Shown one piece after another: positions 1 to 64,000 of a stretch of 64,000 nucleotides of DNA (the stretch's first letter is position 1; the number at the start of each line of letters is the position of its first letter). The notes below the pieces were generated by a model that saw nothing but the letters and a program-made list of their open reading frames with translations, made no database searches and was not told the DNA's origin. The stretch lies in contig NZ_BCAG01000005.1 in assembly GCF_001293685.1 (NCBI RefSeq), forward strand, positions 62,001-126,000, written 5' to 3'. This DNA comes from Desulfatitalea tepidiphila (GTDB lineage: Bacteria > Desulfobacterota > Desulfobacteria > Desulfobacterales > Desulfosarcinaceae). Both the position numbers and the translations under genes were made by a program.

Positions 1-49
1 GCCGATCTATCGCCTGATGGCCCTCGGGCGCTGATAACGTTATCAAATT

Positions 50-550
50 TTACGGGGACGAGATCAAACTGGAAACCGGAAGGCCGTGTGCCTGCCACAA
101 TCCCCAGCCGTCCACCAGGTAGTAGACGCGTTCAAACCCCAGCCAGGTCAGCTTTTCGGCCAGTTCACGGGCGAGCGTGCACTGCGGACCGTCGCAGTAG
201 GTGATGATCACCTGATCGGGCGCCGTGCCGGCCATCAGCCTATCGGCCCACTGATCGAAAGCGTAGGGATCGAGATGTATGGCGCCCTCGATATGGCCGA
301 CCTCGTAGGCGATCAACGGGCGCGCATCGGCAAACAGGGCCTCGTTGGCTTCATGCATCCGCCGGGCCTGTTCGAAATCGATGACTTTGAACAGATCCAT
401 GTCGATATTGCCGGAAGGCGCCGGCGGCGAAGTGGCCACCAGCGGCAGCACTTCCGGCCGCAACAGATAACTGCCGGCCGCGAGCACAACGGCGATGGCC
501 ACCACCATCAGGGTCTCATATAAAAACCGGTGCAAGATTATTTTTTTCAT
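50..550 (-). CDS. Membrane-anchored rhodanese-domain protein
   Basis: This 166-residue protein has one hydrophobic segment (about residues 10-30) that should act as a membrane anchor or uncleaved signal. A rhodanese domain follows at about residues 50-160. The candidate persulfide cysteine is Cys119 in the loop YCDGPQCT, and a second cysteine lies five residues later. Rhodanese domains carry sulfane sulfur or act as sulfur-transfer partners, here probably outside the cytoplasmic membrane. The substrate cannot be told from sequence. The gene stands alone, its stop close to the window edge and its start facing a non-coding repeat region. The rhodanese call is firm and the physiological role is not. 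Confidence 0.85.
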   Translation of the reverse strand: MKKIILHRFLYETLMVVAIAVVLAAGSYLLRPEVLPLVATSPPAPSGNIDMDLFKVIDFEQARRMHEANEALFADARPLIAYEVGHIEGAIHLDPYAFDQWADRLMAGTAPDQVIITYCDGPQCTLARELAEKLTWLGFERVYYLVDGWGLWQAHGLPVSSLISSP

Positions 551-664
551 CGCTAAAACCAGCCTTCGGGAACGGCATCTGCATCGAATTCATGTGATCA
601 TGTGTGCCGATACTCTCTACCACGAGGCTTTCCTCAACTCAACATCCCCAGGCACCCGCCGGCA

Positions 665-1118
665 GTTCCAAATGAATGGGATTCACCTTGGAAGGCGTGC
701 TTTCCATGCGTTGACGACACCGCAAAGAGTCCGATATCTGCGTTGCGCTCATCCCGTCGTCCTTGCGGCGTACGACAAGTACGCCTCAGGACACGGAATT
801 TCGCACGCCTTGATCTTGAACCTTTTACGGCGCCGTCCGGCAACAACTTTTTACATGGCCACCATGCGTTGTTTGATAAAAAAATCGCATGGCAACGGTC
901 ATGGCAGGCCCGGGTGGGGCAGGTGGCCAGGGCCACGTCAGCCAGCGGTCGATAGTGCCGGTTGAATGCAAACGGCTGACAAGCGGCCCAGACTGTTTGA
1001 GCGCAGCGAGTTTCTGGGCCGCCCGCCGTGCATTCTACCGGCACTTGACCGCTTGGCGTGTGGCATCGGCCACCTGTCCCGCCCGGGCCGGGTCTAATGA
1101 ATGGCATTCAGTTGGAAT
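665..1118. repeat. Snap-back inverted-repeat element, copy A (with insertion)
   Basis: Terminal inverted repeats sit at 665-689 and 1099-1118; the right end read in reverse closely matches ATTCTAACTGAATG, the terminus seen in copy B (26670-26963). About 890-1100 matches copy B in inverse orientation, including the long imperfect self-complementary core. Compared with copy B, roughly 150 extra bases (about 710-855) lie inside the left arm. They share short stretches (reading GATCAAGGCG and GCGCAACGC-like on the minus strand) with the second repeat family at 17735. No transposase is encoded. Open frames here are shadows of the repeat. Confidence 0.75.
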
Positions 1119-1139
1119 CACTGTTGCAACACAAACCCG

Positions 1140-1169
1140 TTGACGTGCGCTCGTTCGATGAGGTATAGG
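1140..1169 (+). promoter_or_regulatory. Sigma70-type promoter for the aromatic-synthesis gene
   Basis: TTGACG at 1140-1145 and TATAGG at 1164-1169 are separated by 18 bases. Transcription would begin near 1176, so the Phe-rich leader frame would be read from the ATG at 1190 or 1206 rather than from the ATG at 1170. Confidence 0.5.
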
Positions 1170-1205
1170 ATGGATCAGATTGAATCAATGAAAAGATACC
1201 AAGCC

Positions 1206-1292
1206 ATGTCGACCAGCAGCACAGGACATATTTTTCGTTTTTTTAGTGGATGCTTCTTTTTTAGCTTTAGAGGCATCCATCCGGCGGATTAG
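1206..1292 (+). CDS. pheL: Phenylalanine leader peptide (attenuator peptide)
   Basis: A short frame of 28 codons contains seven phenylalanine codons within twelve (1233-1268; peptide core FRFFSGCFFFSF) and ends with TAG at 1290-1292. In-frame upstream ATGs at 1190 and at 1170 (with GAGG before it) would lengthen it to 33 or 40 residues. It lies directly upstream of two tandem terminator-like hairpins and a gene for phenylalanine synthesis, which is the classical arrangement of a pheA leader. Ribosome stalling at Phe codons would sense charged tRNA-Phe. The amino-acid bias and location are seen directly; attenuation is inferred. Confidence 0.7.
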   Translation: MSTSSTGHIFRFFSGCFFFSFRGIHPAD

Positions 1293-1310
1293 CATCTAAA
1301 TCGAGCTGCG

Positions 1311-1393
1311 ACCCCGGGTGGAGATCATCCTTCACCTGGGGTTTTCTATTTTCCGGCCCCGTGGAGAAGGCACCCCTCCACGGGGCCTTTTGT
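1311..1393 (+). promoter_or_regulatory. Attenuator: tandem hairpins ending in a Rho-independent terminator
   Basis: Hairpin one is 1311-1341 (ACCCCGGGTG pairing with CACCTGGGGT), followed by TTTTCTATTTT. Hairpin two is 1355-1387 (GGCCCCGTGGAG pairing with CTCCACGGGGCC), followed by TTTTGTTT. The 3' arm of hairpin one can also pair imperfectly with the 5' arm of hairpin two (CACCTGGGG with CCCCGTG), so the two are candidate mutually exclusive structures. They sit between the Phe-rich leader and the start codon at 1444. Confidence 0.65.
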
Positions 1394-1443
1394 TTGCGAC
1401 GGATGCACCGATAACCAAAGAACCGTAACAAAGGAGCAGGACC

Positions 1444-3312
1444 ATGATTGTGGTATTGAAGCGCGATGCCAGTGACGAGGAGAAGGGTCGCATCCGGGCC
1501 GCATTGTATGAAAAAGGGTGCGTGGTGCGGGAGTTGGACACGGCCGGTCAGAGCGTGATCGGCGCCATCGGCCGGGGAGACCTGGACCCCAAGCATCTGA
1601 CCGCCATGGCCGGTGTGTCCGAAGTGATTCCCATCAATGGAAAATTCAAGCTGGTGAGCCGCCAGTGGCATCCCCACGACAGCCAAGTGAAGGTGGGGCC
1701 GATCGCCATCGGCGGTCACCGCGTGGCAATCATCGCCGGCCCGTGTGCGGTGGAGAGTGCGGCGCAAGCCCTGACCATCGCCCGTGACGTCAAGCGTTAC
1801 GGCGCTGCCATATTCCGGGGAGGGGCCTACAAACCGCGCACCTCGCCCTATTCGTTCCAGGGGCTGGAAGAGGAGGGTCTCAAGATCCTGGCCCGGGTGC
1901 GCGAGGAGACCGGCCTGCCGGTGGTTACCGAAATCACCTCGCCCGGCCAGGCTGAACTGATGCGGCAATATGTCGACATGGTTCAGGTCGGCGCACGCAA
2001 CATGCAAAACTACGAACTGCTCAAATGCGTCGGCCGATTGGGCATGCCGGTGTTGCTCAAACGGGGGCTGGCTTCGACCATCGAGGAGTGGCTCATGTCC
2101 GCCGAATACATACTGGCCGAGGGCAACGACAACGTGGTGCTGTGCGAACGCGGCATCCGCACCTACGAGCCATATACCCGCAACACCCTGGATCTGTCGG
2201 CCATTCCAGTGTTGAAAAAATTGACCCATCTGCCGGTGGTCGTGGACCCGAGCCACGCCACCGGTATTCGTGAAAAGGTGGCCCCCATGGCCCGCGCGGC
2301 AGTAGCCGCCGGTGCCGACGGCTTGATGGTGGAGGTGCACCACGATCCGGATCACGCCCTTTCCGACGGCCCCCAGAGCCTCTACCCGGAGCAGTTCGGT
2401 CAACTAACCCGCGATATTTACGTGATCGCTCCCGTAGTCGGCAAGCAGCTCGATTTCGACTCCGTGGAAAAAGCCGGCCGCAATGGTAAAAGTGCCGATA
2501 CCGACCCGGCCATGGTCGCCTATTTAGGCGAACCGGGCAGTTTCAGCCACATGGCCTGCCGCCAGTACCTGGGCGACGACATCAAAATGGCTCCCCAACC
2601 CGCCTTTCGATCCATCTTCGAAGCCGTTCGCTGCGGCCACGCCCACTATGGCGTGGTTCCTCTGGAAAACGCGCTGACCGGCAGCATTCATGAAAATTAC
2701 GACCTGCTGCTCGAATACGACCTGAAGATCGTCGGAGAACTCTACCTGCGCATCATCCATCATCTCATCGCCTCAAAAAAGACGCCGCTGGACCAGGTGA
2801 CGCACGTGCTGGCGAGCGAGCCGGCAATCAACCAGTGCCGCCAGTTCCTGGAGCGCTACCCCCACTGGCAGATCACCCACATGAACTCCACCACCAGCGC
2901 GGTGGGCCGCTTGAAGCAGATCGAGCGGAGCGGCTATGCCGCCATCGGCAGCCGCGACGCCGCCGACATCTACGGCATGTCCGTGATCGCATCAGGGATC
3001 GAAACAAACCCTCGCAATTACACCCGTTTTGTGATAATAGGCAAAACACCCCTTTCCGAAAGACCCAAAACCAAATCGTCCATTGTGTTTTCAACCGTGA
3101 ATCAACCCGGCGCCCTGATCGAGGTCATGAAGGTGTTTGCCGAGAACCGGATCAATCTGGTCAAGCTGGAATCGCGGCCGATTCATGGCAAGCCATGGCA
3201 GTATATGTTCTATGCCGATGTTGAAGCCGACATCGAGGCCGACCCGTATCGAGAGGCCTTGGCGAACATTGCCGCCAAAACCGATTTTCTCAAAATTTTA
3301 GGCGGATACTAA
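1444..3312 (+). CDS. Bifunctional DAHP synthase / prephenate dehydratase with ACT domain
   Basis: This 622-residue fusion joins the first step of the shikimate pathway to the phenylalanine branch. Residues 1-70 form the ferredoxin-like regulatory domain of type I-beta DAHP synthases. Residues about 80-335 are the DAHP synthase barrel (GPCAVES, KPRTSPYSFQG, GLASTIEEW, DPSHATG). Residues about 355-535 are prephenate dehydratase, with the substrate-binding TRF motif in NYTRFVIIG. Residues about 545-622 are an ACT domain with ESRP, the phenylalanine-binding signature. No chorismate mutase domain is present, unlike the usual P-protein. AAAGGAG precedes the start. The upstream Phe leader and hairpins suggest transcription attenuation on top of allosteric control by phenylalanine. 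Confidence 0.93.
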   Translation: MIVVLKRDASDEEKGRIRAALYEKGCVVRELDTAGQSVIGAIGRGDLDPKHLTAMAGVSEVIPINGKFKLVSRQWHPHDSQVKVGPIAIGGHRVAIIAGPCAVESAAQALTIARDVKRYGAAIFRGGAYKPRTSPYSFQGLEEEGLKILARVREETGLPVVTEITSPGQAELMRQYVDMVQVGARNMQNYELLKCVGRLGMPVLLKRGLASTIEEWLMSAEYILAEGNDNVVLCERGIRTYEPYTRNTLDLSAIPVLKKLTHLPVVVDPSHATGIREKVAPMARAAVAAGADGLMVEVHHDPDHALSDGPQSLYPEQFGQLTRDIYVIAPVVGKQLDFDSVEKAGRNGKSADTDPAMVAYLGEPGSFSHMACRQYLGDDIKMAPQPAFRSIFEAVRCGHAHYGVVPLENALTGSIHENYDLLLEYDLKIVGELYLRIIHHLIASKKTPLDQVTHVLASEPAINQCRQFLERYPHWQITHMNSTTSAVGRLKQIERSGYAAIGSRDAADIYGMSVIASGIETNPRNYTRFVIIGKTPLSERPKTKSSIVFSTVNQPGALIEVMKVFAENRINLVKLESRPIHGKPWQYMFYADVEADIEADPYREALANIAAKTDFLKILGGY

Positions 3313-3326
3313 AAAGGAGAAGATGC

Positions 3327-3710
3327 ATGTCCCAGGATGAAAAAAGGCTTTACCCACGGCTGGCCCTGAACATCGAGGACGGTTATTTCGGTCATTTCAC
3401 GCTTCCCAACCAGGACCGGGTTGCCGCTTTGATCGTCAACCTGAGTGCCGGGGGCATCAACATCGCGGTTGCCGAATCCCAAAGCCACAAACTGAAGGAA
3501 GAAGACATCCTGGAACTGCAGCAAATCGCGGGCGGCACATCCTTCTCCTTCTTGAAGCAACTCCGGGCCGAAGTGCGATGGATGAAGTCATTGGATATGC
3601 CGGGATATGTATCGGTGGGGTGCCGCTTCGTCGATCTCGCCGAGGAGTTGCGTGATCAGTTGAGCCGATTCGTGACCTCTGAAAGAATGGCCCGGGGGCA
3701 ATACGATTGA
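3327..3710 (+). CDS. PilZ domain protein
   Basis: This 127-residue single-domain protein carries the two c-di-GMP-binding elements of PilZ: an RxxxR-like box near the start (KRLYPRL) and the NLSAGGI motif near residue 37 (D/NxSxxG). It probably acts as a cytoplasmic c-di-GMP receptor; the output cannot be read from sequence. It starts 14 bases after the aromatic gene, with AAGGAGAAG before ATG, so it is probably cotranscribed with it although functionally unrelated. A strong terminator follows. Confidence 0.85.
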   Translation: MSQDEKRLYPRLALNIEDGYFGHFTLPNQDRVAALIVNLSAGGINIAVAESQSHKLKEEDILELQQIAGGTSFSFLKQLRAEVRWMKSLDMPGYVSVGCRFVDLAEELRDQLSRFVTSERMARGQYD

Positions 3711-3719
3711 ACCCAAACA

Positions 3720-3763
3720 AAATACCCCCGATGGAGGTTCCGTCCCATCGGGGGTATTTTGTT
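3720..3763. terminator. Bidirectional intrinsic terminator
   Basis: The stem AAATACCCCCGATGG pairs with CCATCGGGGGTATTT around a short loop, with A-rich and T-rich flanks on both sides. It separates the plus-strand PilZ gene from the convergent minus-strand cluster ending at 3809. Confidence 0.85.
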
Positions 3764-3808
3764 AGGAGGCGCCAAGATGGTGGCACCGAAAAATGATCCG
3801 GCAGCGGA

Positions 3809-4192
3809 CTATCCGAGAGGTGCCATCTCCCGCAACTTGGCGAGCAGACCGGCGGCATCCTTCTCATCGGGCCGCAGGGGCAGTCCGGCCAGCACACCCA
3901 GTCCCTCGCTGTGTTCGTGGAACAAGGCCTCGTCCATGTCGGTCAATACCGCGGTGTGGATAAAGGCATTGACCGATAACAGGCGTTGAACGATTTCCAG
4001 GGCCGTTGCCCCGGGCACCTGCTGATCGACAACAGCCATCACGGGTACCAGGCGAACGGCGGCATCGATGGCCTCTTCCGCAGTGCCGATGGTGATCAAC
4101 TCCACGCCGGGATCCGACCGTAAGGCCTTCTCGAACGACGCCAACTGATCCAAACGCGACGTTACCAATAGAATGATCTGTGGATTTCCCAT
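3809..4192 (-). CDS. Degenerate response-regulator receiver protein
   Basis: This 127-residue protein has the length and hydrophobic strand pattern of a REC domain (ILLVTSR, a central VVDQQVPG carrying an aspartate at the phosphoacceptor position, and LPLRP near the C terminus). The usual acidic pair after strand one is replaced by TSR, and the conserved lysine before proline is arginine. Phosphotransfer is therefore doubtful and it may be a pseudo-receiver. There is no output domain. It is the last gene of a minus-strand Fe-S/cofactor cluster. GGGGA precedes the start. Confidence 0.6.
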   Translation of the reverse strand: MGNPQIILLVTSRLDQLASFEKALRSDPGVELITIGTAEEAIDAAVRLVPVMAVVDQQVPGATALEIVQRLLSVNAFIHTAVLTDMDEALFHEHSEGLGVLAGLPLRPDEKDAAGLLAKLREMAPLG

Positions 4193-4240
4193 ATTTATCC
4201 CCGTTGCATAAAATTCAGGTTCTGTCCGACGCGTTTGCTG

Positions 4241-4492
4241 TCAAAACGTTTTCCCGCAGCACGAACCCGGTCCTGCGCACGACGCTTCAGACGGACGCTT
4301 TCCGCAGCAGGCCGTATCTCCCGTGCCGGGAAAGGTTGGCGAAGATTTGCCGGTCATGCTGCTGGTGGCGGACATGAGCTTGCGGGTATCGGTGCTGCCG
4401 CACGACGGACATGCCAGCGGACCGCCGGCATTGAGCGCAATCACTTCTCCCGAATAACCGCATGCGGTACATGTAATCTCGTAAATCGGCAT
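4241..4492 (-). CDS. FmdB-type zinc-ribbon protein
   Basis: This 83-residue protein starts with MPIYEITCTACGYSG and has four cysteines at 8, 11, 28 and 31, the CxxC...CxxC pattern of the FmdB/COG2331 putative regulators. The C-terminal 40 residues are Ser/Gly/Cys-rich (TACCGKRPS, GSCCGK), which is common in this family and could bind further metal. GGGAGG lies eight bases before the start. It sits 18 bases downstream of the IscU-like gene, in the same direction. Confidence 0.8.
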   Translation of the reverse strand: MPIYEITCTACGYSGEVIALNAGGPLACPSCGSTDTRKLMSATSSMTGKSSPTFPGTGDTACCGKRPSEASCAGPGSCCGKTF

Positions 4493-4510
4493 GGGATCCT
4501 CCCAGTTGCG

Positions 4511-4930
4511 TTACCGCATCATCGTCCGATACGCGTCGGCGATGGCTTCTCCGAGGGTATTGACCGCCAGTCTGGCACAATGACGATGATCCTCGGGCAG
4601 TCCTCCCAGTTCATTCTCCACATCTTCCGGTTGTAACCGCAGCGCCTCGTCGATGCTCCGGCCATGGGCCAGCATGCTCACGGCGCTGGCACACGCCACA
4701 GTGTAGGCACAGCCGTTGGGACGGTGGCCGATGTCCGCAATGGTTTCGCCATCGAGACGGATGGTCATCTCGATGGCATCACCGCAGCTGCCGACACCGG
4801 TCGCCCGGCCATCGGCGGCCGCCAGGATGCCAAGGTGTTGGGGAAAACGGGCATGCCGCTGGAACTGTTCGCAATCCGGTCCGGCATCGTGAAGCGCGTC
4901 TGCGTCCCTGTGATCCAATGAAGTTGTCAT
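4511..4930 (-). CDS. IscU/NifU-like Fe-S scaffold protein
   Basis: This protein of about 139 residues resembles the IscU/NifU N-terminal scaffold. It keeps three ligand cysteines in the expected contexts (VGSCGD, NGCAYTVAC, HRHCARLA), with the conserved aspartate after the first. Such proteins assemble a transient [2Fe-2S] cluster and pass it on. The start at 4930 (MTTSLDHRD) is chosen by family length; an in-frame ATG at 4963 adds eleven residues. The frame stays open further upstream but there overlaps the NifX gene. Its neighbours (NifX, MinD-ferredoxin ATPases) support a cluster-assembly role. Confidence 0.8.
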   Translation of the reverse strand: MTTSLDHRDADALHDAGPDCEQFQRHARFPQHLGILAAADGRATGVGSCGDAIEMTIRLDGETIADIGHRPNGCAYTVACASAVSMLAHGRSIDEALRLQPEDVENELGGLPEDHRHCARLAVNTLGEAIADAYRTMMR

Positions 4931-4980
4931 TGCATTCAATCCGATCGGCAATGAAGGGTCCATGGCAAACCGGGTGGAGA

Positions 4981-5364
4981 CTAACGACCGCCTCCGCCGC
5001 CGCATGTATGCTCCTGGCTGAACTGGGGCAGGCGCCCTTCGATGGCAGCCTGCACCGCCTCGCCGACCGTCCTGGCGTTTCCGCCGTGATAGACCTCGAT
5101 ACCCACCTGGTTGAATCCCATCAACGGCCGCAATCCCATGCCGCCGGCGATCAGACGATGGACGCCCTTGCTGGCCAGGTACTGCACCGGCGCCATGCAT
5201 CCGCCCTGTTGATGCGGCATGTTGGGAATCACCGTTACATCACCGATGGCGCCCCCCTCCACGCTGACGAGGGTATAGAGATCACAATGCCCGAAATGGG
5301 CGCCCAGGCCGGCTTCCAACCCGCCCGGGTTTTCCGAAGGGACAGCAATTAAAACATTATTCAT
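4981..5364 (-). CDS. NifX/NifB-family dinitrogenase cofactor-type protein
   Basis: This 127-residue protein begins MNNVLIAVPSENPGGLEAG and contains HFGHCD and GGMGLRPL, typical of the Nitro_FeMo-Co/NifX fold (COG1433). Members bind or carry metal clusters. The C terminus is HTCGGGGGR, a glycine tail often seen in small versions from anaerobes. It lies between the IscU-like gene and two MinD-like ATPases on one strand, consistent with an Fe-S cluster handling operon. No nitrogenase genes are present in the window. Confidence 0.85.
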   Translation of the reverse strand: MNNVLIAVPSENPGGLEAGLGAHFGHCDLYTLVSVEGGAIGDVTVIPNMPHQQGGCMAPVQYLASKGVHRLIAGGMGLRPLMGFNQVGIEVYHGGNARTVGEAVQAAIEGRLPQFSQEHTCGGGGGR

Positions 5365-5388
5365 AATTCCTCCTGTTCGTATAAAGCG

Positions 5389-6273
5389 TCATGCGGCTTT
5401 CAATTCAGCCGCTTGTTGAAGCAATTTCTGCCACGCCTCGCGAAGCTTCCGAGAGGTCGGGCCTTGGGAAAATTCGGTAATGGCGCGCGCCTGAACCATG
5501 GCATTGACGAAATCCGAATCGTGGGGCAACTCGCCCAAAAGGCAAATGCCCCTCTTATCACAAAAGGTACGGATATCGCCAGCAATGGTTTTATTCAGAT
5601 CGCATTTGTTGATGATGACCGACGTGGGTATTTTAAAATAGTCACACAATTCCACCACGCGTTCCAAGTCGTGAATCCCGGATGGGGTCGGCTCGGTCAC
5701 CATCACCGCCAGGTTGGTACCTGAAAGCGCGCTGATGACCGGGCAGCCGATACCCGGAGGGCCGTCGGCAAGGATCAGAGAGGCGCCTTCGGATGCGGCC
5801 AGCTCCCTGGCCTTGGTACGCAGGAGCGCGACCAGTTTTCCAGAATTCTCCTCACCCGGAAAGAGCTGGGCATGGGCCATGGTACCGAACCGGGTATCGG
5901 AAATCGACCAGTCACCGCAGTGCTTGGGTAGGAAATCGATCGCCTTTTCAGGGCAAAAATAGACGCAGACACCGCAACCTTCACAGCGGATGGGATCCAC
6001 CACGGCACCTTCGTCGCCCACTTTAATGGCGCCGAAGCGGCACATCTGCTCGCAGGTCCCACACGATGTACACTTCTCAGCGGCAACCCTGGGTTCAAAA
6101 CCCGATATGAACGCAGTGGTCTGCCTCGGCTCGGGTTGCAGTATCAAATGCAAATCAGGGGCATCCACATCCAGGTCGCAAATGACGGCCTTTTCACAGA
6201 TATGGGCAAAGGCCGCCGTCACCGATGTCTTGCCGGTTCCGCCCTTGCCGCTGATGATCAGAATCTCATGCAT
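5389..6273 (-). CDS. MinD-superfamily ATPase with inserted ferredoxin domain (second)
   Basis: This 294-residue protein has a deviant Walker A (SGKGGTGKTS) at about residues 7-16. Two [4Fe-4S] motifs (CTSCGTCEQMCRFG and CEGCGVCVYFCP) are inserted between about residues 60 and 120, followed by the ADGPPGIGCP and VTEPTPSG switch segments of COG1149 ATPases. The start at 6273 is preceded by GGAGG; a longer frame exists but lacks support. Its start overlaps the stop of the paralogue upstream by eight bases, so the two are translationally coupled and may form a heterodimer. A role in metal-cluster loading, as in Mrp/NBP35, is inference. Confidence 0.88.
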   Translation of the reverse strand: MHEILIISGKGGTGKTSVTAAFAHICEKAVICDLDVDAPDLHLILQPEPRQTTAFISGFEPRVAAEKCTSCGTCEQMCRFGAIKVGDEGAVVDPIRCEGCGVCVYFCPEKAIDFLPKHCGDWSISDTRFGTMAHAQLFPGEENSGKLVALLRTKARELAASEGASLILADGPPGIGCPVISALSGTNLAVMVTEPTPSGIHDLERVVELCDYFKIPTSVIINKCDLNKTIAGDIRTFCDKRGICLLGELPHDSDFVNAMVQARAITEFSQGPTSRKLREAWQKLLQQAAELKAA

Positions 6274-7144
6274 GACGGGCCTCCTTTGCCGGTGCAGCCG
6301 CTTGGCGAATGGTTTCGGCAAGGCGCTGGAACAGGGCCGTCATCGATGCCGAGGTGCGGGCGATGACGTTACCCGCGGCATAGGCCTCCGCAATGGCCCG
6401 GTCATAGGGGATTTCGGCCAGGATCGACAAACCCGCCTGGGAACAGAACCGGTAGACCTCATCATTTCCCACGCCGGCACGATTGACCACCACCCCCATG
6501 GGTTTGCCCAATGTGGTGAACGCCTGGTGGGCCAGGCGCAGATCGAAGACCCCGAAAGGGGTCGGCTCGGTGACCAGGACGACGAAATCGCTGTCGATCA
6601 CCGCGCTGATGGCCGGACAGCTGACACCCGGTGGGGCATCGATCAACACATCGGTGAGATCCGCGGAGACCTCCGGTCGTTTCAACTCCGTCATCACCTG
6701 ATGAATGAGCGGTGGGCTCATCGCTTCACCCACGCGCAAACGGCCCATGAGAAACCTGTTCTCTCCGGACGTTCCCCAGGAAACCTCCCCCAATTTCCGA
6801 TGGGCCGGCGTCAGGGCGCCGGTCGGGCATAGCGCCAGGCATCCCCCGCAACCATGACACATCTCCGGAAAGATCATGATCACGTCGCCCAGCACCGATA
6901 TGGCCTTGTACTCACAAAATTCGGCACATTTCCGGCAATAGTCGCACTTGGACGTGTCGACTTGGGGCACCTCCATCAATGCATCCCGACTGCCGGTGAT
7001 GTCGGGTTTTAAAAACAGGTGCAGATTGGGTTCTTCCACGTCCAGGTCCACGGCCACCACCGGCCTGCCCCAGCTGGCGGACAGGGACGCGGTCACCATG
7101 GTTTTTCCGGTCCCGCCTTTGCCACTGGCGATCGCAATTTTCAT
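6266..7144 (-). CDS. MinD-superfamily ATPase with inserted ferredoxin domain (first)
   Basis: This 292-residue paralogue of the downstream gene has Walker A GKGGTGKTM near residue 8, two [4Fe-4S] motifs (CDYCRKCAEFCEYK, CHGCGGCLALCPTG), the IDAPPGVSCP switch and VTEPTPFG. The start MKIAIASGKGG at 7144 matches the family; the longer frame adds an unlikely tail. It ends eight bases inside the next gene and begins next to the stop of the DUF134-NifX gene. Tandem pairs of this kind are common in anaerobes beside NifX and DUF134 genes. Confidence 0.88.
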   Translation of the reverse strand: MKIAIASGKGGTGKTMVTASLSASWGRPVVAVDLDVEEPNLHLFLKPDITGSRDALMEVPQVDTSKCDYCRKCAEFCEYKAISVLGDVIMIFPEMCHGCGGCLALCPTGALTPAHRKLGEVSWGTSGENRFLMGRLRVGEAMSPPLIHQVMTELKRPEVSADLTDVLIDAPPGVSCPAISAVIDSDFVVLVTEPTPFGVFDLRLAHQAFTTLGKPMGVVVNRAGVGNDEVYRFCSQAGLSILAEIPYDRAIAEAYAAGNVIARTSASMTALFQRLAETIRQAAAPAKEARHA

Positions 7145-7995
7145 TTTCCCAATCCTCTGGCTTGGTCGGCGTTGGACCACGTGACGTCGCCCTTAAGATA
7201 AAGTTCCACAGCCTCGCGCACACTCATATTTTCGAGATTCTGGGCAACGCGGATACCCGTGGCCGCAAGCGCCTGAAAGGCCTTGGGGCCGACATAACCG
7301 GTCAGCACGGCTTCGACGCCGGTGGATACGACGTTCTCGGCAGCTTGAATCCCTGCCCCCTGGGCTCTGGCCTGGCTGGCGCCATTGTCCAGATACTCGA
7401 ACTCCATGGTTTCCGGATTGACGATAACGAAACCGGCCGCGCGGCCGAATCGTGGATCGACGCGATCGTCCAGGGTCGGTCCTTCACTGGTGACTGCGAT
7501 TCTTTTCATGGACATATTCTCCTTTTGAACGAATTGGTGCTCCTGGTGCTGCTTCTGTTGATCCTTTTGGGCATGACACTCAGCACCCACAGGTTCTCCA
7601 AATGCGCAGGTCCGGGGCTCGTGCTGATCATCCGGGTTGTTGTTCGGGTTATCGAATAGACTTTCGGTGAGATCCTCGGTGGCGGCTTCTTCGGAAGCCG
7701 ATTCCGCCAAACGATAATCCCCCCCGTGAATACGTAATGCCATTCCGCCGACTAGAGCCTTGGCGACCGTCTGGTGAGCCGACGCCAGGATTCGGCCAAA
7801 GGTCTGGCGGGAGACATGCATCTGCTGGGCGGCCGCCTCGTGGTTCAACCCTTCCAGATCGGCCAGGCGGATGGCTTCGAAGCCGTCCAATGGCAAATAG
7901 ACTTCCGCCAGTTCACGCAACGGCACTCCCCGGGGCTTGAAATAGGTCACCTCAGGGGTTGTGTTGACATTCCGACATTTTCTAGGTCGCGGCAT
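7141..7995 (-). CDS. DUF134 HTH domain fused to NifX-type domain
   Basis: This 284-residue open frame has two parts. Residues 1-110 are a DUF134/UPF0251 protein (start MPRPRKCR, GVPLREL, EAIRLADLEGL, and helix-turn-helix VSRQTFGRIL), a presumed DNA-binding regulator. Residues about 165-284 are a NifX-like domain (RIAVTSEGPTLDDRVDPRFGRA, DNGASQARAQGAG). The linker is Asn/Gln/His-rich. GGTGGAG precedes the start. An internal AAGGAG with ATG near 7517 or 7511 could also produce the NifX part alone. Fusion suggests a regulator that senses a metal cluster through its NifX domain (inference). Confidence 0.8.
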   Translation of the reverse strand: MPRPRKCRNVNTTPEVTYFKPRGVPLRELAEVYLPLDGFEAIRLADLEGLNHEAAAQQMHVSRQTFGRILASAHQTVAKALVGGMALRIHGGDYRLAESASEEAATEDLTESLFDNPNNNPDDQHEPRTCAFGEPVGAECHAQKDQQKQHQEHQFVQKENMSMKRIAVTSEGPTLDDRVDPRFGRAAGFVIVNPETMEFEYLDNGASQARAQGAGIQAAENVVSTGVEAVLTGYVGPKAFQALAATGIRVAQNLENMSVREAVELYLKGDVTWSNADQARGLGK

Positions 7996-8064
7996 ATTCT
8001 CCACCTTACCTTTGTCATCGTTTTTACGACCAGGACAGATTGGCTTACTACGTTGATGGGCATT

Positions 8065-8088
8065 CGTCAAGGAAAAGAGCATATGCTC
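8065..8088 (-). promoter_or_regulatory. Candidate operator palindrome and -35 for the DUF134-NifX gene
   Basis: GAGCATATGCTC at 8077-8088 is a perfect 12-base palindrome lying six bases upstream (minus sense) of TTGACG (8065-8070). A good -10 is not visible. The arrangement, a palindrome just upstream of a -35, mirrors that at 8998-9017 for the DUF134 paralogue. The rest of 7996-8225 shows nothing else. Confidence 0.35.
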
Positions 8089-8225
8089 ATAAACAGGGTC
8101 GCCAAAGATGGGCCGACACCCGTCCAGATCCAGCCGGGGCCCGACGACGATACGGGTTCCGGCGGCAGCCCGGGCACGTCCGGATTCGGCTCCGAAAATG
8201 CGGTGGCTTGCCGCCGGGACAACGG

Positions 8226-8528
8226 TTATCGACGGTTTCTGCCCGCTCCCCTGGGTCTGCCGCCCCAGACGTCGGAGGAAGAAATTTCCGGCGATGCACC
8301 GGTGGCGCGGAATCGGCCGCCGCGGCCGGTCCCCATGGGCGCGCCGGTCAAACGCCCCTGTCCGGGGAGCATCCCCAGCAGGCGCCGGCATCTATGCTGA
8401 AAGCGCTGCATGATTTGGCCGCCCCAGCCGCCGGCGGCACCCGGCTGATATCCGGTTCGACAACCGCCATACCCTCTTCCAGTTGCGGGACCATTGCCAA
8501 GAGGTCCCCTTCCATCACGATTTGGCAT
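8226..8528 (-). CDS. DUF5320 glycine-rich small protein
   Basis: This 100-residue protein starts MPNRDGRGPLGNGPATGRGYG, the hallmark N terminus of DUF5320 proteins found beside NifX and DUF134 genes in anaerobes. It is rich in Gly, Arg and Pro and has little predicted structure. The start at 8528 has a near-perfect ribosome site (AAAGGAGG, six-base spacing); the longer frame begins without one. Function is unknown; association with metal-cluster genes is the only clue. Confidence 0.75.
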   Translation of the reverse strand: MPNRDGRGPLGNGPATGRGYGGCRTGYQPGAAGGWGGQIMQRFQHRCRRLLGMLPGQGRLTGAPMGTGRGGRFRATGASPEISSSDVWGGRPRGAGRNRR

Positions 8529-8561
8529 GATATGCCTCCTTTGCTCAGGGTTTTTCACCCG

Positions 8562-8930
8562 TTAAAACTCTCTCATTCGTCTTCCACGGCCGTGGCCGCC
8601 CCCCATGGGGCCGGGCCGATGCGCCTGACCTTCCTGGCCGACCACCCGGTAACTGCCCCCGTCGATGTGAATGGCCCATCCGTTGCTCAATGCCCGGGCC
8701 ACGACACGACGCGCTTCGGCCAGGATCCGGGAAAAGGTTGGCCTGGAAACGCCCATGCGTTCGGCCGCCTCCAGATGGTCCATCTCTTCGGCATCCGCCA
8801 GGCGAATCGCCTCCAGCCCCTCTATGGAGAGATTTAGGCCGGTCAACCCCTCCAGCGGCACACCTTGGGGTTTATAAAAGGTGTGCACGGGTTCACGTCC
8901 CACACGGCGGCATTTTCTGGGTCTCGGCAT
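8562..8930 (-). CDS. DUF134 family HTH protein
   Basis: This 122-residue stand-alone paralogue of the DUF134 half at 7995 has MPRPRKCRRV, GVPLEGLTGLNLS, EAIRLADAEEMDHLEAAERMGVSRPTFSRIL (helix-turn-helix about residues 50-75) and a His/Gly/Arg-rich tail. DUF134 proteins are predicted DNA-binding regulators of redox or cofactor genes. The ATG at 8930 is chosen because GGGGAG lies five bases before it. A perfect sigma70 promoter and two palindromes precede it, suggesting autoregulation. It is probably the first gene of the minus-strand cluster. Confidence 0.85.
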   Translation of the reverse strand: MPRPRKCRRVGREPVHTFYKPQGVPLEGLTGLNLSIEGLEAIRLADAEEMDHLEAAERMGVSRPTFSRILAEARRVVARALSNGWAIHIDGGSYRVVGQEGQAHRPGPMGGGHGRGRRMREF

Positions 8931-8946
8931 GTTCACTCCCCGTTTG

Positions 8947-9017
8947 TTTTGAAATCACGTTCATAATAATGATGGGCGCCCGGGTTGTCAACGAGAGTTT
9001 TGAACATTATTTCAAAA
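8947..9017 (-). promoter_or_regulatory. Consensus promoter flanked by two operator-like palindromes
   Basis: On the minus strand TTGACA (8986-8991) and TATTAT (8963-8968) are exactly 17 bases apart. Upstream lies TTTTGAA-N6-TTCAAAA (8998-9017, a perfect palindrome), and overlapping the -10 lies TTTTGAA-N6-TTCATAA (8947-8966). The two centres are 51 bases apart. The arrangement suggests a regulator, perhaps the DUF134 product itself, binding two sites around the promoter. Confidence 0.7.
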
Positions 9018-9024
9018 TTAACAA

Positions 9025-9069
9025 GTGTCCCTCCACAAATAGGCAAATTGGCCATTCGTGGAGGGGCAC
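9025..9069. repeat. Short palindromic repeat, family 2 (short form)
   Basis: GTGTCCCTCCACAAATAGGC pairs with GGCCATTCGTGGAGGGGCAC around a few bases. The termini match those of the 141-bp element at 17736-17876 and of the copy at 42563-42606. Confidence 0.65.
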
Positions 9070-9073
9070 GAAC

Positions 9074-9117
9074 TAAAAAAAGAGGCCGCATCCCCAACCC
9101 AAGGGATACGACCTCTT
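9074..9117 (-). terminator. Intrinsic terminator of the peroxiredoxin gene
   Basis: On the minus strand a 15-base stem (AAGAGGTCGTATCCC with GGGATGCGGCCTCTT) is followed by a run of seven T. It lies just after the stop codon at 9154. Confidence 0.85.
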
Positions 9118-9153
9118 GCGTCAACCGATTCGACTCAGCGGTGAATCGCTATA

Positions 9154-9870
9154 TCAATCGAATGCCATCTCGGTTTTCCACACCTCCCACACCTTGCCGA
9201 CCAGATCGGGCCCGGGTTTCAAGGTCACTTTGCCCGGTTTCCAGCCGGATGGAGTGGCTTCCTTGCCCTTGCTGTTTCTCACCAACTGGAAAGCCTGCAC
9301 CTGTCGGATGGATTCCATGATATTGCGTCCCACCGGCGGTGTCAGCACCTCGAAACCCTGCACCACGCCCTCGGGATCGATGATGAACCGGCCGCGGGTT
9401 TCCACGCCGGCGTCTTCGTCGTATACGCCGAACACCTTGCCGACCCGTCCGCCGGCATCGGAGAGCATGGGGAACGGCACCCCGCCGTTCACCATCTTGG
9501 ACAGTTCATTGTCGTTCCACATTTTGTGGACGAACACGCTGTCGATGCTCATGGAGAGAATCTCAACGCCGAGTTTCTGAAATTCGGGATACTTTTCGGC
9601 AACTGCCGAAATTTCGGTCGCTCAGACGAAGGTGAAATCGCCCGGATAGAAACAGAGAATGACCCACTTGCCCAAATACTCGGACAGTTTAACCGCGCCA
9701 AATTTTCCTTGATGATAGGCCGGAGCAGTAAAATCCGGAGCTTTTTTACCAACTTTTATCATGGGGGTCACCTCCTTTTGCGTTTGATGAACAACTTCCT
9801 TCGGCTCTGCTACCGTCTCTCCGACCGGTCCGCCAGTGGGCCTGGCACAGCCAACCTCCACCTCTTCCAT
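9154..9870 (-). CDS. Selenocysteine-containing peroxiredoxin (AhpC/TSA family)
   Basis: The frame is continuous if TGA at 9622-9624 is read as selenocysteine: [21 protein letters not shown] matches the peroxidatic motif FTFVCxTE of AhpC/TSA enzymes, which reduce peroxides. Ten bases after UGA a stem-loop (TTTCGGC / AGTT / GCCGAAA, 9611-9594) is well placed for a bacterial SECIS. The resolving-Cys region EVCPA reads [10 protein letters not shown], so no C-terminal resolving cysteine exists. There are two starts with strong ribosome sites: 9870 (238 residues, adds a Cys8-containing tail) and 9762 (202 residues, Sec47). It lies downstream of a Fur-type regulator. Annotation programs will split it in two. 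Confidence 0.88.
9594..9624 (-). promoter_or_regulatory. Candidate bacterial SECIS element
   Basis: A 7-bp perfect stem with a four-base loop starts ten bases after the in-frame UGA, within the coding sequence, as required for SelB recruitment in bacteria. An overlapping palindrome CCGAAATTTCGG (9607-9618) offers an alternative fold. Confidence 0.65.
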
Positions 9871-10009
9871 ACGGTTCTCCTTTCCCGTTTTCCCTTCCCG
9901 TTCTTTCGCGGGAGAAGGATGTTAAAGCTGAGCCTCCCCATCACCGCCATCCCTCCCCATGCGTTTCAGGCAGGCCATGGCCCTGATGGTGGATGCGAGC
10001 GTATCCGCA

Positions 10010-10213
10010 CTAAACATCCAGCCAGATGTCGGCCTCGCTTCCGCAGTGGCTGCACACGGCATGCCCCTTGGTTTTGCCTTCAGCCGCTCCGACGATTTTC
10101 GGCGGCGGCGCATCATCCGGCAACACATCCGACAACGAGCACGTCACCACCATCTCCGCCTCGTTGCCGCAGTTCTTGCATTCACACACCTGTTTAAAAG
10201 TTTTTTCTGCCAT
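10010..10213 (-). CDS. Small zinc-ribbon protein
   Basis: This 67-residue protein has two cysteine pairs (CKNCG near residue 12 and CSHCG near 57) that should bind one zinc or iron. I do not recognise a named family. The start at 10213 is supported by GGAGGTGA; the longer frame adds eight residues. It follows the Fur-family regulator by 27 bases and precedes the selenoperoxiredoxin, so it is probably part of the same peroxide or metal response unit. Confidence 0.65.
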   Translation of the reverse strand: MAEKTFKQVCECKNCGNEAEMVVTCSLSDVLPDDAPPPKIVGAAEGKTKGHAVCSHCGSEADIWLDV

Positions 10214-10240
10214 GACGTCACCTCCTGTTGCCACCCCGCC

Positions 10241-10681
10241 CTATTCTATTGGCCTGCAATTGGCGCAAAGGCCGAAAAAATCGAGCCGATGGGTCAATAT
10301 TTTAAACCCGGTCTCTGTCTCGACCTCCTTGGACATGTCCCTGAGGCTCTCGAGATCCGGATCCACGATGGTTTTACACCTCACGCAAATCAGGTGAGGG
10401 TGTGGGTAAGGCTTGTTGCCATCATAACGGTTGCTGCCGTCGGCAAATCCCAGTTCCAGAACTTCGCCCAACGACTTGATGAGCATCACGTTGCGGTACA
10501 CCGTGGCGAGGCTCATGGTCGGAAATTCGTCCCGCAACTGTTCGAAAATACCCTCGACCGACGGATGACCCTCGCTCATCGCCAGCAACCTGGCAATGGC
10601 CAGGCGCTGAGGCGTCAACTTGTGGTTGCTGCCCTTTAACTTTTCGATAATGGAACGAAACCTCGTGTCATGGTCGGTCAT
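10241..10681 (-). CDS. Fur-family transcriptional regulator (PerR-like)
   Basis: This 146-residue protein has a winged helix (LTPQRLAIARLL...HPSVEGIFEQL...SLATVYRNVMLI) at about residues 15-80 and a dimerisation domain with HPHLICVRCKTIVD. The cysteine pairs CVRC and CANC form the structural zinc site. The location next to peroxiredoxin suggests a PerR role, sensing peroxide through Fe-bound histidines; a Fur role cannot be excluded. The ATG at 10681 is preferred over an in-frame TTG at 10702. A perfect Fur/PerR-like box lies 28 bases upstream, implying autoregulation. Confidence 0.87.
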   Translation of the reverse strand: MTDHDTRFRSIIEKLKGSNHKLTPQRLAIARLLAMSEGHPSVEGIFEQLRDEFPTMSLATVYRNVMLIKSLGEVLELGFADGSNRYDGNKPYPHPHLICVRCKTIVDPDLESLRDMSKEVETETGFKILTHRLDFFGLCANCRPIE

Positions 10682-10708
10682 TGACGGCAACCTCGATGGC
10701 AAGTTTTA

Positions 10709-10727
10709 AATAATAACAATTATTATT
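10709..10727 (-). promoter_or_regulatory. Fur/PerR-like operator box
   Basis: AATAATAA-CAA-TTATTATT is a perfect 8-base inverted repeat with a three-base centre, closely resembling Fur/PerR boxes. It sits directly upstream of the Fur-family gene. Confidence 0.75.
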
Positions 10728-10769
10728 AACAAAGCTTTCGCGCCACTGCAAGTGATAACTTCTATCTTA

Positions 10770-11192
10770 TCAGGGGCTGAAATCCGGCAGGGGGGTGTGG
10801 AGCAACCACCTTTCTTTCTGTTCATCAAAACGCCAGGTTTGACGGTATTCAATGGTTTTCAGGATATTGCGATCCAGCAGGAAATATTGCAGCTGCACCA
10901 CCTGATCGACAGTGAGATAATCTTCTGAGATGTTTACATGAGTCACCATGAAGTCCACGACCTTGATGTTTTTATAGGTCTCGAAGGCGACATCTTCACC
11001 TCTGTAGGCAGGGTCGATAAAATCTTGAACGGCGTGGAATTGGGATCGCCTCAAGGTGATGTCGTACACCTCAAACGTCGTGTCGAACTGGGACAGCCGA
11101 ACTTTTTCGGCCAGGCTGGCACATGAAAAGAATAGCGGCACAACTAGAAAAAGAAGCAGCCGCCCATATGATTTTAACGTACAGATGCCCAC
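10770..11192 (-). CDS. Hypothetical lipoprotein
   Basis: This 140-residue protein has a hydrophobic signal followed by a lipobox (LFFSC, Cys24), so it is probably lipid-anchored. The mature part is about 115 residues, mixed alpha/beta, with no recognised motif. The start is GTG at 11192 with AGGAG eight bases before it. It lies 58 bases after another small lipoprotein gene on the same strand, suggesting a common envelope function. No function can be assigned. Confidence 0.7.
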   Translation of the reverse strand: MGICTLKSYGRLLLFLVVPLFFSCASLAEKVRLSQFDTTFEVYDITLRRSQFHAVQDFIDPAYRGEDVAFETYKNIKVVDFMVTHVNISEDYLTVDQVVQLQYFLLDRNILKTIEYRQTWRFDEQKERWLLHTPLPDFSP

Positions 11193-11250
11193 GGCGCCTT
11201 CTCCTCATTAGATGTGCTGGTCATCCCCTATGGTCGGCTTCAATGCCCTA

Positions 11251-11520
11251 TCAGAGCCCCTTGGCGGAGTAGAACACCACGCTTTCACCGCCAAATTTGA
11301 CGTCAATGTGTCGGGTTTCGTCGCCCCACGTACACTCCTTGAAACCCAATGCGCCTTCGCACGCGTCGGGTTGCCCCAGGATCTTCACCACCTCTTCGAA
11401 ACTCATACCGACCCGAAGTTGATCATACGCTTCAGGCGTCAATTTGCTGCATCCAAAAACGATCGACAGAAGGGCGACACAAATGAGTACACACCCGAAT
11501 CTTCCCATCTCCTTGTTCAT
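11251..11520 (-). CDS. SmpA/OmlA-like small lipoprotein (DUF3862-type)
   Basis: This 89-residue protein has a signal peptide ending in IVFGC (lipobox), then KLTPEAYDQLRVGMSFEEVVKILGQPDAC, the typical helix-turn-helix of the SmpA/OmlA (BLIP-like) fold, and a short beta segment. Such lipoproteins often sit in the outer membrane or bind partner proteins. The start at 11520 is preceded by GGAGGTG; the longer frame is unlikely because it would bury the signal sequence. Confidence 0.75.
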   Translation of the reverse strand: MNKEMGRFGCVLICVALLSIVFGCSKLTPEAYDQLRVGMSFEEVVKILGQPDACEGALGFKECTWGDETRHIDVKFGGESVVFYSAKGL

Positions 11521-11616
11521 GGCGACCACCTCCAACCCAACGGCCATACTGGCCTGATTCGCCTGTGCGCCCGCGGCAATTTCCGGTTCCTGTTGCGTGC
11601 GGCGACAACGCATCCG

Positions 11617-12045
11617 TTATCCATCGATGGACTTCGCCTTTTCTTCGATCTTTCGATTGAATCTCTTTGCATCGATGATCATGCGTTCGTGAAACCCCTT
11701 GCCGATGAGACCCGATTCATCGAAGGCCGCCACCTCAAAGACCACTCTGCGGCCGTCCACCTCGATGACCTTGACCTGCGCACGCACCTCCATCCCGGGT
11801 GGCGTGGCCGCAACATGGGCCACATTGATGTGCGTGCCGACGCTCTGCTCGTCGGGCCAGTCGATGTGGGGATTAATCGTCTGGACGCACGTCCATTCGA
11901 TGAAACCCACCATATAGCCGGTAGCAAACACCTTTGGCATGACCTGGAATTCGGCTGCCTCCGGATAAAGGGCCGGTACGGTTTTGGCCTCGGTCAGACG
12001 AAAACGGAATTCATGTGCAAGGCCCGGTTTTAGCGTCTCTTTCAT
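11617..12045 (-). CDS. FlK-type (hotdog) thioesterase
   Basis: This 142-residue hotdog-fold protein is similar in pattern to fluoroacetyl-CoA thioesterase (TVPALYPEAAEFQVMPKVFATGYMVGFIEWTC, VGTHINVAHVAATPPGMEVRAQVKV). It should hydrolyse a small acyl-CoA thioester; the substrate is unknown. The start at 12045 has GAGGAG upstream, and the longer frame is rejected. It shares its direction with the lipoprotein genes downstream. Confidence 0.8.
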   Translation of the reverse strand: MKETLKPGLAHEFRFRLTEAKTVPALYPEAAEFQVMPKVFATGYMVGFIEWTCVQTINPHIDWPDEQSVGTHINVAHVAATPPGMEVRAQVKVIEVDGRRVVFEVAAFDESGLIGKGFHERMIIDAKRFNRKIEEKAKSIDG

Positions 12046-12174
12046 GCGCGCTCCTCTTTGCCCGATGTCCGCCCGCCAGCATATCAAAAATGATCCCCAT
12101 GAGGAAGGTGCCGATGCGTATGACGCCACACAGACGCCAGAATCAGGCATGCCGGAAGGAAAATGTGCCGGGCC

Positions 12175-12645
12175 CTACTTTCGCTGGTACATGCCGATCA
12201 ATTCGGCTTGGGAAAGAATATGGCCGGACATGGCTTTCTCCAATGCGGCCTTGGCCGGGCGCTTCAAATCATCGAGGACGACGTCCAAGGCGTACAGCTT
12301 ATGGAAATAGCGGTGCTGGCCGATCGGCGGACAGGGGCCGCCGTATCCGGTGCGTTTCCAGTCGTTTAGCCCCTGCAGCGTGCCGGCGGGCAGGGCATCG
12401 CTCGAAACCCCCTCCGGCAAACGATCCGCCGTGGGCGGTATGTTGTAAAGCACCCAGTGCACCCAGGTCATTTTTGGCTTGGCCGGGTCGGGCGCATCCG
12501 GATCGTCGACGACCAATGCCAGGCTTTTCGTCCCCTCGGGCAGTCCGGACCATCTCAACTCCGGGGAAAGATCGTCGCCATCGCAGGTGAACTTTTTGGG
12601 TATCGACTGCAGATGCCCAAAGCTCGGAGATGTGAGCTGAACCAT
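12175..12645 (-). CDS. YbhB/YbcL-family PEBP-like protein
   Basis: This 156-residue protein belongs to the phosphatidylethanolamine-binding/Raf-kinase-inhibitor-like family. Motifs are the CDGDDLSPELRWSGLPEGTKSLALVVDDPDAP block (ligand-binding Asp and His region), WVHWVLYNIPP and GPCPPIGQHRYFHKLYALD. The bacterial role is unclear; small-ligand binding is likely. No signal peptide is present, so it should be cytoplasmic. It is a single gene with about 130 bases of non-coding DNA on the downstream side. Confidence 0.9.
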   Translation of the reverse strand: MVQLTSPSFGHLQSIPKKFTCDGDDLSPELRWSGLPEGTKSLALVVDDPDAPDPAKPKMTWVHWVLYNIPPTADRLPEGVSSDALPAGTLQGLNDWKRTGYGGPCPPIGQHRYFHKLYALDVVLDDLKRPAKAALEKAMSGHILSQAELIGMYQRK

Positions 12646-12877
12646 CTCGCTACCTCCCTCTTTTATCTTGGTGAACCAAAGGCATGCCCCCGGTGGGGTC
12701 GGCCCCGCCGCAACCTGACACGCCGATGGAAAGGACGGGAAAAAAGATACGTAAACGATTCAAAATGCTAACGTCAAGCGCCGATAGGGTCAACAGATAA
12801 AAGTGGACCTCATTTGGTGTCCTCCGGTCCAACCCTATCTGAATGGGGCAAGGGTCTGAACACTGCAGGCTTGGCGC

Positions 12878-12906
12878 TTGACAGCCATTGGATGGGTTGC
12901 CATACT
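12878..12906 (+). promoter_or_regulatory. Promoter of the hybrid kinase gene
   Basis: TTGACA (12878-12883) and CATACT (12901-12906) are 17 bases apart, giving a leader of about 150 bases to the start at 13065. The remaining intergenic DNA from 12646 to 13064 shows nothing else convincing. Confidence 0.55.
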
Positions 12907-13064
12907 CGCAGAAGGAAATTGGGTATTACCTTCTTTTTCATTATTTCGGGTTGTTATCCCACTTCAAGAGTTCAGCGAAAATGCCGATAACCTGTCTGGC
13001 GGCAACGGCATGCCTCGATGTCGGCGCCAGGAGAATCCATAACAAAGGGGGAGCGGCAAAGCGG

Positions 13065-16569
<3,505 letters not shown>

Positions 16570-16905
16570 ACCGTATCGCTGAGATGCGTGCGCTCTACCG
16601 GTTCTGTTGGCTGCGCTCAATCCCGGTCCTGTGTGTTTGGGAAATGGCGCCCCTTAACTCCCGCAACGTCAAGGGTTTTCCCATGATAACCTTTTCGAAC
16701 ACGATAAAACAGCATCATTATCATTCATCCTCTGCCAGACCGGCAACGTTTCAATCCGATCCCCATCGGCCCGTGTAAAATACCCACCTCATTAGTTCGG
16801 CAGGTTCTTCATTTTCTTGACCTGAGATGAAACGGCTGGTTTGCCCTTTGAACCCCAGGCACCTGAATCGCGTCAGAAAGATGCGCATCCCTGCTGGATC
16901 CTGCA
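16570..16905. other. Intergenic region without recognised feature
   Basis: These 336 bases lie between convergent genes. I see no convincing gene, repeat or strong terminator; the short plus-strand frame here has no ribosome site or recognisable product. Confidence 0.5.
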
Positions 16906-17676
16906 TCAGGTTTTGAATTTGCGGTGAAATGCATCGACTACTTCTCTCAGATCCGGCGTGAGATGTGCGTCCACCGCCGCCCGGATCTCCCCGGGCACCC
17001 CACCGTAGAAGGCTTCGGCGATCCCCCCGGCGATGCATGCCTGGGTGTCGCTGTCGCCGCCCAGCGATACGGCATTTCGAATGGCATCCTCAAAGGAGGT
17101 CGAATCGAGAAATGCGATGACGGCCTCGGGCACGCTTCCCTGGCAGGAGACGTCGAATGCATAGCCGGGCCGAATATCATCCACGCCCCTGTTCAAATCA
17201 TAACCGAACCGGCGGGTGATCTGCGATCGGATATCCTCCTTTTCATGGCCGGCTCTCGCCAGGAAAACCGCCAGGGCAGCGGCCTGGGCCCCCTTGATAC
17301 CTTCCGGATGATTGTGCGAGATGACCGCCGTCTGCCTCGCCTGCTCGAGTACCTCTTCTTCGGAAGTAAAGGCGAACCCGACCGGACTGACCCGCATGGC
17401 GGCGCCGTTTCCCCAGCTGTTGTACGGGGTGGGTTCGGAGGAAAAAAGCCAATGGATAAAAGAACCCCCATAGCCGGCATGGGGATAGCGCCGACCGAAC
17501 GCTCTCACCGCATCCTGGTAGGATCGTCGATTGACGATGGCGTCGGCGATGGCGACCGTGAGCACCGTATCGTCGGTAAAACGGCACTGCGGATGAAAGA
17601 GTGGAAACGCCTTGGTCTTGATCGGATGCCCTTCATGGACCGATCCGATGATGTCTCCGGCAATCGCGCCGATCAT
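16906..17676 (-). CDS. ADP-ribosylglycohydrolase family protein
   Basis: This 256-residue all-helical hydrolase of the DraG/ARH family has MIGAIAGDIIGS, the metal-binding FTDDTVLT near residue 35 and the second metal motif GGDSDTQACIAGGIAEAFYGG near 215. Such enzymes remove ADP-ribose from proteins or small molecules using two Mg ions. No DraT or nitrogenase is nearby, so the target is unknown. The start at 17676 has AAGGAA upstream; an in-frame ATG six codons earlier lacks a ribosome site. Confidence 0.88.
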   Translation of the reverse strand: MIGAIAGDIIGSVHEGHPIKTKAFPLFHPQCRFTDDTVLTVAIADAIVNRRSYQDAVRAFGRRYPHAGYGGSFIHWLFSSEPTPYNSWGNGAAMRVSPVGFAFTSEEEVLEQARQTAVISHNHPEGIKGAQAAALAVFLARAGHEKEDIRSQITRRFGYDLNRGVDDIRPGYAFDVSCQGSVPEAVIAFLDSTSFEDAIRNAVSLGGDSDTQACIAGGIAEAFYGGVPGEIRAAVDAHLTPDLREVVDAFHRKFKT

Positions 17677-17734
17677 ATGCGGGTTCCTTCTCATTCAGCC
17701 TTTGGATTTGGCTACGGCATGGACAGAGACTATC

Positions 17735-17877
17735 AGTGTCCGTCCACATATAGGCAAATTGGGTCGAGATCAAGGCGAGCGAAAAATTTAACCGCAGGCA
17801 TATGGACGATATTCCGAGGATTAAATTTTTCGCGCAACGCCGATATCGGGCCAATTGGCCATTTGTGCATGGGCACT
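17735..17877. repeat. Palindromic repeat, family 2 (long form)
   Basis: The terminal inverted repeats AGTGTCCGTCCAC and (reverse) AGTGCCCATGCAC enclose GGCAAATTGG / CCAATTGGCC and an inner inverted repeat GAAAAATTTAA / TTAAATTTTTC. The whole element can fold on itself. It lies three bases after the BCCT transporter stop and may act as its terminator. Confidence 0.65.
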
Positions 17878-17879
17878 AT

Positions 17880-19682
17880 CTATCGGGCCTGATCCGGCTC
17901 CCCTGCCGGATCCGCCCGGCTCACCGGAATCTCGATCTTATGGGTTTCGGGTTTCAATTTGGCGATGATCGTGGCGTGGTAGTGCTCTTCCTGCAAGCCT
18001 CGATACAGACTGTAGCACATGACGAGCAGCACAATCGTAAACGGCAGGCCCGTGGCGATGGAGGCGCTTTGCAGGGCGACCAGACCGCCGCCCATGAGCA
18101 GCGCCGCCGCGCAAACCCCTTCGATCACGGCCCAGAAAATGCGCTGGGGCACCGGCGAATCGAGCTTGCCGCCCGATGTGAGGTGGTCGACCACCAGCGA
18201 TCCGGAATCCGAAGAGGTGACGAAGAAGATGACGACCAGCACGATGCCGATGAAGGAGGTGATACCCGTCAGCGGAAAACTTTCCAGCATGACGAAAAGG
18301 GCGGTGGAGACTTCGGCGCGAACTGCGGTGACGATATCTGCGGCGCCGGTGATTTGGAGCCAGAGTGCCGATCCGCCGAACGACGACATCCACAGAAAAG
18401 AGAGCATGGTCGGAAAGATCATGACGCCGAGGATGAATTCACGAACGGTCCGCCCCTTGGAGATTCTCGCGATGAACATGCCCACGAAGGGGGACCACGA
18501 TATCCACCAGCCCCAGTAGAAAATGGTCCAGGGATTCTGCCAGTTGCTCCCCTCGGCACCGTAGAACGTCTCGACCCAGAAACTCAGTTGCGGCAGGTTC
18601 TGGATGTAAAATCCGATGTTCTGCGTAAAGGCCTTTAAAATATAGACGGTCGGCCCGGCGATCAACAAAAAGACCATGAAAGCCGCCGCCGTGTACATGT
18701 TGGCCATGCTGAGATTCTTGACGCCTTTATCGAGGCCGGCGGCCACTGAAAGGACGGCGAAAAACGTGATGATGCCGACGAGCAATACGGCGAATTCGGT
18801 CGAGGTCGGAAGGCCGAACAGATAGTTGAGCCCTGCCGAGACCTGCTTGACCCCAAGCCCCAGCGATGTCGCCAGGCCGAAAAGGGTGGCCAGGACCGAC
18901 AGGATATCGATGAGATTGCCCCAGAAACCGTAAATACGGTCGCCCAGCAGCGGAGAAAAAATCGAACGAATCGTCAGCGGCAAACCGCGGTTGTAGGCGA
19001 AAAAGGCGAGGGAAAGCCCGACCAGCGCATAGATCCCCCAGGGATGAATTCCCCAGTGATAATAGGTGAGCCCCAGGGCCACCTGGGCGGACTGGGCCGT
19101 TTCCGGAGGCACATCGAACATCGGCGAGGGCGTCATGTAGTGAAACACCGGTTCGGCCACGCTCCAGAACATCAGCCCGATCCCCATGCCGGCGCTGATC
19201 AGCATGGCATACCAGCTGAACGTGCTGAACTCGGGCAGGGCATCCGGACCGCCGATCCTGATCTTGCCGTAGTCGCTCCAGGCGATCAACGCCATGGTGA
19301 TGATAAAAAAATTGGCCGCCAGGATATAGAGCCACCCGAAGGTGTTGCCGATGCCGTCGAGCAGTCCCTGGAAAAAGGCGGCCGATTGCTCCCGGAACAT
19401 GAGGGTCAGGACGATAAAGAGCAATACCAGGCCGCCGGCCGTCAAGGAGACCTGGGGATGCAGATCGAAGCCGAACCCCTTCCAATTATGTTCACCCGGC
19501 TTGTGCCCGTGGGATTCATCGTAATAGCTGGCCGTTGGGATGATCTGCAGGCCTCGAAAGGTTCGCCGCTCCTTGATGGCCTTCTCTTTTTCCTTTTCAT
19601 AATATTCGCGCGCCATCTCGATGGCTTTGTGCTGGTAGGTCAGCTCTTTTTTCTTTTTCTTCTTTTTCTGCTGCTTTCCCAT
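17880..19682 (-). CDS. BCCT-family betaine/choline/carnitine transporter
   Basis: This 600-residue transporter has about twelve membrane segments and the BCCT signatures GMGIGLMFWSVAEPVFHY and FYWGWWISWSPFVGMFIARIS, whose tryptophans form the substrate cage. The N terminus is a long cytoplasmic tail with a run of lysines and a charged helix (residues 1-45), longer than in basic members and possibly an osmosensor. It should import a quaternary amine such as glycine betaine with Na+ or H+. The start at 19682 follows GAGGTGA. No biosynthesis genes adjoin. Confidence 0.93.
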   Translation of the reverse strand: MGKQQKKKKKKKELTYQHKAIEMAREYYEKEKEKAIKERRTFRGLQIIPTASYYDESHGHKPGEHNWKGFGFDLHPQVSLTAGGLVLLFIVLTLMFREQSAAFFQGLLDGIGNTFGWLYILAANFFIITMALIAWSDYGKIRIGGPDALPEFSTFSWYAMLISAGMGIGLMFWSVAEPVFHYMTPSPMFDVPPETAQSAQVALGLTYYHWGIHPWGIYALVGLSLAFFAYNRGLPLTIRSIFSPLLGDRIYGFWGNLIDILSVLATLFGLATSLGLGVKQVSAGLNYLFGLPTSTEFAVLLVGIITFFAVLSVAAGLDKGVKNLSMANMYTAAAFMVFLLIAGPTVYILKAFTQNIGFYIQNLPQLSFWVETFYGAEGSNWQNPWTIFYWGWWISWSPFVGMFIARISKGRTVREFILGVMIFPTMLSFLWMSSFGGSALWLQITGAADIVTAVRAEVSTALFVMLESFPLTGITSFIGIVLVVIFFVTSSDSGSLVVDHLTSGGKLDSPVPQRIFWAVIEGVCAAALLMGGGLVALQSASIATGLPFTIVLLVMCYSLYRGLQEEHYHATIIAKLKPETHKIEIPVSRADPAGEPDQAR

Positions 19683-19734
19683 CACGGTCACCTCTTCCGT
19701 TTCAATTCGGTGCTTCCACTTCATCGAATGGTGC

Positions 19735-19775
19735 GGACGGGCATAAAGCCCGCCCCTGCGAGACTGGGGTAGCCA
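19735..19775. repeat. REP-like short inverted repeat, copy 1
   Basis: The inverted repeat GGGC-ATAAA-GCCCGCCCCTGCGAG is followed by a CTGGGGTAGCC segment. Similar units lie at 44333-44364 and 63186-63213. Confidence 0.5.
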
Positions 19776-19903
19776 ACAGGCACGTTGTTCGTCTCACCCG
19801 TGGTCCGATTTAGGTATTGACGGCCGGCCCGATTTAAGGAATGTAAATCCACACGATACCCAGACGAGCGGAACGCTTTTCCATACAGAGACAGGTGCAA
19901 TCC

Positions 19904-20155
19904 ATGCCAACCGAAGATCAGATCAGACAAACGGCCCTGGAGGTTATCGGTAAAATCGCGCCTGAGGCCGACCTGGCGCAACTCGATCCCGCCGATCGAT
20001 TTCGCAATCAGTTCGATTTCGATTCCGTGGATTTCATGAACTTCGCCATGGGGCTCCAGGATCGACTGAAGATCCAAATTCCAGAGCAGGACTATCCACA
20101 GCTGGCGACGCTCGACGGCTGCATCGCCTATTTGAGATCAAAAACCGCCACATAA
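19904..20155 (+). CDS. Acyl carrier protein
   Basis: This 83-residue acidic helical protein has FDFDSVDFMNF, where the serine (about residue 44) is the phosphopantetheine attachment site. Length and pattern fit a stand-alone ACP. The ATG at 19904 has AGGTG six bases before it; GTG at 19895 is a weaker alternative. No fatty-acid or polyketide synthase adjoins. It faces the acyl-CoA synthetase gene convergently, so its acyl substrate is unknown. Confidence 0.85.
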   Translation: MPTEDQIRQTALEVIGKIAPEADLAQLDPADRFRNQFDFDSVDFMNFAMGLQDRLKIQIPEQDYPQLATLDGCIAYLRSKTAT

Positions 20156-20192
20156 CAACTTTGACGTCACCGCAACCTTTGACCTGCGCGCC

Positions 20193-22883
20193 TTAAAGTG
20201 CCAAGGAGACCATCACCACGTCGGGCTCATGGGGATCGCGCCGTCTCTTGAATCCAAATGCCTCGCAGATCCGCAGCATGGGCCGGTTCTCGGACAGCAC
20301 CTCTCCGAACACCTCTCGGATGCCGCGCTTTCGGGCATAGTCGATGATGCGGCGCATGAGCATCGGTCCTAGCCCCATGCCGGTCATATCACCGCGCAGG
20401 AGAATGGCGAATTCGGCGCGTTCGTTGTCCGGATCCGCCGCAATACGCACCACGCCATACAGCTCCGGCTCTTTTTGGGGGGGCGGGGTGCAAAGGACCA
20501 GGGCCATCTCCCGGTCATAATCGATCTGGGTCAATCGCGCCGCCATGTCGTGGCTCAAAATTTTCATGGCGTGCAAAAACCGCAGGCGGATCTCATCCTT
20601 GGAGAGCCTGGCAAACAGGGCCTGGAATGCCGGTTCGTCCTCGGGTCGCACGGGGCGCAAGTACAGCTTCTGGCCGTCGGAAAGGATCAGCGTCTCCTCC
20701 AGTTCCCTGGGATAGGGTCGAATCGCCATGCGCCGGTCGGCCGGAAGACCGGATTCGGCCACCTTGATGCGCGCGTCCAGGGCCAGCACACCCCGTTCAT
20801 CGGCCAGCAGGGGATTGATGTCGATCTCGGCGACCTGAGCGATATCACTGATCAGTTGCGACACCTTGACCAGGGTCAACGCGACGGCATCCAGATCCGC
20901 GGCCGGTTTGTCGCGGTAACCTTCAAGCAGCCGGTAGACGCGCGTACGCCGCATCATTTCCCGGGCCAGATTCATGTTCAGCGGAGGCAGGGCAACGGCC
21001 TTGTCCTGAATCACCTCCACGGCCGTGCCTCCGTGGCCGAACAAGATCACCGGCCCGAACTGCACATCCTCGCTGACCCCGACGATCAGCTCCCTGGCGT
21101 TGGACCGGCGCACCATGGGCTGCACCGTGAATCCGGTCAACCTCGCGTCGGGCACCGTTTCGCCGATGCGCTGCAGCATGGCCCGGGCCGCTTCCAAAAC
21201 CGAATCGCCGGATGTCAGATTCAATGCCACCCCGCCCACGTCTGACTTGTGGGTGATATCGGGCGACAGGATCTTCAGGGCTACCGATCCCTCCAGCCGG
21301 GCGCTGATCTCGGCGGCCGCTTCGGCGGTGGCCACTTCGCGGGTCTGGACAACGGGTATCTGGTAGGCGGCCAGAACGGCCTTGGCCTCGATTTCGGTCA
21401 GCCAGGCGCGCCCCTCGGACAGAACGGCGGCCACGATCCGGCGCGCTGCCTCGGTATCCGGAGCAAACGCTTCGGGAATGTTGGGCGGCGTCTCCATCAA
21501 CATTTCCTGGCTGCGACGGTAGCGTACGATCTGCATGAAGCCGCGAACCGCCTCGCCCGGTGTTTCATAGGTCGGGATCCGGTTCTCGGCAAATATCCGG
21601 CGCGCCTCTCGGGCGGCATCGATTCCCAGCCAACTGGTGAAAATGCCCTGGGAACCGGCGCGTCCGCTCTTTTTCAAGGTATCGACCACCGCCCGGGCCG
21701 CTTCCGTGCCCGAGGCCACTGCCGTGGGACAGTTCAAAATCAGCAGGGCGTGAACCCCCTTGTCCTCGAGCAGCACCTTCAGGGCATCCACGTAGCGATC
21801 GGGCGGCGCGTCGCCGATGATATCCACCGGGTTGTTGTGCGACCAGGTTCCGGGCAGCACCCGGTTCAGGCGTTCGATGGTGTCGGGCGACAACTCGGCC
21901 AGACGTCCCTTCTTATCGATCAGCACATCGGTGGCCAGCACGCCCATGCCGCCCCCGTTGGTCAAAATGGCCAGGCGATCGCCGTAAAAGGGCCGGGCCA
22001 TGGCCAGGGTCTCCACGCTGTCGAAGAGGGCCTGCATATCCATGACGCGCAACATCCCGGCTCGCTCGAAGGCGGCGTTGTAAACGTCATCCGCGCCGGC
22101 CAGGGCGCCGGTGTGGGAGGCGGCCGCCCGCGCCCCTTCCCGGTGGCGCCCGGCCTTGACCACGACCACCGGTTTCATGCGGGCGGCGGCCCGGGCCGCC
22201 GACATGAACTTGCGGGCATGGGTGATATTCTCGATGTACAGCAGAATCGCCTTGGCGCTGAAATCGGCGGCCAGGTAATCCAGCAAGTCGCCGAAATCCA
22301 CGTCCGCCATGTTGCCCACGGAGACGAAGTGGGAAAAGCCGATCCCCCTGGACGTGGCCCAATCGAGGACCGCCGTCTGCACCGCCCCTGACTGGGCGAC
22401 GAAAGCGATATGGCCGCTGAGCGGTTGGACATGGCCGAAGCTGGCATTGAGCCCCACGCCGGGAACCATGATCCCGAGGCAGTTGGGGCCCACGATGCGC
22501 AGCAGATGGGGACGTGCCGCGTCGAGCATCTGCGCCCGCAGCCGCTGTCCGTTCTCGTTGCCGCCCTCGCCGAATCCGGCCGTGATCACCACTGCGGATC
22601 GGGTGCCCCGTCGGCCGAAATCTTCGATCAGCTGCGGCACGGCATCGGGCGGCGTGGCGATGACGGCCAGGTCCGGAGCCTTGGGCAGGCTCTTCAGGTC
22701 CGGATAGACGGGCAATCCTTCGATGGTCTTGTATTTTGAGTTGACGGGGAAGATCTCCCCCTTGAAACCGGCACCCACCAGATTGCGTGCCAGCACGGCA
22801 CCGATGGAGCCCGGCCGCTGGCTCGCCCCCACCAGGGCCACGGAGGCGGGTTTGAACATGAAATCGAGATTGCGGATGGTCAT
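20193..22883 (-). CDS. ADP-forming acyl-CoA synthetase fused to GNAT acetyltransferase
   Basis: This 896-residue protein starts with a CoA-binding domain (residues 5-100, LVGASQRPGSIG) and CoA-ligase domains to about 460, with active-site histidine in ASHTGALAG. An ATP-grasp domain follows (about 480-710), and the C terminus is a GNAT domain (735-896; GMGLGPMLMRRII is the acetyl-CoA loop). This architecture matches protein lysine acetyltransferases of the Pat/PatZ type as well as NDP-forming acetyl-CoA synthetases. Because the histidine is kept, both ligase and transferase activity are possible. It follows uspA by 24 bases and probably shares its transcript. Confidence 0.92.
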   Translation of the reverse strand: MTIRNLDFMFKPASVALVGASQRPGSIGAVLARNLVGAGFKGEIFPVNSKYKTIEGLPVYPDLKSLPKAPDLAVIATPPDAVPQLIEDFGRRGTRSAVVITAGFGEGGNENGQRLRAQMLDAARPHLLRIVGPNCLGIMVPGVGLNASFGHVQPLSGHIAFVAQSGAVQTAVLDWATSRGIGFSHFVSVGNMADVDFGDLLDYLAADFSAKAILLYIENITHARKFMSAARAAARMKPVVVVKAGRHREGARAAASHTGALAGADDVYNAAFERAGMLRVMDMQALFDSVETLAMARPFYGDRLAILTNGGGMGVLATDVLIDKKGRLAELSPDTIERLNRVLPGTWSHNNPVDIIGDAPPDRYVDALKVLLEDKGVHALLILNCPTAVASGTEAARAVVDTLKKSGRAGSQGIFTSWLGIDAAREARRIFAENRIPTYETPGEAVRGFMQIVRYRRSQEMLMETPPNIPEAFAPDTEAARRIVAAVLSEGRAWLTEIEAKAVLAAYQIPVVQTREVATAEAAAEISARLEGSVALKILSPDITHKSDVGGVALNLTSGDSVLEAARAMLQRIGETVPDARLTGFTVQPMVRRSNARELIVGVSEDVQFGPVILFGHGGTAVEVIQDKAVALPPLNMNLAREMMRRTRVYRLLEGYRDKPAADLDAVALTLVKVSQLISDIAQVAEIDINPLLADERGVLALDARIKVAESGLPADRRMAIRPYPRELEETLILSDGQKLYLRPVRPEDEPAFQALFARLSKDEIRLRFLHAMKILSHDMAARLTQIDYDREMALVLCTPPPQKEPELYGVVRIAADPDNERAEFAILLRGDMTGMGLGPMLMRRIIDYARKRGIREVFGEVLSENRPMLRICEAFGFKRRRDPHEPDVVMVSLAL

Positions 22884-22907
22884 CGTCTCACCCCACGGGG
22901 CCTGGTG

Positions 22908-23399
22908 CTACTCCACGACCCAGATCGTGCACTTGCGCGCATGATTCACGATTTTGCTGGAAATGCTGCCAAAAAGAAACTGCTCGCTGCGTGACAGCCC
23001 TTGCCGGCCGACCACGATGGTGCTGTAATCGGCGCTGTCCCGTTCCGCCAGGATGCACTCGGCCATGGAAGGACAATAGCGGATGGTCGACCGGGTCGAC
23101 ACATCTTCCGGGGCAAACCCCTTCTCGATCAGCAATTGCCGGTAATCTTCGAGCAGCACATCGATCTTCTTGACATACTGGGCGAGCCATCGCTCTTTTT
23201 CCGCTTCGGTGGGAAAATAATCTTCTTCCGGTTCGGGCACCACATGGAGGATCGTCACCTTGAAGCCCTTCAGGCCGCCCAGAAGCTGGCCCACATAGGA
23301 CACCGCCCTGCGGGCGTTGTGGGATTCATCCACGGCGATCAGGATGTTTTTGTTGAAAACCTTGTCGTCATTTGGATCATGGTCCGTGCTTTTTCCCAT
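22908..23399 (-). CDS. Universal stress protein (UspA family)
   Basis: This 163-residue protein has NILIAVDESHNARRAV at the start and the ATP-binding loop GRQGLSRSEQFLFGSISSKI near the C terminus, so it is an ATP-binding Usp. The start at 23399 has GGAGAGG upstream. It is flanked by a kinase-like gene (40 bases before) and the acyl-CoA synthetase-GNAT gene, all in one direction. Linkage of Usp and Pat-like acetyltransferases is known in other bacteria, where Usp is a substrate; here that is inference. Confidence 0.9.
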   Translation of the reverse strand: MGKSTDHDPNDDKVFNKNILIAVDESHNARRAVSYVGQLLGGLKGFKVTILHVVPEPEEDYFPTEAEKERWLAQYVKKIDVLLEDYRQLLIEKGFAPEDVSTRSTIRYCPSMAECILAERDSADYSTIVVGRQGLSRSEQFLFGSISSKIVNHARKCTIWVVE

Positions 23400-23439
23400 G
23401 TGCCTCTCCATATGATTCGGTCTATCGCATGATGGTCTG

Positions 23440-24405
23440 TCACGCCCCCAAATCATTCCGGACGGACTCCAAGTCATGGCGAAATTGGGCCGTGTGTTCA
23501 TAATACCAGTTGGCTCCCTTGGAGAAATGCATCATCACCCGGTTCAACGATTCCGGAATGTAAGGAAAGATCTTCTTCAAATTGGCCACCCGGTTATGAA
23601 AGACAATGTTCAGATCATCCTCTTCCAGCGCGTCCAGATGCGGGCTGCCCTGGTTCTTTAGATCGAACAACAGCACGTCTCCTTTGCCGGCCAGGAACAT
23701 GAGAATGTTTCCCAGGCCAAAAAGGTCGTACCCGTAAATATTCTCTCGGTGGCGGTAGTTGAAATCGAAATCGATCCAGCGGTAACGGTTGTCTTCCCGA
23801 TCGACGAAAATGTGATCCCGCCGGATGTCCCCGTGCTTTTCGCCATGCTCGTGCAGAAACTCGATGGCCCTGACACACGCCAGAAAGCGATCGAAGATTT
23901 CCGGGAAACGCTCCTTGAAGTAGGTTGGGTGATCCAGATCCAGGGACTCGATGGACTTGGAAAGCGGCCCGCCTTGAATCACATCGAGCACCCGGACAAC
24001 GTTTCCCTTTTCATCCTCGACGGAAAACCCCTGCATGAAGTTGTCATGGCCCGCCACGAGTTTCAGGATGCGCGCCTCTTTCCGGGGACTGCGAAAGCAC
24101 TCGAATTCGATGTCGCCGATGTGTGAAAAAAAACTTTCGTAAAAGACGAGCTTGATGATCTTGGCATCCCCGGTCTGCAGATCGATGGCGCGCTTGACCC
24201 AGAACTTGACCTCGTCATCCACCCCGAAGCGTCCTTCCTTGGCATTTTGACGCACGAGATAGGGATTGCCGTTGAGGATCACCACGTCACCATACTCCAC
24301 GCCGAAATAGTCCGTGGTGTCCGTGTGAACCTTCAACCGCCCGGAATCCCAGGATGGCGGAAGCCATCGGGCGGCTTTTTGCCGTATCTCTTCAATGGTC
24401 ATCAT
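23440..24405 (-). CDS. Protein-kinase-like fold protein
   Basis: This 321-residue protein has kinase-like landmarks: FLHEHGEKHGDIRRDHIFVD (catalytic loop with HGD replacing HRD) near residue 200 and WIDFDFNY (DFD in place of DFG) near 220, followed by YGYDLFGLGNILMFL. The N-terminal half has a beta-rich lobe with no obvious glycine loop. It resembles atypical Ser/Thr kinases or aminoglycoside-kinase-like proteins. The start is ATG at 24405 or 24402; no strong ribosome site. It heads an operon with UspA and an acetyltransferase, suggesting a stress-signalling unit. Confidence 0.65.
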   Translation of the reverse strand: MMTIEEIRQKAARWLPPSWDSGRLKVHTDTTDYFGVEYGDVVILNGNPYLVRQNAKEGRFGVDDEVKFWVKRAIDLQTGDAKIIKLVFYESFFSHIGDIEFECFRSPRKEARILKLVAGHDNFMQGFSVEDEKGNVVRVLDVIQGGPLSKSIESLDLDHPTYFKERFPEIFDRFLACVRAIEFLHEHGEKHGDIRRDHIFVDREDNRYRWIDFDFNYRHRENIYGYDLFGLGNILMFLAGKGDVLLFDLKNQGSPHLDALEEDDLNIVFHNRVANLKKIFPYIPESLNRVMMHFSKGANWYYEHTAQFRHDLESVRNDLGA

Positions 24406-24477
24406 CGTCCGAATGTCACTTTGTAAAATTCTAACATCAATTGGATGCCTACGGCCATCCAAAATTTCGGAAATTGT

Positions 24478-25141
24478 TCAAGTCTGCGGCACAGCTTTTA
24501 TTTTTCCATGCTCGATGAGCGCCTGCCAGCCCCGTGACCAGCAATCCGTCCAATCCGCCTCGCCCCGCGCATTGGCCTCGTGCCAGCCGTCCGGAACGGG
24601 AAGCCATTGGTAGAGCTCTTTACGCCATGCTTCAAGCAGCAGCGGTTCCCGCTCCATGAAACCGGCCGCACAAAAGACCTGGTTTTTCGACTCGCGTCCG
24701 AGCTGCCGCAACGATTGCAGCCCTTCTTCGAAGCGAAGCAGATGGTGATCCACGAGGAGCGTGTCGACATGCATGGGGAGTCTGAGCGCATTTTCCTAGG
24801 CAAGGTCCCGCTGCAGGCGGCAGGTTTCAGCGGCGTAACGGTACAGGGGCGGCCCGGACACCAGCACCATGTCCGGATGCCAAGCCAATAGGGTGTCGAT
24901 GGTCCGGCCATCCAGCAGTTGTGAGTCCGACGCGTGCACAAAGACAAATCCATCCTCTTCGATCCGGCTCATCATGATGGTGTGCGCGGTGCGCTCCTGC
25001 GGGCCATGGGGAACGGCGCACGAGAATTGAAAAGGATAAGGCAATGCCCGGGTCGATGAAAATCTTGCGATCCTTCAGTTCGACCCACCAGGAAAGGCCG
25101 CGGGCACCCAGGGACTCGGCGCATACGATGTGAATGATCAT
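24478..25141 (-). pseudogene. UPF0282-like metallo-beta-lactamase-fold remnant
   Basis: Reading from 25141, MIIHIVCAESLGARGLSWWVELKDRKIFIDPG matches the start of UPF0282-type metallohydrolases. The frame then shifts near 25044, and the homologous C-terminal part (FVFVHASDSQLLDGRTIDTLL, VLVSGPP, LLVDHHLLR) is found in another frame. The middle section with the metal-binding HxHxDH motif is missing. An in-frame TAG at 24796-24798 interrupts the remainder. Deletion, frameshift and stop together mark a decayed gene. The family name is from memory of its pattern. Confidence 0.65.
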
Positions 25142-25176
25142 GATGCTCCCCATCCAGACATCTGGATGGCACTCGG

Positions 25177-25812
25177 CTAAATTTCGATCACCCGGCCGGC
25201 TCCCCCCTCGATGTATTTTCCCGGGTAAAGCGAGGCGATTTCGTCTTTATATTGAGTGCAATGGGTGGCGCAGATGAGTTCCAGACCTTTCAGGGATTCG
25301 GGTCGATTGCCGTGCAGGCCGCCGATGATGCCGTAGACTTTGCCAAGATGCAATGCCGCTTCCAGAATGTGCGTCATCCTGGGATGCGAGCATCCCACGA
25401 CAACGACGATGCCTTTATGCGTTTCTATGCATAGGGATTGTTCGATTCCCTCCAGTTCTCCCGTGCTGTAGATCCCCTCGTACAATTTCCGGGCACGCTC
25501 TATCTCGACCACCTCCCCGAGCTTTTTCACGCCTCGCAAAGAGACGGGGACCCACAGCTTGACATCGTTTTTCTGATCCAGGAAAGTGGACAAGCCGCCG
25601 GTGTGATCGAAATGGGCATGGGAAATAAAGACATCGGTAATTTCCCTGGGATCGATGCCGAGTTGCGCCATGTTGGAAAGGAGGATGGAGCCTCTCGCAC
25701 CGGTATCGAAAAGGATCATTTTCCCCTTTGCCTCCACCAGGGCCGAAAACCCCCAATCCGCTTTCAGCTCTTTTTTGAAGGCGGTGTTGTCGTAAACAAT
25801 CGTGACTTTCAT
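25177..25812 (-). CDS. Metallo-beta-lactamase-fold hydrolase
   Basis: This 211-residue protein has the metal-binding motif SHAHFDHTGG near residue 70, the second-metal region VVGCSHPRM near 145 and the final histidine in ATHCTQYK. It resembles the COG1237 group, which includes dihydropterin-aminobenzene phosphate synthase-like enzymes of methanogens and bacteria. The true substrate is unknown. The start at 25812 matches the family (MKVTIVYDN); the longer frame has no homologous pattern. The small frame upstream ends 13 bases before it. Confidence 0.85.
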   Translation of the reverse strand: MKVTIVYDNTAFKKELKADWGFSALVEAKGKMILFDTGARGSILLSNMAQLGIDPREITDVFISHAHFDHTGGLSTFLDQKNDVKLWVPVSLRGVKKLGEVVEIERARKLYEGIYSTGELEGIEQSLCIETHKGIVVVVGCSHPRMTHILEAALHLGKVYGIIGGLHGNRPESLKGLELICATHCTQYKDEIASLYPGKYIEGGAGRVIEI

Positions 25813-25825
25813 CGTACCCCGCAGA

Positions 25826-26005
25826 CTATCTTTTTGCGGCGCTGGCGCAGGCTTCATCCATACGCGCTTCGATATACCGTCCCAGCGCCTCGTTTTCCTC
25901 GTCCGCATGATTCTTGTACCCAATAGATGATGCGTTGGCTTTTGTCGGGGATTCCTGCCATTCCGCGATGAGTTGCGCCAATGCCTCTTGCGTTTCTTTT
26001 GTCAT
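25826..26005 (-). CDS. Hypothetical small protein
   Basis: A 59-residue frame starts MTKETQEALAQLIAEWQES and ends MDEACASAAKR. It is Ala/Glu-rich and probably helical. AAGGA lies about ten bases before the ATG, and the stop is 13 bases before the downstream hydrolase start, as expected within an operon. No family is recognised. Codon use looks normal, but its size makes it uncertain. Confidence 0.5.
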   Translation of the reverse strand: MTKETQEALAQLIAEWQESPTKANASSIGYKNHADEENEALGRYIEARMDEACASAAKR

Positions 26006-26142
26006 TGTGCAGCGTCCTTGTGCGGCGCGCGTGGAGAGTGGAACTTGATTTATAGGTGAGAATGTATTGCAAAATCGCGGACGCGTGTCAATTCCATGTA
26101 TTTTTTGAATAAAGGCGTCTATTCCGTTATGGGCGCAGCCAT

Positions 26143-26179
26143 AAAAAACCCCGCGGCGATTCAGCGCGCGGGGCTTTTT
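26143..26179. terminator. Bidirectional intrinsic terminator
   Basis: The stem CCCCGCG / CGCGGGG (26149-26173) is flanked by six A on the left and five T on the right. It serves the minus-strand gene ending at 26219. Confidence 0.8.
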
Positions 26180-26218
26180 AAGGTCTCGATCGGCGCGACA
26201 CCGCGCCGTTGACGTCTA

Positions 26219-26542
26219 TTAGCGCAAGGCAGATCGGGGCGCTTTACCGGCCAGCGGATTGTACAGTTTCATGATGGCGAATTTCATGACATCCAGGGTC
26301 TTCATATCAGCGATGATGCCCACCAGCTTGGCTTCCGCTTCGGCCGGCAGTACGCAGGCATTAGAAGCGTCGAAAGCCAGGTCGCTGAAACCCTTGACCA
26401 GTTTTTTCTGCTCTTTGGCGGACATCTCCACCTGCACCGCCTTTTTGCCGTCGATCTCGACGATCTTGTCCGCCAGCCCGGCCGCTTCGATTTTGCCGCG
26501 TTTCTCATCATCCAGAAAAATATTGATCAAATAATCTGCCAT
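26219..26542 (-). CDS. Hypothetical conserved-looking protein
   Basis: This 107-residue protein (MADYLINIFLDDEKRGKIEAAG...) is mostly helical with an alternating charged pattern. It has no membrane segment, signal or metal motif. I do not recognise the family. It is expressed as a single unit: GGAG lies upstream of the ATG at 26542, a consensus promoter lies 77 bases before it, and a strong terminator follows. This suggests a well-expressed small cytoplasmic protein. Confidence 0.7.
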   Translation of the reverse strand: MADYLINIFLDDEKRGKIEAAGLADKIVEIDGKKAVQVEMSAKEQKKLVKGFSDLAFDASNACVLPAEAEAKLVGIIADMKTLDVMKFAIMKLYNPLAGKAPRSALR

Positions 26543-26618
26543 GGGGAATTCTCCTGCTTTAAAGGTCATTGTTGATGGGTGGCCGTTGCAACCACCCAAG
26601 GCCTCGATGTTGGTCCTT

Positions 26619-26647
26619 TGAATATGTGACTATGACGTTGGTGTCAA
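26619..26647 (-). promoter_or_regulatory. Sigma70 promoter
   Basis: On the minus strand TTGACA (26642-26647) and TATTCA (26619-26624) are exactly 17 bases apart, upstream of the gene starting at 26542. The adjoining snap-back repeat copy B begins 22 bases further on. Confidence 0.65.
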
Positions 26648-26669
26648 GTTTCTATACAAAGACGGAGGG

Positions 26670-26963
26670 ATTCTAACTGAATGCCATTCACCAAATCCGG
26701 CCCGGGCGGGACAGGTGGCCGATGCCACACGCCAAGCGGTCAAGTGCCGGTAAAAGGCACGGCGGGCGGCCCAGAAACTCGCTGCGCTCAAACAGTCTGG
26801 GCCGCTAGTGCCGTTTGCATTCAACCGGCACTATCGACCGCTGGCTGACTTGGCCCTGGCCACCTGCCCCACCCGGGCCTGCTTCAACCGTTGCCATGCG
26901 AATTATTTATCAAACGCCTTCTGTAATACATGCCCTTCAAGGTGAATCACATTCAGTTAGAAT
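26670..26963. repeat. Snap-back inverted-repeat element, copy B (best preserved)
   Basis: This 294-bp element has near-perfect 23-base terminal inverted repeats: ATTCTAACTGAATGCCATTC at the left end, and the right end (26941-26963) ends CATTCAGTTAGAAT. The whole interior is an imperfect long palindrome (GGCCCGGGCGGGACAGGTGG pairs with CCACCTGCCCCACCCGGGCC; GCCGGTAAAAGGCAC near GCCGTTTGCATTCAACCGGC), apex near 26785. It carries no gene and no clear target duplication. It fits a MITE-like non-autonomous element with related copies at 665, 54053 and 55814. Confidence 0.85.
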
Positions 26964-26993
26964 TGCTGACAATTACAGAGATGTATCCGGCCC

Positions 26994-27755
26994 TCAGCGG
27001 GCACCTATCCCGATCGCGGACAGATAAGCCACACCCCCCAAACGACGCACCTCCACCTGAATATCCGCGGCCCGCTGCGACACGTAGGGGGTTGGCGGCG
27101 AGACGCGATGCGTCCCGGGATTGGGCAGGGCCGCGGCCAGAAGGGCGGCCTGGTAACCGTTGAGCCGCGACGGCGGCAAGCCGAAAAACCGCCGGCCCGC
27201 GGCATCGGCCCCGAAGATGTCGGGTCCGAACTGGGCGATATTGAGATAGACCTCCAGAATACGCCGCTTGGACCAGACCAGTTCGATGGCCACCGTCAGC
27301 CCGGCTTCAATGCCCTTTCGGACCCAACTGCGACCGGACCAGAGAAAGAGGTTCTTGGTCACCTGCTGGGAAATGGTGCTGGCCCCCCTGGGTGTCGACC
27401 TGCGCCGATTATCCTCCAGCGCGTCGGAGATGGCCTTGAAATCAAAACCCCAGTGGTCGGGAAAACGCTGGTCCTCGGACGCGACCACCGCTACAGCCAA
27501 GGCGGGCGAAATCTTTTTCAGCGGCACCCAGCGGTATGCGACCGGGTTACCCCTGATCTTGTGCCCCAGCATGAACGCACTGGTGGGCACCGGCATCCAG
27601 CGCAACAGGAGGATGACACAAAACAGAACGACGGCAAACGCCGAAACGACAATACCCGCCCACTTGGCCGCGGACCTGAACCGCCGGGGGCTGGGTCCCT
27701 GCCGTTGTGCCTGCGTCTCGAAATAATCGGACCAGAAGAGTTTGGACTTAAACAT
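26994..27755 (-). CDS. mtgA: Monofunctional biosynthetic peptidoglycan transglycosylase
   Basis: This 253-residue GT51 enzyme polymerises lipid II into glycan strands. A single membrane anchor lies at about residues 30-55. The catalytic motifs are present: ASEDQRFPDHWGFD (catalytic glutamate), GASTISQQVTKNLFLW, RKGIEA and ILEVYLNIAQFG. There is no transpeptidase domain. The start at 27755 is a compromise; a longer frame to 27800 would run back into the terminator of the preceding gene. Length fits the MtgA family. Confidence 0.92.
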   Translation of the reverse strand: MFKSKLFWSDYFETQAQRQGPSPRRFRSAAKWAGIVVSAFAVVLFCVILLLRWMPVPTSAFMLGHKIRGNPVAYRWVPLKKISPALAVAVVASEDQRFPDHWGFDFKAISDALEDNRRRSTPRGASTISQQVTKNLFLWSGRSWVRKGIEAGLTVAIELVWSKRRILEVYLNIAQFGPDIFGADAAGRRFFGLPPSRLNGYQAALLAAALPNPGTHRVSPPTPYVSQRAADIQVEVRRLGGVAYLSAIGIGAR

Positions 27756-27766
27756 CTTCGAGATGA

Positions 27767-27820
27767 CAAAAAAAGCTGCCCGGCAGTTCCACCCAATCAC
27801 CGATCAGGGGGCTGCCGGGC
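27767..27820 (-). terminator. Intrinsic terminator
   Basis: On the minus strand a stem GCCCGGCAG / CTGCCGGGC is followed by AGC and seven T. It ends the 27841-28152 gene and lies just before mtgA. Confidence 0.8.
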
Positions 27821-27840
27821 GACGCGTTTATCACATCTGG

Positions 27841-28152
27841 TTAGCCGGGGATGGACACCGGTGCGGCCTTGCCGATGAATTCCAGGGTTGCCTCGTACTT
27901 GGCACGCAAATCCACTGTGCCCTCATCGATCTCCTTTTTGACCGGACTCCATTCGGTGGGGCACTCGTTCCGCAGTCCGGACAATCGATCTTCCATTTCG
28001 GTGATAATATTAACCAGATCGCCGTACTGATACAACACCTTATCCTTATCAACGCCGGGAAGCTTATCAAATTTCCGCTGAAGATCAAACAGGCGGGCCT
28101 TCCACACGCCAAGCTCGAGTTCCACATTTTTGCAATAATCGTTTACATTCAT
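27841..28152 (-). CDS. Hypothetical coiled-coil protein
   Basis: This 103-residue protein (MNVNDYCKNVELELGVWKA...) is almost entirely helical with heptad-like charge spacing from residues 8 to 90, consistent with a short coiled coil. The family is not recognised. AAAGGAGAG precedes the ATG, and a strong terminator follows the stop, so it is a complete single-gene unit. Similar small helical proteins are common in sulfate reducers, without known function. Confidence 0.7.
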   Translation of the reverse strand: MNVNDYCKNVELELGVWKARLFDLQRKFDKLPGVDKDKVLYQYGDLVNIITEMEDRLSGLRNECPTEWSPVKKEIDEGTVDLRAKYEATLEFIGKAAPVSIPG

Positions 28153-28283
28153 GGCTTCTCTCCTTTTAATGAGGTCGTGTTAACTTCACAAGAAAGATAT
28201 TTAAAATGAAAGTTAACCGTCCCTGAGCATAACGCAATCCGAGGGAATTCAGCGCTGAATGGGGGTCAAAACCTACCAACGTG

Positions 28284-30152
28284 TCAATTGGGACGGCCCG
28301 CATATCCAAAGGGATCGTAGTGGTTGGCGACGAGCACGACCCAACCCGTGGCGCAGGTGCTGGGAATGGGATTGGCATACCAGCCGAAGGGAATCATGGC
28401 CCGTCGGCTCGCGTAGAGATAGGGTTTCGATCGGGTCCGGATCAGGCGGGCGTAGCGGTCGGGGCGGCCGGGAAAAGCCTCGTTCGCGTATCGGTCATGG
28501 CGCAGGCGCACCAAGGCGGACAGCATCTGCCGTTCGTCGCGGTCCAGGCTCGCGACCCGCGCCTGGGCCTTGGCAGCCCCGTCGGCCGCCGCGCGCAGAT
28601 AATGCCGGCGGAGGTTGCGCACCATGGTGATGGCGCCGGCAGTCCACTCGGCGGACATCATACCCTGGCGAAAGTCTCCACCGGCGGTCATGCCGTTGCC
28701 GTCGCGGTCCGAATAGCCCACGCCCCACAGCGTTTGGCCCGCGCCGTAGCCCCCCCAGCGCTTGACCTGCTGCCAGTTGTCGAAGGCCGCGCCGCTCCCG
28801 AACCAATCGTCGATCATGCCCGCGCCGAGGGCCGCCACGCCCCAGGTATTGACATCCACGGCCAGGGGCGAACGCATTGGCACCCACGTCTCGACCCGGT
28901 CCGCTGCATTGGCCAGACCGCCCGGGACAAACCCGCCGTCATGCCACGCCCGATGCCTGAAAAAGTCGAGGAGGCCGGCGGTGGTGCGGCCGGAAGCCGA
29001 TTTCCCACCGTGAAGCATGGTTTGAATGCTGGCCAACGCTTGCCGGATCGCTCTCTTGTCCCGCTCGTCCAGCGTTTTCTGGCCGGCCAAGGTCCCCTCC
29101 AAGGTCGCCCGCAGCACCTTCAAGCCGGCATAGAGCGAGAAGTTGTTCTCTACCGACACCTGCTGGGGATGCACAAAGGTGCCGCCCACGTTGCCGGCCG
29201 TACCCGCAGGCGCATAGTAGACGGCGCCGATGTCGGACTGCATCGCGGCAAAGGTGGGCAGCAGGGCCAGGGCCTGACGGATCGCCGGATCGTCGAAAGG
29301 AATGAAACGGCCCCCTTTATACCGCACGTGGTGCAGATAGGCGGCGTGCAGCGGCCCCAACAGAAACGCCCAGGCGTTTTCACCGGTGATCGGTTTCCAG
29401 TCCGACCAGCTGATCCGGCCGCGCCGGTATGCGGGTGTCGGCCCGGTCTGACGGGTCGGCAGCCCTTCAACGGTGATCCAGCGCTCCCAGGGCGTACCCC
29501 TGAAAGGATCATCGGACAGCCAGGACCGGCCGAACATGCGGAAGGCAAAAGCGCTTTGGGGATCGGAGACCGACCGGCCGTTGTATCGAAAGATCTCCTT
29601 GCGGGTGACGGCCCGATTGGCCCCCTTGACCACCACTTCCGCATCGCCGCAATGGCCTTCGCGAAGTAGCAGGCTCTGGTTGCCGGCCAGATCGTAAGCG
29701 TCGGCGGCATATGGATTGATGAAACCGTTGGCCGCCTGCCCCAGGACCACCGCAATCTGCCACACTGCACCATCGTAAATGTTGGCGCCGTTGTGGACAA
29801 AGACCCGCTCGATCTGCAGGGGACCACCCGCACCGGGCAGCGGGGAGAGGGTCGAGTCTTCGGGATTGTAGCGGTCGACGACCGCACAGACGACATCCGG
29901 CGAGGCGCAGACAAATTCACCCCAGTAGTCCGCGCTGTCGAGGTAGCTCAGCGGCAGGACGCGGCCATTCAAGGCGCCGGCCGTGGCCGTGTAAAGGGCA
30001 CCGCCGTCGGCATCCCGATCGCTCACCAGGAAGCGATAGGTTGCCGCCAGATCGTCGAAAGCCGCCTTAGCCCGGGCCGACACAAAGGGAATTGAAAGGA
30101 TGATCCCTATACCGATGAGGCACCGGAACAATCTGGAAAAGCACGTTGTCAT
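28284..30152 (-). CDS. Exported hypothetical protein, possibly alpha/alpha-barrel
   Basis: This 622-residue protein has a signal peptide (residues 1-30, cleavage probably after ARAKA). The body is rich in Trp, Tyr and Asp-Gly pairs (VCASPDVVCAVVDRYNPED, SWSDWKPITGENAWAFLLGP, VDVNTWGVAALGAG, DRDGNGMTAGGDF). Repeated helix-rich blocks with conserved aromatics resemble periplasmic glycoside-hydrolase-like (alpha/alpha) barrels, but no catalytic family is recognised. The start at 30152 is set by the signal peptide. It follows a membrane-protein gene by 16 bases, so the pair likely works together in the envelope. Confidence 0.7.
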   Translation of the reverse strand: MTTCFSRLFRCLIGIGIILSIPFVSARAKAAFDDLAATYRFLVSDRDADGGALYTATAGALNGRVLPLSYLDSADYWGEFVCASPDVVCAVVDRYNPEDSTLSPLPGAGGPLQIERVFVHNGANIYDGAVWQIAVVLGQAANGFINPYAADAYDLAGNQSLLLREGHCGDAEVVVKGANRAVTRKEIFRYNGRSVSDPQSAFAFRMFGRSWLSDDPFRGTPWERWITVEGLPTRQTGPTPAYRRGRISWSDWKPITGENAWAFLLGPLHAAYLHHVRYKGGRFIPFDDPAIRQALALLPTFAAMQSDIGAVYYAPAGTAGNVGGTFVHPQQVSVENNFSLYAGLKVLRATLEGTLAGQKTLDERDKRAIRQALASIQTMLHGGKSASGRTTAGLLDFFRHRAWHDGGFVPGGLANAADRVETWVPMRSPLAVDVNTWGVAALGAGMIDDWFGSGAAFDNWQQVKRWGGYGAGQTLWGVGYSDRDGNGMTAGGDFRQGMMSAEWTAGAITMVRNLRRHYLRAAADGAAKAQARVASLDRDERQMLSALVRLRHDRYANEAFPGRPDRYARLIRTRSKPYLYASRRAMIPFGWYANPIPSTCATGWVVLVANHYDPFGYAGRPN

Positions 30153-30168
30153 GTCGCAACCAGCAGGG

Positions 30169-30690
30169 TCATGGCGCAACCTCCTGCTCCGCTCCTCTAT
30201 CCTGGTGCAGGGCACACCACACCCACAGGGTCGTGGCGAGGGGAGTCAGCGCCGTGGCATACCACACCCCGTCGAGCCAGGTCCGGATGTGAATCCCCGC
30301 CTGAGGATCGATGGCGGGTTCTCGGAAAAGATAGCCGAGCGACACCGCAACGACCATGATGGCCACGAAGAGGGCGACCGCGGAAACGAGGATGCACGCC
30401 AGGATGCGCGTGGCCGGCAGCGACACGGGCAAGCGCAGAAAACGGGGATTGCGCACAAGAAGCCAGACGATCAAGGCCAGGGCGGACAACACCGGCAGCC
30501 AGAGCATGGCGGCTTCGAACAGCAGGTGCGGCGCGCCGCCACCTGAAAATGGATTCAATTCCTGAAGTCTTTCGATGAACCTGGGAAAGAGAAACACGAG
30601 CAGCCACACCGCGGCCGGTGCGAAAAGCATGCGGCAAATTTGCGACCGCAATTGTTCCAAATATTGCAAAGCAGTCAAAGACAGACGCAT
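30169..30690 (-). CDS. Hypothetical membrane protein (four segments)
   Basis: This 173-residue protein has four predicted membrane segments (about residues 20-36, 58-80, 95-118, 145-163) and no soluble domain. I do not recognise a family. It starts 13 bases after the stop of the alpha/beta-hydrolase operon partner on the other side and ends just before the exported protein gene, suggesting an accessory membrane subunit. Confidence 0.65.
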   Translation of the reverse strand: MRLSLTALQYLEQLRSQICRMLFAPAAVWLLVFLFPRFIERLQELNPFSGGGAPHLLFEAAMLWLPVLSALALIVWLLVRNPRFLRLPVSLPATRILACILVSAVALFVAIMVVAVSLGYLFREPAIDPQAGIHIRTWLDGVWYATALTPLATTLWVWCALHQDRGAEQEVAP

Positions 30691-30703
30691 CGCCTTATGA
30701 ACA

Positions 30704-31636
30704 CTACCTCGTATCCGTCAGCATCCGGATCGCCTTGTCCAGGGACCGATTGAACGCTTCCGGACGGTTCATCATCAGGAAATGATCGGCATCCTTCAAC
30801 ACAATGGCCTCATACGACGCCATGTGCCGCCGGTTGGCATCATAGTTCACCGGCCACAGGTCTCCATTCACGGAGATGACCGGGACGCGGATCTGCTCAA
30901 AAATCTTTGCCGCTTCACCGCTGATATACTGTTTCAGCATCTCCTCCATGGCACCGATGGCCACCTCCGGCGGCGCGGCCGACATGTCCGCCAGGATCCA
31001 TTCGCGCAGCCGCCCATCGGTTCTTGGCGAAATCATTTCCCCCACGAACCGCCGGATTTCGGCTTTGAAATCTTTCCTGAACGGAACGACCATTTTATCA
31101 GCATCTTCCTGCGTCACCGGATACTCGATATTTTCAAGGGTGTCCACGCCGATCAGGCCGACGACGCGGTCGGGCATGAGACGGGCGGCTTCCGCGATCA
31201 CCGACCCGCCCATGGAGTGGCCGATCAGGATCACCCGGGCCGCGCCCGCCGCCGTTGTCACCGCACACACATCCTCTCCGAAAGCACGCATACTATAGCG
31301 CGTGCGCGTCGCCGCCGAGTGGCCGTGACCGGCCAGGTCGAGGATGACCAGGCGGTGCCGTTTCGCAAAATAGGGCACCTGGGCCCGCCAGTAGCGGGCA
31401 TCGCAATTCCAGCCGTGCACGAAAACCAGCGTGGGTTCCCCGTTGCCGTGGACCTCACAGGAAATCGCCGTGCCATCCGCGGATCGCACCATTTGGGGCC
31501 ATTGCGCCAAGGCTTTCGCCGCTCCGAAAACCAGCACCATCAATGTCAGGCCAGTGGTCACGCTCAGCGCCCGCCTGCCGTGGGATCGGCGGCAAAGCCC
31601 GCCCTTATTGCGAAACGCAGTTGAAACACTGTTCAT
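30704..31636 (-). CDS. Exported alpha/beta hydrolase
   Basis: This 310-residue alpha/beta-hydrolase has an N-terminal signal or anchor (about residues 25-45). It has the oxyanion motif HGWNCD, nucleophile elbow GHSMGG (serine about residue 133), acid in VNGDLWPV and histidine in DADHFLM. It likely acts on an ester in the periplasm; the substrate is unknown. It lies 44 bases after the stop of the hybrid kinase gene on the same strand, and precedes the membrane protein gene by 13 bases. Confidence 0.87.
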   Translation of the reverse strand: MNSVSTAFRNKGGLCRRSHGRRALSVTTGLTLMVLVFGAAKALAQWPQMVRSADGTAISCEVHGNGEPTLVFVHGWNCDARYWRAQVPYFAKRHRLVILDLAGHGHSAATRTRYSMRAFGEDVCAVTTAAGAARVILIGHSMGGSVIAEAARLMPDRVVGLIGVDTLENIEYPVTQEDADKMVVPFRKDFKAEIRRFVGEMISPRTDGRLREWILADMSAAPPEVAIGAMEEMLKQYISGEAAKIFEQIRVPVISVNGDLWPVNYDANRRHMASYEAIVLKDADHFLMMNRPEAFNRSLDKAIRMLTDTR

Positions 31637-31680
31637 CTGTGAGTTACTCCATTGTCAAATGATCGTCCCGACCGTTGCAT

Positions 31681-34600
31681 TCAATCGAGGGCGCGGCGCA
31701 GTGCATTGCGCAGATTGGACATGGTGTACGGCTTCTGGATAAACCCTGTCAACCCTCTGCCGATAAAACGTTGCGCCACCTCCTGCTCGCTGTAACCGCT
31801 CGACAGGATCACGCGCACATCGCTTCGCATCCTGCGCAGCTCCCGAAATGCCTCCTCCCCCCCCATCTCGGGCATCATGAGATCGAGAATGACACACACG
31901 ACCTCTGACCCCCGGGTGCGGAAGATCTCTAAGCCCTGCCGGCCATTGGTCGCCGTCAGAACCTGAAAACCCAACATCTCCAGCATCGCAGATGCCACGT
32001 CACGGATATCGGGATCATCGTCGACGAGCAGGATAGTGCCGCCGCCATGCAGCGGCGCGCCCTCTTCACCCGGCCTCTCATGGTCGCCTGCTTTCCGCCC
32101 CACAGCGGGCAGGAGGATCTTGAAGGTGGTTCCCCGGCCCACTTCGCTGTAAACTTTGATCGCTCCCTTGTGACCCCGCACAATGCCCAGCACCGCCGCC
32201 AGTCCCAGCCCCCGGCCGGTAAATTTCGTGGTAAAGAACGGATCGAACATCTTTTTCAGGGCTTCGGCATCCATCCCGCAACCGCTATCCGAAATTTCCA
32301 GGTAAACGTAGTCACCCGCGGGGAGACGGTCATCCAGATAGCTCGTGGCCAAATAGACGTCATCGCATGCCATGACGCCGGTCGTGATCGAAATGACCCC
32401 TTTCCTGTCGCCCAGGGCTTCGGACGCGTTGGTGATCAGGTTCATGATCACCTGACGGATCTGGGTGGCATCCACCTCCACCGCCGGTAGGTCCTCGCCA
32501 AGTGTGTAGCTCAATATCGCTTTCTTGGAAATCGACACATCGAGCATCTGGCCCATTTCCCGGACGATCTCCGAAAGGTCGTGGCAGCCGACCACGAAAT
32601 GCCCCTTGCCGGAATAGGCAAGCATCTGACGGCACAGATCCGCACCGCGATGGGAGGCCCGGATGACCTCCTCGATATGATTGCGCGCCGGCGACACCGC
32701 AGAGAGCTTCAGGGCTGCCAGATCGGCGTTCCCGAGGATGGCCATGAGCAGATTGTTGAAATCGTGGGCAATTCCTCCGGCGAGCAACCCCAGGCTCTCG
32801 AGTTTTTGCACCTCGCGCATCTGGGTCTCGAACCTTTGGCGCTCTTCCTCCGCACGCTTTTCCGCAGTGATGTCCTGCACGACGCCAAAGGATTTTATGG
32901 GACGCCCCTGTGGGTCATATTCGGTATGGCCGATCTCGTTGACCCACTTGATCCGTCCATCCTCCATCAGCAAACGATGGGCGATTTCGTATGAACTGCC
33001 ATCTTTGACGGAGCCGTAATAGGCCTGTTCCACCTTTTCGCGATCCGCCGGGTGGATGGCATTCAAAAACGCCTCGGCTGTGGCGCCGAACTCCTTGGGA
33101 TCGATTTCAAAAAGCGCATACACGCTTTCCGACCATTCCAGCTTATTGCTTACCAGATCCAATTCCCAATTGCCGATCCTGGCGATCCGCTGTGCTTCCT
33201 TGAGATTTTGTTCGCTTCGCGCCAGTTTATCCTCCACTTTCTTGCGCTCGGCAATGAACCGCGCCTGCTGAATATTCTGATAGGCCGTGTTGGAGAGTTG
33301 ATTGGCCAGAGTGAAAAGGGATTGGGCGATCTGTTCGAAAGTCTTTTGGGGCATGACGGGAACTTTGAGCAGGGCATCGCGGAACGCTGCCTCGTCGGCG
33401 CCGATGGCGCGCGCGTAGGCCATCGTTTGCGCTTCGCTCTGCGTCTCACTGCGGACCTGGCCGATCAGCCAGCTGGCGATGTGGCGTCCGGCGACGGTGA
33501 TGCTGGCGCCCGCGCCCAGCAGGCCGGCGCTCAAACAGGCCCCGATGGTCGGCCCGGAAGGATTGTGCCGGCCGAGGGTCGCATCCGAGATCTTGCAGTT
33601 TCTGAATCCTATCTCGTTTTTGCGGATGAACTCGCTGCAGAAATAGGTGAAGTTGCTTGGCCGCGTGATGGGTGTCCCGTCAGGTCGGGTGATGAGCGCA
33701 CCGACGCCCCAGACCTCCGCGAAGAGGTCCTGCAGGCGTTGAAGATCGGAAAGGTTGAACAGGTCTTCGAAGGCAATGTTCTCCACATCGTCCAGAGGCT
33801 GGGTGAGCGCCAGGACGCGCTTCTCGAGCGCATCCTCCATGCGTTTGCGGTCCGTGATGTCCGGAAAAACCAGAAATGCGGCGATGATCTTCCCCTCACT
33901 GTTGTAAATGGGAGCCGCGCTGACCATCTCGTATCGCCGGCTACCATCCTTGCGCTGTACAATCATCTCCTTGTTTTTGGTCGTTGCCCCCTGGAGCGCC
34001 AGGATCAGGGGCAGCTCGTTCCAGGGAACCGGATGGCCCTCGCCGTCGAAATCCTGCCAGGTGGGTGAAATTTCATCCAGGGACCGCCCCGACAAGGACG
34101 CTCCATCTATGCCCAGCATCTCCCTTCCGGCATCGTTGGCATATAGAATGACCGCTTCGGGAGCGCTGACCAGGACCATGGGAACCGGTGTCTGGTTGAA
34201 GGCCGATTGCAGCAGAATCTTGGTTTCGGCCAGTTCCCTTTCGACCCGGACGCGTTCCGTAGTGTCAAACGCGATACCTGCCACCATGGCCGGCACATCG
34301 TGCCCCTCGATCGCGAATTTATAAGTATCAAAGAAAATTTCGGCGCCGTTCGGGTCGGTGAGTCGTTCCTTAACGAGGATCGGTCCCTCTGTCAGGACCC
34401 TCAGGTCGTCCCTGCGCATGCGCTTGGCGATCTCCAGCGGGACCATTTCTTCGGTAGTTTTGCCGACGATGCATTGCTGTCCGAGAAGCTGCTCCAGGTA
34501 TCGGTTGGCATATAATATACGCCCTGAACCATCCTTGATGAAAGCGCTGGCAGGCAGGTGCGCCATGAAGGCGGAAAAACGCCGCTCGCTCTCCCTTAAC

Positions 34601-35205
34601 GCCGACTCCGCCCTCTTTCGTTCCGTCATGTCTCGGCAGATGGTGAAAATCAGTCGATTTCCCGATGATTCGAACAGTCGGGCCGATATCTCCACTGGGA
34701 CCCGGGTGCCATCCCGTGCCTGGTGAATGGTTTCGAACAGATGATGGCCCTGCCGCCGCAGGGCCTCGAATCGCCCGGGTATCAACTCAGCCTGTTCTGA
34801 AGCGTCCACCTCCCGGATGTTCATTTTCAAAAACTCTTCCCGGCTGTAGCCCAACCGCTCACAGGCTTCCCGGTTGGCCTCCAGAATTCGGCCATCCACC
34901 TCCAGTATGAATGCGGGGTCTTTCACGACCTCGAAAAAGCTGCGGAATTTCTCCTCGCTCTCCCGCAGCTTGTGCGCCCCCGTCTTTCGTCCCAAAGCAT
35001 CGCGGACAGCACGGATCTCGTTGAAGAATCGCTTCTTTGCCGTTTCGATCCGCGACGGGGTCATGACGGTTGTGGGCTTGGCCTCGCCGGTACCGGAGGG
35101 CTTCACGCCGGCTTGGCCGGACGTCTGGGATTTTGTCCGTTCGTCCAGATCTTTACCACCGTCGATCCTCATACGATCCTTTCCAGCCTCCCGCCAAAAG
35201 GGCAT
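31681..35205 (-). CDS. PAS/PocR hybrid sensor histidine kinase
   Basis: This 1,174-residue sensor has PAS domains starting near residues 65, 200 and 325, a PocR ligand-sensing domain at about 465-640 (VENIAFEDLFNLSDLQRLQD, GAGASITVAGRHIASWLIGQ) and a fourth PAS near 665. HisKA (GGIAHDFNNLLMA), HATPase (GRGLGLAAVLGIV) and C-terminal REC (LLVDDDPD, VILDLMMPE, FIQKPY) follow. No membrane segment is present, so it is probably a soluble sensor of a small molecule. The start at 35205 has GGAAGG before it; ATG 35172 is an alternative. Its architecture parallels the broken kinase at 13065, but PocR is unique to this one. Confidence 0.92.
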   Translation of the reverse strand: MPFWREAGKDRMRIDGGKDLDERTKSQTSGQAGVKPSGTGEAKPTTVMTPSRIETAKKRFFNEIRAVRDALGRKTGAHKLRESEEKFRSFFEVVKDPAFILEVDGRILEANREACERLGYSREEFLKMNIREVDASEQAELIPGRFEALRRQGHHLFETIHQARDGTRVPVEISARLFESSGNRLIFTICRDMTERKRAESALRESERRFSAFMAHLPASAFIKDGSGRILYANRYLEQLLGQQCIVGKTTEEMVPLEIAKRMRRDDLRVLTEGPILVKERLTDPNGAEIFFDTYKFAIEGHDVPAMVAGIAFDTTERVRVERELAETKILLQSAFNQTPVPMVLVSAPEAVILYANDAGREMLGIDGASLSGRSLDEISPTWQDFDGEGHPVPWNELPLILALQGATTKNKEMIVQRKDGSRRYEMVSAAPIYNSEGKIIAAFLVFPDITDRKRMEDALEKRVLALTQPLDDVENIAFEDLFNLSDLQRLQDLFAEVWGVGALITRPDGTPITRPSNFTYFCSEFIRKNEIGFRNCKISDATLGRHNPSGPTIGACLSAGLLGAGASITVAGRHIASWLIGQVRSETQSEAQTMAYARAIGADEAAFRDALLKVPVMPQKTFEQIAQSLFTLANQLSNTAYQNIQQARFIAERKKVEDKLARSEQNLKEAQRIARIGNWELDLVSNKLEWSESVYALFEIDPKEFGATAEAFLNAIHPADREKVEQAYYGSVKDGSSYEIAHRLLMEDGRIKWVNEIGHTEYDPQGRPIKSFGVVQDITAEKRAEEERQRFETQMREVQKLESLGLLAGGIAHDFNNLLMAILGNADLAALKLSAVSPARNHIEEVIRASHRGADLCRQMLAYSGKGHFVVGCHDLSEIVREMGQMLDVSISKKAILSYTLGEDLPAVEVDATQIRQVIMNLITNASEALGDRKGVISITTGVMACDDVYLATSYLDDRLPAGDYVYLEISDSGCGMDAEALKKMFDPFFTTKFTGRGLGLAAVLGIVRGHKGAIKVYSEVGRGTTFKILLPAVGRKAGDHERPGEEGAPLHGGGTILLVDDDPDIRDVASAMLEMLGFQVLTATNGRQGLEIFRTRGSEVVCVILDLMMPEMGGEEAFRELRRMRSDVRVILSSGYSEQEVAQRFIGRGLTGFIQKPYTMSNLRNALRRALD

Positions 35206-35259
35206 CTCTGGCCTTCCTCCTGATGAGCATTGGGGAAAAAGGTCTCTCTCACATGCACC

Positions 35260-35394
35260 TCATCTTGATAAACGCGCACCTGTTGAGCCCAATCCTTGGG
35301 ACACTCTGGGAAGATCCCGTTTGTAATGCTTACACATGGGAATACCCCATACAATCAGAAGTACTATAATGTCTGGCACTCCGATTCCGACCAT
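35260..35394 (-). CDS. Small TatA-like membrane micro-protein
   Basis: A 44-residue frame starts MVGIGVPDIIVLLIVWG and has one hydrophobic segment, then a basic amphipathic stretch KHYKRDLPRVSQGLG. The pattern resembles the N terminus of TatA/TatB (short hydrophobic helix, hinge, then GLG-containing amphipathic helix), though sequence identity is weak. AAGGAAAG precedes the ATG. It is 54 bases before the hybrid kinase start. It could be a degenerate TatA or an unrelated micro-protein. Confidence 0.4.
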   Translation of the reverse strand: MVGIGVPDIIVLLIVWGIPMCKHYKRDLPRVSQGLGSTGARLSR

Positions 35395-35505
35395 AGCTCT
35401 TTCCTTTCAAGCAGCGCTTGGTCATTTCAGTGAGCTCGGTTCGGCACACACATGGGACCATGGTCCCCTATGAAAGTCTTTCCCGTTTACGCCGTCTCCA
35501 ATTTT

Positions 35506-35895
35506 TCAGCGCTTGACCGGCTCTAACATGCGGCTGCTGCAGGCGATCCAATGAAGGCGGGATGGTGTATAGGCACGAAGAAAGTAGCTCAACTGTGTAG
35601 GGCTCGCCACTGCGTGCCAGTTGGCGCCTCCCGCGGTCGCGGCGGCACCGAGATTCCGCCAGAATTCTCGCGCCGGAAAAAGTGTCATCTCCGGGCAACT
35701 CTCGAAGGATCGGATCACTCGGACCGGGCGAAGCGCATTGGGGGCCCCTCTCAGGATAGCTTCGGCTTCACTCACATAAAGAACGTCTCCGATCTCCTTG
35801 TAGAACACAACCTCCGTGCCTGCCGGCACCTGCACAAAAATCGAGGACCGACCATCGACGCCCCATCCTCCATGACCGCACACATAAATGTCCAT
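35506..35895 (-). CDS. Stv-type putative adhesin/effector-like protein
   Basis: This 129-residue protein has HGGWG followed by VPAGTEVVFYKE, FPAREF and a C-terminal LHWIACSS. These resemble the Stv putative-adhesin domain (HGG...VPAGxxxxFY...HWxAC), often attached to toxin or effector systems. The start at 35895 is favoured by AAGGAGGAGGAT six bases before it. The frame continues upstream into a GNAT-like fragment that is probably unrelated. Function in an accessory region is plausible but unproven. Confidence 0.55.
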   Translation of the reverse strand: MDIYVCGHGGWGVDGRSSIFVQVPAGTEVVFYKEIGDVLYVSEAEAILRGAPNALRPVRVIRSFESCPEMTLFPAREFWRNLGAAATAGGANWHAVASPTQLSYFLRAYTPSRLHWIACSSRMLEPVKR

Positions 35896-36081
35896 ATCCT
35901 CCTCCTTGGCAGCACGCAACGCCTGTACGATAAACTGCTCTGTGAGCTGACTGATCGCCGAGGTCTTGAATGCGTCGATGGTCACCTCGCTTATCGCGAT
36001 AATGTCGCCGGGCGCCTCGTCCCTGATAGTGACCTTTGAATTCAAGATTCCCTTATCCCTTCGACTGAACCGTACATCCAT
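35896..36081 (-). pseudogene. Truncated GNAT acetyltransferase N-terminus
   Basis: A stretch of about 42 residues (TIRDEAPGDIIAISEVTIDAF...TEQFIVQALRAA) matches the first strand and helices of GNAT acetyltransferases, and stops where the next gene begins. The acetyl-CoA-binding part is absent. It is in frame with the Stv-like gene, so a recombination that deleted the rest probably created this join. A true GNAT-Stv fusion is less likely because of the strong internal ribosome site. Confidence 0.5.
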
Positions 36082-36435
36082 TCATCCGCCATCGATAGGC
36101 CAGCCTTGCCCGGCGCGGAGAAAACCAATAACCGTTCTCTACGGCCGCCCCACCTGAGTCTCAACCCTATCGCCGTCCAGATCCGAGGCGCATTTAAGAC
36201 CGAAGAGAGGATGCGCTTTAAGGTCAAGCTAACCCATTAAAATAATATCTTATAGTTCTCAAAATGGCTAAATTGCAAGCCTGCTGTAAAGAAAATGCCA
36301 CACTGTTCTGAAACCAGCTGGCCATTGGAGTGGATCACATTTGGCAAGCAGTCGGAAATATCTATAGAAAACAAATGGTTCAAGGCAAATGAGTGGCCAC
36401 ATATTGCTGGCAGTGGTCTAAAAATTGAAATATAT
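36082..36435. other. AT-rich intergenic region
   Basis: This stretch is clearly more A+T-rich than the surroundings, mainly from 36235 to 36450, and holds no credible gene. It fits imported DNA or a promoter region; I see no definite sites. Confidence 0.45.
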
Positions 36436-37320
36436 CTATTTCTGACGGAAGGGGATCTGGCAGTAGTCGGCACCTCGCGCGGGCGTGACCTTATTTTTGC
36501 GCAGGTACATGTTCAGGGAGTTCATGGAGATGTTGATGTTGGGCGTCGGGCCCAGAAAGACGTGCTCCAGTGCGATGGGCCTGCCGTTCTCGGGCTGGAA
36601 CTTGAATTCCACGTAGGGAACCAGCATGGAGGCGCCTTCGCGAAAAAGCACCGGGGCGTTGAGATAGTCGGTGATGGCCGGCGAAACGATGCGCCACTCG
36701 GCCTCTTCCTCGAACGAGGGATGCTTGAGCACGGCCGCGATGCGCAGCAGGTCGCCTTCGATGTGCTGGAACGCGGCGTGGTAGGGCAGCGAGCTGCAGG
36801 GATTGTCCGAATCGGATACTTTGGGGCGCTGCTCGACAAGGGCTTCGACGGCGTCGACCACCCTGACGATGAGCCGGCGCTGTTCATCCGGATCGTAGAT
36901 GCACTTGCCGATCTGAAACGACTGGGCTTGGGCGCATTTGAGGATATAGGCGGGGTTGAAGCCCAGGCTGACGCCCTTGCCCAGTCTGCTGTAACCGCGC
37001 CACTGGCTGAGCAGGTTGCCGTTGGAGCGGAACGAAGCGCCGAAGAGCAGGTGGCCGTTGGTGATGCGATGGGAGACCCAATCGAGGAACTGGTTGAGCA
37101 GATTGGGGTTGGGATGGCCTGCGGCGATGCGCCGGCTGATCTCCTTGGCGATCAGGTCGGCCGTGTGCTTGAGTTCGGCCGAATCGTTCATGTAGCGGAT
37201 GTCGCTGGCCCACAGGGCGCGGCTGCCCACGATGCCCAGGAGACCGGAGAAGGTGGTGTAGTGATAGAGGATTTCCCGGGGGATGTCGGCGTAAAGTTTC
37301 TGAGTGATGTCCTTGATCAT
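36436..37320 (-). CDS. DUF2971 family protein
   Basis: This 294-residue protein has the DUF2971 pattern: LYHYTTFSGLLGIVGSRALWASDIRYMND at the start, FGASFRSNGNLLSQWRGYSRLGKGVSLGF in the middle and EEEAEWRIV near residue 220. DUF2971 proteins are often found near defence or mobile loci, but no biochemical activity is established. The start at 37320 overlaps the stop of the preceding small gene by ATGA, so translation is coupled. Confidence 0.85.
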   Translation of the reverse strand: MIKDITQKLYADIPREILYHYTTFSGLLGIVGSRALWASDIRYMNDSAELKHTADLIAKEISRRIAAGHPNPNLLNQFLDWVSHRITNGHLLFGASFRSNGNLLSQWRGYSRLGKGVSLGFNPAYILKCAQAQSFQIGKCIYDPDEQRRLIVRVVDAVEALVEQRPKVSDSDNPCSSLPYHAAFQHIEGDLLRIAAVLKHPSFEEEAEWRIVSPAITDYLNAPVLFREGASMLVPYVEFKFQPENGRPIALEHVFLGPTPNINISMNSLNMYLRKNKVTPARGADYCQIPFRQK

Positions 37321-37505
37321 TTGTATCGTTTCAGGTCGTACTTGTCGGCCACTTCGCGTCTCTGTTCGGCGGAGAGGGAACGCATGTAGCCCCGCCAGCC
37401 GGGGCACCAGGAGGTGTGCCAGCGCCACAGGCGGCCGAGCAGTGAATTTGGATTCCGGTCATATTTGGCCCGGAAGGCGCACGATTCACACTTTGGGGTA
37501 GGCAT
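37317..37505 (-). CDS. Small cysteine-motif protein coupled to DUF2971
   Basis: This 62-residue protein starts MPTPKCESCAFRAKYDRNP and contains WRWHTSWCPGWRGYM, so it has three cysteines and a His that could form a metal site, and many aromatics. I know of no named family, although the pattern looks conserved in related bacteria. AAGGAAG precedes the ATG, and the stop overlaps the DUF2971 start by four bases. It may assist or regulate that protein. Confidence 0.65.
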   Translation of the reverse strand: MPTPKCESCAFRAKYDRNPNSLLGRLWRWHTSWCPGWRGYMRSLSAEQRREVADKYDLKRYK

Positions 37506-37683
37506 GACAATCACTTCCTTTCCCTTGCGGCTCAAATGGCGCAAGGTACGCGTGGAACAATGGACCGATGAGCGGCCCGGCCGCCTTGGGCTTGCCCACC
37601 AGCTGGGGCACCCAGCGGTTCAAATGATAGATCAGCGGCATGGTGCCTAATCGCGCCACATCGATGAATCGGATGCGCTCTGA

Positions 37684-37743
37684 GGACAAATTTTTTCATG
37701 CAACGCCGATATCGGGCCAATCGGCCATTTGTGGACCGGCGCT
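37684..37743. repeat. Family 2 repeat fragment
   Basis: CAACGCCGATATCGGGCCAA and GGCCATTTGTGGACCGGCGC match the right half of the element at 17735-17877; the left half is missing. Confidence 0.5.
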
Positions 37744-38428
37744 ATTTCACCACGATCAACGCATCCACGGCCACCGGTCGGGCGCCGTCCAGAATCACGG
37801 GGTTGAGGTCGATTTCGGCCACGGCCTCGATCTCCACGCCGATCTGCCCGATGCGGATCAGCATGTCGGCCAGGGCCCCGGTGTCGGCGGCCGGCATGCC
37901 GCGCACGGCCTCCAGGATCTTATGGCCCTTGATGTCGCCCATCATCTCCATGGCGTCATGGTGTTCGAGGGGCGCCTTGCGGAACGAGATGTCCTTGAGA
38001 ATCTCGGTGAATATCCCGCCCAGGCCGAACATGACGCAGGCCCCGAACTGGGGATCGCGCGTCAGGCCCATCACCAACTCGCGCCGGCCGCCGATCATCT
38101 CCTGGACCAGCACGCCGCCCTTGCCGTCCAGGCCGGCCATGATCCCGTCGAAGGCGGCAACGGCTTCGGCCTCGCCACGGACATCCACGCGCACGAGGTT
38201 CTTTTCGGTCTTGTGTGCGATCTCGGCGGCGCACCCTTTCATCACCAGGGGAAAGCCGATGGCGTTCAGGGCGCCGGCCAGGGCCGCGCGATCCCCGACC
38301 AGAATCTCCCGGGTCACGGGAATGTCCCAGGCGGTCAGCACCTGTTTGGCTTCGTATTCGGAGAGCGTTTTGCGCCCCTCTTTGCGGGCGGTCTCGATCA
38401 GTTGCAGGGCTTGATCCTTGTTCATCAT
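37742..38428 (-). CDS. ADP-forming acyl-CoA synthetase, beta (ATP-grasp) subunit
   Basis: This 228-residue ATP-grasp protein (EYEAKQVLTAWDIPVTRE, LVMKGCAAEIAHKTEKN, GGRRELVMGLTRDPQFGACVMFGLGG, AEIDLNPVIL) is the beta subunit of NDP-forming acetate/acyl-CoA ligase. It transfers phosphate between the phosphohistidine on the alpha subunit and ADP. It overlaps the alpha gene stop by ATGA, consistent with a stoichiometric complex, and gives ATP from acyl-CoA in fermentative or syntrophic metabolism. Confidence 0.93.
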   Translation of the reverse strand: MMNKDQALQLIETARKEGRKTLSEYEAKQVLTAWDIPVTREILVGDRAALAGALNAIGFPLVMKGCAAEIAHKTEKNLVRVDVRGEAEAVAAFDGIMAGLDGKGGVLVQEMIGGRRELVMGLTRDPQFGACVMFGLGGIFTEILKDISFRKAPLEHHDAMEMMGDIKGHKILEAVRGMPAADTGALADMLIRIGQIGVEIEAVAEIDLNPVILDGARPVAVDALIVVK

Positions 38429-39894
38429 GATTTCCTTTCATAATACGCGTTGAGATGTCCGATGGCCCGAAGTGCGTCGCGCAATTCCGCGAATACCGGT
38501 ATGCCGCGCTCGATGAAGGCGCGGCGGGCATCCACGAACATATCGACCACATCCAGGTGATCCGGCCCGCTCTTGGGGTTGGACAGGATGACGACGATGG
38601 GTTTGCCGGTTTCCGCCGCCACCTCGCGGATGTCGTCGGCCAGTTCCAGGTAGGGGGTCACGGCCTTGATCGGTCGTCCTGTCAACATGGCCATATTCTT
38701 ATAATGATGCAGCAGGGAAGTAAAGATCTGCAGATCGATGCGCGGATCGCCGGCCGCCAGTCGCATGATCGCCTTGAGCGTTTTGGGTGGCACGAAGGGA
38801 TTGGCCACGTCCACCGGATTGCCGGGGCTCGATCCGGGTTTGGGCAGCAGTTCGTCGATGCGGCCGGCCAGATCGGGTTCAAAGGCCGGGATCTGCAAGC
38901 CGAAGTTTTCGGCCAGGTCCGCGGCCGCCACACCCAGGGCGCCGCCGCCGCCCAGCACCGTGATGTTGTGAAAAGTCTGCGGGGGCAACAGGCTGAAGGC
39001 CAGGCAAGTCTGCACCATCTCGCCCATGTCGCCCACCTGCACGGCATTGGCCTGGCGCAGGATCGACTGCCAGATCTCGCGGCTGCCGCCCATGGAGGCG
39101 GTATGACTCTGCACTGCCCGGCGGCCGGCCGCCGAGAGGCCGCCCTTGTTGACGATCACCGGCTTTCTGGCCGTGGTGCGCCGCAGGGATTCGAAAAAAG
39201 CGTCGCCGTCGCGGATGCCCTCGATATACATGGCCACCAGGCCGGTTTCAGGATCCTCGCGGTAATAGTCGAGCAACTCGGTTTCGCGCAGATCGCAGCC
39301 GTTGCCGAAGCTGACCACCTTGCTGAATTTCAGGCCCACCGACTTGCCGGCGTTGGCAAAATCCACGGCCATGCCGCCGCTCTGGGACGAGAAGGCTACC
39401 GGACCGGTCTCCCGGGAAAGGTCGGGACCCGGCAACACGGTAAGGCCGCTGCGGGGGCAGTAGATGCCGAAACAGTTGGGGCCGATGACGCGGATGCCCC
39501 GGGCCGCCACCCGCACGATCTCTTGTTCCAGGGCGATGCCCTCGGCGGTTCCCAACTCCTTGAAACCGGATGAAAAAATTTCGGCGCCGGCTGCACCCTT
39601 GAGGCGGCACGCTTCGAGCACTTCGGGCACGGCCCGGGCCGCCACGGCGATGATGGCGAAATCGATGGCGCGGGGAATCTCCTCCACGCTGCGATGGATC
39701 GGCTCGCCGTTCAACTCGCCGCCCTTGGGATTGACCAAGAAAATTTCACCTTCGAACCCGATGAGCCGCAGGGAGACGAAAATGCCGGCGCCGAAGCCGA
39801 GCCCCTCCTGGGAAACCCCGACGATGGCGATCCGTTTGGGATGGAAGATGCGTTCGAAGTCGATTGGGGATGTTTGCGTTGTCGTTGGGGCCAT
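38425..39894 (-). CDS. ADP-forming acyl-CoA synthetase, alpha subunit
   Basis: This 489-residue protein has a CoA-binding domain (FHPKRIAIVGVSQEG), two ligase-CoA domains (GPNCFGIYCPRSGL, VAFSSQSGGMAV) and active-site histidine in QSHTASMGG. It forms acyl-CoA or its reverse reaction with ADP/Pi, coupled to the beta subunit downstream. The start at 39894 is preceded by a near-perfect AAGGAGGTAA. The acyl substrate cannot be read from sequence. Confidence 0.93.
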   Translation of the reverse strand: MAPTTTQTSPIDFERIFHPKRIAIVGVSQEGLGFGAGIFVSLRLIGFEGEIFLVNPKGGELNGEPIHRSVEEIPRAIDFAIIAVAARAVPEVLEACRLKGAAGAEIFSSGFKELGTAEGIALEQEIVRVAARGIRVIGPNCFGIYCPRSGLTVLPGPDLSRETGPVAFSSQSGGMAVDFANAGKSVGLKFSKVVSFGNGCDLRETELLDYYREDPETGLVAMYIEGIRDGDAFFESLRRTTARKPVIVNKGGLSAAGRRAVQSHTASMGGSREIWQSILRQANAVQVGDMGEMVQTCLAFSLLPPQTFHNITVLGGGGALGVAAADLAENFGLQIPAFEPDLAGRIDELLPKPGSSPGNPVDVANPFVPPKTLKAIMRLAAGDPRIDLQIFTSLLHHYKNMAMLTGRPIKAVTPYLELADDIREVAAETGKPIVVILSNPKSGPDHLDVVDMFVDARRAFIERGIPVFAELRDALRAIGHLNAYYERKS

Positions 39895-39957
39895 GGGCCG
39901 GTTACCTCCTTGGATCTTGTGTGGCACGTTGCTGCGGCATGGGAAAACCTCCCTTGC

Positions 39958-40398
39958 TCAGAGCGTGGAAAAAACGGCGCCCAGCATGACCAGGGCGGCG
40001 CCGACGAGTTTCTTGGCGGACAGTGGATCGACCGGTGTGGAGAGCAGGCCGAAATGGCCGACCACCAGGGCGGTGAGGATCTGGCCGCTCACGGTCAAGA
40101 TGAAAAACTGGCGCACCCCGATGCGCGGGATCAGATAGGTGGTGGCCAGGACGATGAAGGCACTGACGAAGCCGGTCAGATACAAATAGATGGGCACGGA
40201 CCTGAGGCGCACCAGGCTGGCGGGATCGCCCCACACGGCGAACAGAACGATGGAGGTGACCAGCGCCATGAGAAAGAAGGTGATGTTGGCCGTGATGGCC
40301 GATCCCAAATGCCGGGAGACCATGCTGTTCATCGGCAGATAGATGGAAAGCAGGGCCCCGACCAGCAGGGAGAGGAGGGTGATAACTATGGGGGGCAT
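39958..40398 (-). CDS. YdcZ/DUF606-type membrane protein
   Basis: This 146-residue protein has five hydrophobic segments and the DUF606 pattern (LLVGALLSIYLPMNSMVSRHLGS, TGFVSAFIVLATTYLIPRIGV, LVGAALVMLGAVF), related to the DMT transporter fold. The start at 40398 has GGAG nine bases upstream; the longer frame is unlikely. Its substrate is unknown. It shares its direction with the acyl-CoA synthetase genes. Confidence 0.8.
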   Translation of the reverse strand: MPPIVITLLSLLVGALLSIYLPMNSMVSRHLGSAITANITFFLMALVTSIVLFAVWGDPASLVRLRSVPIYLYLTGFVSAFIVLATTYLIPRIGVRQFFILTVSGQILTALVVGHFGLLSTPVDPLSAKKLVGAALVMLGAVFSTL

Positions 40399-40519
40399 GG
40401 CGTGCTCCGTATCTTTTTTTGCCTGCTCGTACTCGATCTTTACACTAAATGGCTTCGCAAAAAGCCCAAACGCCTCTTCGACTGCATTCCGGCGAAAGCA
40501 GGAATTCATTCACATGCGG

Positions 40520-41104
40520 CTATCGCTGCATCACCAAGATCTCCCCGTGTCGGAAGCAGCCGACCAGATGGTCGTTGATCACGCCGGCGGCCTGCAGGAA
40601 AGCGTAGCAGATCGTGCTGCCCACAAAGGCGAAGCCGGCCTGCTTGAGCGCCTTGCTGACCCGGTCGGAGAGCGGCGTATTGGGCGGGATCTGCTCCGCC
40701 CGCTTCCAGCGGTTGTGCACCACCCGGCCGTCGGTGAACGACCAGATGAAGTCGCTGAACGATCCGTGGGCCTCTGCCAGCGACAGAAAGCAGGCAGCGT
40801 TGTGGACTGCGGCGCGCACCTTCTGGCGGTTGCGGATGATGGCCGGATTCAACAGGGCCGCTTCGATCTCCGGTTCGGTCATGCGCACCATACGCAGGGG
40901 GTCGAAACCGTGAAAGACCTGTCGGAACGCTTCGCGCTTGTGCAGCACGGTACGCCACGAGAGACCGGCCTGAAATGCGTCCAGGGTAATGTGTTCCATC
41001 CAGAGGCGGTCGTCATGAACCGGCACGCCCCACTCATGGTCATGATAGGCCACCATGAGGGCATCGTCGCTGGGCCAGGGGCACCTGGGTTTGTCGTCTT
41101 TCAT
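40520..41104 (-). CDS. tag: DNA-3-methyladenine glycosylase I
   Basis: This 194-residue protein matches Tag closely: RCPWPSDDALMVAYHDHEWGVPVHDDRLW at the start, ITLDAFQAGLSWRTVLHKR, and AFVGSTICYAFLQAAGVINDH near the end, including zinc-binding Cys and His residues. It excises 3-methyladenine from alkylated DNA. It stands between unrelated genes and ends next to the repeat-poor intergenic DNA before the YdcZ gene. Confidence 0.95.
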   Translation of the reverse strand: MKDDKPRCPWPSDDALMVAYHDHEWGVPVHDDRLWMEHITLDAFQAGLSWRTVLHKREAFRQVFHGFDPLRMVRMTEPEIEAALLNPAIIRNRQKVRAAVHNAACFLSLAEAHGSFSDFIWSFTDGRVVHNRWKRAEQIPPNTPLSDRVSKALKQAGFAFVGSTICYAFLQAAGVINDHLVGCFRHGEILVMQR

Positions 41105-41120
41105 CTGGATACCGGCTCCT

Positions 41121-42542
41121 TCATGGCAGGGCCGCCAATACGTCGTGGATAAAGCGGCTGGTGTTCCATGTGCTTCGGTCGGAGGTGGCCCCGAAGCGCA
41201 CCAGGACCGTGTCGCGGGATGGGATGACGATCACCTTCTGTTCCTGGAACCCTTCGGCGGCATAAGCGTCGCGCGGGGCATCGGGCCACCGTCGGTCGTT
41301 GGGATCGCCCGGCGCGCCGGCATTGAGCCAGAACATGGCGCCGTACTCCCCTTTGGGCGCCGGCGGTGTGGGCGTGGTCGTATAGGCCACCCACCCTTCG
41401 GGCAGGATGCGCTCGCCGTTCCAGACGCCGTCCTGCAGATAGAGCAGGCCGAAACGCGCCCAGTCCCGGGCCGTGGCGAAGATATAGGAGGAGCCCACGA
41501 AGGTGCCCGAGGCATCCGGCTCCAGGATGGCGCTGGACATGCCGATGCGGTCGAAAAATTTCTCATAGAGCGCCGGGTAATAGTAGGCGGCATCCGGGGC
41601 TACCGCCTCGCGCACGATGCGCGCCACGATATTGGCCGTGCCGCTGGAGTATTGCCACTCCGTACCGGGCGGCGCGGCGAGCCGCTTTTCCGCGGCAAAG
41701 GCCCCAAAATCTGCGCTGCTGTAAAGCATGTTGGTGACGTCGTAAAAGGGTGCGTACACCTCGTCGAAGGCGAGGCCGCTGCTCATGCGCAGCAATTGAT
41801 CTGTCGTGATCGATCTCTTTGGATCGCTGGGATCATTCCACTCGGGCACTGGGGCCGGGGCCATGATATCGAGCTTGCCCTCACCGACCAGCACGCCCAC
41901 CAGGGCGCTGGTCACGCTCTTGCTCATGGACCAGCCAAGCATGGGCATCTCCTTGTGAAAACCGTCGGCATAACGCTCGGCGATCAGTTGCCCGCGATAG
42001 ACCACCAGGACGGCCCGGGTGTTGCGCCTGGGCTCGGGACCGGGTTCGGCGAAGGCCTGGTCCACGACCTGCGCCAGCCGGTCGGCATCCACGCCGACAC
42101 CGGCCGGATCGACCGGATCGCCGCTGCCGTGCGGCCACGGTCGATCCGACGGGCGCGCGGGCGGCAGCCGCTTGAAATCCGGGGGGAGCGGCGGCTTGGC
42201 GTTCATCCCGCCCGCGGTCGTGTTCGCGATCAGGCTACAGCCGCACCCCTCCCGGTAGATGGCCGTACTGGAGACGAGTCCCAGCGACGAGGCGCGGACG
42301 CTCCTGGCGACGGGGTCGATCTCGTAGGAGACCAGGTGCGCCATGGGATTGACCGGCAGCACATCCTCGCGAAAGACGGGTTCCGGGTCGCGCCCGGAAA
42401 TGAAGGTGCTCGAACAGAGATACTTGGCAGTATAGCCCGTACCGATGGGCATGCCCTTGAAAAAGGAGGCGATCAGAGCGATCACGGCCAGTCCGCCGAC
42501 CAGGATCCCACCGATGAGGCCTAATTTGACGCTGCGTTTCAT
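41121..42542 (-). CDS. Beta-lactamase-fold serine hydrolase
   Basis: This 473-residue protein of the class C beta-lactamase/esterase fold has the SxxK motif in GWSMSKSVTSALVG (about residue 220), a Tyr motif in WQYSSGTAN, and a conserved C-terminal GFQEQKVIVIPSRD. An N-terminal membrane anchor (residues 7-27) places it outside the membrane. The N-terminal 150 residues contain CGCSLIAN and a Pro-rich linker. Likely an esterase or peptidase of unknown substrate; beta-lactamase activity is not implied. The start at 42542 is approximate. Confidence 0.85.
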   Translation of the reverse strand: MKRSVKLGLIGGILVGGLAVIALIASFFKGMPIGTGYTAKYLCSSTFISGRDPEPVFREDVLPVNPMAHLVSYEIDPVARSVRASSLGLVSSTAIYREGCGCSLIANTTAGGMNAKPPLPPDFKRLPPARPSDRPWPHGSGDPVDPAGVGVDADRLAQVVDQAFAEPGPEPRRNTRAVLVVYRGQLIAERYADGFHKEMPMLGWSMSKSVTSALVGVLVGEGKLDIMAPAPVPEWNDPSDPKRSITTDQLLRMSSGLAFDEVYAPFYDVTNMLYSSADFGAFAAEKRLAAPPGTEWQYSSGTANIVARIVREAVAPDAAYYYPALYEKFFDRIGMSSAILEPDASGTFVGSSYIFATARDWARFGLLYLQDGVWNGERILPEGWVAYTTTPTPPAPKGEYGAMFWLNAGAPGDPNDRRWPDAPRDAYAAEGFQEQKVIVIPSRDTVLVRFGATSDRSTWNTSRFIHDVLAALP

Positions 42543-42562
42543 GTTGCAACCATTGGTAGTTC

Positions 42563-42606
42563 GTGTCCGTTCACAAATAGGCCAATTGGCCACTTTGGAT
42601 GGCCAC
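42563..42606. repeat. Short palindromic repeat, family 2 (short form)
   Basis: GTGTCCGTTCACAAATAGGC faces GGCCACTTTGGATGGCCAC in inverse orientation, like the short copy at 9025. It lies three bases after the enoyl-CoA hydratase stop. Confidence 0.6.
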
Positions 42607-42608
42607 CG

Positions 42609-43385
42609 TTAACGGTTTTTCCACTCGGGCGTTTTCTTTTCGATGAATGCGCTGATACCGATCTGGGCATCCTCTGCCAGCATATTCAAGGCGATGGTCT
42701 GGGTGGCCACCTCGAAGGCCTTCTGGTCGGTCGCATCGATCTGGGCGTAAAACCCCTGCTTGCCCACGGCCAGGACGTAACGGCTGGCCTCGGCGATCTG
42801 TCCGGCAAGGGTTTCGGTCTCGTCGGCCAACTTGTCCAAGGCCACCACCCGGTTGACCAGCCCCAGGGCCTTGGCTTCGTCGGCCGGGAAATAGCGACCC
42901 GTGAGCAGCATTTCGAGGGCGGCCTTACGGCCGATGGCACGGCTGATGGCCACTGCCGGGGTGGTGCAAAAAAGTCCGATCTTGACGCCTGGCGTGGCAA
43001 AGCGCGCCCCCTCTTCGGCGACCACCAGATCGCACCACGACACCAATTGGCAGCCGGCGGCCGTGGCCACGCCTTGGACCTGGGCGATAACCGGCTGCGG
43101 CATGGCGTGGATCAACTGCATCAGGCGGCCGCAGTTTTCGAAGATCTGTTTGGCCCGCCGGGCGCCGGCGCCCACCATCTCGGACAGATCGTGGCCCGCG
43201 CAGAAATGCTTGCCCGCAGCACGAATGATCACTACTTTGACCGATTCATCCTGAGAAACGGCTGTCAGGGCGTCGATCATCTCGGCGATCATCTTCTGCG
43301 AGAGCGCGTTGATCTTTTGGGGCTGGTTCAGGGTCAAAAACGCGACCGGGCTTTCGGTGGCAAAGAGGATCTGCTCGTATGTCAT
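42609..43385 (-). CDS. Enoyl-CoA hydratase/isomerase family protein
   Basis: This 258-residue crotonase-fold protein has the oxyanion sites AAGKHFCAGHDLSEMV (about residue 65) and GVATAAGCQLVSWCDLVVA (about 110). It probably acts in beta-oxidation or aromatic/acyl-CoA degradation. It is followed and preceded by an SDR and acyl-CoA synthetases, which suggests a catabolic acyl-CoA operon. The start has AGGAGG upstream. Exact substrate unknown; other crotonase activities possible. Confidence 0.9.
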   Translation of the reverse strand: MTYEQILFATESPVAFLTLNQPQKINALSQKMIAEMIDALTAVSQDESVKVVIIRAAGKHFCAGHDLSEMVGAGARRAKQIFENCGRLMQLIHAMPQPVIAQVQGVATAAGCQLVSWCDLVVAEEGARFATPGVKIGLFCTTPAVAISRAIGRKAALEMLLTGRYFPADEAKALGLVNRVVALDKLADETETLAGQIAEASRYVLAVGKQGFYAQIDATDQKAFEVATQTIALNMLAEDAQIGISAFIEKKTPEWKNR

Positions 43386-43457
43386 GCGAAACCTCCTGTG
43401 GGATTGAATCCGATCTTCCTCCGGACCGGCAGGCGCGCTGCCGGCCCGGGGAGCCGA

Positions 43458-44258
43458 CTATTTCTTTTCGTAGAACAGCGAGGTGCGGCCGCCGTCGACC
43501 ACCAGGTCGTGGCAGTTGACGAAGCTGCCCTCGTCGCTGGCCAGAAAGAGCGCGGCGTAGGCGATATCCTTGTCCAGACCGGCCCTTGGGATGGGCGTGG
43601 CATTGGCCAAGTTTTTCATCAATTTTTCCATTTTCTTCTTGTTGGTCTCCTCATCCAGGGTGTTGGCCACTTCGGAACCGCCCCAGAAGATGGGCGTGGC
43701 GATGGCGCCCGGCGCAATGGAGTTGACCCGGATATTGAAAGGCCCGAGCTGCACGCCGGCCATCTTGGTGATGTGCACCACGCCCGCTTTCAATGCGCTG
43801 TAGAGATAGCCGCCCTGGTTGCTGCGGATGGCGGCGATGCTCGAGTTGTTGATGATGCAGCCCGACTGCTGCGGCTTCATCGCCGCCGCAGCGTATTTGA
43901 TGCCGAGGGCCACGCTGCCGAGCAACAACTTGGCGCTGTATATAAAATCGTCCATGGTCACGGTGTCCAGCGCGCCGCGATCCTTGCCGCCAGCGTTGTT
44001 GAACATGCAGTCGATGCGCCCGAACCGATCCACGGCCATTTCCACCAGGGCCTTGATGTCGGCCTCCTCGGTGACATCGGCACGCTGATAGACGACATTG
44101 GCGCCCAGCTTGGCGGCCAGTTTGGCGCCCTTTTCTTCCGACCGGCCGGCGATGACCACCTTGGCCCCTTCGCCGGCAAACACTTCCGCCGTGGCTGCAC
44201 CGATACCGCTGGTGCCCCCGGTAATGACCGCAACCTTGCCTTCCAGACGTCCGCTCAT
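43458..44258 (-). CDS. Short-chain dehydrogenase/reductase
   Basis: This 266-residue SDR has the cofactor motif TGGTSGIGAATA near residue 14, FNNAGG in the NNAG position near 88 and the catalytic NSSIAAIRS...YSALK (Tyr, Lys). The cofactor is probably NAD(P)H; arginine-rich AGRSEEKGA could favour NADPH. Its partners are an enoyl-CoA hydratase and an acyl-CoA synthetase, fitting a 3-hydroxyacyl-CoA or similar dehydrogenase step. GGAGG lies upstream of ATG. Confidence 0.92.
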   Translation of the reverse strand: MSGRLEGKVAVITGGTSGIGAATAEVFAGEGAKVVIAGRSEEKGAKLAAKLGANVVYQRADVTEEADIKALVEMAVDRFGRIDCMFNNAGGKDRGALDTVTMDDFIYSAKLLLGSVALGIKYAAAAMKPQQSGCIINNSSIAAIRSNQGGYLYSALKAGVVHITKMAGVQLGPFNIRVNSIAPGAIATPIFWGGSEVANTLDEETNKKKMEKLMKNLANATPIPRAGLDKDIAYAALFLASDEGSFVNCHDLVVDGGRTSLFYEKK

Positions 44259-44332
44259 GAGAATACCTCCGTAAGTGAATAAGTTTTATGTATTGACGCA
44301 ACCTCGTGTCTTTAATGCTTTCAGGCCTTCAT

Positions 44333-44364
44333 TCGGGCGGGGATAAACCCCACCCCTACGAGGC
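44333..44364. repeat. REP-like short inverted repeat, copy 2
   Basis: CGGGCGGGGATAAACCCCACCCCTACGAG resembles copies at 19735 and 63186, in the gap between the SDR and acyl-CoA synthetase genes. Confidence 0.4.
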
Positions 44365-44400
44365 CGGAGATGCAAATGGTTCGTTGTATTGAATCCTTCC

Positions 44401-45843
44401 TTATGTTTTCTTCCCCCGCACCCGCCCGTAGTGCACCAGCGCATACATGGCCCGGGCGCACTGCTCGGGCGAGCTGTAGACCGGGATGCCGCCTTCGCCG
44501 AGCATCTCCTCCATGATGTCGTTTTCCAGGTTGGCGAAACGCAGGCAGATGACCGGTTTGCCGTATTTGCCGGGCAATGCGGCATACCGCGCGCCGCCGT
44601 CGATGGCCGCCTTGATGTGCGGCGGGTGATCCGCAGCGCTGCGGTCGACCACCAGATGGCTGTCGAAAAGTTGGGGGCTGACCGGTACGTTGCTGATCAC
44701 CCCGTCGATGTAGTCGAGCCGAAGAAACTGCTCGATGATCTCCGCCTCCTGCATGGCCGTGCGCGTGGCCCCGGCGAAATCGACCGGGTTCCGGGCCGGC
44801 GGGGCATGGGACGGCAGTAGGGCGTTGATCCGCGCGGCCGTGTCAGAATCGAGCCGGGGCAATTCCAATCCTAGTGCGGCGCAGGCGTCGGTGCCCACCA
44901 CGCCCTGCCCCCCGCTGCCCAGGATCGCCACCCGGTTGCCGTTGGGCAACGGCAGGCCGGCCAGGGCCTGGGCCATCTCGAAGAGGTGGAACGACTCGCG
45001 CACCTGCAGCAGCCCGATCTGCCGGCAGATGTTGTCGAAAACGATGGACGAGCCGGCCACCGATGCGGTGTGGGACAGGGCCGCCCGTTCGGCGGCCTCG
45101 GACCGGCCGGCCTTGTAAATGACTATCGGCTTTTTCCGGATCGCCCGCCGGGCCACCTGGAAAAACCGTTCACCGTCCTTGAACCCCTCGACATAGAGGG
45201 CGATAACATGGGTCTCGGGGTCGTCGGCCAGGTATTCCACGTAATCGGCCACGCCGAGGTCGGCCTGGTTGCCGATGCTGACAAATTTGCTCAGGCCGTA
45301 GCCCTGGGATGCGGCCACCTGGGCGATGGAGACCCCGAAGGTGCCGCTCTGGGAGACGAACGAGATCGAACCGGATTTGGGGGCTTGCTGAAAACAGAGG
45401 CTCAGACGGCCCGATGCGCTGAAGATACCCATGCAATTGGGGCCGACGATCCGGATGCCCTCGGCGCGGGCCACAGCCATCATCTCGTTTTCCAGCCGCC
45501 GCCCCGTCTCGCCCGTTTCGGCAAAGCCGGCGGTGATCACCACCGCCCCCTTGATCCCCCTGGCGGCGCATCCTTTGAGCAGGTCCGGAACCGTGGCCGT
45601 GGGCGTGGTGATCACGGCCAGGTCGATATGGCCCGGTACGTCCCCCACGCTCGGGTAGGCGGCGAGCCCGAGAATCTCCTTCTTACGGGGGTTGATCGGG
45701 TAGATGGGGCCCTGGTAACCGGTTTTCAGGGGCCGGTCGACCATGCGATGGCCCCATTTGCCGAAGGTGTCCGATGCGCCGATCACTGCGATGGATTTTG
45801 GGTTGAAGATGGCCTCGAGCGCATCCAGGGACGAGGGGTGCAA
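44401..45843 (-). CDS. Acyl-CoA synthetase (NDP-forming), alpha-like subunit without adjacent beta
   Basis: This 480-residue protein has a CoA-binding N terminus (IFNPKSIAVIGASDTFGKWGHR), ligase domains (GPNCMGIFSASGRLSLCF, ISFVSQSGTFGVSIAQV) and active-site histidine in LSHTASVAG. It is like the 38425 protein, but no ATP-grasp beta subunit adjoins, so it would need a partner encoded elsewhere. The start is TTG at 45843, supported by AGGAGG eight bases before it. It follows lpdA by 45 bases. Confidence 0.88.
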   Translation of the reverse strand: MHPSSLDALEAIFNPKSIAVIGASDTFGKWGHRMVDRPLKTGYQGPIYPINPRKKEILGLAAYPSVGDVPGHIDLAVITTPTATVPDLLKGCAARGIKGAVVITAGFAETGETGRRLENEMMAVARAEGIRIVGPNCMGIFSASGRLSLCFQQAPKSGSISFVSQSGTFGVSIAQVAASQGYGLSKFVSIGNQADLGVADYVEYLADDPETHVIALYVEGFKDGERFFQVARRAIRKKPIVIYKAGRSEAAERAALSHTASVAGSSIVFDNICRQIGLLQVRESFHLFEMAQALAGLPLPNGNRVAILGSGGQGVVGTDACAALGLELPRLDSDTAARINALLPSHAPPARNPVDFAGATRTAMQEAEIIEQFLRLDYIDGVISNVPVSPQLFDSHLVVDRSAADHPPHIKAAIDGGARYAALPGKYGKPVICLRFANLENDIMEEMLGEGGIPVYSSPEQCARAMYALVHYGRVRGKKT

Positions 45844-45888
45844 ACGCGTATCCTCCTGTCTGGTTCAGTCAAACGATCCAGCGCGCGG

Positions 45889-47301
45889 TCAAGAGGCGTA
45901 GATCGAACATTTGCGAACGGCCATGGCGGCCTCCTGCAACGCCTCTGAAAATGTGGGGTGGCCATGGATGGTACGGGCTATATCCTCGGAGCTGGCTCCG
46001 AATTCCAGGGCCAGGACACACTCGGCGATCATGTCCGCGGCCCGGGGTCCGATGATATGTACGCCCAGGATGCGATCGGTCTTGGCGTGGGCGATGAGCT
46101 TGACGAAGCCGTCGGTCTCGCCCATGCAGCGCGCCCGGCCGGCGCCGGTGAACGGATAGCTGCCCACGCAGTGGGGGATGTCGCGCTCCTTGACCTGTTG
46201 CAGGGTCAATCCCACGCTGGCCACCTCGGGCCAGGTGTAGATCACCGACGGGATGGCGTCGTAGTTGACCTCACCGAAGCGGCCGGCCATGTTTTCCACC
46301 GCGGCGATGCCTTCGGCCGAGGCCTTGTGGGCCAGCATGGGGCCGGGAACCAGATCGCCGATGGCATAGACGCCCGGCACGCTGGTCTGATACCCCTCGT
46401 CCACCAGGATGTGGCCGCTGCGTTCGTCGGTCTTGATACCCAGCTCCGAGAGACCCAGGTCCTGGGTCAGCGGCCGGCGGCCCACCGCCACCAGAAGCCG
46501 GTCGAAGTCGAGGGTCTCGCGCTGGTCGTTTTTCTCCACGGTGACCTCCACCTTGCGACCGCTCGTCTTGGCCTCGACCACGCGGGTCTCCAGGCGCATT
46601 TCCAGTCCCTGCTTGCGCAGAATGCGGTCCAGGGTGCGGGCCACCTGGCCGTCGAGGCCGGTGCCGATCTTGGGCAGCATCTCGATGACGGTGACCTTGG
46701 CGCCCAGCCGCAGCCAGACCGATCCCAGTTCCAGCCCGATATAACCGCCGCCCACGATGCCCAGGTGACGGGGCACTTCGTCCAGGGTCAGTGCTTGGGT
46801 TGAATCGACGATGCGTTCCCCGTCGAACGCCAGTCCTGGCAGCTCGACGGGCGTGCTGCCGGTGGCGAGCAGGATGTTGCGGGCGGTCGCCTCCCGGGCC
46901 TTGCCCTTGTCGCCCTGTATGCTCACGCGTCCCGGCGCCGTCAACCGCGCGCGACCCTGGATGATTTCCACCTTGTTGCCCTCGAGCAGCTTGCGCACGC
47001 TGTCGGTCAGGTCGGCCACCACCTGGTCTTTGCGGGCCATCATGGCCTTCAGATCGAGGCTTACCTTTCCGGTCTTGATGCCGTGGACCGCCAACCCCTC
47101 TTTGGCCAGATGATAGTATTCGCTCGAATCGAGCAGGGCCTTGCTGGGAATGCAGCCTTCATTGAGGCAGACGCCGCCCAGTCGCGACCGCTTCTCGATG
47201 CAGGCCGTTTTGAGGCCCAGTTGGGCGGCGCGCACGGCCGCCACGTATCCGCCGGGGCCGGCGCCGATAATGATCAGGTCATAATCGCGGGTCTCTGCCA
47301 T
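45889..47301 (-). CDS. lpdA: Dihydrolipoyl dehydrogenase
   Basis: This 470-residue flavoprotein has the FAD-binding start (DYDLIIIGAGPGGYVAAVRA), the redox-active disulfide CLNEGCIPSKALL at about residues 43-55, the NAD domain GGGYIGLELG, and a C-terminal HIIGPRAADMI and HGHPTF (catalytic His). It reoxidises dihydrolipoamide on E2. The gene begins two bases after sucB, with which it clearly forms the E3 part of the 2-oxoacid dehydrogenase complex. It might also serve the glycine cleavage system at 63 kb. Confidence 0.96.
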   Translation of the reverse strand: MAETRDYDLIIIGAGPGGYVAAVRAAQLGLKTACIEKRSRLGGVCLNEGCIPSKALLDSSEYYHLAKEGLAVHGIKTGKVSLDLKAMMARKDQVVADLTDSVRKLLEGNKVEIIQGRARLTAPGRVSIQGDKGKAREATARNILLATGSTPVELPGLAFDGERIVDSTQALTLDEVPRHLGIVGGGYIGLELGSVWLRLGAKVTVIEMLPKIGTGLDGQVARTLDRILRKQGLEMRLETRVVEAKTSGRKVEVTVEKNDQRETLDFDRLLVAVGRRPLTQDLGLSELGIKTDERSGHILVDEGYQTSVPGVYAIGDLVPGPMLAHKASAEGIAAVENMAGRFGEVNYDAIPSVIYTWPEVASVGLTLQQVKERDIPHCVGSYPFTGAGRARCMGETDGFVKLIAHAKTDRILGVHIIGPRAADMIAECVLALEFGASSEDIARTIHGHPTFSEALQEAAMAVRKCSIYAS

Positions 47302-47303
47302 GG

Positions 47304-48590
47304 CTACACCTCCAGCAGGAGCCGTTCGGGATTTTCCACCAGCTCCTTGACGCGTTTGAGAAACGTGACCGCCCCGCGCCCGTCCACGATGCGGTGGTCG
47401 TAGCTCAGGGCGAGGTACATCATGGGCCGGATGACGATCTGCTCGTCGACCACCACCGGCCGCTTTTCGATGCGGTGCATGCCCAGGATGCCACTCTGGG
47501 GCATGTTGAGGATGGGGGTGCTGAGCAGCGAGCCGTAAACGCCGCCGTTGCTGATGGTAAACGTCCCGCCCTCCAGGTCGGCCAGTTCCAGACGATTCTC
47601 CTTGATCTTGGTCACATAGTTGACGATAGCCTTCTCGATCCCGGCGAAGCTCAAACGCTCGGCATGGCGGATCACCGGCACCACCAGGCCGCGCGGCGAA
47701 CCCACGGCCACGCCGATGTGCTGGTAGTTGTGGTAGACGATGTCGCTGCCGTCCACGAAGCCGTTGACTTCGGGAATCTCCCGCAGGGCCGCCACGCAGG
47801 CCTTGACGAAAAAGGACATGAAGCCCAGTGAGATGTCGTGCTTCTCTTTGAAGGCATCCTTGTACTGCGTTCGCAGGACCATGGCGCGGCTCATGTCCAC
47901 GTCGTTGAAGGTAGTGAGCATGGCCGTGTTCTGCTTGGCTTCGAGCAGCCGTTCTGCGATGCGCTTGCGGATGGGCGACATGGCCTTGCGCACCTCGGCC
48001 GGTTCGCCTTCCCGGCCCAGCTCATCCGGCGGCACACACTCTTCGGGTACGCCGGCGGGCGCCTGTTCCATGGCCAGAAGCACATCGCCCTTGGTGATGC
48101 GGCCGCCCGGGCCGGTGCCCTTGATCCTGGAGAGGTCGATGCCCTTCTCGGCGGCCAGTCGCCTCACGGCCGGGGCATACTCACCGGGTGCGGTCGCGGG
48201 TGCGGGGGCTTTCTTTTCGGGACTTGGCGCCTTCTTTTCGGCCGGCGCAGGCTTTTCCTCGGCTTTTTCCGGCTTGGCCGCCTCGCCCGCTTTATCCCGG
48301 CTCTCCTTCTCTTCGGGCGCCGCATCCGGCTTCTTTTCGGCCGCCGGTTTGGCGCCTCCGGTTTCTATGGTGGCCACCACGGTGCCCACGGCCACGGTCT
48401 CACCGGCCTGTACCTGTATCTTGAGGGTGCCGGACGCCTCGGCAGTGACTTCCAGGGTCACCTTGTCGGTTTCGATAACGAACAAGGGCTCGTCCTTTTC
48501 GACCACATCGCCGTCCTGTTTGAACCATTCGGTCAGAACGGCCTCCTGTACCGATTCTCCCACGCTGGGGATTTTCACCTCGATGGCCAT
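47304..48590 (-). CDS. sucB: 2-oxoglutarate dehydrogenase E2, succinyltransferase
   Basis: This 428-residue E2 has a lipoyl domain (residues 2-76; lipoyl lysine in ETDKVTLEV), an Ala/Pro/Lys/Glu-rich linker (about 77-135), a subunit-binding domain ([23 protein letters not shown]) and the acyltransferase domain with [15 protein letters not shown]. It fits the succinyl type (SucB/OdhB): one lipoyl domain, typical length. It accepts the succinyl group from E1 and passes it to CoA. It lies 52 bases after sucA. Confidence 0.95.
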
Positions 48591-48642
48591 TGGCTCTCCT
48601 TATCGGTCATGTCTCGATGTCGTTGATGCTTGAACGTACCCC

Positions 48643-51384
48643 TTATCCCGCACTCTTCGCGCCGGCGTCGTATGGCCCCACCGCCTCGTCGGAAAGGGCC
48701 GCCTGCTGCTTCTTGTAGAGATTGGGGAAACCGGTGGCCGGGCTGGAAGAGGCCTTGCGCCCCACATAGGTGAGGGCATGGCCGACCATTGCCTCGAGGC
48801 GGGACCGCACGAACTGCCAGCCGCCCATGTTCTCCGGTGCCTCCTGCACCCAGGTCCAGGACTCGGCCGACGGATAATTGGCCAGCACCGCTTTGAGCTG
48901 TGCTTCGGGAAACGGATAGTACTGCTCGAGGCGGATGATGGCGACTTTGCTCGTCTCCAATTCCTCCCTCCGCTGCAACAGCTGGTAGAAGATCTTGCCG
49001 CTGCAGAAGATCACCTTGCTCGCCTTCTCGGGGCGCACCGGATCGTCCAGCACGGCCTGGTAGCGCCCGCCGCTCAAGTCGGCAAGGGTGGAGACGGCCT
49101 GGGGATGGCGCAGCAGGCTCTTGGGGGTCATCAGCACCAGGGGCTTGCGGTAGGCGGCATGGACCTGGCGGCGCAGCAGGTGGAAATACTGGGCCGGGGT
49201 GGTCAGGTCGCACACCTGCAAGTTGTCGTCGGCGCAAAGTTGCAGGAAGCGCTCCAGCCTGGCGCTGGAATGCTCGGGGCCGAGCCCTTCCCAACCGTGG
49301 GGCAGGAGAAGGACGAGGCCGGACAGGCGGCGCCACTTCGTTTCACCGCTGGCGATGAACAGGTCGATGATCCCCTGGGCATTGTTGGAAAAATCGCCGA
49401 ACTGGGCTTCCCACAGCACCAGCTTGTCCGGCGAAGCCAGCGAATAGCCGTAGTCGAACCCCATGACACCGACCTCGGAGAGCGGACTGTCGTGCACATC
49501 GAATCGGGCCGCCCGCTCTGAAAGGTGGTGAAGCGGCACATACGGCTCGCCGCTCTTGCGGTCGAAAAGCACACTGTGGCGCTGACTGAAGGTGCCGCGG
49601 CCGCTGTCCTGACCGCTCAGGCGGATGGCCGTCCGCTCTTCGAGCAGACTGGCAAAGGCCAGGGCTTCGGCATTGCCCCAATCGATGCCGCTTCCCTTTT
49701 CCACGGTTTCCCGGCGGCGGCGCAACAGCAGCTTGATCTTGGAATGGGGCGAAAAATCCTTGGGCAGGGTGTTGATCCGGCGGGCAAGATCGATCAGCGT
49801 CTCTTCCGATACGCCGGTGTCGACCGCTTCATGGGTGTATTGCCCCGTGTAGCCGTCCCACTCGCTGTAGAAACGTCCCTCGGGAAATGGACAGGCGCTG
49901 TTGCGCACTTCGTCGTAGGCGGCCTCCATGCGTTTGAGGACGTCTTCTTCCATCCGATCCACCACGCCGGCGGACAGCACCTCGGCTTCGATCAGCTGAT
50001 CGGCATACAGCCGGTGCAGGGAGGGGCGCTCGCGGATGCGGTCATACATCAGGGGTTGGGTGAAGTAGGGCTCGTCGCCCTCGTTGTGGCCGAATCGGCG
50101 GTAGCAGACCACGTCGACCACCACATCCTTGCCGAAGGCATATCGATAGTCAACGGCCAGCCGGATCACCTGCACCAGGGCTTCCGGATTTTCACCGTGC
50201 ACGTGGAAGATGGGGACCATGAGCATCTTGGCCAGATCGGTGGTGTAGCGGGTGGAACGGGCATTTTCCGGCAGGGTGGTATAGCCGATCTGGTTGTTGA
50301 TCACCACGTGCACGGTGCCGCCGGTACGGTAGCCTCTGAGCTGACTCATGTTGAGCGTCTCGGCCACCACTCCCTGGCCGGCAAAGGCCGCATCACCGTG
50401 GATCAGCAGGGGCAGCACCTGCCGTTGCCCATTTTCGCCCCGCCGCTCCTGGCGGGCCCTGGCAATACCCAGCACCACGGGGTCCACCGCTTCCAGGTGG
50501 CTGGGGTTGTTGACCAGCAGCGCCTGGATGCGGCCGTCGGCCCCCAGGTCGATGTCGCCTAAGTAGCCGTTGTGGTACTTGACGTCGCCGGCCCCCACCA
50601 ACTGGCTGCTGTCATAGCAATTTTCGAACTCGGCCAGGATCTCCTCCACCGGACGGCCCAGGATGTTGGCCTGTACATTGAGGCGGCCCCGGTGGGCCAT
50701 GCCCAGCACCAGCTCCTCGGCACCCTGACCGACCGCCCGACGCAGCATCGCGTCGAGCATGGGGATGATGCCGTCCCCGCCTTCCAGGGAAAACCGGGTC
50801 ACGGCCAGGTACCGCTTGTTTAGAAACGCTTCGAACATGGCCGCATCGGTCAGTTTTTCGAGCAGATGGCGCTGCGCGTCGCGCGAGAGGTCGATCCGGT
50901 TGCGATTGGGTTCCATGCGCTCCTGGAGCCAGCGCCGTTCGTCCGGGTCCTGCAGGTGCATGTACTCCACACCGATCGAACGGCAATAGGTCTGTTTGAG
51001 GATCTGGATGATCTCCTTGAGCGGGGCCTGCTCGACAAAGGCAAACTGCGGTGTGGCATAGACCTGCTCGAGATGACCGGCGGCGAGCCCGAAAGCACCG
51101 AGGGAGAGCAGGGGATGTTCGGTGGGGCAGGCGCTCAACGGGTCCATGCAGGCGAGCAGATGGCCCAATTGACGGTAGCGCAGGATCAATTCCCCCACCT
51201 GCCCCTCGGCTGGGCCGGTGGGGGGTGGCTGCGGCGTGCCAGTTCCGGCTTCGCTGCGCTGCCTGCCCATGTCGAAGCCGTAAAAAAAGACGCGCCACTC
51301 GCGGCCCACCGAATCGGGGTCACGGCGATATCGCTGGTATTGATCGTCGATATAGTCGAGGTTGAGTGTTTCGGGTATGGACAT
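48643..51384 (-). CDS. sucA: 2-oxoglutarate dehydrogenase E1
   Basis: This protein of about 913 residues is a thiamine-diphosphate enzyme (motifs GMAHRGRLNV near residue 240, HGDAAFAGQGVVAET, RRFGHNEGDEP and PHGWEGLGPEHSSAR). It decarboxylates 2-oxoglutarate and transfers succinyl to E2. The start at 51384 (MSIPETLNLDYI) is chosen by homology; two earlier in-frame ATGs lack support. First gene of the sucA-sucB-lpdA operon. A full oxidative E1 is noteworthy in a probable anaerobe. Confidence 0.95.
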   Translation of the reverse strand: MSIPETLNLDYIDDQYQRYRRDPDSVGREWRVFFYGFDMGRQRSEAGTGTPQPPPTGPAEGQVGELILRYRQLGHLLACMDPLSACPTEHPLLSLGAFGLAAGHLEQVYATPQFAFVEQAPLKEIIQILKQTYCRSIGVEYMHLQDPDERRWLQERMEPNRNRIDLSRDAQRHLLEKLTDAAMFEAFLNKRYLAVTRFSLEGGDGIIPMLDAMLRRAVGQGAEELVLGMAHRGRLNVQANILGRPVEEILAEFENCYDSSQLVGAGDVKYHNGYLGDIDLGADGRIQALLVNNPSHLEAVDPVVLGIARARQERRGENGQRQVLPLLIHGDAAFAGQGVVAETLNMSQLRGYRTGGTVHVVINNQIGYTTLPENARSTRYTTDLAKMLMVPIFHVHGENPEALVQVIRLAVDYRYAFGKDVVVDVVCYRRFGHNEGDEPYFTQPLMYDRIRERPSLHRLYADQLIEAEVLSAGVVDRMEEDVLKRMEAAYDEVRNSACPFPEGRFYSEWDGYTGQYTHEAVDTGVSEETLIDLARRINTLPKDFSPHSKIKLLLRRRRETVEKGSGIDWGNAEALAFASLLEERTAIRLSGQDSGRGTFSQRHSVLFDRKSGEPYVPLHHLSERAARFDVHDSPLSEVGVMGFDYGYSLASPDKLVLWEAQFGDFSNNAQGIIDLFIASGETKWRRLSGLVLLLPHGWEGLGPEHSSARLERFLQLCADDNLQVCDLTTPAQYFHLLRRQVHAAYRKPLVLMTPKSLLRHPQAVSTLADLSGGRYQAVLDDPVRPEKASKVIFCSGKIFYQLLQRREELETSKVAIIRLEQYYPFPEAQLKAVLANYPSAESWTWVQEAPENMGGWQFVRSRLEAMVGHALTYVGRKASSSPATGFPNLYKKQQAALSDEAVGPYDAGAKSAG

Positions 51385-51521
51385 GGTGTCATTCTTCTGA
51401 TGGGTTGATGGCATGGACATGGGCGGCAAGGTTGGCAACCCCTTACCGTCCGGACGTCGTCATGGCCCTGTTTCAAGGCTGCTGGGATCAAAAGCGAAGA
51501 AGAACCAGTGGCAACGTGCAA

Positions 51522-51550
51522 ATGATAAGTAAAAGGACCAGAAGTGTCAA
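51522..51550 (-). promoter_or_regulatory. Consensus promoter of sucA-sucB-lpdA
   Basis: On the minus strand TTGACA (51545-51550) and TATCAT (51522-51527) are 17 bases apart; transcription would start near 51515, giving a leader of about 130 bases. No other feature was found in 51385-51778; the opposing frames there lack ribosome sites. Confidence 0.75.
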
Positions 51551-51778
51551 TTGGAAAGGCGAACGGCCGCCTCAGCTGATGTTCGTAAAATCTCGTAGTT
51601 GGTGCGATATCGTCGAACCGAAAAACATGCCGGGCCCCACCGGTTCCGGATCCGGATCACCCGGCCGTCAGAATGGCCTTGTCGTATGCGCCGGCCCTCG
51701 GTTATAGTGATCATCGACACACCGGTTGCTGTGTCATGAAACTCAATGCGCGACAGTGCTGGCAGGAGCGAACCGCCC

Positions 51779-52339
51779 ATGCGTATTCCCCCCAGGTCCG
51801 AGTGTATGCACATGTTGGCCGACATGGAGATGCCGCCGCACATCAAGGCCCACTCCATGCTGGTGTGCCGCGTGGCGCTGCTGCTCACCGACGGCCTCCT
51901 GTCGGCAGGGGTCGCGCTCAATCGGCCCCTGGTGAAAGCCTCGGCCCTGCTCCACGACATCACCAAGCCGCGCAGTTTCACCACCGGCGAAAACCACTCC
52001 AGAACCGGTGGTGAATACCTGGCTGGCCTGGGTTATCCGGAAGTGGGCGACATCATTCGGCAACACGTCATCCTGGATGCCTATTTCAAGGAGGAAGCCC
52101 CCTGCGAAGCGGAAATCGTCAATTACGCCGATAAACGGGTGCTTCACGACCAGGTGGTCTCGCTCAAGGAGCGCATGGTTTACATTCTCCACCGCTATGC
52201 CAAAACCGAGGAACACCGCCGATGGCTGCAGGAGGTGTGGGACCAGACGCTTCGATTGGAAACACGCCTGTTCAGCTACCTGGCCTACGAACCAGACCAG
52301 GTTTGCGAGCGGATCGACGGAAACCCGCCCAACGAATAG
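51779..52339 (+). CDS. HD-domain hydrolase
   Basis: This 186-residue protein has the HD metal motif arrangement: H in PPHIKAHSMLV, then ALLHDITK near residue 56, GENHSRTGGEYL near 70, and Asp in IVNYADKRV. It should be a metal-dependent phosphohydrolase acting on a nucleotide or similar; the substrate is unknown. The start at 51779 has AGGAG ten bases upstream; the longer frame adds eleven residues. It converges on the radical SAM gene, only 18 bases apart. Confidence 0.87.
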   Translation: MRIPPRSECMHMLADMEMPPHIKAHSMLVCRVALLLTDGLLSAGVALNRPLVKASALLHDITKPRSFTTGENHSRTGGEYLAGLGYPEVGDIIRQHVILDAYFKEEAPCEAEIVNYADKRVLHDQVVSLKERMVYILHRYAKTEEHRRWLQEVWDQTLRLETRLFSYLAYEPDQVCERIDGNPPNE

Positions 52340-52357
52340 GACGAGCAGGCCCAACAC

Positions 52358-54007
52358 CTACTCGCATCCGAACTGATCTGCATCCGGACATGCGCCTCTC
52401 AGGCACATACCTGCCACACCATCGATGAACGCCCGGCAGAGCGCGGCATCCACCTCGTGGGCATAGAGACGGCCGTCCTTGTCGATTCCCCTGATCACGC
52501 CATCTTTCAGGAAAGCCGATAGAAGCATGCGGCCCGCGCTGTCGCGGTCAATGTCGGGAGTAATTTCAGCCGGCGGCGCTGCCGGTGCCGGCAGGCCGTG
52601 TCCCATGTCCAGCCGATGTTTCATGTAATTGAGAATACGCCCCAAACGGAGCAGGGTGACGGTCTGGCGACGGTCGGTGGCGTGTTCCAGGGGCAGGGTC
52701 GATGCCCGCCACAAGCCCGGGCGGTCCGGCAATTTCCCGCGTTGGCGGCACCATTGGTAATCGGCGCTGCCCGGCGCCGGATAGAAGACCGACACGCCGG
52801 CCAGGACCGGCCGCCGGGCCAGGAAAAGAAGGTCGGCCAGAGATGCGAACGGATCCTGGTCCGGACCGCCCACGATCAGGTAAGCCACGCTGTGCAAGCG
52901 CTCCCGCCCCGCCGCCGACAGCACCCGGTCCAGGTCCGCACTCAAATCGGGCCGTCCGAAGCGCCGGAGCTGTCCTTTATCGGTGGTGATCAGGGCGAAA
53001 TTCAGCGCCTTGAACCCGACGCGCCTCATTTCCAGGAGCATTTCGCGGTCCAGGGTGGGCACGAACATGCCGTTCATGGCGCGCAGTTCGGGCAAGCGGC
53101 CCTTGAAATAATCCCCGATGGCGCCCAACAGGGCCATGAACCATGAACGGTCCGCGGTCAGGTGTTCGTCTTCGAAATCGATGAAACCCAGGGGGGCGAT
53201 CCGGTCGGCGGCCTTGATCTCGGCCATGACCGCATCGACCGAGCGGGCCCGAAATCCATGATAGGTGGAGGCATTGACCGCACAATAGGTACAGCGCATC
53301 GGACAGCCGCGGCCGGCCGACAGGGCCAGGCTGCCTTTGCCGGAGCGACGGTAAAAGCGCCAGTCCAACAGATCGAAGGCCGGCAGAGGCAAGCCGTTCA
53401 AATCATCGACCACCGCCGGCGGAGAGGCGATCAGGGCGCCTTTCGGGCCCCGCCGCACCAGGCCGGCAACGGTCTCCAGATCCCCGCCGTCGCGCAAGGC
53501 CCGGGCCAAGGGGGGTAGTGTCGCCTCGCCGTCGCCGCGCAACACGAAATCGACCGCCGGATGGCGCATGACCGCCTCCGGCAGCACCGAGGGGTGGTGC
53601 CCGCCCATGACGATGGTGGCGTCCGGGCAAAATTTACGGACCGCCGCGGCCGTTTCCAGGGCCGTGTGGCTGTAAGCGCTGAAGAGCGATGAGATGCCGA
53701 TGAGGCGGGCGCCGGAATGCCGGGCTATGTGTCCGATGTGCTCGAAGCTGTATCCGAAATGGCGGAAATGGTGAAACAGGGCGAACGGGGAACGGTCCTC
53801 CCGCCCGTAAAAGGGTTTCAAGAAGGCCATCTCGCCGGGCCATTCTATGATGCGGGCCTTATCGGTGGCCAGGGAATCGAAAATGGCGACGCTGAATCCC
53901 TCCTTGCGCAGGGCACCCGCAATACATGCCAAACCGTATGGCATGGTGCGCTTGGCGGTCAGATAAAAGTCGCGGATCGGCGGCTGGATGAGCAGGATGT
54001 CAGGCAT
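52358..54007 (-). CDS. B12-binding radical SAM protein
   Basis: This 549-residue protein begins with a cobalamin-binding-type domain (about residues 1-150: ILLIQPP, GLACIAGALRKEGFSVAIFD). The radical SAM domain with CPMRCTYC (about residue 230) follows. Its GGHHPSVLPEAV and LRGDGE motifs resemble BchE-like/methyltransferase radical SAM enzymes. It could methylate or rearrange a complex substrate; the product cannot be predicted. A single gene, convergent with the HD gene. Confidence 0.9.
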   Translation of the reverse strand: MPDILLIQPPIRDFYLTAKRTMPYGLACIAGALRKEGFSVAIFDSLATDKARIIEWPGEMAFLKPFYGREDRSPFALFHHFRHFGYSFEHIGHIARHSGARLIGISSLFSAYSHTALETAAAVRKFCPDATIVMGGHHPSVLPEAVMRHPAVDFVLRGDGEATLPPLARALRDGGDLETVAGLVRRGPKGALIASPPAVVDDLNGLPLPAFDLLDWRFYRRSGKGSLALSAGRGCPMRCTYCAVNASTYHGFRARSVDAVMAEIKAADRIAPLGFIDFEDEHLTADRSWFMALLGAIGDYFKGRLPELRAMNGMFVPTLDREMLLEMRRVGFKALNFALITTDKGQLRRFGRPDLSADLDRVLSAAGRERLHSVAYLIVGGPDQDPFASLADLLFLARRPVLAGVSVFYPAPGSADYQWCRQRGKLPDRPGLWRASTLPLEHATDRRQTVTLLRLGRILNYMKHRLDMGHGLPAPAAPPAEITPDIDRDSAGRMLLSAFLKDGVIRGIDKDGRLYAHEVDAALCRAFIDGVAGMCLRGACPDADQFGCE

Positions 54008-54052
54008 GGTTCATAGGTATACCGAAGTCAAAGCGTCAAAGCTGAAACCAGC

Positions 54053-54300
54053 TCGAACTGAAAGCTATTCATTAAACCCGGCGTGGGTGGAACGGGTGGC
54101 CGATGCCACACGCCAAGCGGTCAAGTGCCGGTAAAATGCACGGCGGGCGGCCCAGAAACTCGCTGCGCTCAAACAGTCTGGGCCGCTTGTCCGCCGTTTG
54201 CATTAAACCGGCACTACATCGCATGGCTCACATGGCCCTGGCCACCTGCTCCACCCACGCCTGCCAAACTCGTTGCGATGAAAATGTCTTCATTGAATCA
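54053..54300. repeat. Snap-back inverted-repeat element, copy C (degenerate ends)
   Basis: The interior from GGTGGCCGATGCCACACGCC to CCTGGCCACCTGCTCC matches copy B. The left end keeps only AACTGAA plus ATTCA of the terminal repeat; the right end is worn. Boundaries are approximate. It fills most of the gap from 54008 to 54434. Confidence 0.7.
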
Positions 54301-54434
54301 ACGCAGAATCCGATTTGGGGTGTACCCCCAACTGCTGAAACGGCTGAGCGCGCCGGAGTCAAGGCGCCGGAGGTGAAGCTGTAGTGCCCTACCGCGATCC
54401 TCCGGCAACGCCGAATCTGGAGTGCTCATCCGTC

Positions 54435-55580
54435 TCAGCTCATTTTGGAGATGGTTGAGAACGTCTGTATCTCCGCCGGCAGGTCCGCCGGCTGGATGGA
54501 CTCTTCGACACCCAGGGCCAATGCCCGATCGATCACGTTCTGCAGTTGGATCAGGTTGCCCGGCCAGTGGTAATCCATGAGGATATCCAGTGCTTCGGGA
54601 GAGACACCGATGGTGCGGCGATTGTGTTTGGCGCAGGCCATATGGATAAAATGGTTGATGAGCAGGCAAATATCTTCGAGCCGTTCGCGCAGGGGCGGCA
54701 AACGGAAGACGACGGCATTTAGCAGGTCGAAAAAGTTCTTCTTCAGGGCGCCGCTGGCGATCACTTCGCCCAACTCCTTGCTGGTGGCGGCGATCACCCG
54801 GGTGGTGGTGCCCTCCTTTTTCTGCTCGTCTTTCAAGGCCTGCAGAATGGAGAGACGCAACGCGGGCGCCAGGTCCGCGATTTCATCCAGGTAGATCGAA
54901 CCTCCGTGGACCTTTTGCATCAGGGCCCTCACATGGCTGACCATCTCCTCCTCGGGCACGCCATCGGTGATGCCGCTGCAGTTGACCGGAACGAAGGCGT
55001 TTTCCCGTCGTTCGCTCATAGAGTGAATGGTGCGCGCCACCAACTCCTTTCCGGTACCGCTTTCGCCCTGAATCAGGACCATGGGGTTCTGCTGGCTGAC
55101 GGTTTCGAGGAGTTCATAGACCTGCTGCATCGGCGGACTGATCCCGATCAGTCCATGGAATCGATGACGCTGCTGCCCTCGTTTGCGCACCAGGGCTTTC
55201 TTGTCCTTGACCTTGCGCTCACCGGTGATGCGGTCGATGATCAGCTTGAGGTGGTCGAGCTTGAAGGGCTTTTGCAGGTAATCGTAACTGCCGAATTTCA
55301 TCGCCTGAATGGCCGACTCCATCGAACCATAGCCCGTGACGATGATCACCTCGATGCTGGGCTTGTATTGTTTGACGGCCGCCAGCAACTCCAAACCGTT
55401 GAACTCGGGCATTTTGTAATCGGTGAAGATGATGTCGATATCCTGATCCTTGACCAGGTCGAGGGCCTTCATTCCACTGTCGACCGTAGTGATATCATAG
55501 CCTTGCATTTGCAGATACTGCTCGACCATCATCAATATATCTTTGTCGTCATCTACAAAAAGAATGCGGCAATCAGTCAT
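54435..55580 (-). CDS. NtrC-like response regulator lacking GAFTGA and HTH
   Basis: This 381-residue protein has a REC domain (FVDDD, phosphoacceptor Asp in IIFTDYKMPE, Lys in YLQKPF; residues 1-120) and an AAA+ domain with Walker A GESGTGKE, Walker B GGSIYLDEIADL and RLPPLRERLEDI. The GAFTGA loop that contacts sigma54 is absent: the segment reads EEMVSHVRALMQKVHGGS. There is no C-terminal Fis-type helix-turn-helix. It probably cannot activate sigma54 promoters in the usual manner, and may have another role. It is flanked by two snap-back repeats. Confidence 0.88.
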   Translation of the reverse strand: MTDCRILFVDDDKDILMMVEQYLQMQGYDITTVDSGMKALDLVKDQDIDIIFTDYKMPEFNGLELLAAVKQYKPSIEVIIVTGYGSMESAIQAMKFGSYDYLQKPFKLDHLKLIIDRITGERKVKDKKALVRKRGQQRHRFHGLIGISPPMQQVYELLETVSQQNPMVLIQGESGTGKELVARTIHSMSERRENAFVPVNCSGITDGVPEEEMVSHVRALMQKVHGGSIYLDEIADLAPALRLSILQALKDEQKKEGTTTRVIAATSKELGEVIASGALKKNFFDLLNAVVFRLPPLRERLEDICLLINHFIHMACAKHNRRTIGVSPEALDILMDYHWPGNLIQLQNVIDRALALGVEESIQPADLPAEIQTFSTISKMS

Positions 55581-55813
55581 AGTTGTTCTCCACGGCGGAA
55601 CAATGACGAGTGGTTTGGGAATGCGACCGGCAGTGGCGATATCTCCGTCGGTTGTCTCACAGGCAACAGGGTGGTGCGTTCGATCGGTCCGGCACTTCCG
55701 CCGGGTCTTCACGCAAAGGGATGCCCGAATCTGGCAAGCGTCTCCATGGCCCGATGGAACAATTTATAATGGACCGCATAAAAAAGATCAAGCACGGATC
55801 GGGGAGGACAACG

Positions 55814-56002
55814 AATCAAGCTGATTGTGATTCATTAAACCCGGCGCGGATGGAACAGCTGGCCGATGCCACACGCCAAGCGGTCAAGTGGCCCTGGCCA
55901 CCTGCTCCACCCACGCCTGCCATTCCCGTTGCCATGCGAATCTTTTTATCAAACGCCTCTTGCAATGCATGCCCGTCAAGGTGAATCACATTCAGTTAGA
56001 AT
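55814..56002. repeat. Snap-back inverted-repeat element, copy D (miniature)
   Basis: This 189-bp element has the same right end as copy B (GGTGAATCACATTCAGTTAG) and a degenerate left end (17 of 21 bases fit). It lacks the apical part of copy B: the sequence jumps from CCAAGCGGTCAAG to TGGCCCTGGCCACCTGC. The outer stem is kept. It lies in the 611-base gap upstream of the ExeA-like gene. Confidence 0.75.
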
Positions 56003-56191
56003 TGATGGTCCGGATGGTATGCGGATTGCAATATCCAAAAAATGAAAATGCCGGGCTTCGGCAATGGGGCCAACAACGAAAGAGTCCGTTCACAAAATTA
56101 TCCAGGTGTATGATTTTGGAAAAATGAATTGGACATCAGGGGCGGTGAAATGCCCCAGCGGCCACACGCGCGGGAAAAGGGGTGTCAAAAA

Positions 56192-57031
56192 ATGATCGCA
56201 CAATTGACCTGCAGGCTTCTGGCCAAACGCTCGCATGCACCGCTGCCGGCTCTCCTGGGCCTCGAGACAGAGGATCATGGGAGCCAACGCTCGTTGAACC
56301 GCTATTTTTTTGCCTCGCCGCTGACCACCCAAAGACTCGCCATTCTGAACAACATGGTGGGCGGCAGCAGCCTGGTGATTGTCGTAATCGGCGAACGGGG
56401 CAGCGGCAAAACCACTTTGATGAACCGTTTTCTTTACGATGCCGGCAATCGATGGCAGGCCGGCCGAATCCGCCTGAAGCGCCGGACAAAATGCCGTCTC
56501 GACCCTTGGCGCAATCTGAATAACCGCATGGTCTATTTGTCCCGCAACGACACGCCGCCGTCGGTGATCGTGGACGATGCCCATCAGCTTTCGCCATCGG
56601 AGTTGAGACTGCTGCTGCAGTCGGCCTTCGCGCCGGACGGCCGGCGGAAACTGCAAAGCATCGTCTTGTTCGCCGAACCGGAAATGCGCCGACGTTTTGC
56701 GGAGATCGCCCAATGGTTGCCGCCCAAGACGGTGATCGAAAAGATCTTTGTGGCCGCACTCACCGAAAAACAAACCAAAGCCTACCTGGAACACCGCATG
56801 AAGGTGGCCGGTTTCCTCAAACGGCTGCCCTTCAGTGCGGATCAAATCCGCGCCATCCACCAGGCATCGAGGGGCCTGCCCGGCTGGATCAACGGCGAAG
56901 CGTTCATGCAGCTCAAGCGCATTTGCGGCGTCAATCGAAACGAACTGACCAACGCCTTGAAGCGCTGGTGCATGCCCAAGGCATCGCGATTCAAGTGGTT
57001 CGACAAGGTGTATGCACTGACACGCGATTAA
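56192..57031 (+). CDS. ExeA/GspA-like AAA ATPase
   Basis: This 279-residue ATPase has Walker A GERGSGKTT near residue 72, Walker B VIVDDAHQLS near 130, sensor region IVLFAEPEM, and ENG-like helical tail. It resembles ExeA/MshM-type AAA proteins linked to secretin assembly, pilus or type II secretion systems. No secretion genes adjoin. The start at 56192 has GGGGTG eight bases upstream; MPQRP at 56150 is an alternative. Confidence 0.72.
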   Translation: MIAQLTCRLLAKRSHAPLPALLGLETEDHGSQRSLNRYFFASPLTTQRLAILNNMVGGSSLVIVVIGERGSGKTTLMNRFLYDAGNRWQAGRIRLKRRTKCRLDPWRNLNNRMVYLSRNDTPPSVIVDDAHQLSPSELRLLLQSAFAPDGRRKLQSIVLFAEPEMRRRFAEIAQWLPPKTVIEKIFVAALTEKQTKAYLEHRMKVAGFLKRLPFSADQIRAIHQASRGLPGWINGEAFMQLKRICGVNRNELTNALKRWCMPKASRFKWFDKVYALTRD

Positions 57032-57137
57032 AGATCCGGCCAACCCGCTCCTGGTCCGTTTCGCCTGCATCCGGGAATGGACCCGCCCCGGGCCGGCCCC
57101 TTTTGTGGCCAAGGCCGTTTTAGAATGTTCCATCGCG

Positions 57138-57166
57138 TTGACAGGCCGGTAGCGGCGGCTTATCAT
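57138..57166 (+). promoter_or_regulatory. Consensus promoter of the phosphatase operon
   Basis: TTGACA (57138-57143) and TATCAT (57161-57166) are 17 bases apart, leaving a leader of about 30 bases to the ATG at 57201. Confidence 0.75.
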
Positions 57167-57200
57167 CGAATCTTTGCCTTAAATCGAAGGATGGTCCGAC

Positions 57201-57683
57201 ATGTTCGATATCTTGATGGTGTGCACCGGCAACATCTGCCGAAGCCCCATGGCCGAAGGGTTGTTGCGCCATCTGCTGCCAACGGAGCTCAGACACCATG
57301 TGCGCGTCTCTTCGGCCGGCACCTATGCCATGCACGGCAATCGAGCGGCCCCCCATGCGGAGGCCGTCATGGCCAGGTCGGGAATCGACATCAGCGACCA
57401 CCGGGCCCGGATGGTGAGCCCCGATCTGGTGCGTCGGGCCGATTTGAGCCTGGCCATGGCCCAGGAGCACCTGAGGACGCTGCGCGGCATGCTGCTTTTC
57501 GGCAAGAGCAGTGTGAAGTTGTTGACTGCCTTCTCGACCGATCCGGATCAACGGGACCGCGACGTGGAAGACCCCTATGGCGGGCCTTTGGAGATGTACC
57601 AGGCAAGCCTGAAGGTCATTCAACCCGCGGTGGAAGGGCTGGTCGAGTGGCTTCTGGCGCAGCCCGGCATTACGGAAAAATGA
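57201..57683 (+). CDS. Low-molecular-weight protein tyrosine phosphatase
   Basis: This 160-residue protein has the P-loop VCTGNICRSPMAEG (nucleophile Cys8, CX5R) and the catalytic aspartate in VEDPYGG near residue 124. Members dephosphorylate tyrosine kinases such as those of exopolysaccharide export, or arsenate-like substrates; neither context is present here. A consensus promoter precedes it and AAGGA lies before ATG. Its stop overlaps the next gene start by ATGA. Confidence 0.93.
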   Translation: MFDILMVCTGNICRSPMAEGLLRHLLPTELRHHVRVSSAGTYAMHGNRAAPHAEAVMARSGIDISDHRARMVSPDLVRRADLSLAMAQEHLRTLRGMLLFGKSSVKLLTAFSTDPDQRDRDVEDPYGGPLEMYQASLKVIQPAVEGLVEWLLAQPGITEK

Positions 57684-57985
57684 GCCAAACCATCCGACAA
57701 CGCATCATCGCGGAACTCCGGCAGCGGGAGATGGATCTTTACCAAATCGCCCAACTCCTCGGAATGACAGAAAAAGAGACCCTTACCCATCTGCCGCACG
57801 TTCAGAAATCAGTGACCGCCCAGGGCGGCCGACTCCTGGTCAGACCCGCCCGCTGCGACGGATGCGGCTATGAATTCACGTCGCGGCAGCGGCTGGCACC
57901 GCCGGGACGCTGCCCGAAATGCAAACAATCGAGAATCTCTGGACCGTGGTACGCCGTGAAGCTTCGGGGCCAACCCGAACGATGA
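57680..57985 (+). CDS. HTH regulator with C-terminal zinc ribbon (COG3357)
   Basis: This 101-residue protein has an N-terminal winged helix (IIAELRQREMDLYQIAQLLGMTEKETLTHLPHV) and a zinc ribbon with CDGCG (about residue 60) and CPKCK (about 80), the pattern of COG3357 predicted transcriptional regulators. It overlaps the phosphatase gene by four bases, so both are cotranslated. Its target genes are unknown. Confidence 0.83.
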   Translation: MSQTIRQRIIAELRQREMDLYQIAQLLGMTEKETLTHLPHVQKSVTAQGGRLLVRPARCDGCGYEFTSRQRLAPPGRCPKCKQSRISGPWYAVKLRGQPER

Positions 57986-58053
57986 CCGACTTTTGTAACA
58001 CGCCACGTTCTTGTCACATTTCTGTTGGAATCGCTGGATGACTGCTGGGGCTA

Positions 58054-58082
58054 TTGACACCCCGGCCGATATCCTCTATTAA
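58054..58082 (+). promoter_or_regulatory. Consensus promoter of the Gld-type ABC operon
   Basis: TTGACA (58054-58059) and TATTAA (58077-58082) are 17 bases apart. The leader to 58250 is about 160 bases, with no other feature recognised in 57986-58249. Confidence 0.75.
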
Positions 58083-58249
58083 AAACAACTTCATACGATA
58101 CCCGAAGGGGCATGCGAAACAGTGACCGGCCGCGTATTCGGTCAGACCTGAATACCACCTCCCGAAGCGGTCGAGAAAACCCGTAAAAAATATTCTGATG
58201 AGAGACATGCACGATTTCACATCGCCTGCTACAAACAAGGAGACCACGA

Positions 58250-59185
58250 ATGATCCATGTTGAAGGCCTGACTAAATACTACGACGATTTTTGCGCCGTG
58301 GATCACATCGACCTGGACATCAAGGGGGGCGAGATCGTGGGGCTGCTGGGCCCCAACGGCGCGGGCAAAACCACCACCTTGAGGATGCTGACCGGCTATT
58401 TCCAGCCCTCGGCCGGGGACATCCAGGTAAAATCGCATTCGATCTACGAAAACCCGCTGGCCATCAAGCGCCTGATCGGCTATCTGCCCGAATCGGCCCC
58501 TTTGTACAAAAGCATGATCGTCTATGACTACCTGGACCATGTGGCGCGCATCCGCGGCCTGTCCGGGGAGGCCAAGCAACGCCGCATCGTCGAACTGGCC
58601 GATATGTGCGCCCTGCGGGGCATCATGCACAAAACCATCGACACCCTTTCCAAGGGGCTCAAACAGCGCGTGGGCCTGGCCCATGCCATGATGAGCGACC
58701 CGGAGATTCTCATCCTCGATGAACCCACTTCGGGACTCGACCCCAATCAAATTGTGGAAATTCGTGAAATCATTAAAAAGATTGGACGGGAAAAGACCGT
58801 CATTCTCTCCACGCACATTCTCAGCGAGGCCGAGGCCACGTGCGACCGCATCGTCATCATCAATAAGGGAAGAATCATTGCCGACGGCAGCACCCAGCAG
58901 CTCACTGCAAGCAAGGACGGCGAATGCCAAATCCAGCTCGGCCTGATGGGTGTGGCCGCCGACGAGGCAGTGGCGCTCCTGAAGACGGTGCCCGGTGTGG
59001 ACCGGGCCGCGGCCCTTCCCATCGACACGCCCGGGATCGTGCCCTGCAGCGTGGTCAGCCGGGCCGATCGAGACATCCGGCCCGACCTGTACGCGGCGGT
59101 CAAAGCCACCGACTGGGTCCTTGTGGAGTTGAGCCAGGAGACCAGGAACCTCGAAACCATTTTCCGTGAATTGACCAGGGAGTAG
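58250..59185 (+). CDS. ABC transporter ATPase (Gld/NosF type)
   Basis: This 311-residue ATPase has Walker A GPNGAGKTT (about residues 34-42), a signature LSKGLKQRV instead of LSGGQ, Walker B ILILDEPTSGLDP and a C-terminal extension of about 90 residues that probably contacts the permease. With the permease and GldG-like partner downstream it is part of a Gld-type export system also seen outside gliding bacteria. AAGGAG precedes the ATG. Confidence 0.92.
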   Translation: MIHVEGLTKYYDDFCAVDHIDLDIKGGEIVGLLGPNGAGKTTTLRMLTGYFQPSAGDIQVKSHSIYENPLAIKRLIGYLPESAPLYKSMIVYDYLDHVARIRGLSGEAKQRRIVELADMCALRGIMHKTIDTLSKGLKQRVGLAHAMMSDPEILILDEPTSGLDPNQIVEIREIIKKIGREKTVILSTHILSEAEATCDRIVIINKGRIIADGSTQQLTASKDGECQIQLGLMGVAADEAVALLKTVPGVDRAAALPIDTPGIVPCSVVSRADRDIRPDLYAAVKATDWVLVELSQETRNLETIFRELTRE

Positions 59186-59189
59186 CGAC

Positions 59190-59891
59190 ATGCGCCAGGC
59201 ACTGCTCATTTTCAGCAAAGAGTTCAAGGATTATTTCGTTTCACCCATCGCCTACATCGTCATCGCCGTCTTTCTGATCGTCACCGGCTGGCTCTTTTTC
59301 TCCACCTTCTTCATTTTCGATCAGGCGGACATGCGGCGGTTTTTCAACCTGCTGCCCTTCATCTTCGCGCTGGTAGTGCCGATCATCACCATGCGGCTCT
59401 TTTCCGAGGAGATCAACGTCGGCTCCTACGAACTGTTGCTTACCCTGCCGGTCACCTTCCGCGACATCATCATCGGCAAGTTCCTGGCCGCCGTGGCCTT
59501 TGCCGGAGCGATCCTGGTCCCCACGCTCTCCTATGCGATTTTCATCAGCGCGGTCGGCGATCTGGACTGGGGCGCCACCCTGGGCGGATACCTAGGCGCC
59601 ATCCTGCTGGCCGGGGCCTATGCCGCCATCGGCCTGTTCGCCTCGTCGCTGACCCGTAACCAGATTATCGCCTGCATCGTGGCCATGGTCATCTGCGTGA
59701 CACTGGCCATCATCGACCAGATGCTCTTTTTCTTTCCGCAGACCATTCTGGATGTCATCACCTTCATCAGCGCCAGCGCCCACTTCAACAACATCGCCAA
59801 GGGAATCGTGGACTCGCGCGACCTGCTCTACTTTTTGAGCGTTGCTTTCCTGGGACTGTATGCCACCCATCTGTCGATGGAAGAGAAATAG
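59190..59891 (+). CDS. ABC transporter permease (GldF-like)
   Basis: This 233-residue protein has six membrane segments and the ABC-2 permease pattern (SPIAYIVIAVFLIVTGWLFF, MRLFSEEINVGSYELLLTLPV, with the coupling EExxxGTxE-like stretch). It starts four bases after the ATPase gene. Together they should export or insert something through the membrane; substrate unknown. Confidence 0.92.
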   Translation: MRQALLIFSKEFKDYFVSPIAYIVIAVFLIVTGWLFFSTFFIFDQADMRRFFNLLPFIFALVVPIITMRLFSEEINVGSYELLLTLPVTFRDIIIGKFLAAVAFAGAILVPTLSYAIFISAVGDLDWGATLGGYLGAILLAGAYAAIGLFASSLTRNQIIACIVAMVICVTLAIIDQMLFFFPQTILDVITFISASAHFNNIAKGIVDSRDLLYFLSVAFLGLYATHLSMEEK

Positions 59892-59907
59892 TAAAGGATA
59901 GATCGAA

Positions 59908-62115
59908 ATGAAAGCCACTCCCCGCAGCCATGCCAAGTATATCAAATTCGGGCTCTATGCCCTGATCGTCATACTGATCAACATCGCGGGCATCCGCCTC
60001 TTCTTCAGGGGCGACCTGACCCAGAACGGCATCTACTCTCTTTCGCCGGTCAGTGTGAAGGTCGCCGAGACGCTCACCGAGCCGCTGACCGTCAAGGTGT
60101 TTTTCACCAGGGACCTGCCCGCGCCCCACAACACCACCGAGATCTACCTGCGCGACCTGCTCGGAGAATACGCCCTCAACAACCAGAAGTACTTCCGGGT
60201 CCACTTCTACGACGTGAGCCCCGAGACCGAAGGGGTGAGCGAGGCGGCCCGCGAAAACCAGCAGATGGCCCGCGACTACGGCATCCATCCGGTTCAGATC
60301 CAGATCGTCGAACAGGACGAACTCAAGTTCAAGCAGGCCTATATGGGGTTGGTGATGATCCACGGGGACATCATCGAGCGCATCCCCACCATCACCACCA
60401 CCGATGGGCTCGAGTACCAGTTGACCACGGCCATCCAGAAGCTCAACCACAAGGTCAGCGCCCTGCTGGCCCTGGATGGCAACATCAAGGCGACCCTGGT
60501 TCTCTCTTCCGACCTGTTCAAGGTGGCGCCCTACATGAACCTGAAACATCTGGACCAATACCCCGAAGAGATCAAGGCGGTCGTGGACCGCATGAAGGCC
60601 AAAACCTACGGCAAGCTTGAATTCGAGCGTATCGACCCCAGCCGGGCCGGCACATCGAGCCAAGGGCTGGACGGTTTCAATCTGCTCCGGCTGCAATGGC
60701 CGGATATCGAAAAGGCCAATATCGCCGCCGGCCAGGGCACCATCGGAATGCTGTTGCAGTACAAGGACAAAACCCGCGAAATCCCGCTGCTGCGGGTGGT
60801 ACGGGTTCCGATTTTTGGTGACCAGTACCAGCTCACTTCGGTGGAAGAATTGGAAGATCTGATCAACACCAACATCGAACGGCTGATCAACATCAATGAG
60901 GATGTCGGCTACTTGACTGCCTACGGCACGTTGGACATCGGCGGCGGCAGCCCGCTCGGCCCCCAGGAGGACAGCCTGAACCTGTTCGGCAACCTGCTTA
61001 ACAAAACCTACACTGTAAAGCCGATCGACCTGAAGGAGGAGACGATTGCCCCAGGGCTGAAAAGCATGGTGATCGTGCGGCCCATCGAAAAAATGTCCGA
61101 CTACGATCTCTATCAGATCGACCAGGCCCTGATGCGCGGCACCAACCTGGCGCTCTTCATCGACGCCTTCGAGGAGAAGATGCCCGCCAACCAGGGACCG
61201 TTCATGTCCAACCAGATGCCCACGTTCGTGCCCCTGGACACGGGCCTGGAAGAGATGCTGGCCCATTACGGTGTCCGGATCAAACAGGCCGTGGTGCTGG
61301 ATGAAAAGTGCCATCGCCAGGTCAAACCGCGGCAGCAGGGCGGCGGCGAGCAACCGATCTATTTCATTCCCAAAATCGAGGGCGCCAACATCAACAAAGA
61401 TTTGGATTACCTTAAAAATATCAAGGGCCTGTTTGCCTATCTGGTCTCGCCCCTGGAGCTGGACAATGAACGGATCGCGGCCCAGGAGGTCAAGGCCCAC
61501 GAGTTGTTCGCCTCGTCCGAGCGCTCATGGGAGATGCGCGACCGCATCGTTCTGAACCCCATGTTCCTCACGCCGCCGGCATCGGACACCGAAATGGCCC
61601 GCCGACCCCTGGCCTACCTGCTCGAAGGCGTCTTTACCAGCTATTTCAAGGACAAACCCATGCCCGAAAAACCGGCCAAGGATGATGCGGACAGCTCGTC
61701 CGACCAGCCAACGGAAGAAGCGGCCGCCGACGCGGACAAGTCGGTTGAAACGGCCGACCTCTCCCAGATCCAGGACCAGGGTGGTTTCAGGGAAACCAGC
61801 ATGCCGGCCAAAATATTCGTCGTGGCCTCCTCCAAGATGCTCTCGGACCAGTTGCTGGACGAAAACGGTCAGAGCCCCAACACCATGTTCGTGCTCAACA
61901 TGATCGACGCCCTCAACGACCGCGAGGCGGTCGCAGCCATGCGCAGCAAGGAGCAACGCTTCAACCCGCTGGCGCCGACCACCAACAGCACCAAGGTGTT
62001 GATCAAATCCTTCAACATGGTGGGCCTGCCCATCCTGGTGGTGGGATTTGGACTGCTGGTGTGGTGGCGCCGCCATGCCCGCCGTAAAATGATTCAGCAG
62101 ATTTTCGGTCAATAA
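59908..62115 (+). CDS. GldG-like ABC system substrate-associated protein
   Basis: This 735-residue protein has an N-terminal membrane anchor (residues about 12-33) and a C-terminal one (about 705-724) with a large external part between, as in GldG/ABC-type uncharacterised transport proteins. Landmarks are LYALIVILINIAGIRLFFRGDLTQNGIYSLSPVS, VKVFFTRDLP and TTDGLEYQLTTAIQKL. An acidic low-complexity region (about residues 590-620) is notable. It is the third gene of the operon. Confidence 0.88.
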   Translation: MKATPRSHAKYIKFGLYALIVILINIAGIRLFFRGDLTQNGIYSLSPVSVKVAETLTEPLTVKVFFTRDLPAPHNTTEIYLRDLLGEYALNNQKYFRVHFYDVSPETEGVSEAARENQQMARDYGIHPVQIQIVEQDELKFKQAYMGLVMIHGDIIERIPTITTTDGLEYQLTTAIQKLNHKVSALLALDGNIKATLVLSSDLFKVAPYMNLKHLDQYPEEIKAVVDRMKAKTYGKLEFERIDPSRAGTSSQGLDGFNLLRLQWPDIEKANIAAGQGTIGMLLQYKDKTREIPLLRVVRVPIFGDQYQLTSVEELEDLINTNIERLININEDVGYLTAYGTLDIGGGSPLGPQEDSLNLFGNLLNKTYTVKPIDLKEETIAPGLKSMVIVRPIEKMSDYDLYQIDQALMRGTNLALFIDAFEEKMPANQGPFMSNQMPTFVPLDTGLEEMLAHYGVRIKQAVVLDEKCHRQVKPRQQGGGEQPIYFIPKIEGANINKDLDYLKNIKGLFAYLVSPLELDNERIAAQEVKAHELFASSERSWEMRDRIVLNPMFLTPPASDTEMARRPLAYLLEGVFTSYFKDKPMPEKPAKDDADSSSDQPTEEAAADADKSVETADLSQIQDQGGFRETSMPAKIFVVASSKMLSDQLLDENGQSPNTMFVLNMIDALNDREAVAAMRSKEQRFNPLAPTTNSTKVLIKSFNMVGLPILVVGFGLLVWWRRHARRKMIQQIFGQ

Positions 62116-62163
62116 CGAGCGAACGGTTGTTGTGATGTTTTCAATCCAGTCAAAGAGGTTTGC

Positions 62164-63150
62164 ATGAAAGTCAAAAAGGAATACGTCATCCTCGTATTGG
62201 TCATCGTGGCACTGGTGTTTTACCTCACCCTGCAATCCGCCAATCACGAACCCGGTGAGTTGCCTCAGCCAGCCAGGGTGGAGAGCGCGGATATCGACTG
62301 CATGGTGGTTTCCGGTCAACCGGACGGTTCGGTGGAACTGGTCAAGAAAGACGAAAAATGGTTCATTCAACCCCAGGCCTATCCGGCGGACACCGTCAAG
62401 GTGAAAAACATGGCCAATGCCGCCGCCCAGCTGACCCTCACGGCCCTGGTGTCCGAGTCGGGGAGCTACGAACGCTACGGGCTGGCCGAAGGCAAACGCA
62501 TCACGGTGGACGCCTTCCGGGGCGCCGATGCCGTTCGACGCTTCCATATCGGCGAACCGGCACCGACTTTCCAGCACACCTTCGTGCTGATTGACGGCGA
62601 TCCCAATGTCTATCATGCCCGGGGACAGCTCAAGCGCACGTTCGAGCACACCATCGCGGACCTGAGAGACAAAACCATTCTCGACCTTTCCCGGGAGAGC
62701 ATCGCCACGATGACCCTGAGCAAGGGGGATCGCACCATCGCGTTGACCAGAAAGGAGATCGCCCCGCCGGCCGGTGAGACCCAGGAAGACAAAGCCGAAA
62801 CCCCATCCCCGCCACCATCCACGAAGGTCGAATGGCACGATGCCCAGGGCCAGGTTGTGGCAAAAGAAGAGGTCGATGCGCTGCTGAACGGCATCGCGCG
62901 ATTGAATTGTGACGGGTACCTGGACGACACGGTCAAAGATGGCTTGGGCGCTCCCCGTTGGCAGATCACCCTCAAGGACGATCAAGGCGAGTATGCCGTG
63001 CAGGTGTTTGCCCCCGAGAATGACACGGCGGACAAGATACCGGCCGCCTCGTCGGCCACCCCCTATCCTTTCGTGTTGAACAAGAGCCGCGTGGAAAATT
63101 TCGAAAAAAGCATCGACAAGCTGATGAGGATCGAAGAAGCGGGAAAATAG
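62164..63150 (+). CDS. DUF4340-containing membrane-anchored protein
   Basis: This 328-residue protein has one N-terminal membrane segment (residues 6-22) and an exposed beta-rich part with pseudo-repeated DUF4340 units (WFIQPQAYPADTVKVKNMANAAAQL; YERYGLAEGKRITVD). A Pro/Glu-rich linker lies near residue 200. DUF4340 proteins are regular partners of GldG-type operons, as here. AGAGG precedes the ATG. Confidence 0.87.
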   Translation: MKVKKEYVILVLVIVALVFYLTLQSANHEPGELPQPARVESADIDCMVVSGQPDGSVELVKKDEKWFIQPQAYPADTVKVKNMANAAAQLTLTALVSESGSYERYGLAEGKRITVDAFRGADAVRRFHIGEPAPTFQHTFVLIDGDPNVYHARGQLKRTFEHTIADLRDKTILDLSRESIATMTLSKGDRTIALTRKEIAPPAGETQEDKAETPSPPPSTKVEWHDAQGQVVAKEEVDALLNGIARLNCDGYLDDTVKDGLGAPRWQITLKDDQGEYAVQVFAPENDTADKIPAASSATPYPFVLNKSRVENFEKSIDKLMRIEEAGK

Positions 63151-63185
63151 CTTCCGAATCTTGACATGCCGTTCAGACCAAGGAT

Positions 63186-63213
63186 GCGGGCGGGCGCATA
63201 GCCCGCCCCTGCG
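63186..63213. repeat. REP-like short inverted repeat, copy 3
   Basis: GGGCGGGC-GCATA-GCCCGCCC is a strong inverted repeat downstream of the ABC operon and may also aid termination. The rest of 63151-63507 shows no gene. Confidence 0.5.
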
Positions 63214-63507
63214 CTTTCGTGCCCAAATTCAGCGTGCGGCGGCCCTACCCAGCCTGTGCAAAGGCGGGTTTTATGCCTGCCCGTGCCACGTGCCATGCCC
63301 GGGATAGGGTCAAAATCGCCGCCCCCCTCCCCTTCCCATTGCATTTTGACCCAAATCGGTCCACAATAACCTCCAGCCGATGGGGCCGATCGCCCGGTCA
63401 TCTGCCTTGCAATTCGTTTGAGCGACACATTCCGACGCCGCCCCATCCGTTTATCCGCGACCGTATGGCATACCAATCCCTTGTCCCCTAAAGCGAAGGA
63501 GAAAGCG

Positions 63508-63906
63508 ATGAAAGAGATCGACGAACTCAAATTCCCCGAAGACGTATACTACAGCAAGGACCATGAATGGGCCCGCAAGGAGGGCGGCCTGGTGACCGTC
63601 GGCATCAGCGACTATGCCCAGGACCAGCTGGGCGACATCGTCTTCGTGGAGTTACCTGAGAAGGGCAGCAAACTCGAGCAGGGTGAAGAGTTCGGGTCGG
63701 TGGAGTCGGTCAAGGCGGTTTCGGAGCTCTTCATGCCGGTGGCCGGTGAGGTGGTCGAAATCAACGGCGACCTGGAAGACAGCCCGGAGCTGGTCAACAA
63801 CGATCCTTACGACGGCGGCTGGATGCTGAAGGTCAAGCCCGCCGGCGCCGACCCGTTCGCCAAACTCATGGATCGCGGCGCCTATCTGGCCATGCTGAAA
63901 GGATAA
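63508..63906 (+). CDS. gcvH: Glycine cleavage system H protein
   Basis: This 132-residue lipoyl carrier has the family start (VYYSKDHEWA), the lipoylation motif GSVESVKAVSELFMP (Lys69) and a C-terminal MLKVKP. It shuttles the aminomethyl group between the P, T and L proteins of glycine cleavage. The start at 63508 has AAGGAG upstream. It is followed five bases later by gcvPA; the lpdA at 45889 may supply L protein. Confidence 0.96.
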   Translation: MKEIDELKFPEDVYYSKDHEWARKEGGLVTVGISDYAQDQLGDIVFVELPEKGSKLEQGEEFGSVESVKAVSELFMPVAGEVVEINGDLEDSPELVNNDPYDGGWMLKVKPAGADPFAKLMDRGAYLAMLKG

Positions 63907-63911
63907 CCGCC

Positions 63912-64000
63912 ATGCGGTACATGCCTCACACCGAATCGGATATCGCAGCCATGCTGGCGGCCGTGGGAGTAAAAACAGTGGATGGGCTTTTCGCCGACGT
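63912..64000 (+). CDS. gcvPA: Glycine dehydrogenase subunit 1 (GcvPA), partial
   Basis: The first 29 complete codons (MRYMPHTESDIAAMLAAVGV...) match the N terminus of the split P-protein alpha subunit. The gene runs off the window end. It should pair with GcvPB to decarboxylate glycine and load H protein. Confidence 0.85.
   Translation, partial: MRYMPHTESDIAAMLAAVGVKTVDGLFAD

Follow-up and report, generated by a model that had tools for sequence, protein, structure and literature searches.

A selenocysteine peroxiredoxin gene of Desulfatitalea tepidiphila with a conserved N-terminal arm cysteine and a probable internal translation start

The window analyzed here, a 64,000-nucleotide stretch of the Desulfatitalea tepidiphila genome, carried a peroxiredoxin gene on its minus strand. 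The long frame of this gene ran from 9870 to 9154 (238 residues, with the terminal stop TGA at 9156-9154), and its sole interruption was a TGA at 9624-9622, which corresponded to residue 83. Peroxiredoxin homology spanned this TGA, as indicated by matches to AhpC-TSA (4.7e-39), 1-cysPrx_C (4.4e-06), and solved peroxiredoxin structures. A short frame (9762-9154) began at an internal ATG at 9762-9760 and had 202 residues, with the in-frame TGA at position 47. The short form scored 399.1 bits over core residues 1-199 against NCBIfam model NF040737 (peroxi_PrxU), which has a cut-off of 270, and the long frame scored 413 bits over positions 2-233 of the model. The highest of the other bacterial family models was AhpC, which reached 189.6 of 272 bits and was under its own cut-off. 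When the AlphaFold model of the product was compared with the PDB, 2-Cys peroxiredoxin chains were at the top of the list, which indicated a Prx1/AhpC fold. The window gene is prxU, an ordinary member of the PrxU family of selenocysteine (Sec) peroxiredoxins with the Prx1/AhpC fold, and it is not new. PrxU is common among these anaerobes: of 297 genomes sampled from the phylum, 95 had a match over the cut-off. Sec peroxiredoxins are also among the proteins listed in a 2026 review (PMC13188914), a Sargasso Sea survey (PMC1088965), and a Desulfotignum genome paper (PMC4046663).

Two genes were located upstream of prxU on the same strand: a gene for a Fur/PerR-family regulator (10241-10702) and, just upstream of prxU, a gene for a 74-residue protein that contains two CxxC pairs and matched no Pfam family (10010-10234). 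This pair was complete only in near relatives; a PerR/Fur relative was found in 14 of 74 prxU loci, and the small CxxC protein was found in 2 of 74. Downstream of prxU and a terminator-like hairpin plus T run (9080-9117, minus strand; a pattern match only), genes for DUF134, NifX-like, and MinD/Mrp-type ferredoxin ATPase proteins occupied 4981-8936 of the minus strand. A DUF134 and a NifX-like domain shared one open frame (7141-8391), and a second DUF134 gene was at 8562-8936. Among 45 loci that included both flanks, 8 contained Mrp/NBP35-type ATPases, near-identical locus L040 being one of them, and such ATPases were also near prxU in Peptoclostridium acidaminophilum. An operon link between prxU and these neighbors was considered and set aside, as these counts were too weak.

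The first-pass annotation had placed a selenocysteine codon, UGA at 9622-9624 (minus strand), at the site of the peroxidatic cysteine, and this reading was borne out by the frame, which remained the same to 9154, and by the NF040737 homology on both sides of the codon. The locus of Desulfatitalea sp. UBA4791 (L040), which is 98% identical, had the same in-frame TGA. In addition, 105 rows exceeded the PrxU cut-off by a hand count; 98 of them had at least one in-frame TGA, and 7 had none. Because the TGA recurred in L040 and in these 98 rows, a sequencing error was very unlikely.

A hairpin with 7 pairs and an AGUU loop (UUUCGGC-AGUU-GCCGAAA, 9611-9594, minus strand) began 10 nt past the UGA, and it had been proposed as a SECIS element whose folding should be checked. 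Folding the hairpin alone gave a modest result (z of -1.6, with 13 of 200 shuffles equal or better), and no family was matched in an Rfam search. The comparison with relatives was more informative. In an alignment of 62 sequences chosen from 107 (A3), 98.8% of the cells were paired, and sliding the partner by 1 to 3 columns lowered this value to 41-71%. Both-side changes were observed in 39 cells of this alignment compared to 10.8 in shuffles, but the number of pairs with a both-side change (two) was no higher than in shuffles. Each of the 7 pairs was standard in 104-107 of the 107 distinct relatives, and both-side changes occurred at four pairs, in 37, 6, 37, and 1 sequences, respectively. 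Thus, the pairing was kept by compensatory changes in relatives, and the SECIS claim rests on this covariation because the single-sequence fold and the Rfam search gave weak or no support.

The annotation had also named the sel genes as a check on its reading, and all of them were encoded in the window genome (5.6 Mb, 98% complete): SelA scored 530 bits, SelB scored 374 bits, and SelD scored 380 bits. A tRNA-Sec was found at 73.4 bits; its anticodon (TCA) was inspected because 5 of 14 control genomes also had a hit over the family cut-off. With PrxU homology over the cut-off, the sel genes, and the covariation of the hairpin, the selenoprotein reading held, and the UGA at 9624 would almost certainly be read as Sec via the hairpin, SelA, SelB, SelD, and tRNA-Sec. 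The support for Sec insertion is as good as sequence allows. The SelD gene (L136, G000:C1:801085-802008) contained an in-frame TGA of its own (GAGUASK) and is itself a selenoprotein candidate.

The relatives used for the counts below were the best 80 of 433 from a similarity search and further regions picked by hand, many of which were picked because the match missed the N-terminal arm or scored low. Because of this sampling, the counts lean to Desulfobacterota and 32 of the 33 rows without an arm were hand picked.

The first 36 codons of the long frame preceded the peroxiredoxin core and formed a conserved arm that carried Cys8 (codon TGT, 9849-9847, minus strand). The arm consisted of a conserved motif (residues 7-18, 9852-9817) and a variable linker that was predicted to be disordered (residues 19-36, 9816-9763). 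A Shine-Dalgarno (SD)-like AAAGGAG (9883-9877, -8.7 kcal/mol) preceded the first start, and an SD-like site was found at this position in 127 of 129 relatives; when the start was assigned more crudely, 85% of 108 were at -6 kcal/mol or better. The pN/pS value was 0.237 for the arm motif around Cys8 and 0.175 for the core (130 loci), and the value for the motif leans low because the arm was recognized by a pattern that contains Cys. Cys8 was encoded 67 times by TGT and 63 times by TGC. From these data, the arm codons look translated and under purifying selection.

In an unselected alignment, 132 rows had letters at the Cys8 column. Of these, 121 had Cys, including three chance or doubtful cases (L139, L163, and L165), and the other 11 rows lacked the arm motif. 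A search among the relatives for the arm motif without the cysteine found none. The 131 of 131 Cys count in arm-bearing forms and the invariance of Cys8 in an alignment of 67 chosen sequences (A2) were circular because the arm-recognition pattern contains Cys, and one false arm match (L142) was moved by hand into the armless set. The residues beside Cys8 varied by lineage (CARPTGG, CVKPSRG, CGKPTGS, and CAAGTGT), and P. acidaminophilum prxU and a plasmid copy from Chloroflexota also had the arm. In the AlphaFold model (mean pLDDT of 85.1 overall, pTM of 0.81), the core was of high confidence, and residues 1-11 and 13-34 were below a pLDDT of 50, such that the arm was disordered and undocked. 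We also considered the arm as a separate small gene, as suggested by extra stops in six genomes, but this idea was dropped: the stop was within the core in G186, at the gene end in G050, G116, and G086, and ahead of an armless gene in G107, and in G106 (L180) the arm was open through to the core.

Ahead of the internal ATG, an SD sequence, AAGGAGGTG (9777-9769, minus strand, -12.6 kcal/mol), was located within Lys-Glu-Val codons. The Met at the second start was kept in 128 of 128 scored arm-bearing forms, and 124 of 126 distinct upstream stretches contained an SD pattern, mostly 8 nt away; L050, L097, and L183, in which the core pattern was not found, were left out of this count and of the codon count below. 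By a looser count, an SD was found at the second start of 130 of 131 arm-bearing relatives, compared to 131 of 611 other internal Met codons. The mean anti-SD pairing of the second start was -11.2 kcal/mol, compared to -5.4 kcal/mol for synonymous recodings and -3.6 kcal/mol for other internal Met codons (109 of 112 loci scored, with 534 other internal Met codons as controls). The Lys and Glu codons at the internal SD were AAG in 91 of 96 cases and GAG in 93 of 96 cases, compared to 48% and 41%, respectively, within the cores of these genes, and GGAGG was still present where the residues were Gly-Gly, Arg-Arg, or Pro-Glu. The same two-start layout was observed in P. acidaminophilum prxU and in the Chloroflexota plasmid copy. 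The internal start was thus accompanied by an SD beyond codon expectation, the feature that we looked for in a two-start gene. Selection at the nucleotide level for internal initiation appears to be the simplest account of these data, and it is very likely that ribosomes would start at the two in-frame ATGs and produce a 238-residue long form and a 202-residue short form. In the papers covered by a literature search, no title dealt with a double start or an arm cysteine of PrxU.

Each of the two forms could instead be the only one that is made. If only the short form were produced, the upstream stretch would be an untranslated leader. The strong SD at the second start is compatible with this idea, as is the finding that six armless Sec-type relatives (L138-L141, L143, and L146), which have a C-terminal or other Cys, start at the second-start position. 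However, an untranslated leader would not account for the low pN/pS of the arm motif, the use of both Cys codons for Cys8, the SD-like site at the first start, or a frame that was kept open, and we regard a short-only gene as highly improbable. Production of the long form only, which is the form used in the P. acidaminophilum genome annotation, would make the internal SD-like site a matter of chance or a pausing signal. This alternative is improbable too, as the SD was at a start-like distance from a kept ATG and exceeded codon expectation.

The cysteine content of the window protein was limited to Cys8 and Cys73 (codon 9654-9652, minus strand, ten residues before Sec) in addition to Sec83. 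Where 2-Cys peroxiredoxins have their C-terminal resolving cysteine, structure matches and the alignment identified Thr206 (codon 9255-9253), and the annotation was correct that the site reads EATPS. The absence of the resolving cysteine was not peculiar to this gene, but usual across PrxU. Of the 131 arm-bearing forms, which comprised 130 Sec forms and 1 Cys form, 128 had no C-terminal resolving Cys and three (L174, L185, and L187) had both cysteines. In 116 of 131, the stretch from Cys8 to the core end contained no cysteines but Cys8 and Cys73 beside Sec or its equivalent. Among the 33 armless relatives, a C-terminal Cys was present at the usual place in 17 and one residue on (PCGW) in 5. 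The remaining 11 included six with a Cys elsewhere in the C-terminal part, three with none (L147, L150, and L165), one with a Cys near the N-terminus after a signal-like stretch (L163), and one broken copy (L030), which was counted as armless although its stop is in the core and the arm is actually upstream.

A Fisher test for an association between the arm and the C-terminal Cys gave 3e-16; this value ignores relatedness and hand picking and was not used as proof. We also built a quick tree of 87 sequences, in which 21 of 84 inner branches were starred; L030, L166, and L144 were left out, and the CARPTGG rows were 25 random ones plus the window's own. On this tree, the arm changed state twice, the C-terminal Cys (PCGW included) changed seven times, and the forms with both cysteines were nested in the arm clade. 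An independent-pairs test yielded 2 pairs (p = 1). Because the arm arose about once on the tree, few events underlie the link between the arm and the loss of the C-terminal Cys. The tree fits a relaxed constraint on the old resolving site after the arm had been gained, but one arm gain is no statistical demonstration.

The closest known system was the PrxU of Peptoclostridium (Eubacterium) acidaminophilum, whose core was 72.3% identical to that of the window protein. It shared the Sec at the peroxidatic site, the missing C-terminal resolving Cys (EVAPSGW), the arm Cys (GCARP), and an internal AAGGAGG plus ATG. It differed in the arm motif after GCARP, and it belongs to another phylum (Bacillota) and is encoded on a large plasmid, EAL2_808p. 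Its two starts would yield 240 and 203 residues, with Sec84 and Sec47, respectively. The founding enzyme was reportedly described in 2001 as a 203-residue protein with Sec47. The C. sticklandii genome paper has an entry that lists Sec84 of 240 (PMC3091704).

Typical 2-Cys peroxiredoxins (Prx1/AhpC) have the fold and core sequence in common with the window protein, but they contain a peroxidatic Cys and a C-terminal resolving Cys, whereas the window protein contains Sec and Thr206. Vertebrate peroxiredoxin 4 forms a Prx1-type ring and has an N-terminal stretch of about 40 residues with a cysteine (PMC9573489); the same source calls this arm Cys non-catalytic and describes it as joining subunits. 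Unlike PrxU, peroxiredoxin 4 keeps the C-terminal resolving Cys and has Cys rather than Sec. The 1-Cys peroxiredoxins (Prx6), like PrxU, lack the C-terminal resolving Cys, and this class would describe the short form. However, the best family model for the window protein was PrxU. A 1-Cys enzyme would have no resolving Cys in the protein; the window protein has Cys8 and Cys73, either of which may or may not act as a resolver.

In enzymes of this kind, Sec reduces peroxide and becomes selenenic acid. The first-pass annotation had concluded that recycling would need another thiol, which overlooks a conserved candidate cysteine of the same protein, Cys8, whose arm is within the annotated coordinates. 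In the scheme that we propose, Sec83 would reduce peroxide to give the selenenic acid, and Cys8, which is on a flexible arm of 36 residues and would be present only in the long form, would attack it to produce a selenenylsulfide. A thioredoxin-type reductant would then open the Cys8-Sec selenenylsulfide. The donor of Cys8 could be the same or a neighboring long subunit, and short subunits would borrow Cys8 or be reduced directly; more speculatively, a mixed ring could allow long subunits to act for short ones. Taken as a whole, the best explanation, which we hold to be probable, is a Sec prxU gene with two starts and with Cys8 as the proposed resolver. That arm Cys8 took over as the resolving residue is a tentative proposal to which we give somewhat less than an even chance: the Cys at its column and the usual absence of the C-terminal Cys from arm-bearing forms are in its favor, and the three arm-bearing relatives that keep both cysteines, as well as the disordered, undocked arm of the AlphaFold model, speak against it. 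Furthermore, the chemistry may not need Cys8 because the short form and three armless second copies (L147, L150, and L165) would have none. The broader idea, in which PrxU moved its resolving residue from the C-terminus to the N-terminal arm and the internal start sets the ratio of self-resolving to resolver-free subunits in one ring, is possible but doubtful.

The main rival to Cys8 as the resolver is direct reduction of the selenenic acid by an outside thiol, such as thioredoxin or a small thiol, in which case the arm would have another role and the existence of two forms, or of one, would be independent of catalysis. The lack of Cys8 in the short form and the armless second copies suits such a one-Sec mechanism, as do two other Sec peroxiredoxins of the window genome (L003 and L005), which seem to do without a resolving Cys; the P. 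acidaminophilum enzyme is also said to be active with dithiothreitol. We consider this mechanism a substantial possibility, though less likely than not, as it does not explain why Cys8 is the sole never-changing residue of the arm or why the C-terminal Cys is frequently absent when the arm is present. The second rival is a docking or targeting peptide, with the internal start producing an untagged form. A short motif followed by a variable linker, an enzyme, and an internal start would be in keeping with this function, and PduB/PduB' of microcompartments are made via an internal start. However, an invariant Cys is unusual in docking or targeting tags, and a cargo tag for an encapsulin or a microcompartment was rejected because the genome has no encapsulin (PF04454) and no microcompartment shell protein (PF00936). 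A shared address tag was rejected as well, as the motif pattern was found once exactly in the genome and once with 3 mismatches, which was the control level; a docking arm is thus unlikely. As for Cys73, it was found in 131 of 131 arm-bearing forms and would be present in both isoforms. However, its occurrence does not follow the disappearance of the C-terminal Cys because 8 of 33 armless relatives also had Cys73, and six of these 8 have retained the old site. In addition, Cys73 is predicted to be in a central strand (residues 69-75, AlphaFold), such that contact with Sec would be doubtful, and its role as the resolver is very unlikely.

The less ordinary side of this gene is that PrxU apparently occurs family-wide in a short and a long form, the latter with an extra conserved cysteine. 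The arm cysteine and the kept internal start offer a directly testable answer to how recycling could proceed without the usual resolving cysteine, and two forms would reconcile a protein of reportedly 203 residues with an annotated length of 240. Should the founding work have used the 203-residue enzyme, as is said, it would have seen only the form that lacks the proposed resolver. Constructs that begin at just one of the two starts may leave out half of the system.

Some additional copies and relatives were recorded. In the window genome, L003 (G000:C4:88513-88890) is peroxiredoxin-type with an in-frame TGA at the active site, is PrxQ-like by eye, and has no cysteine at all; L005 (G000:C6:760496-760867) is also peroxiredoxin-type with an in-frame TGA at the active site, and its sole cysteine is lipobox-like. 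L147, L150, and L165 (G183, G230, and G207, respectively) are divergent armless PrxU copies that are nested in the arm clade; they have neither Cys8, Cys73, nor the C-terminal Cys and have kept the GGAGG and ATG of the internal start, and G207 and G230 also hold an arm-bearing PrxU copy. L164 (G282:C1) is an arm-bearing PrxU with Cys in place of Sec, and its genome additionally encodes a Sec form of PrxU. The arm cysteine of L164 is kept, and so is its internal GGAGG, though the residues there are Pro-Glu-Ala.
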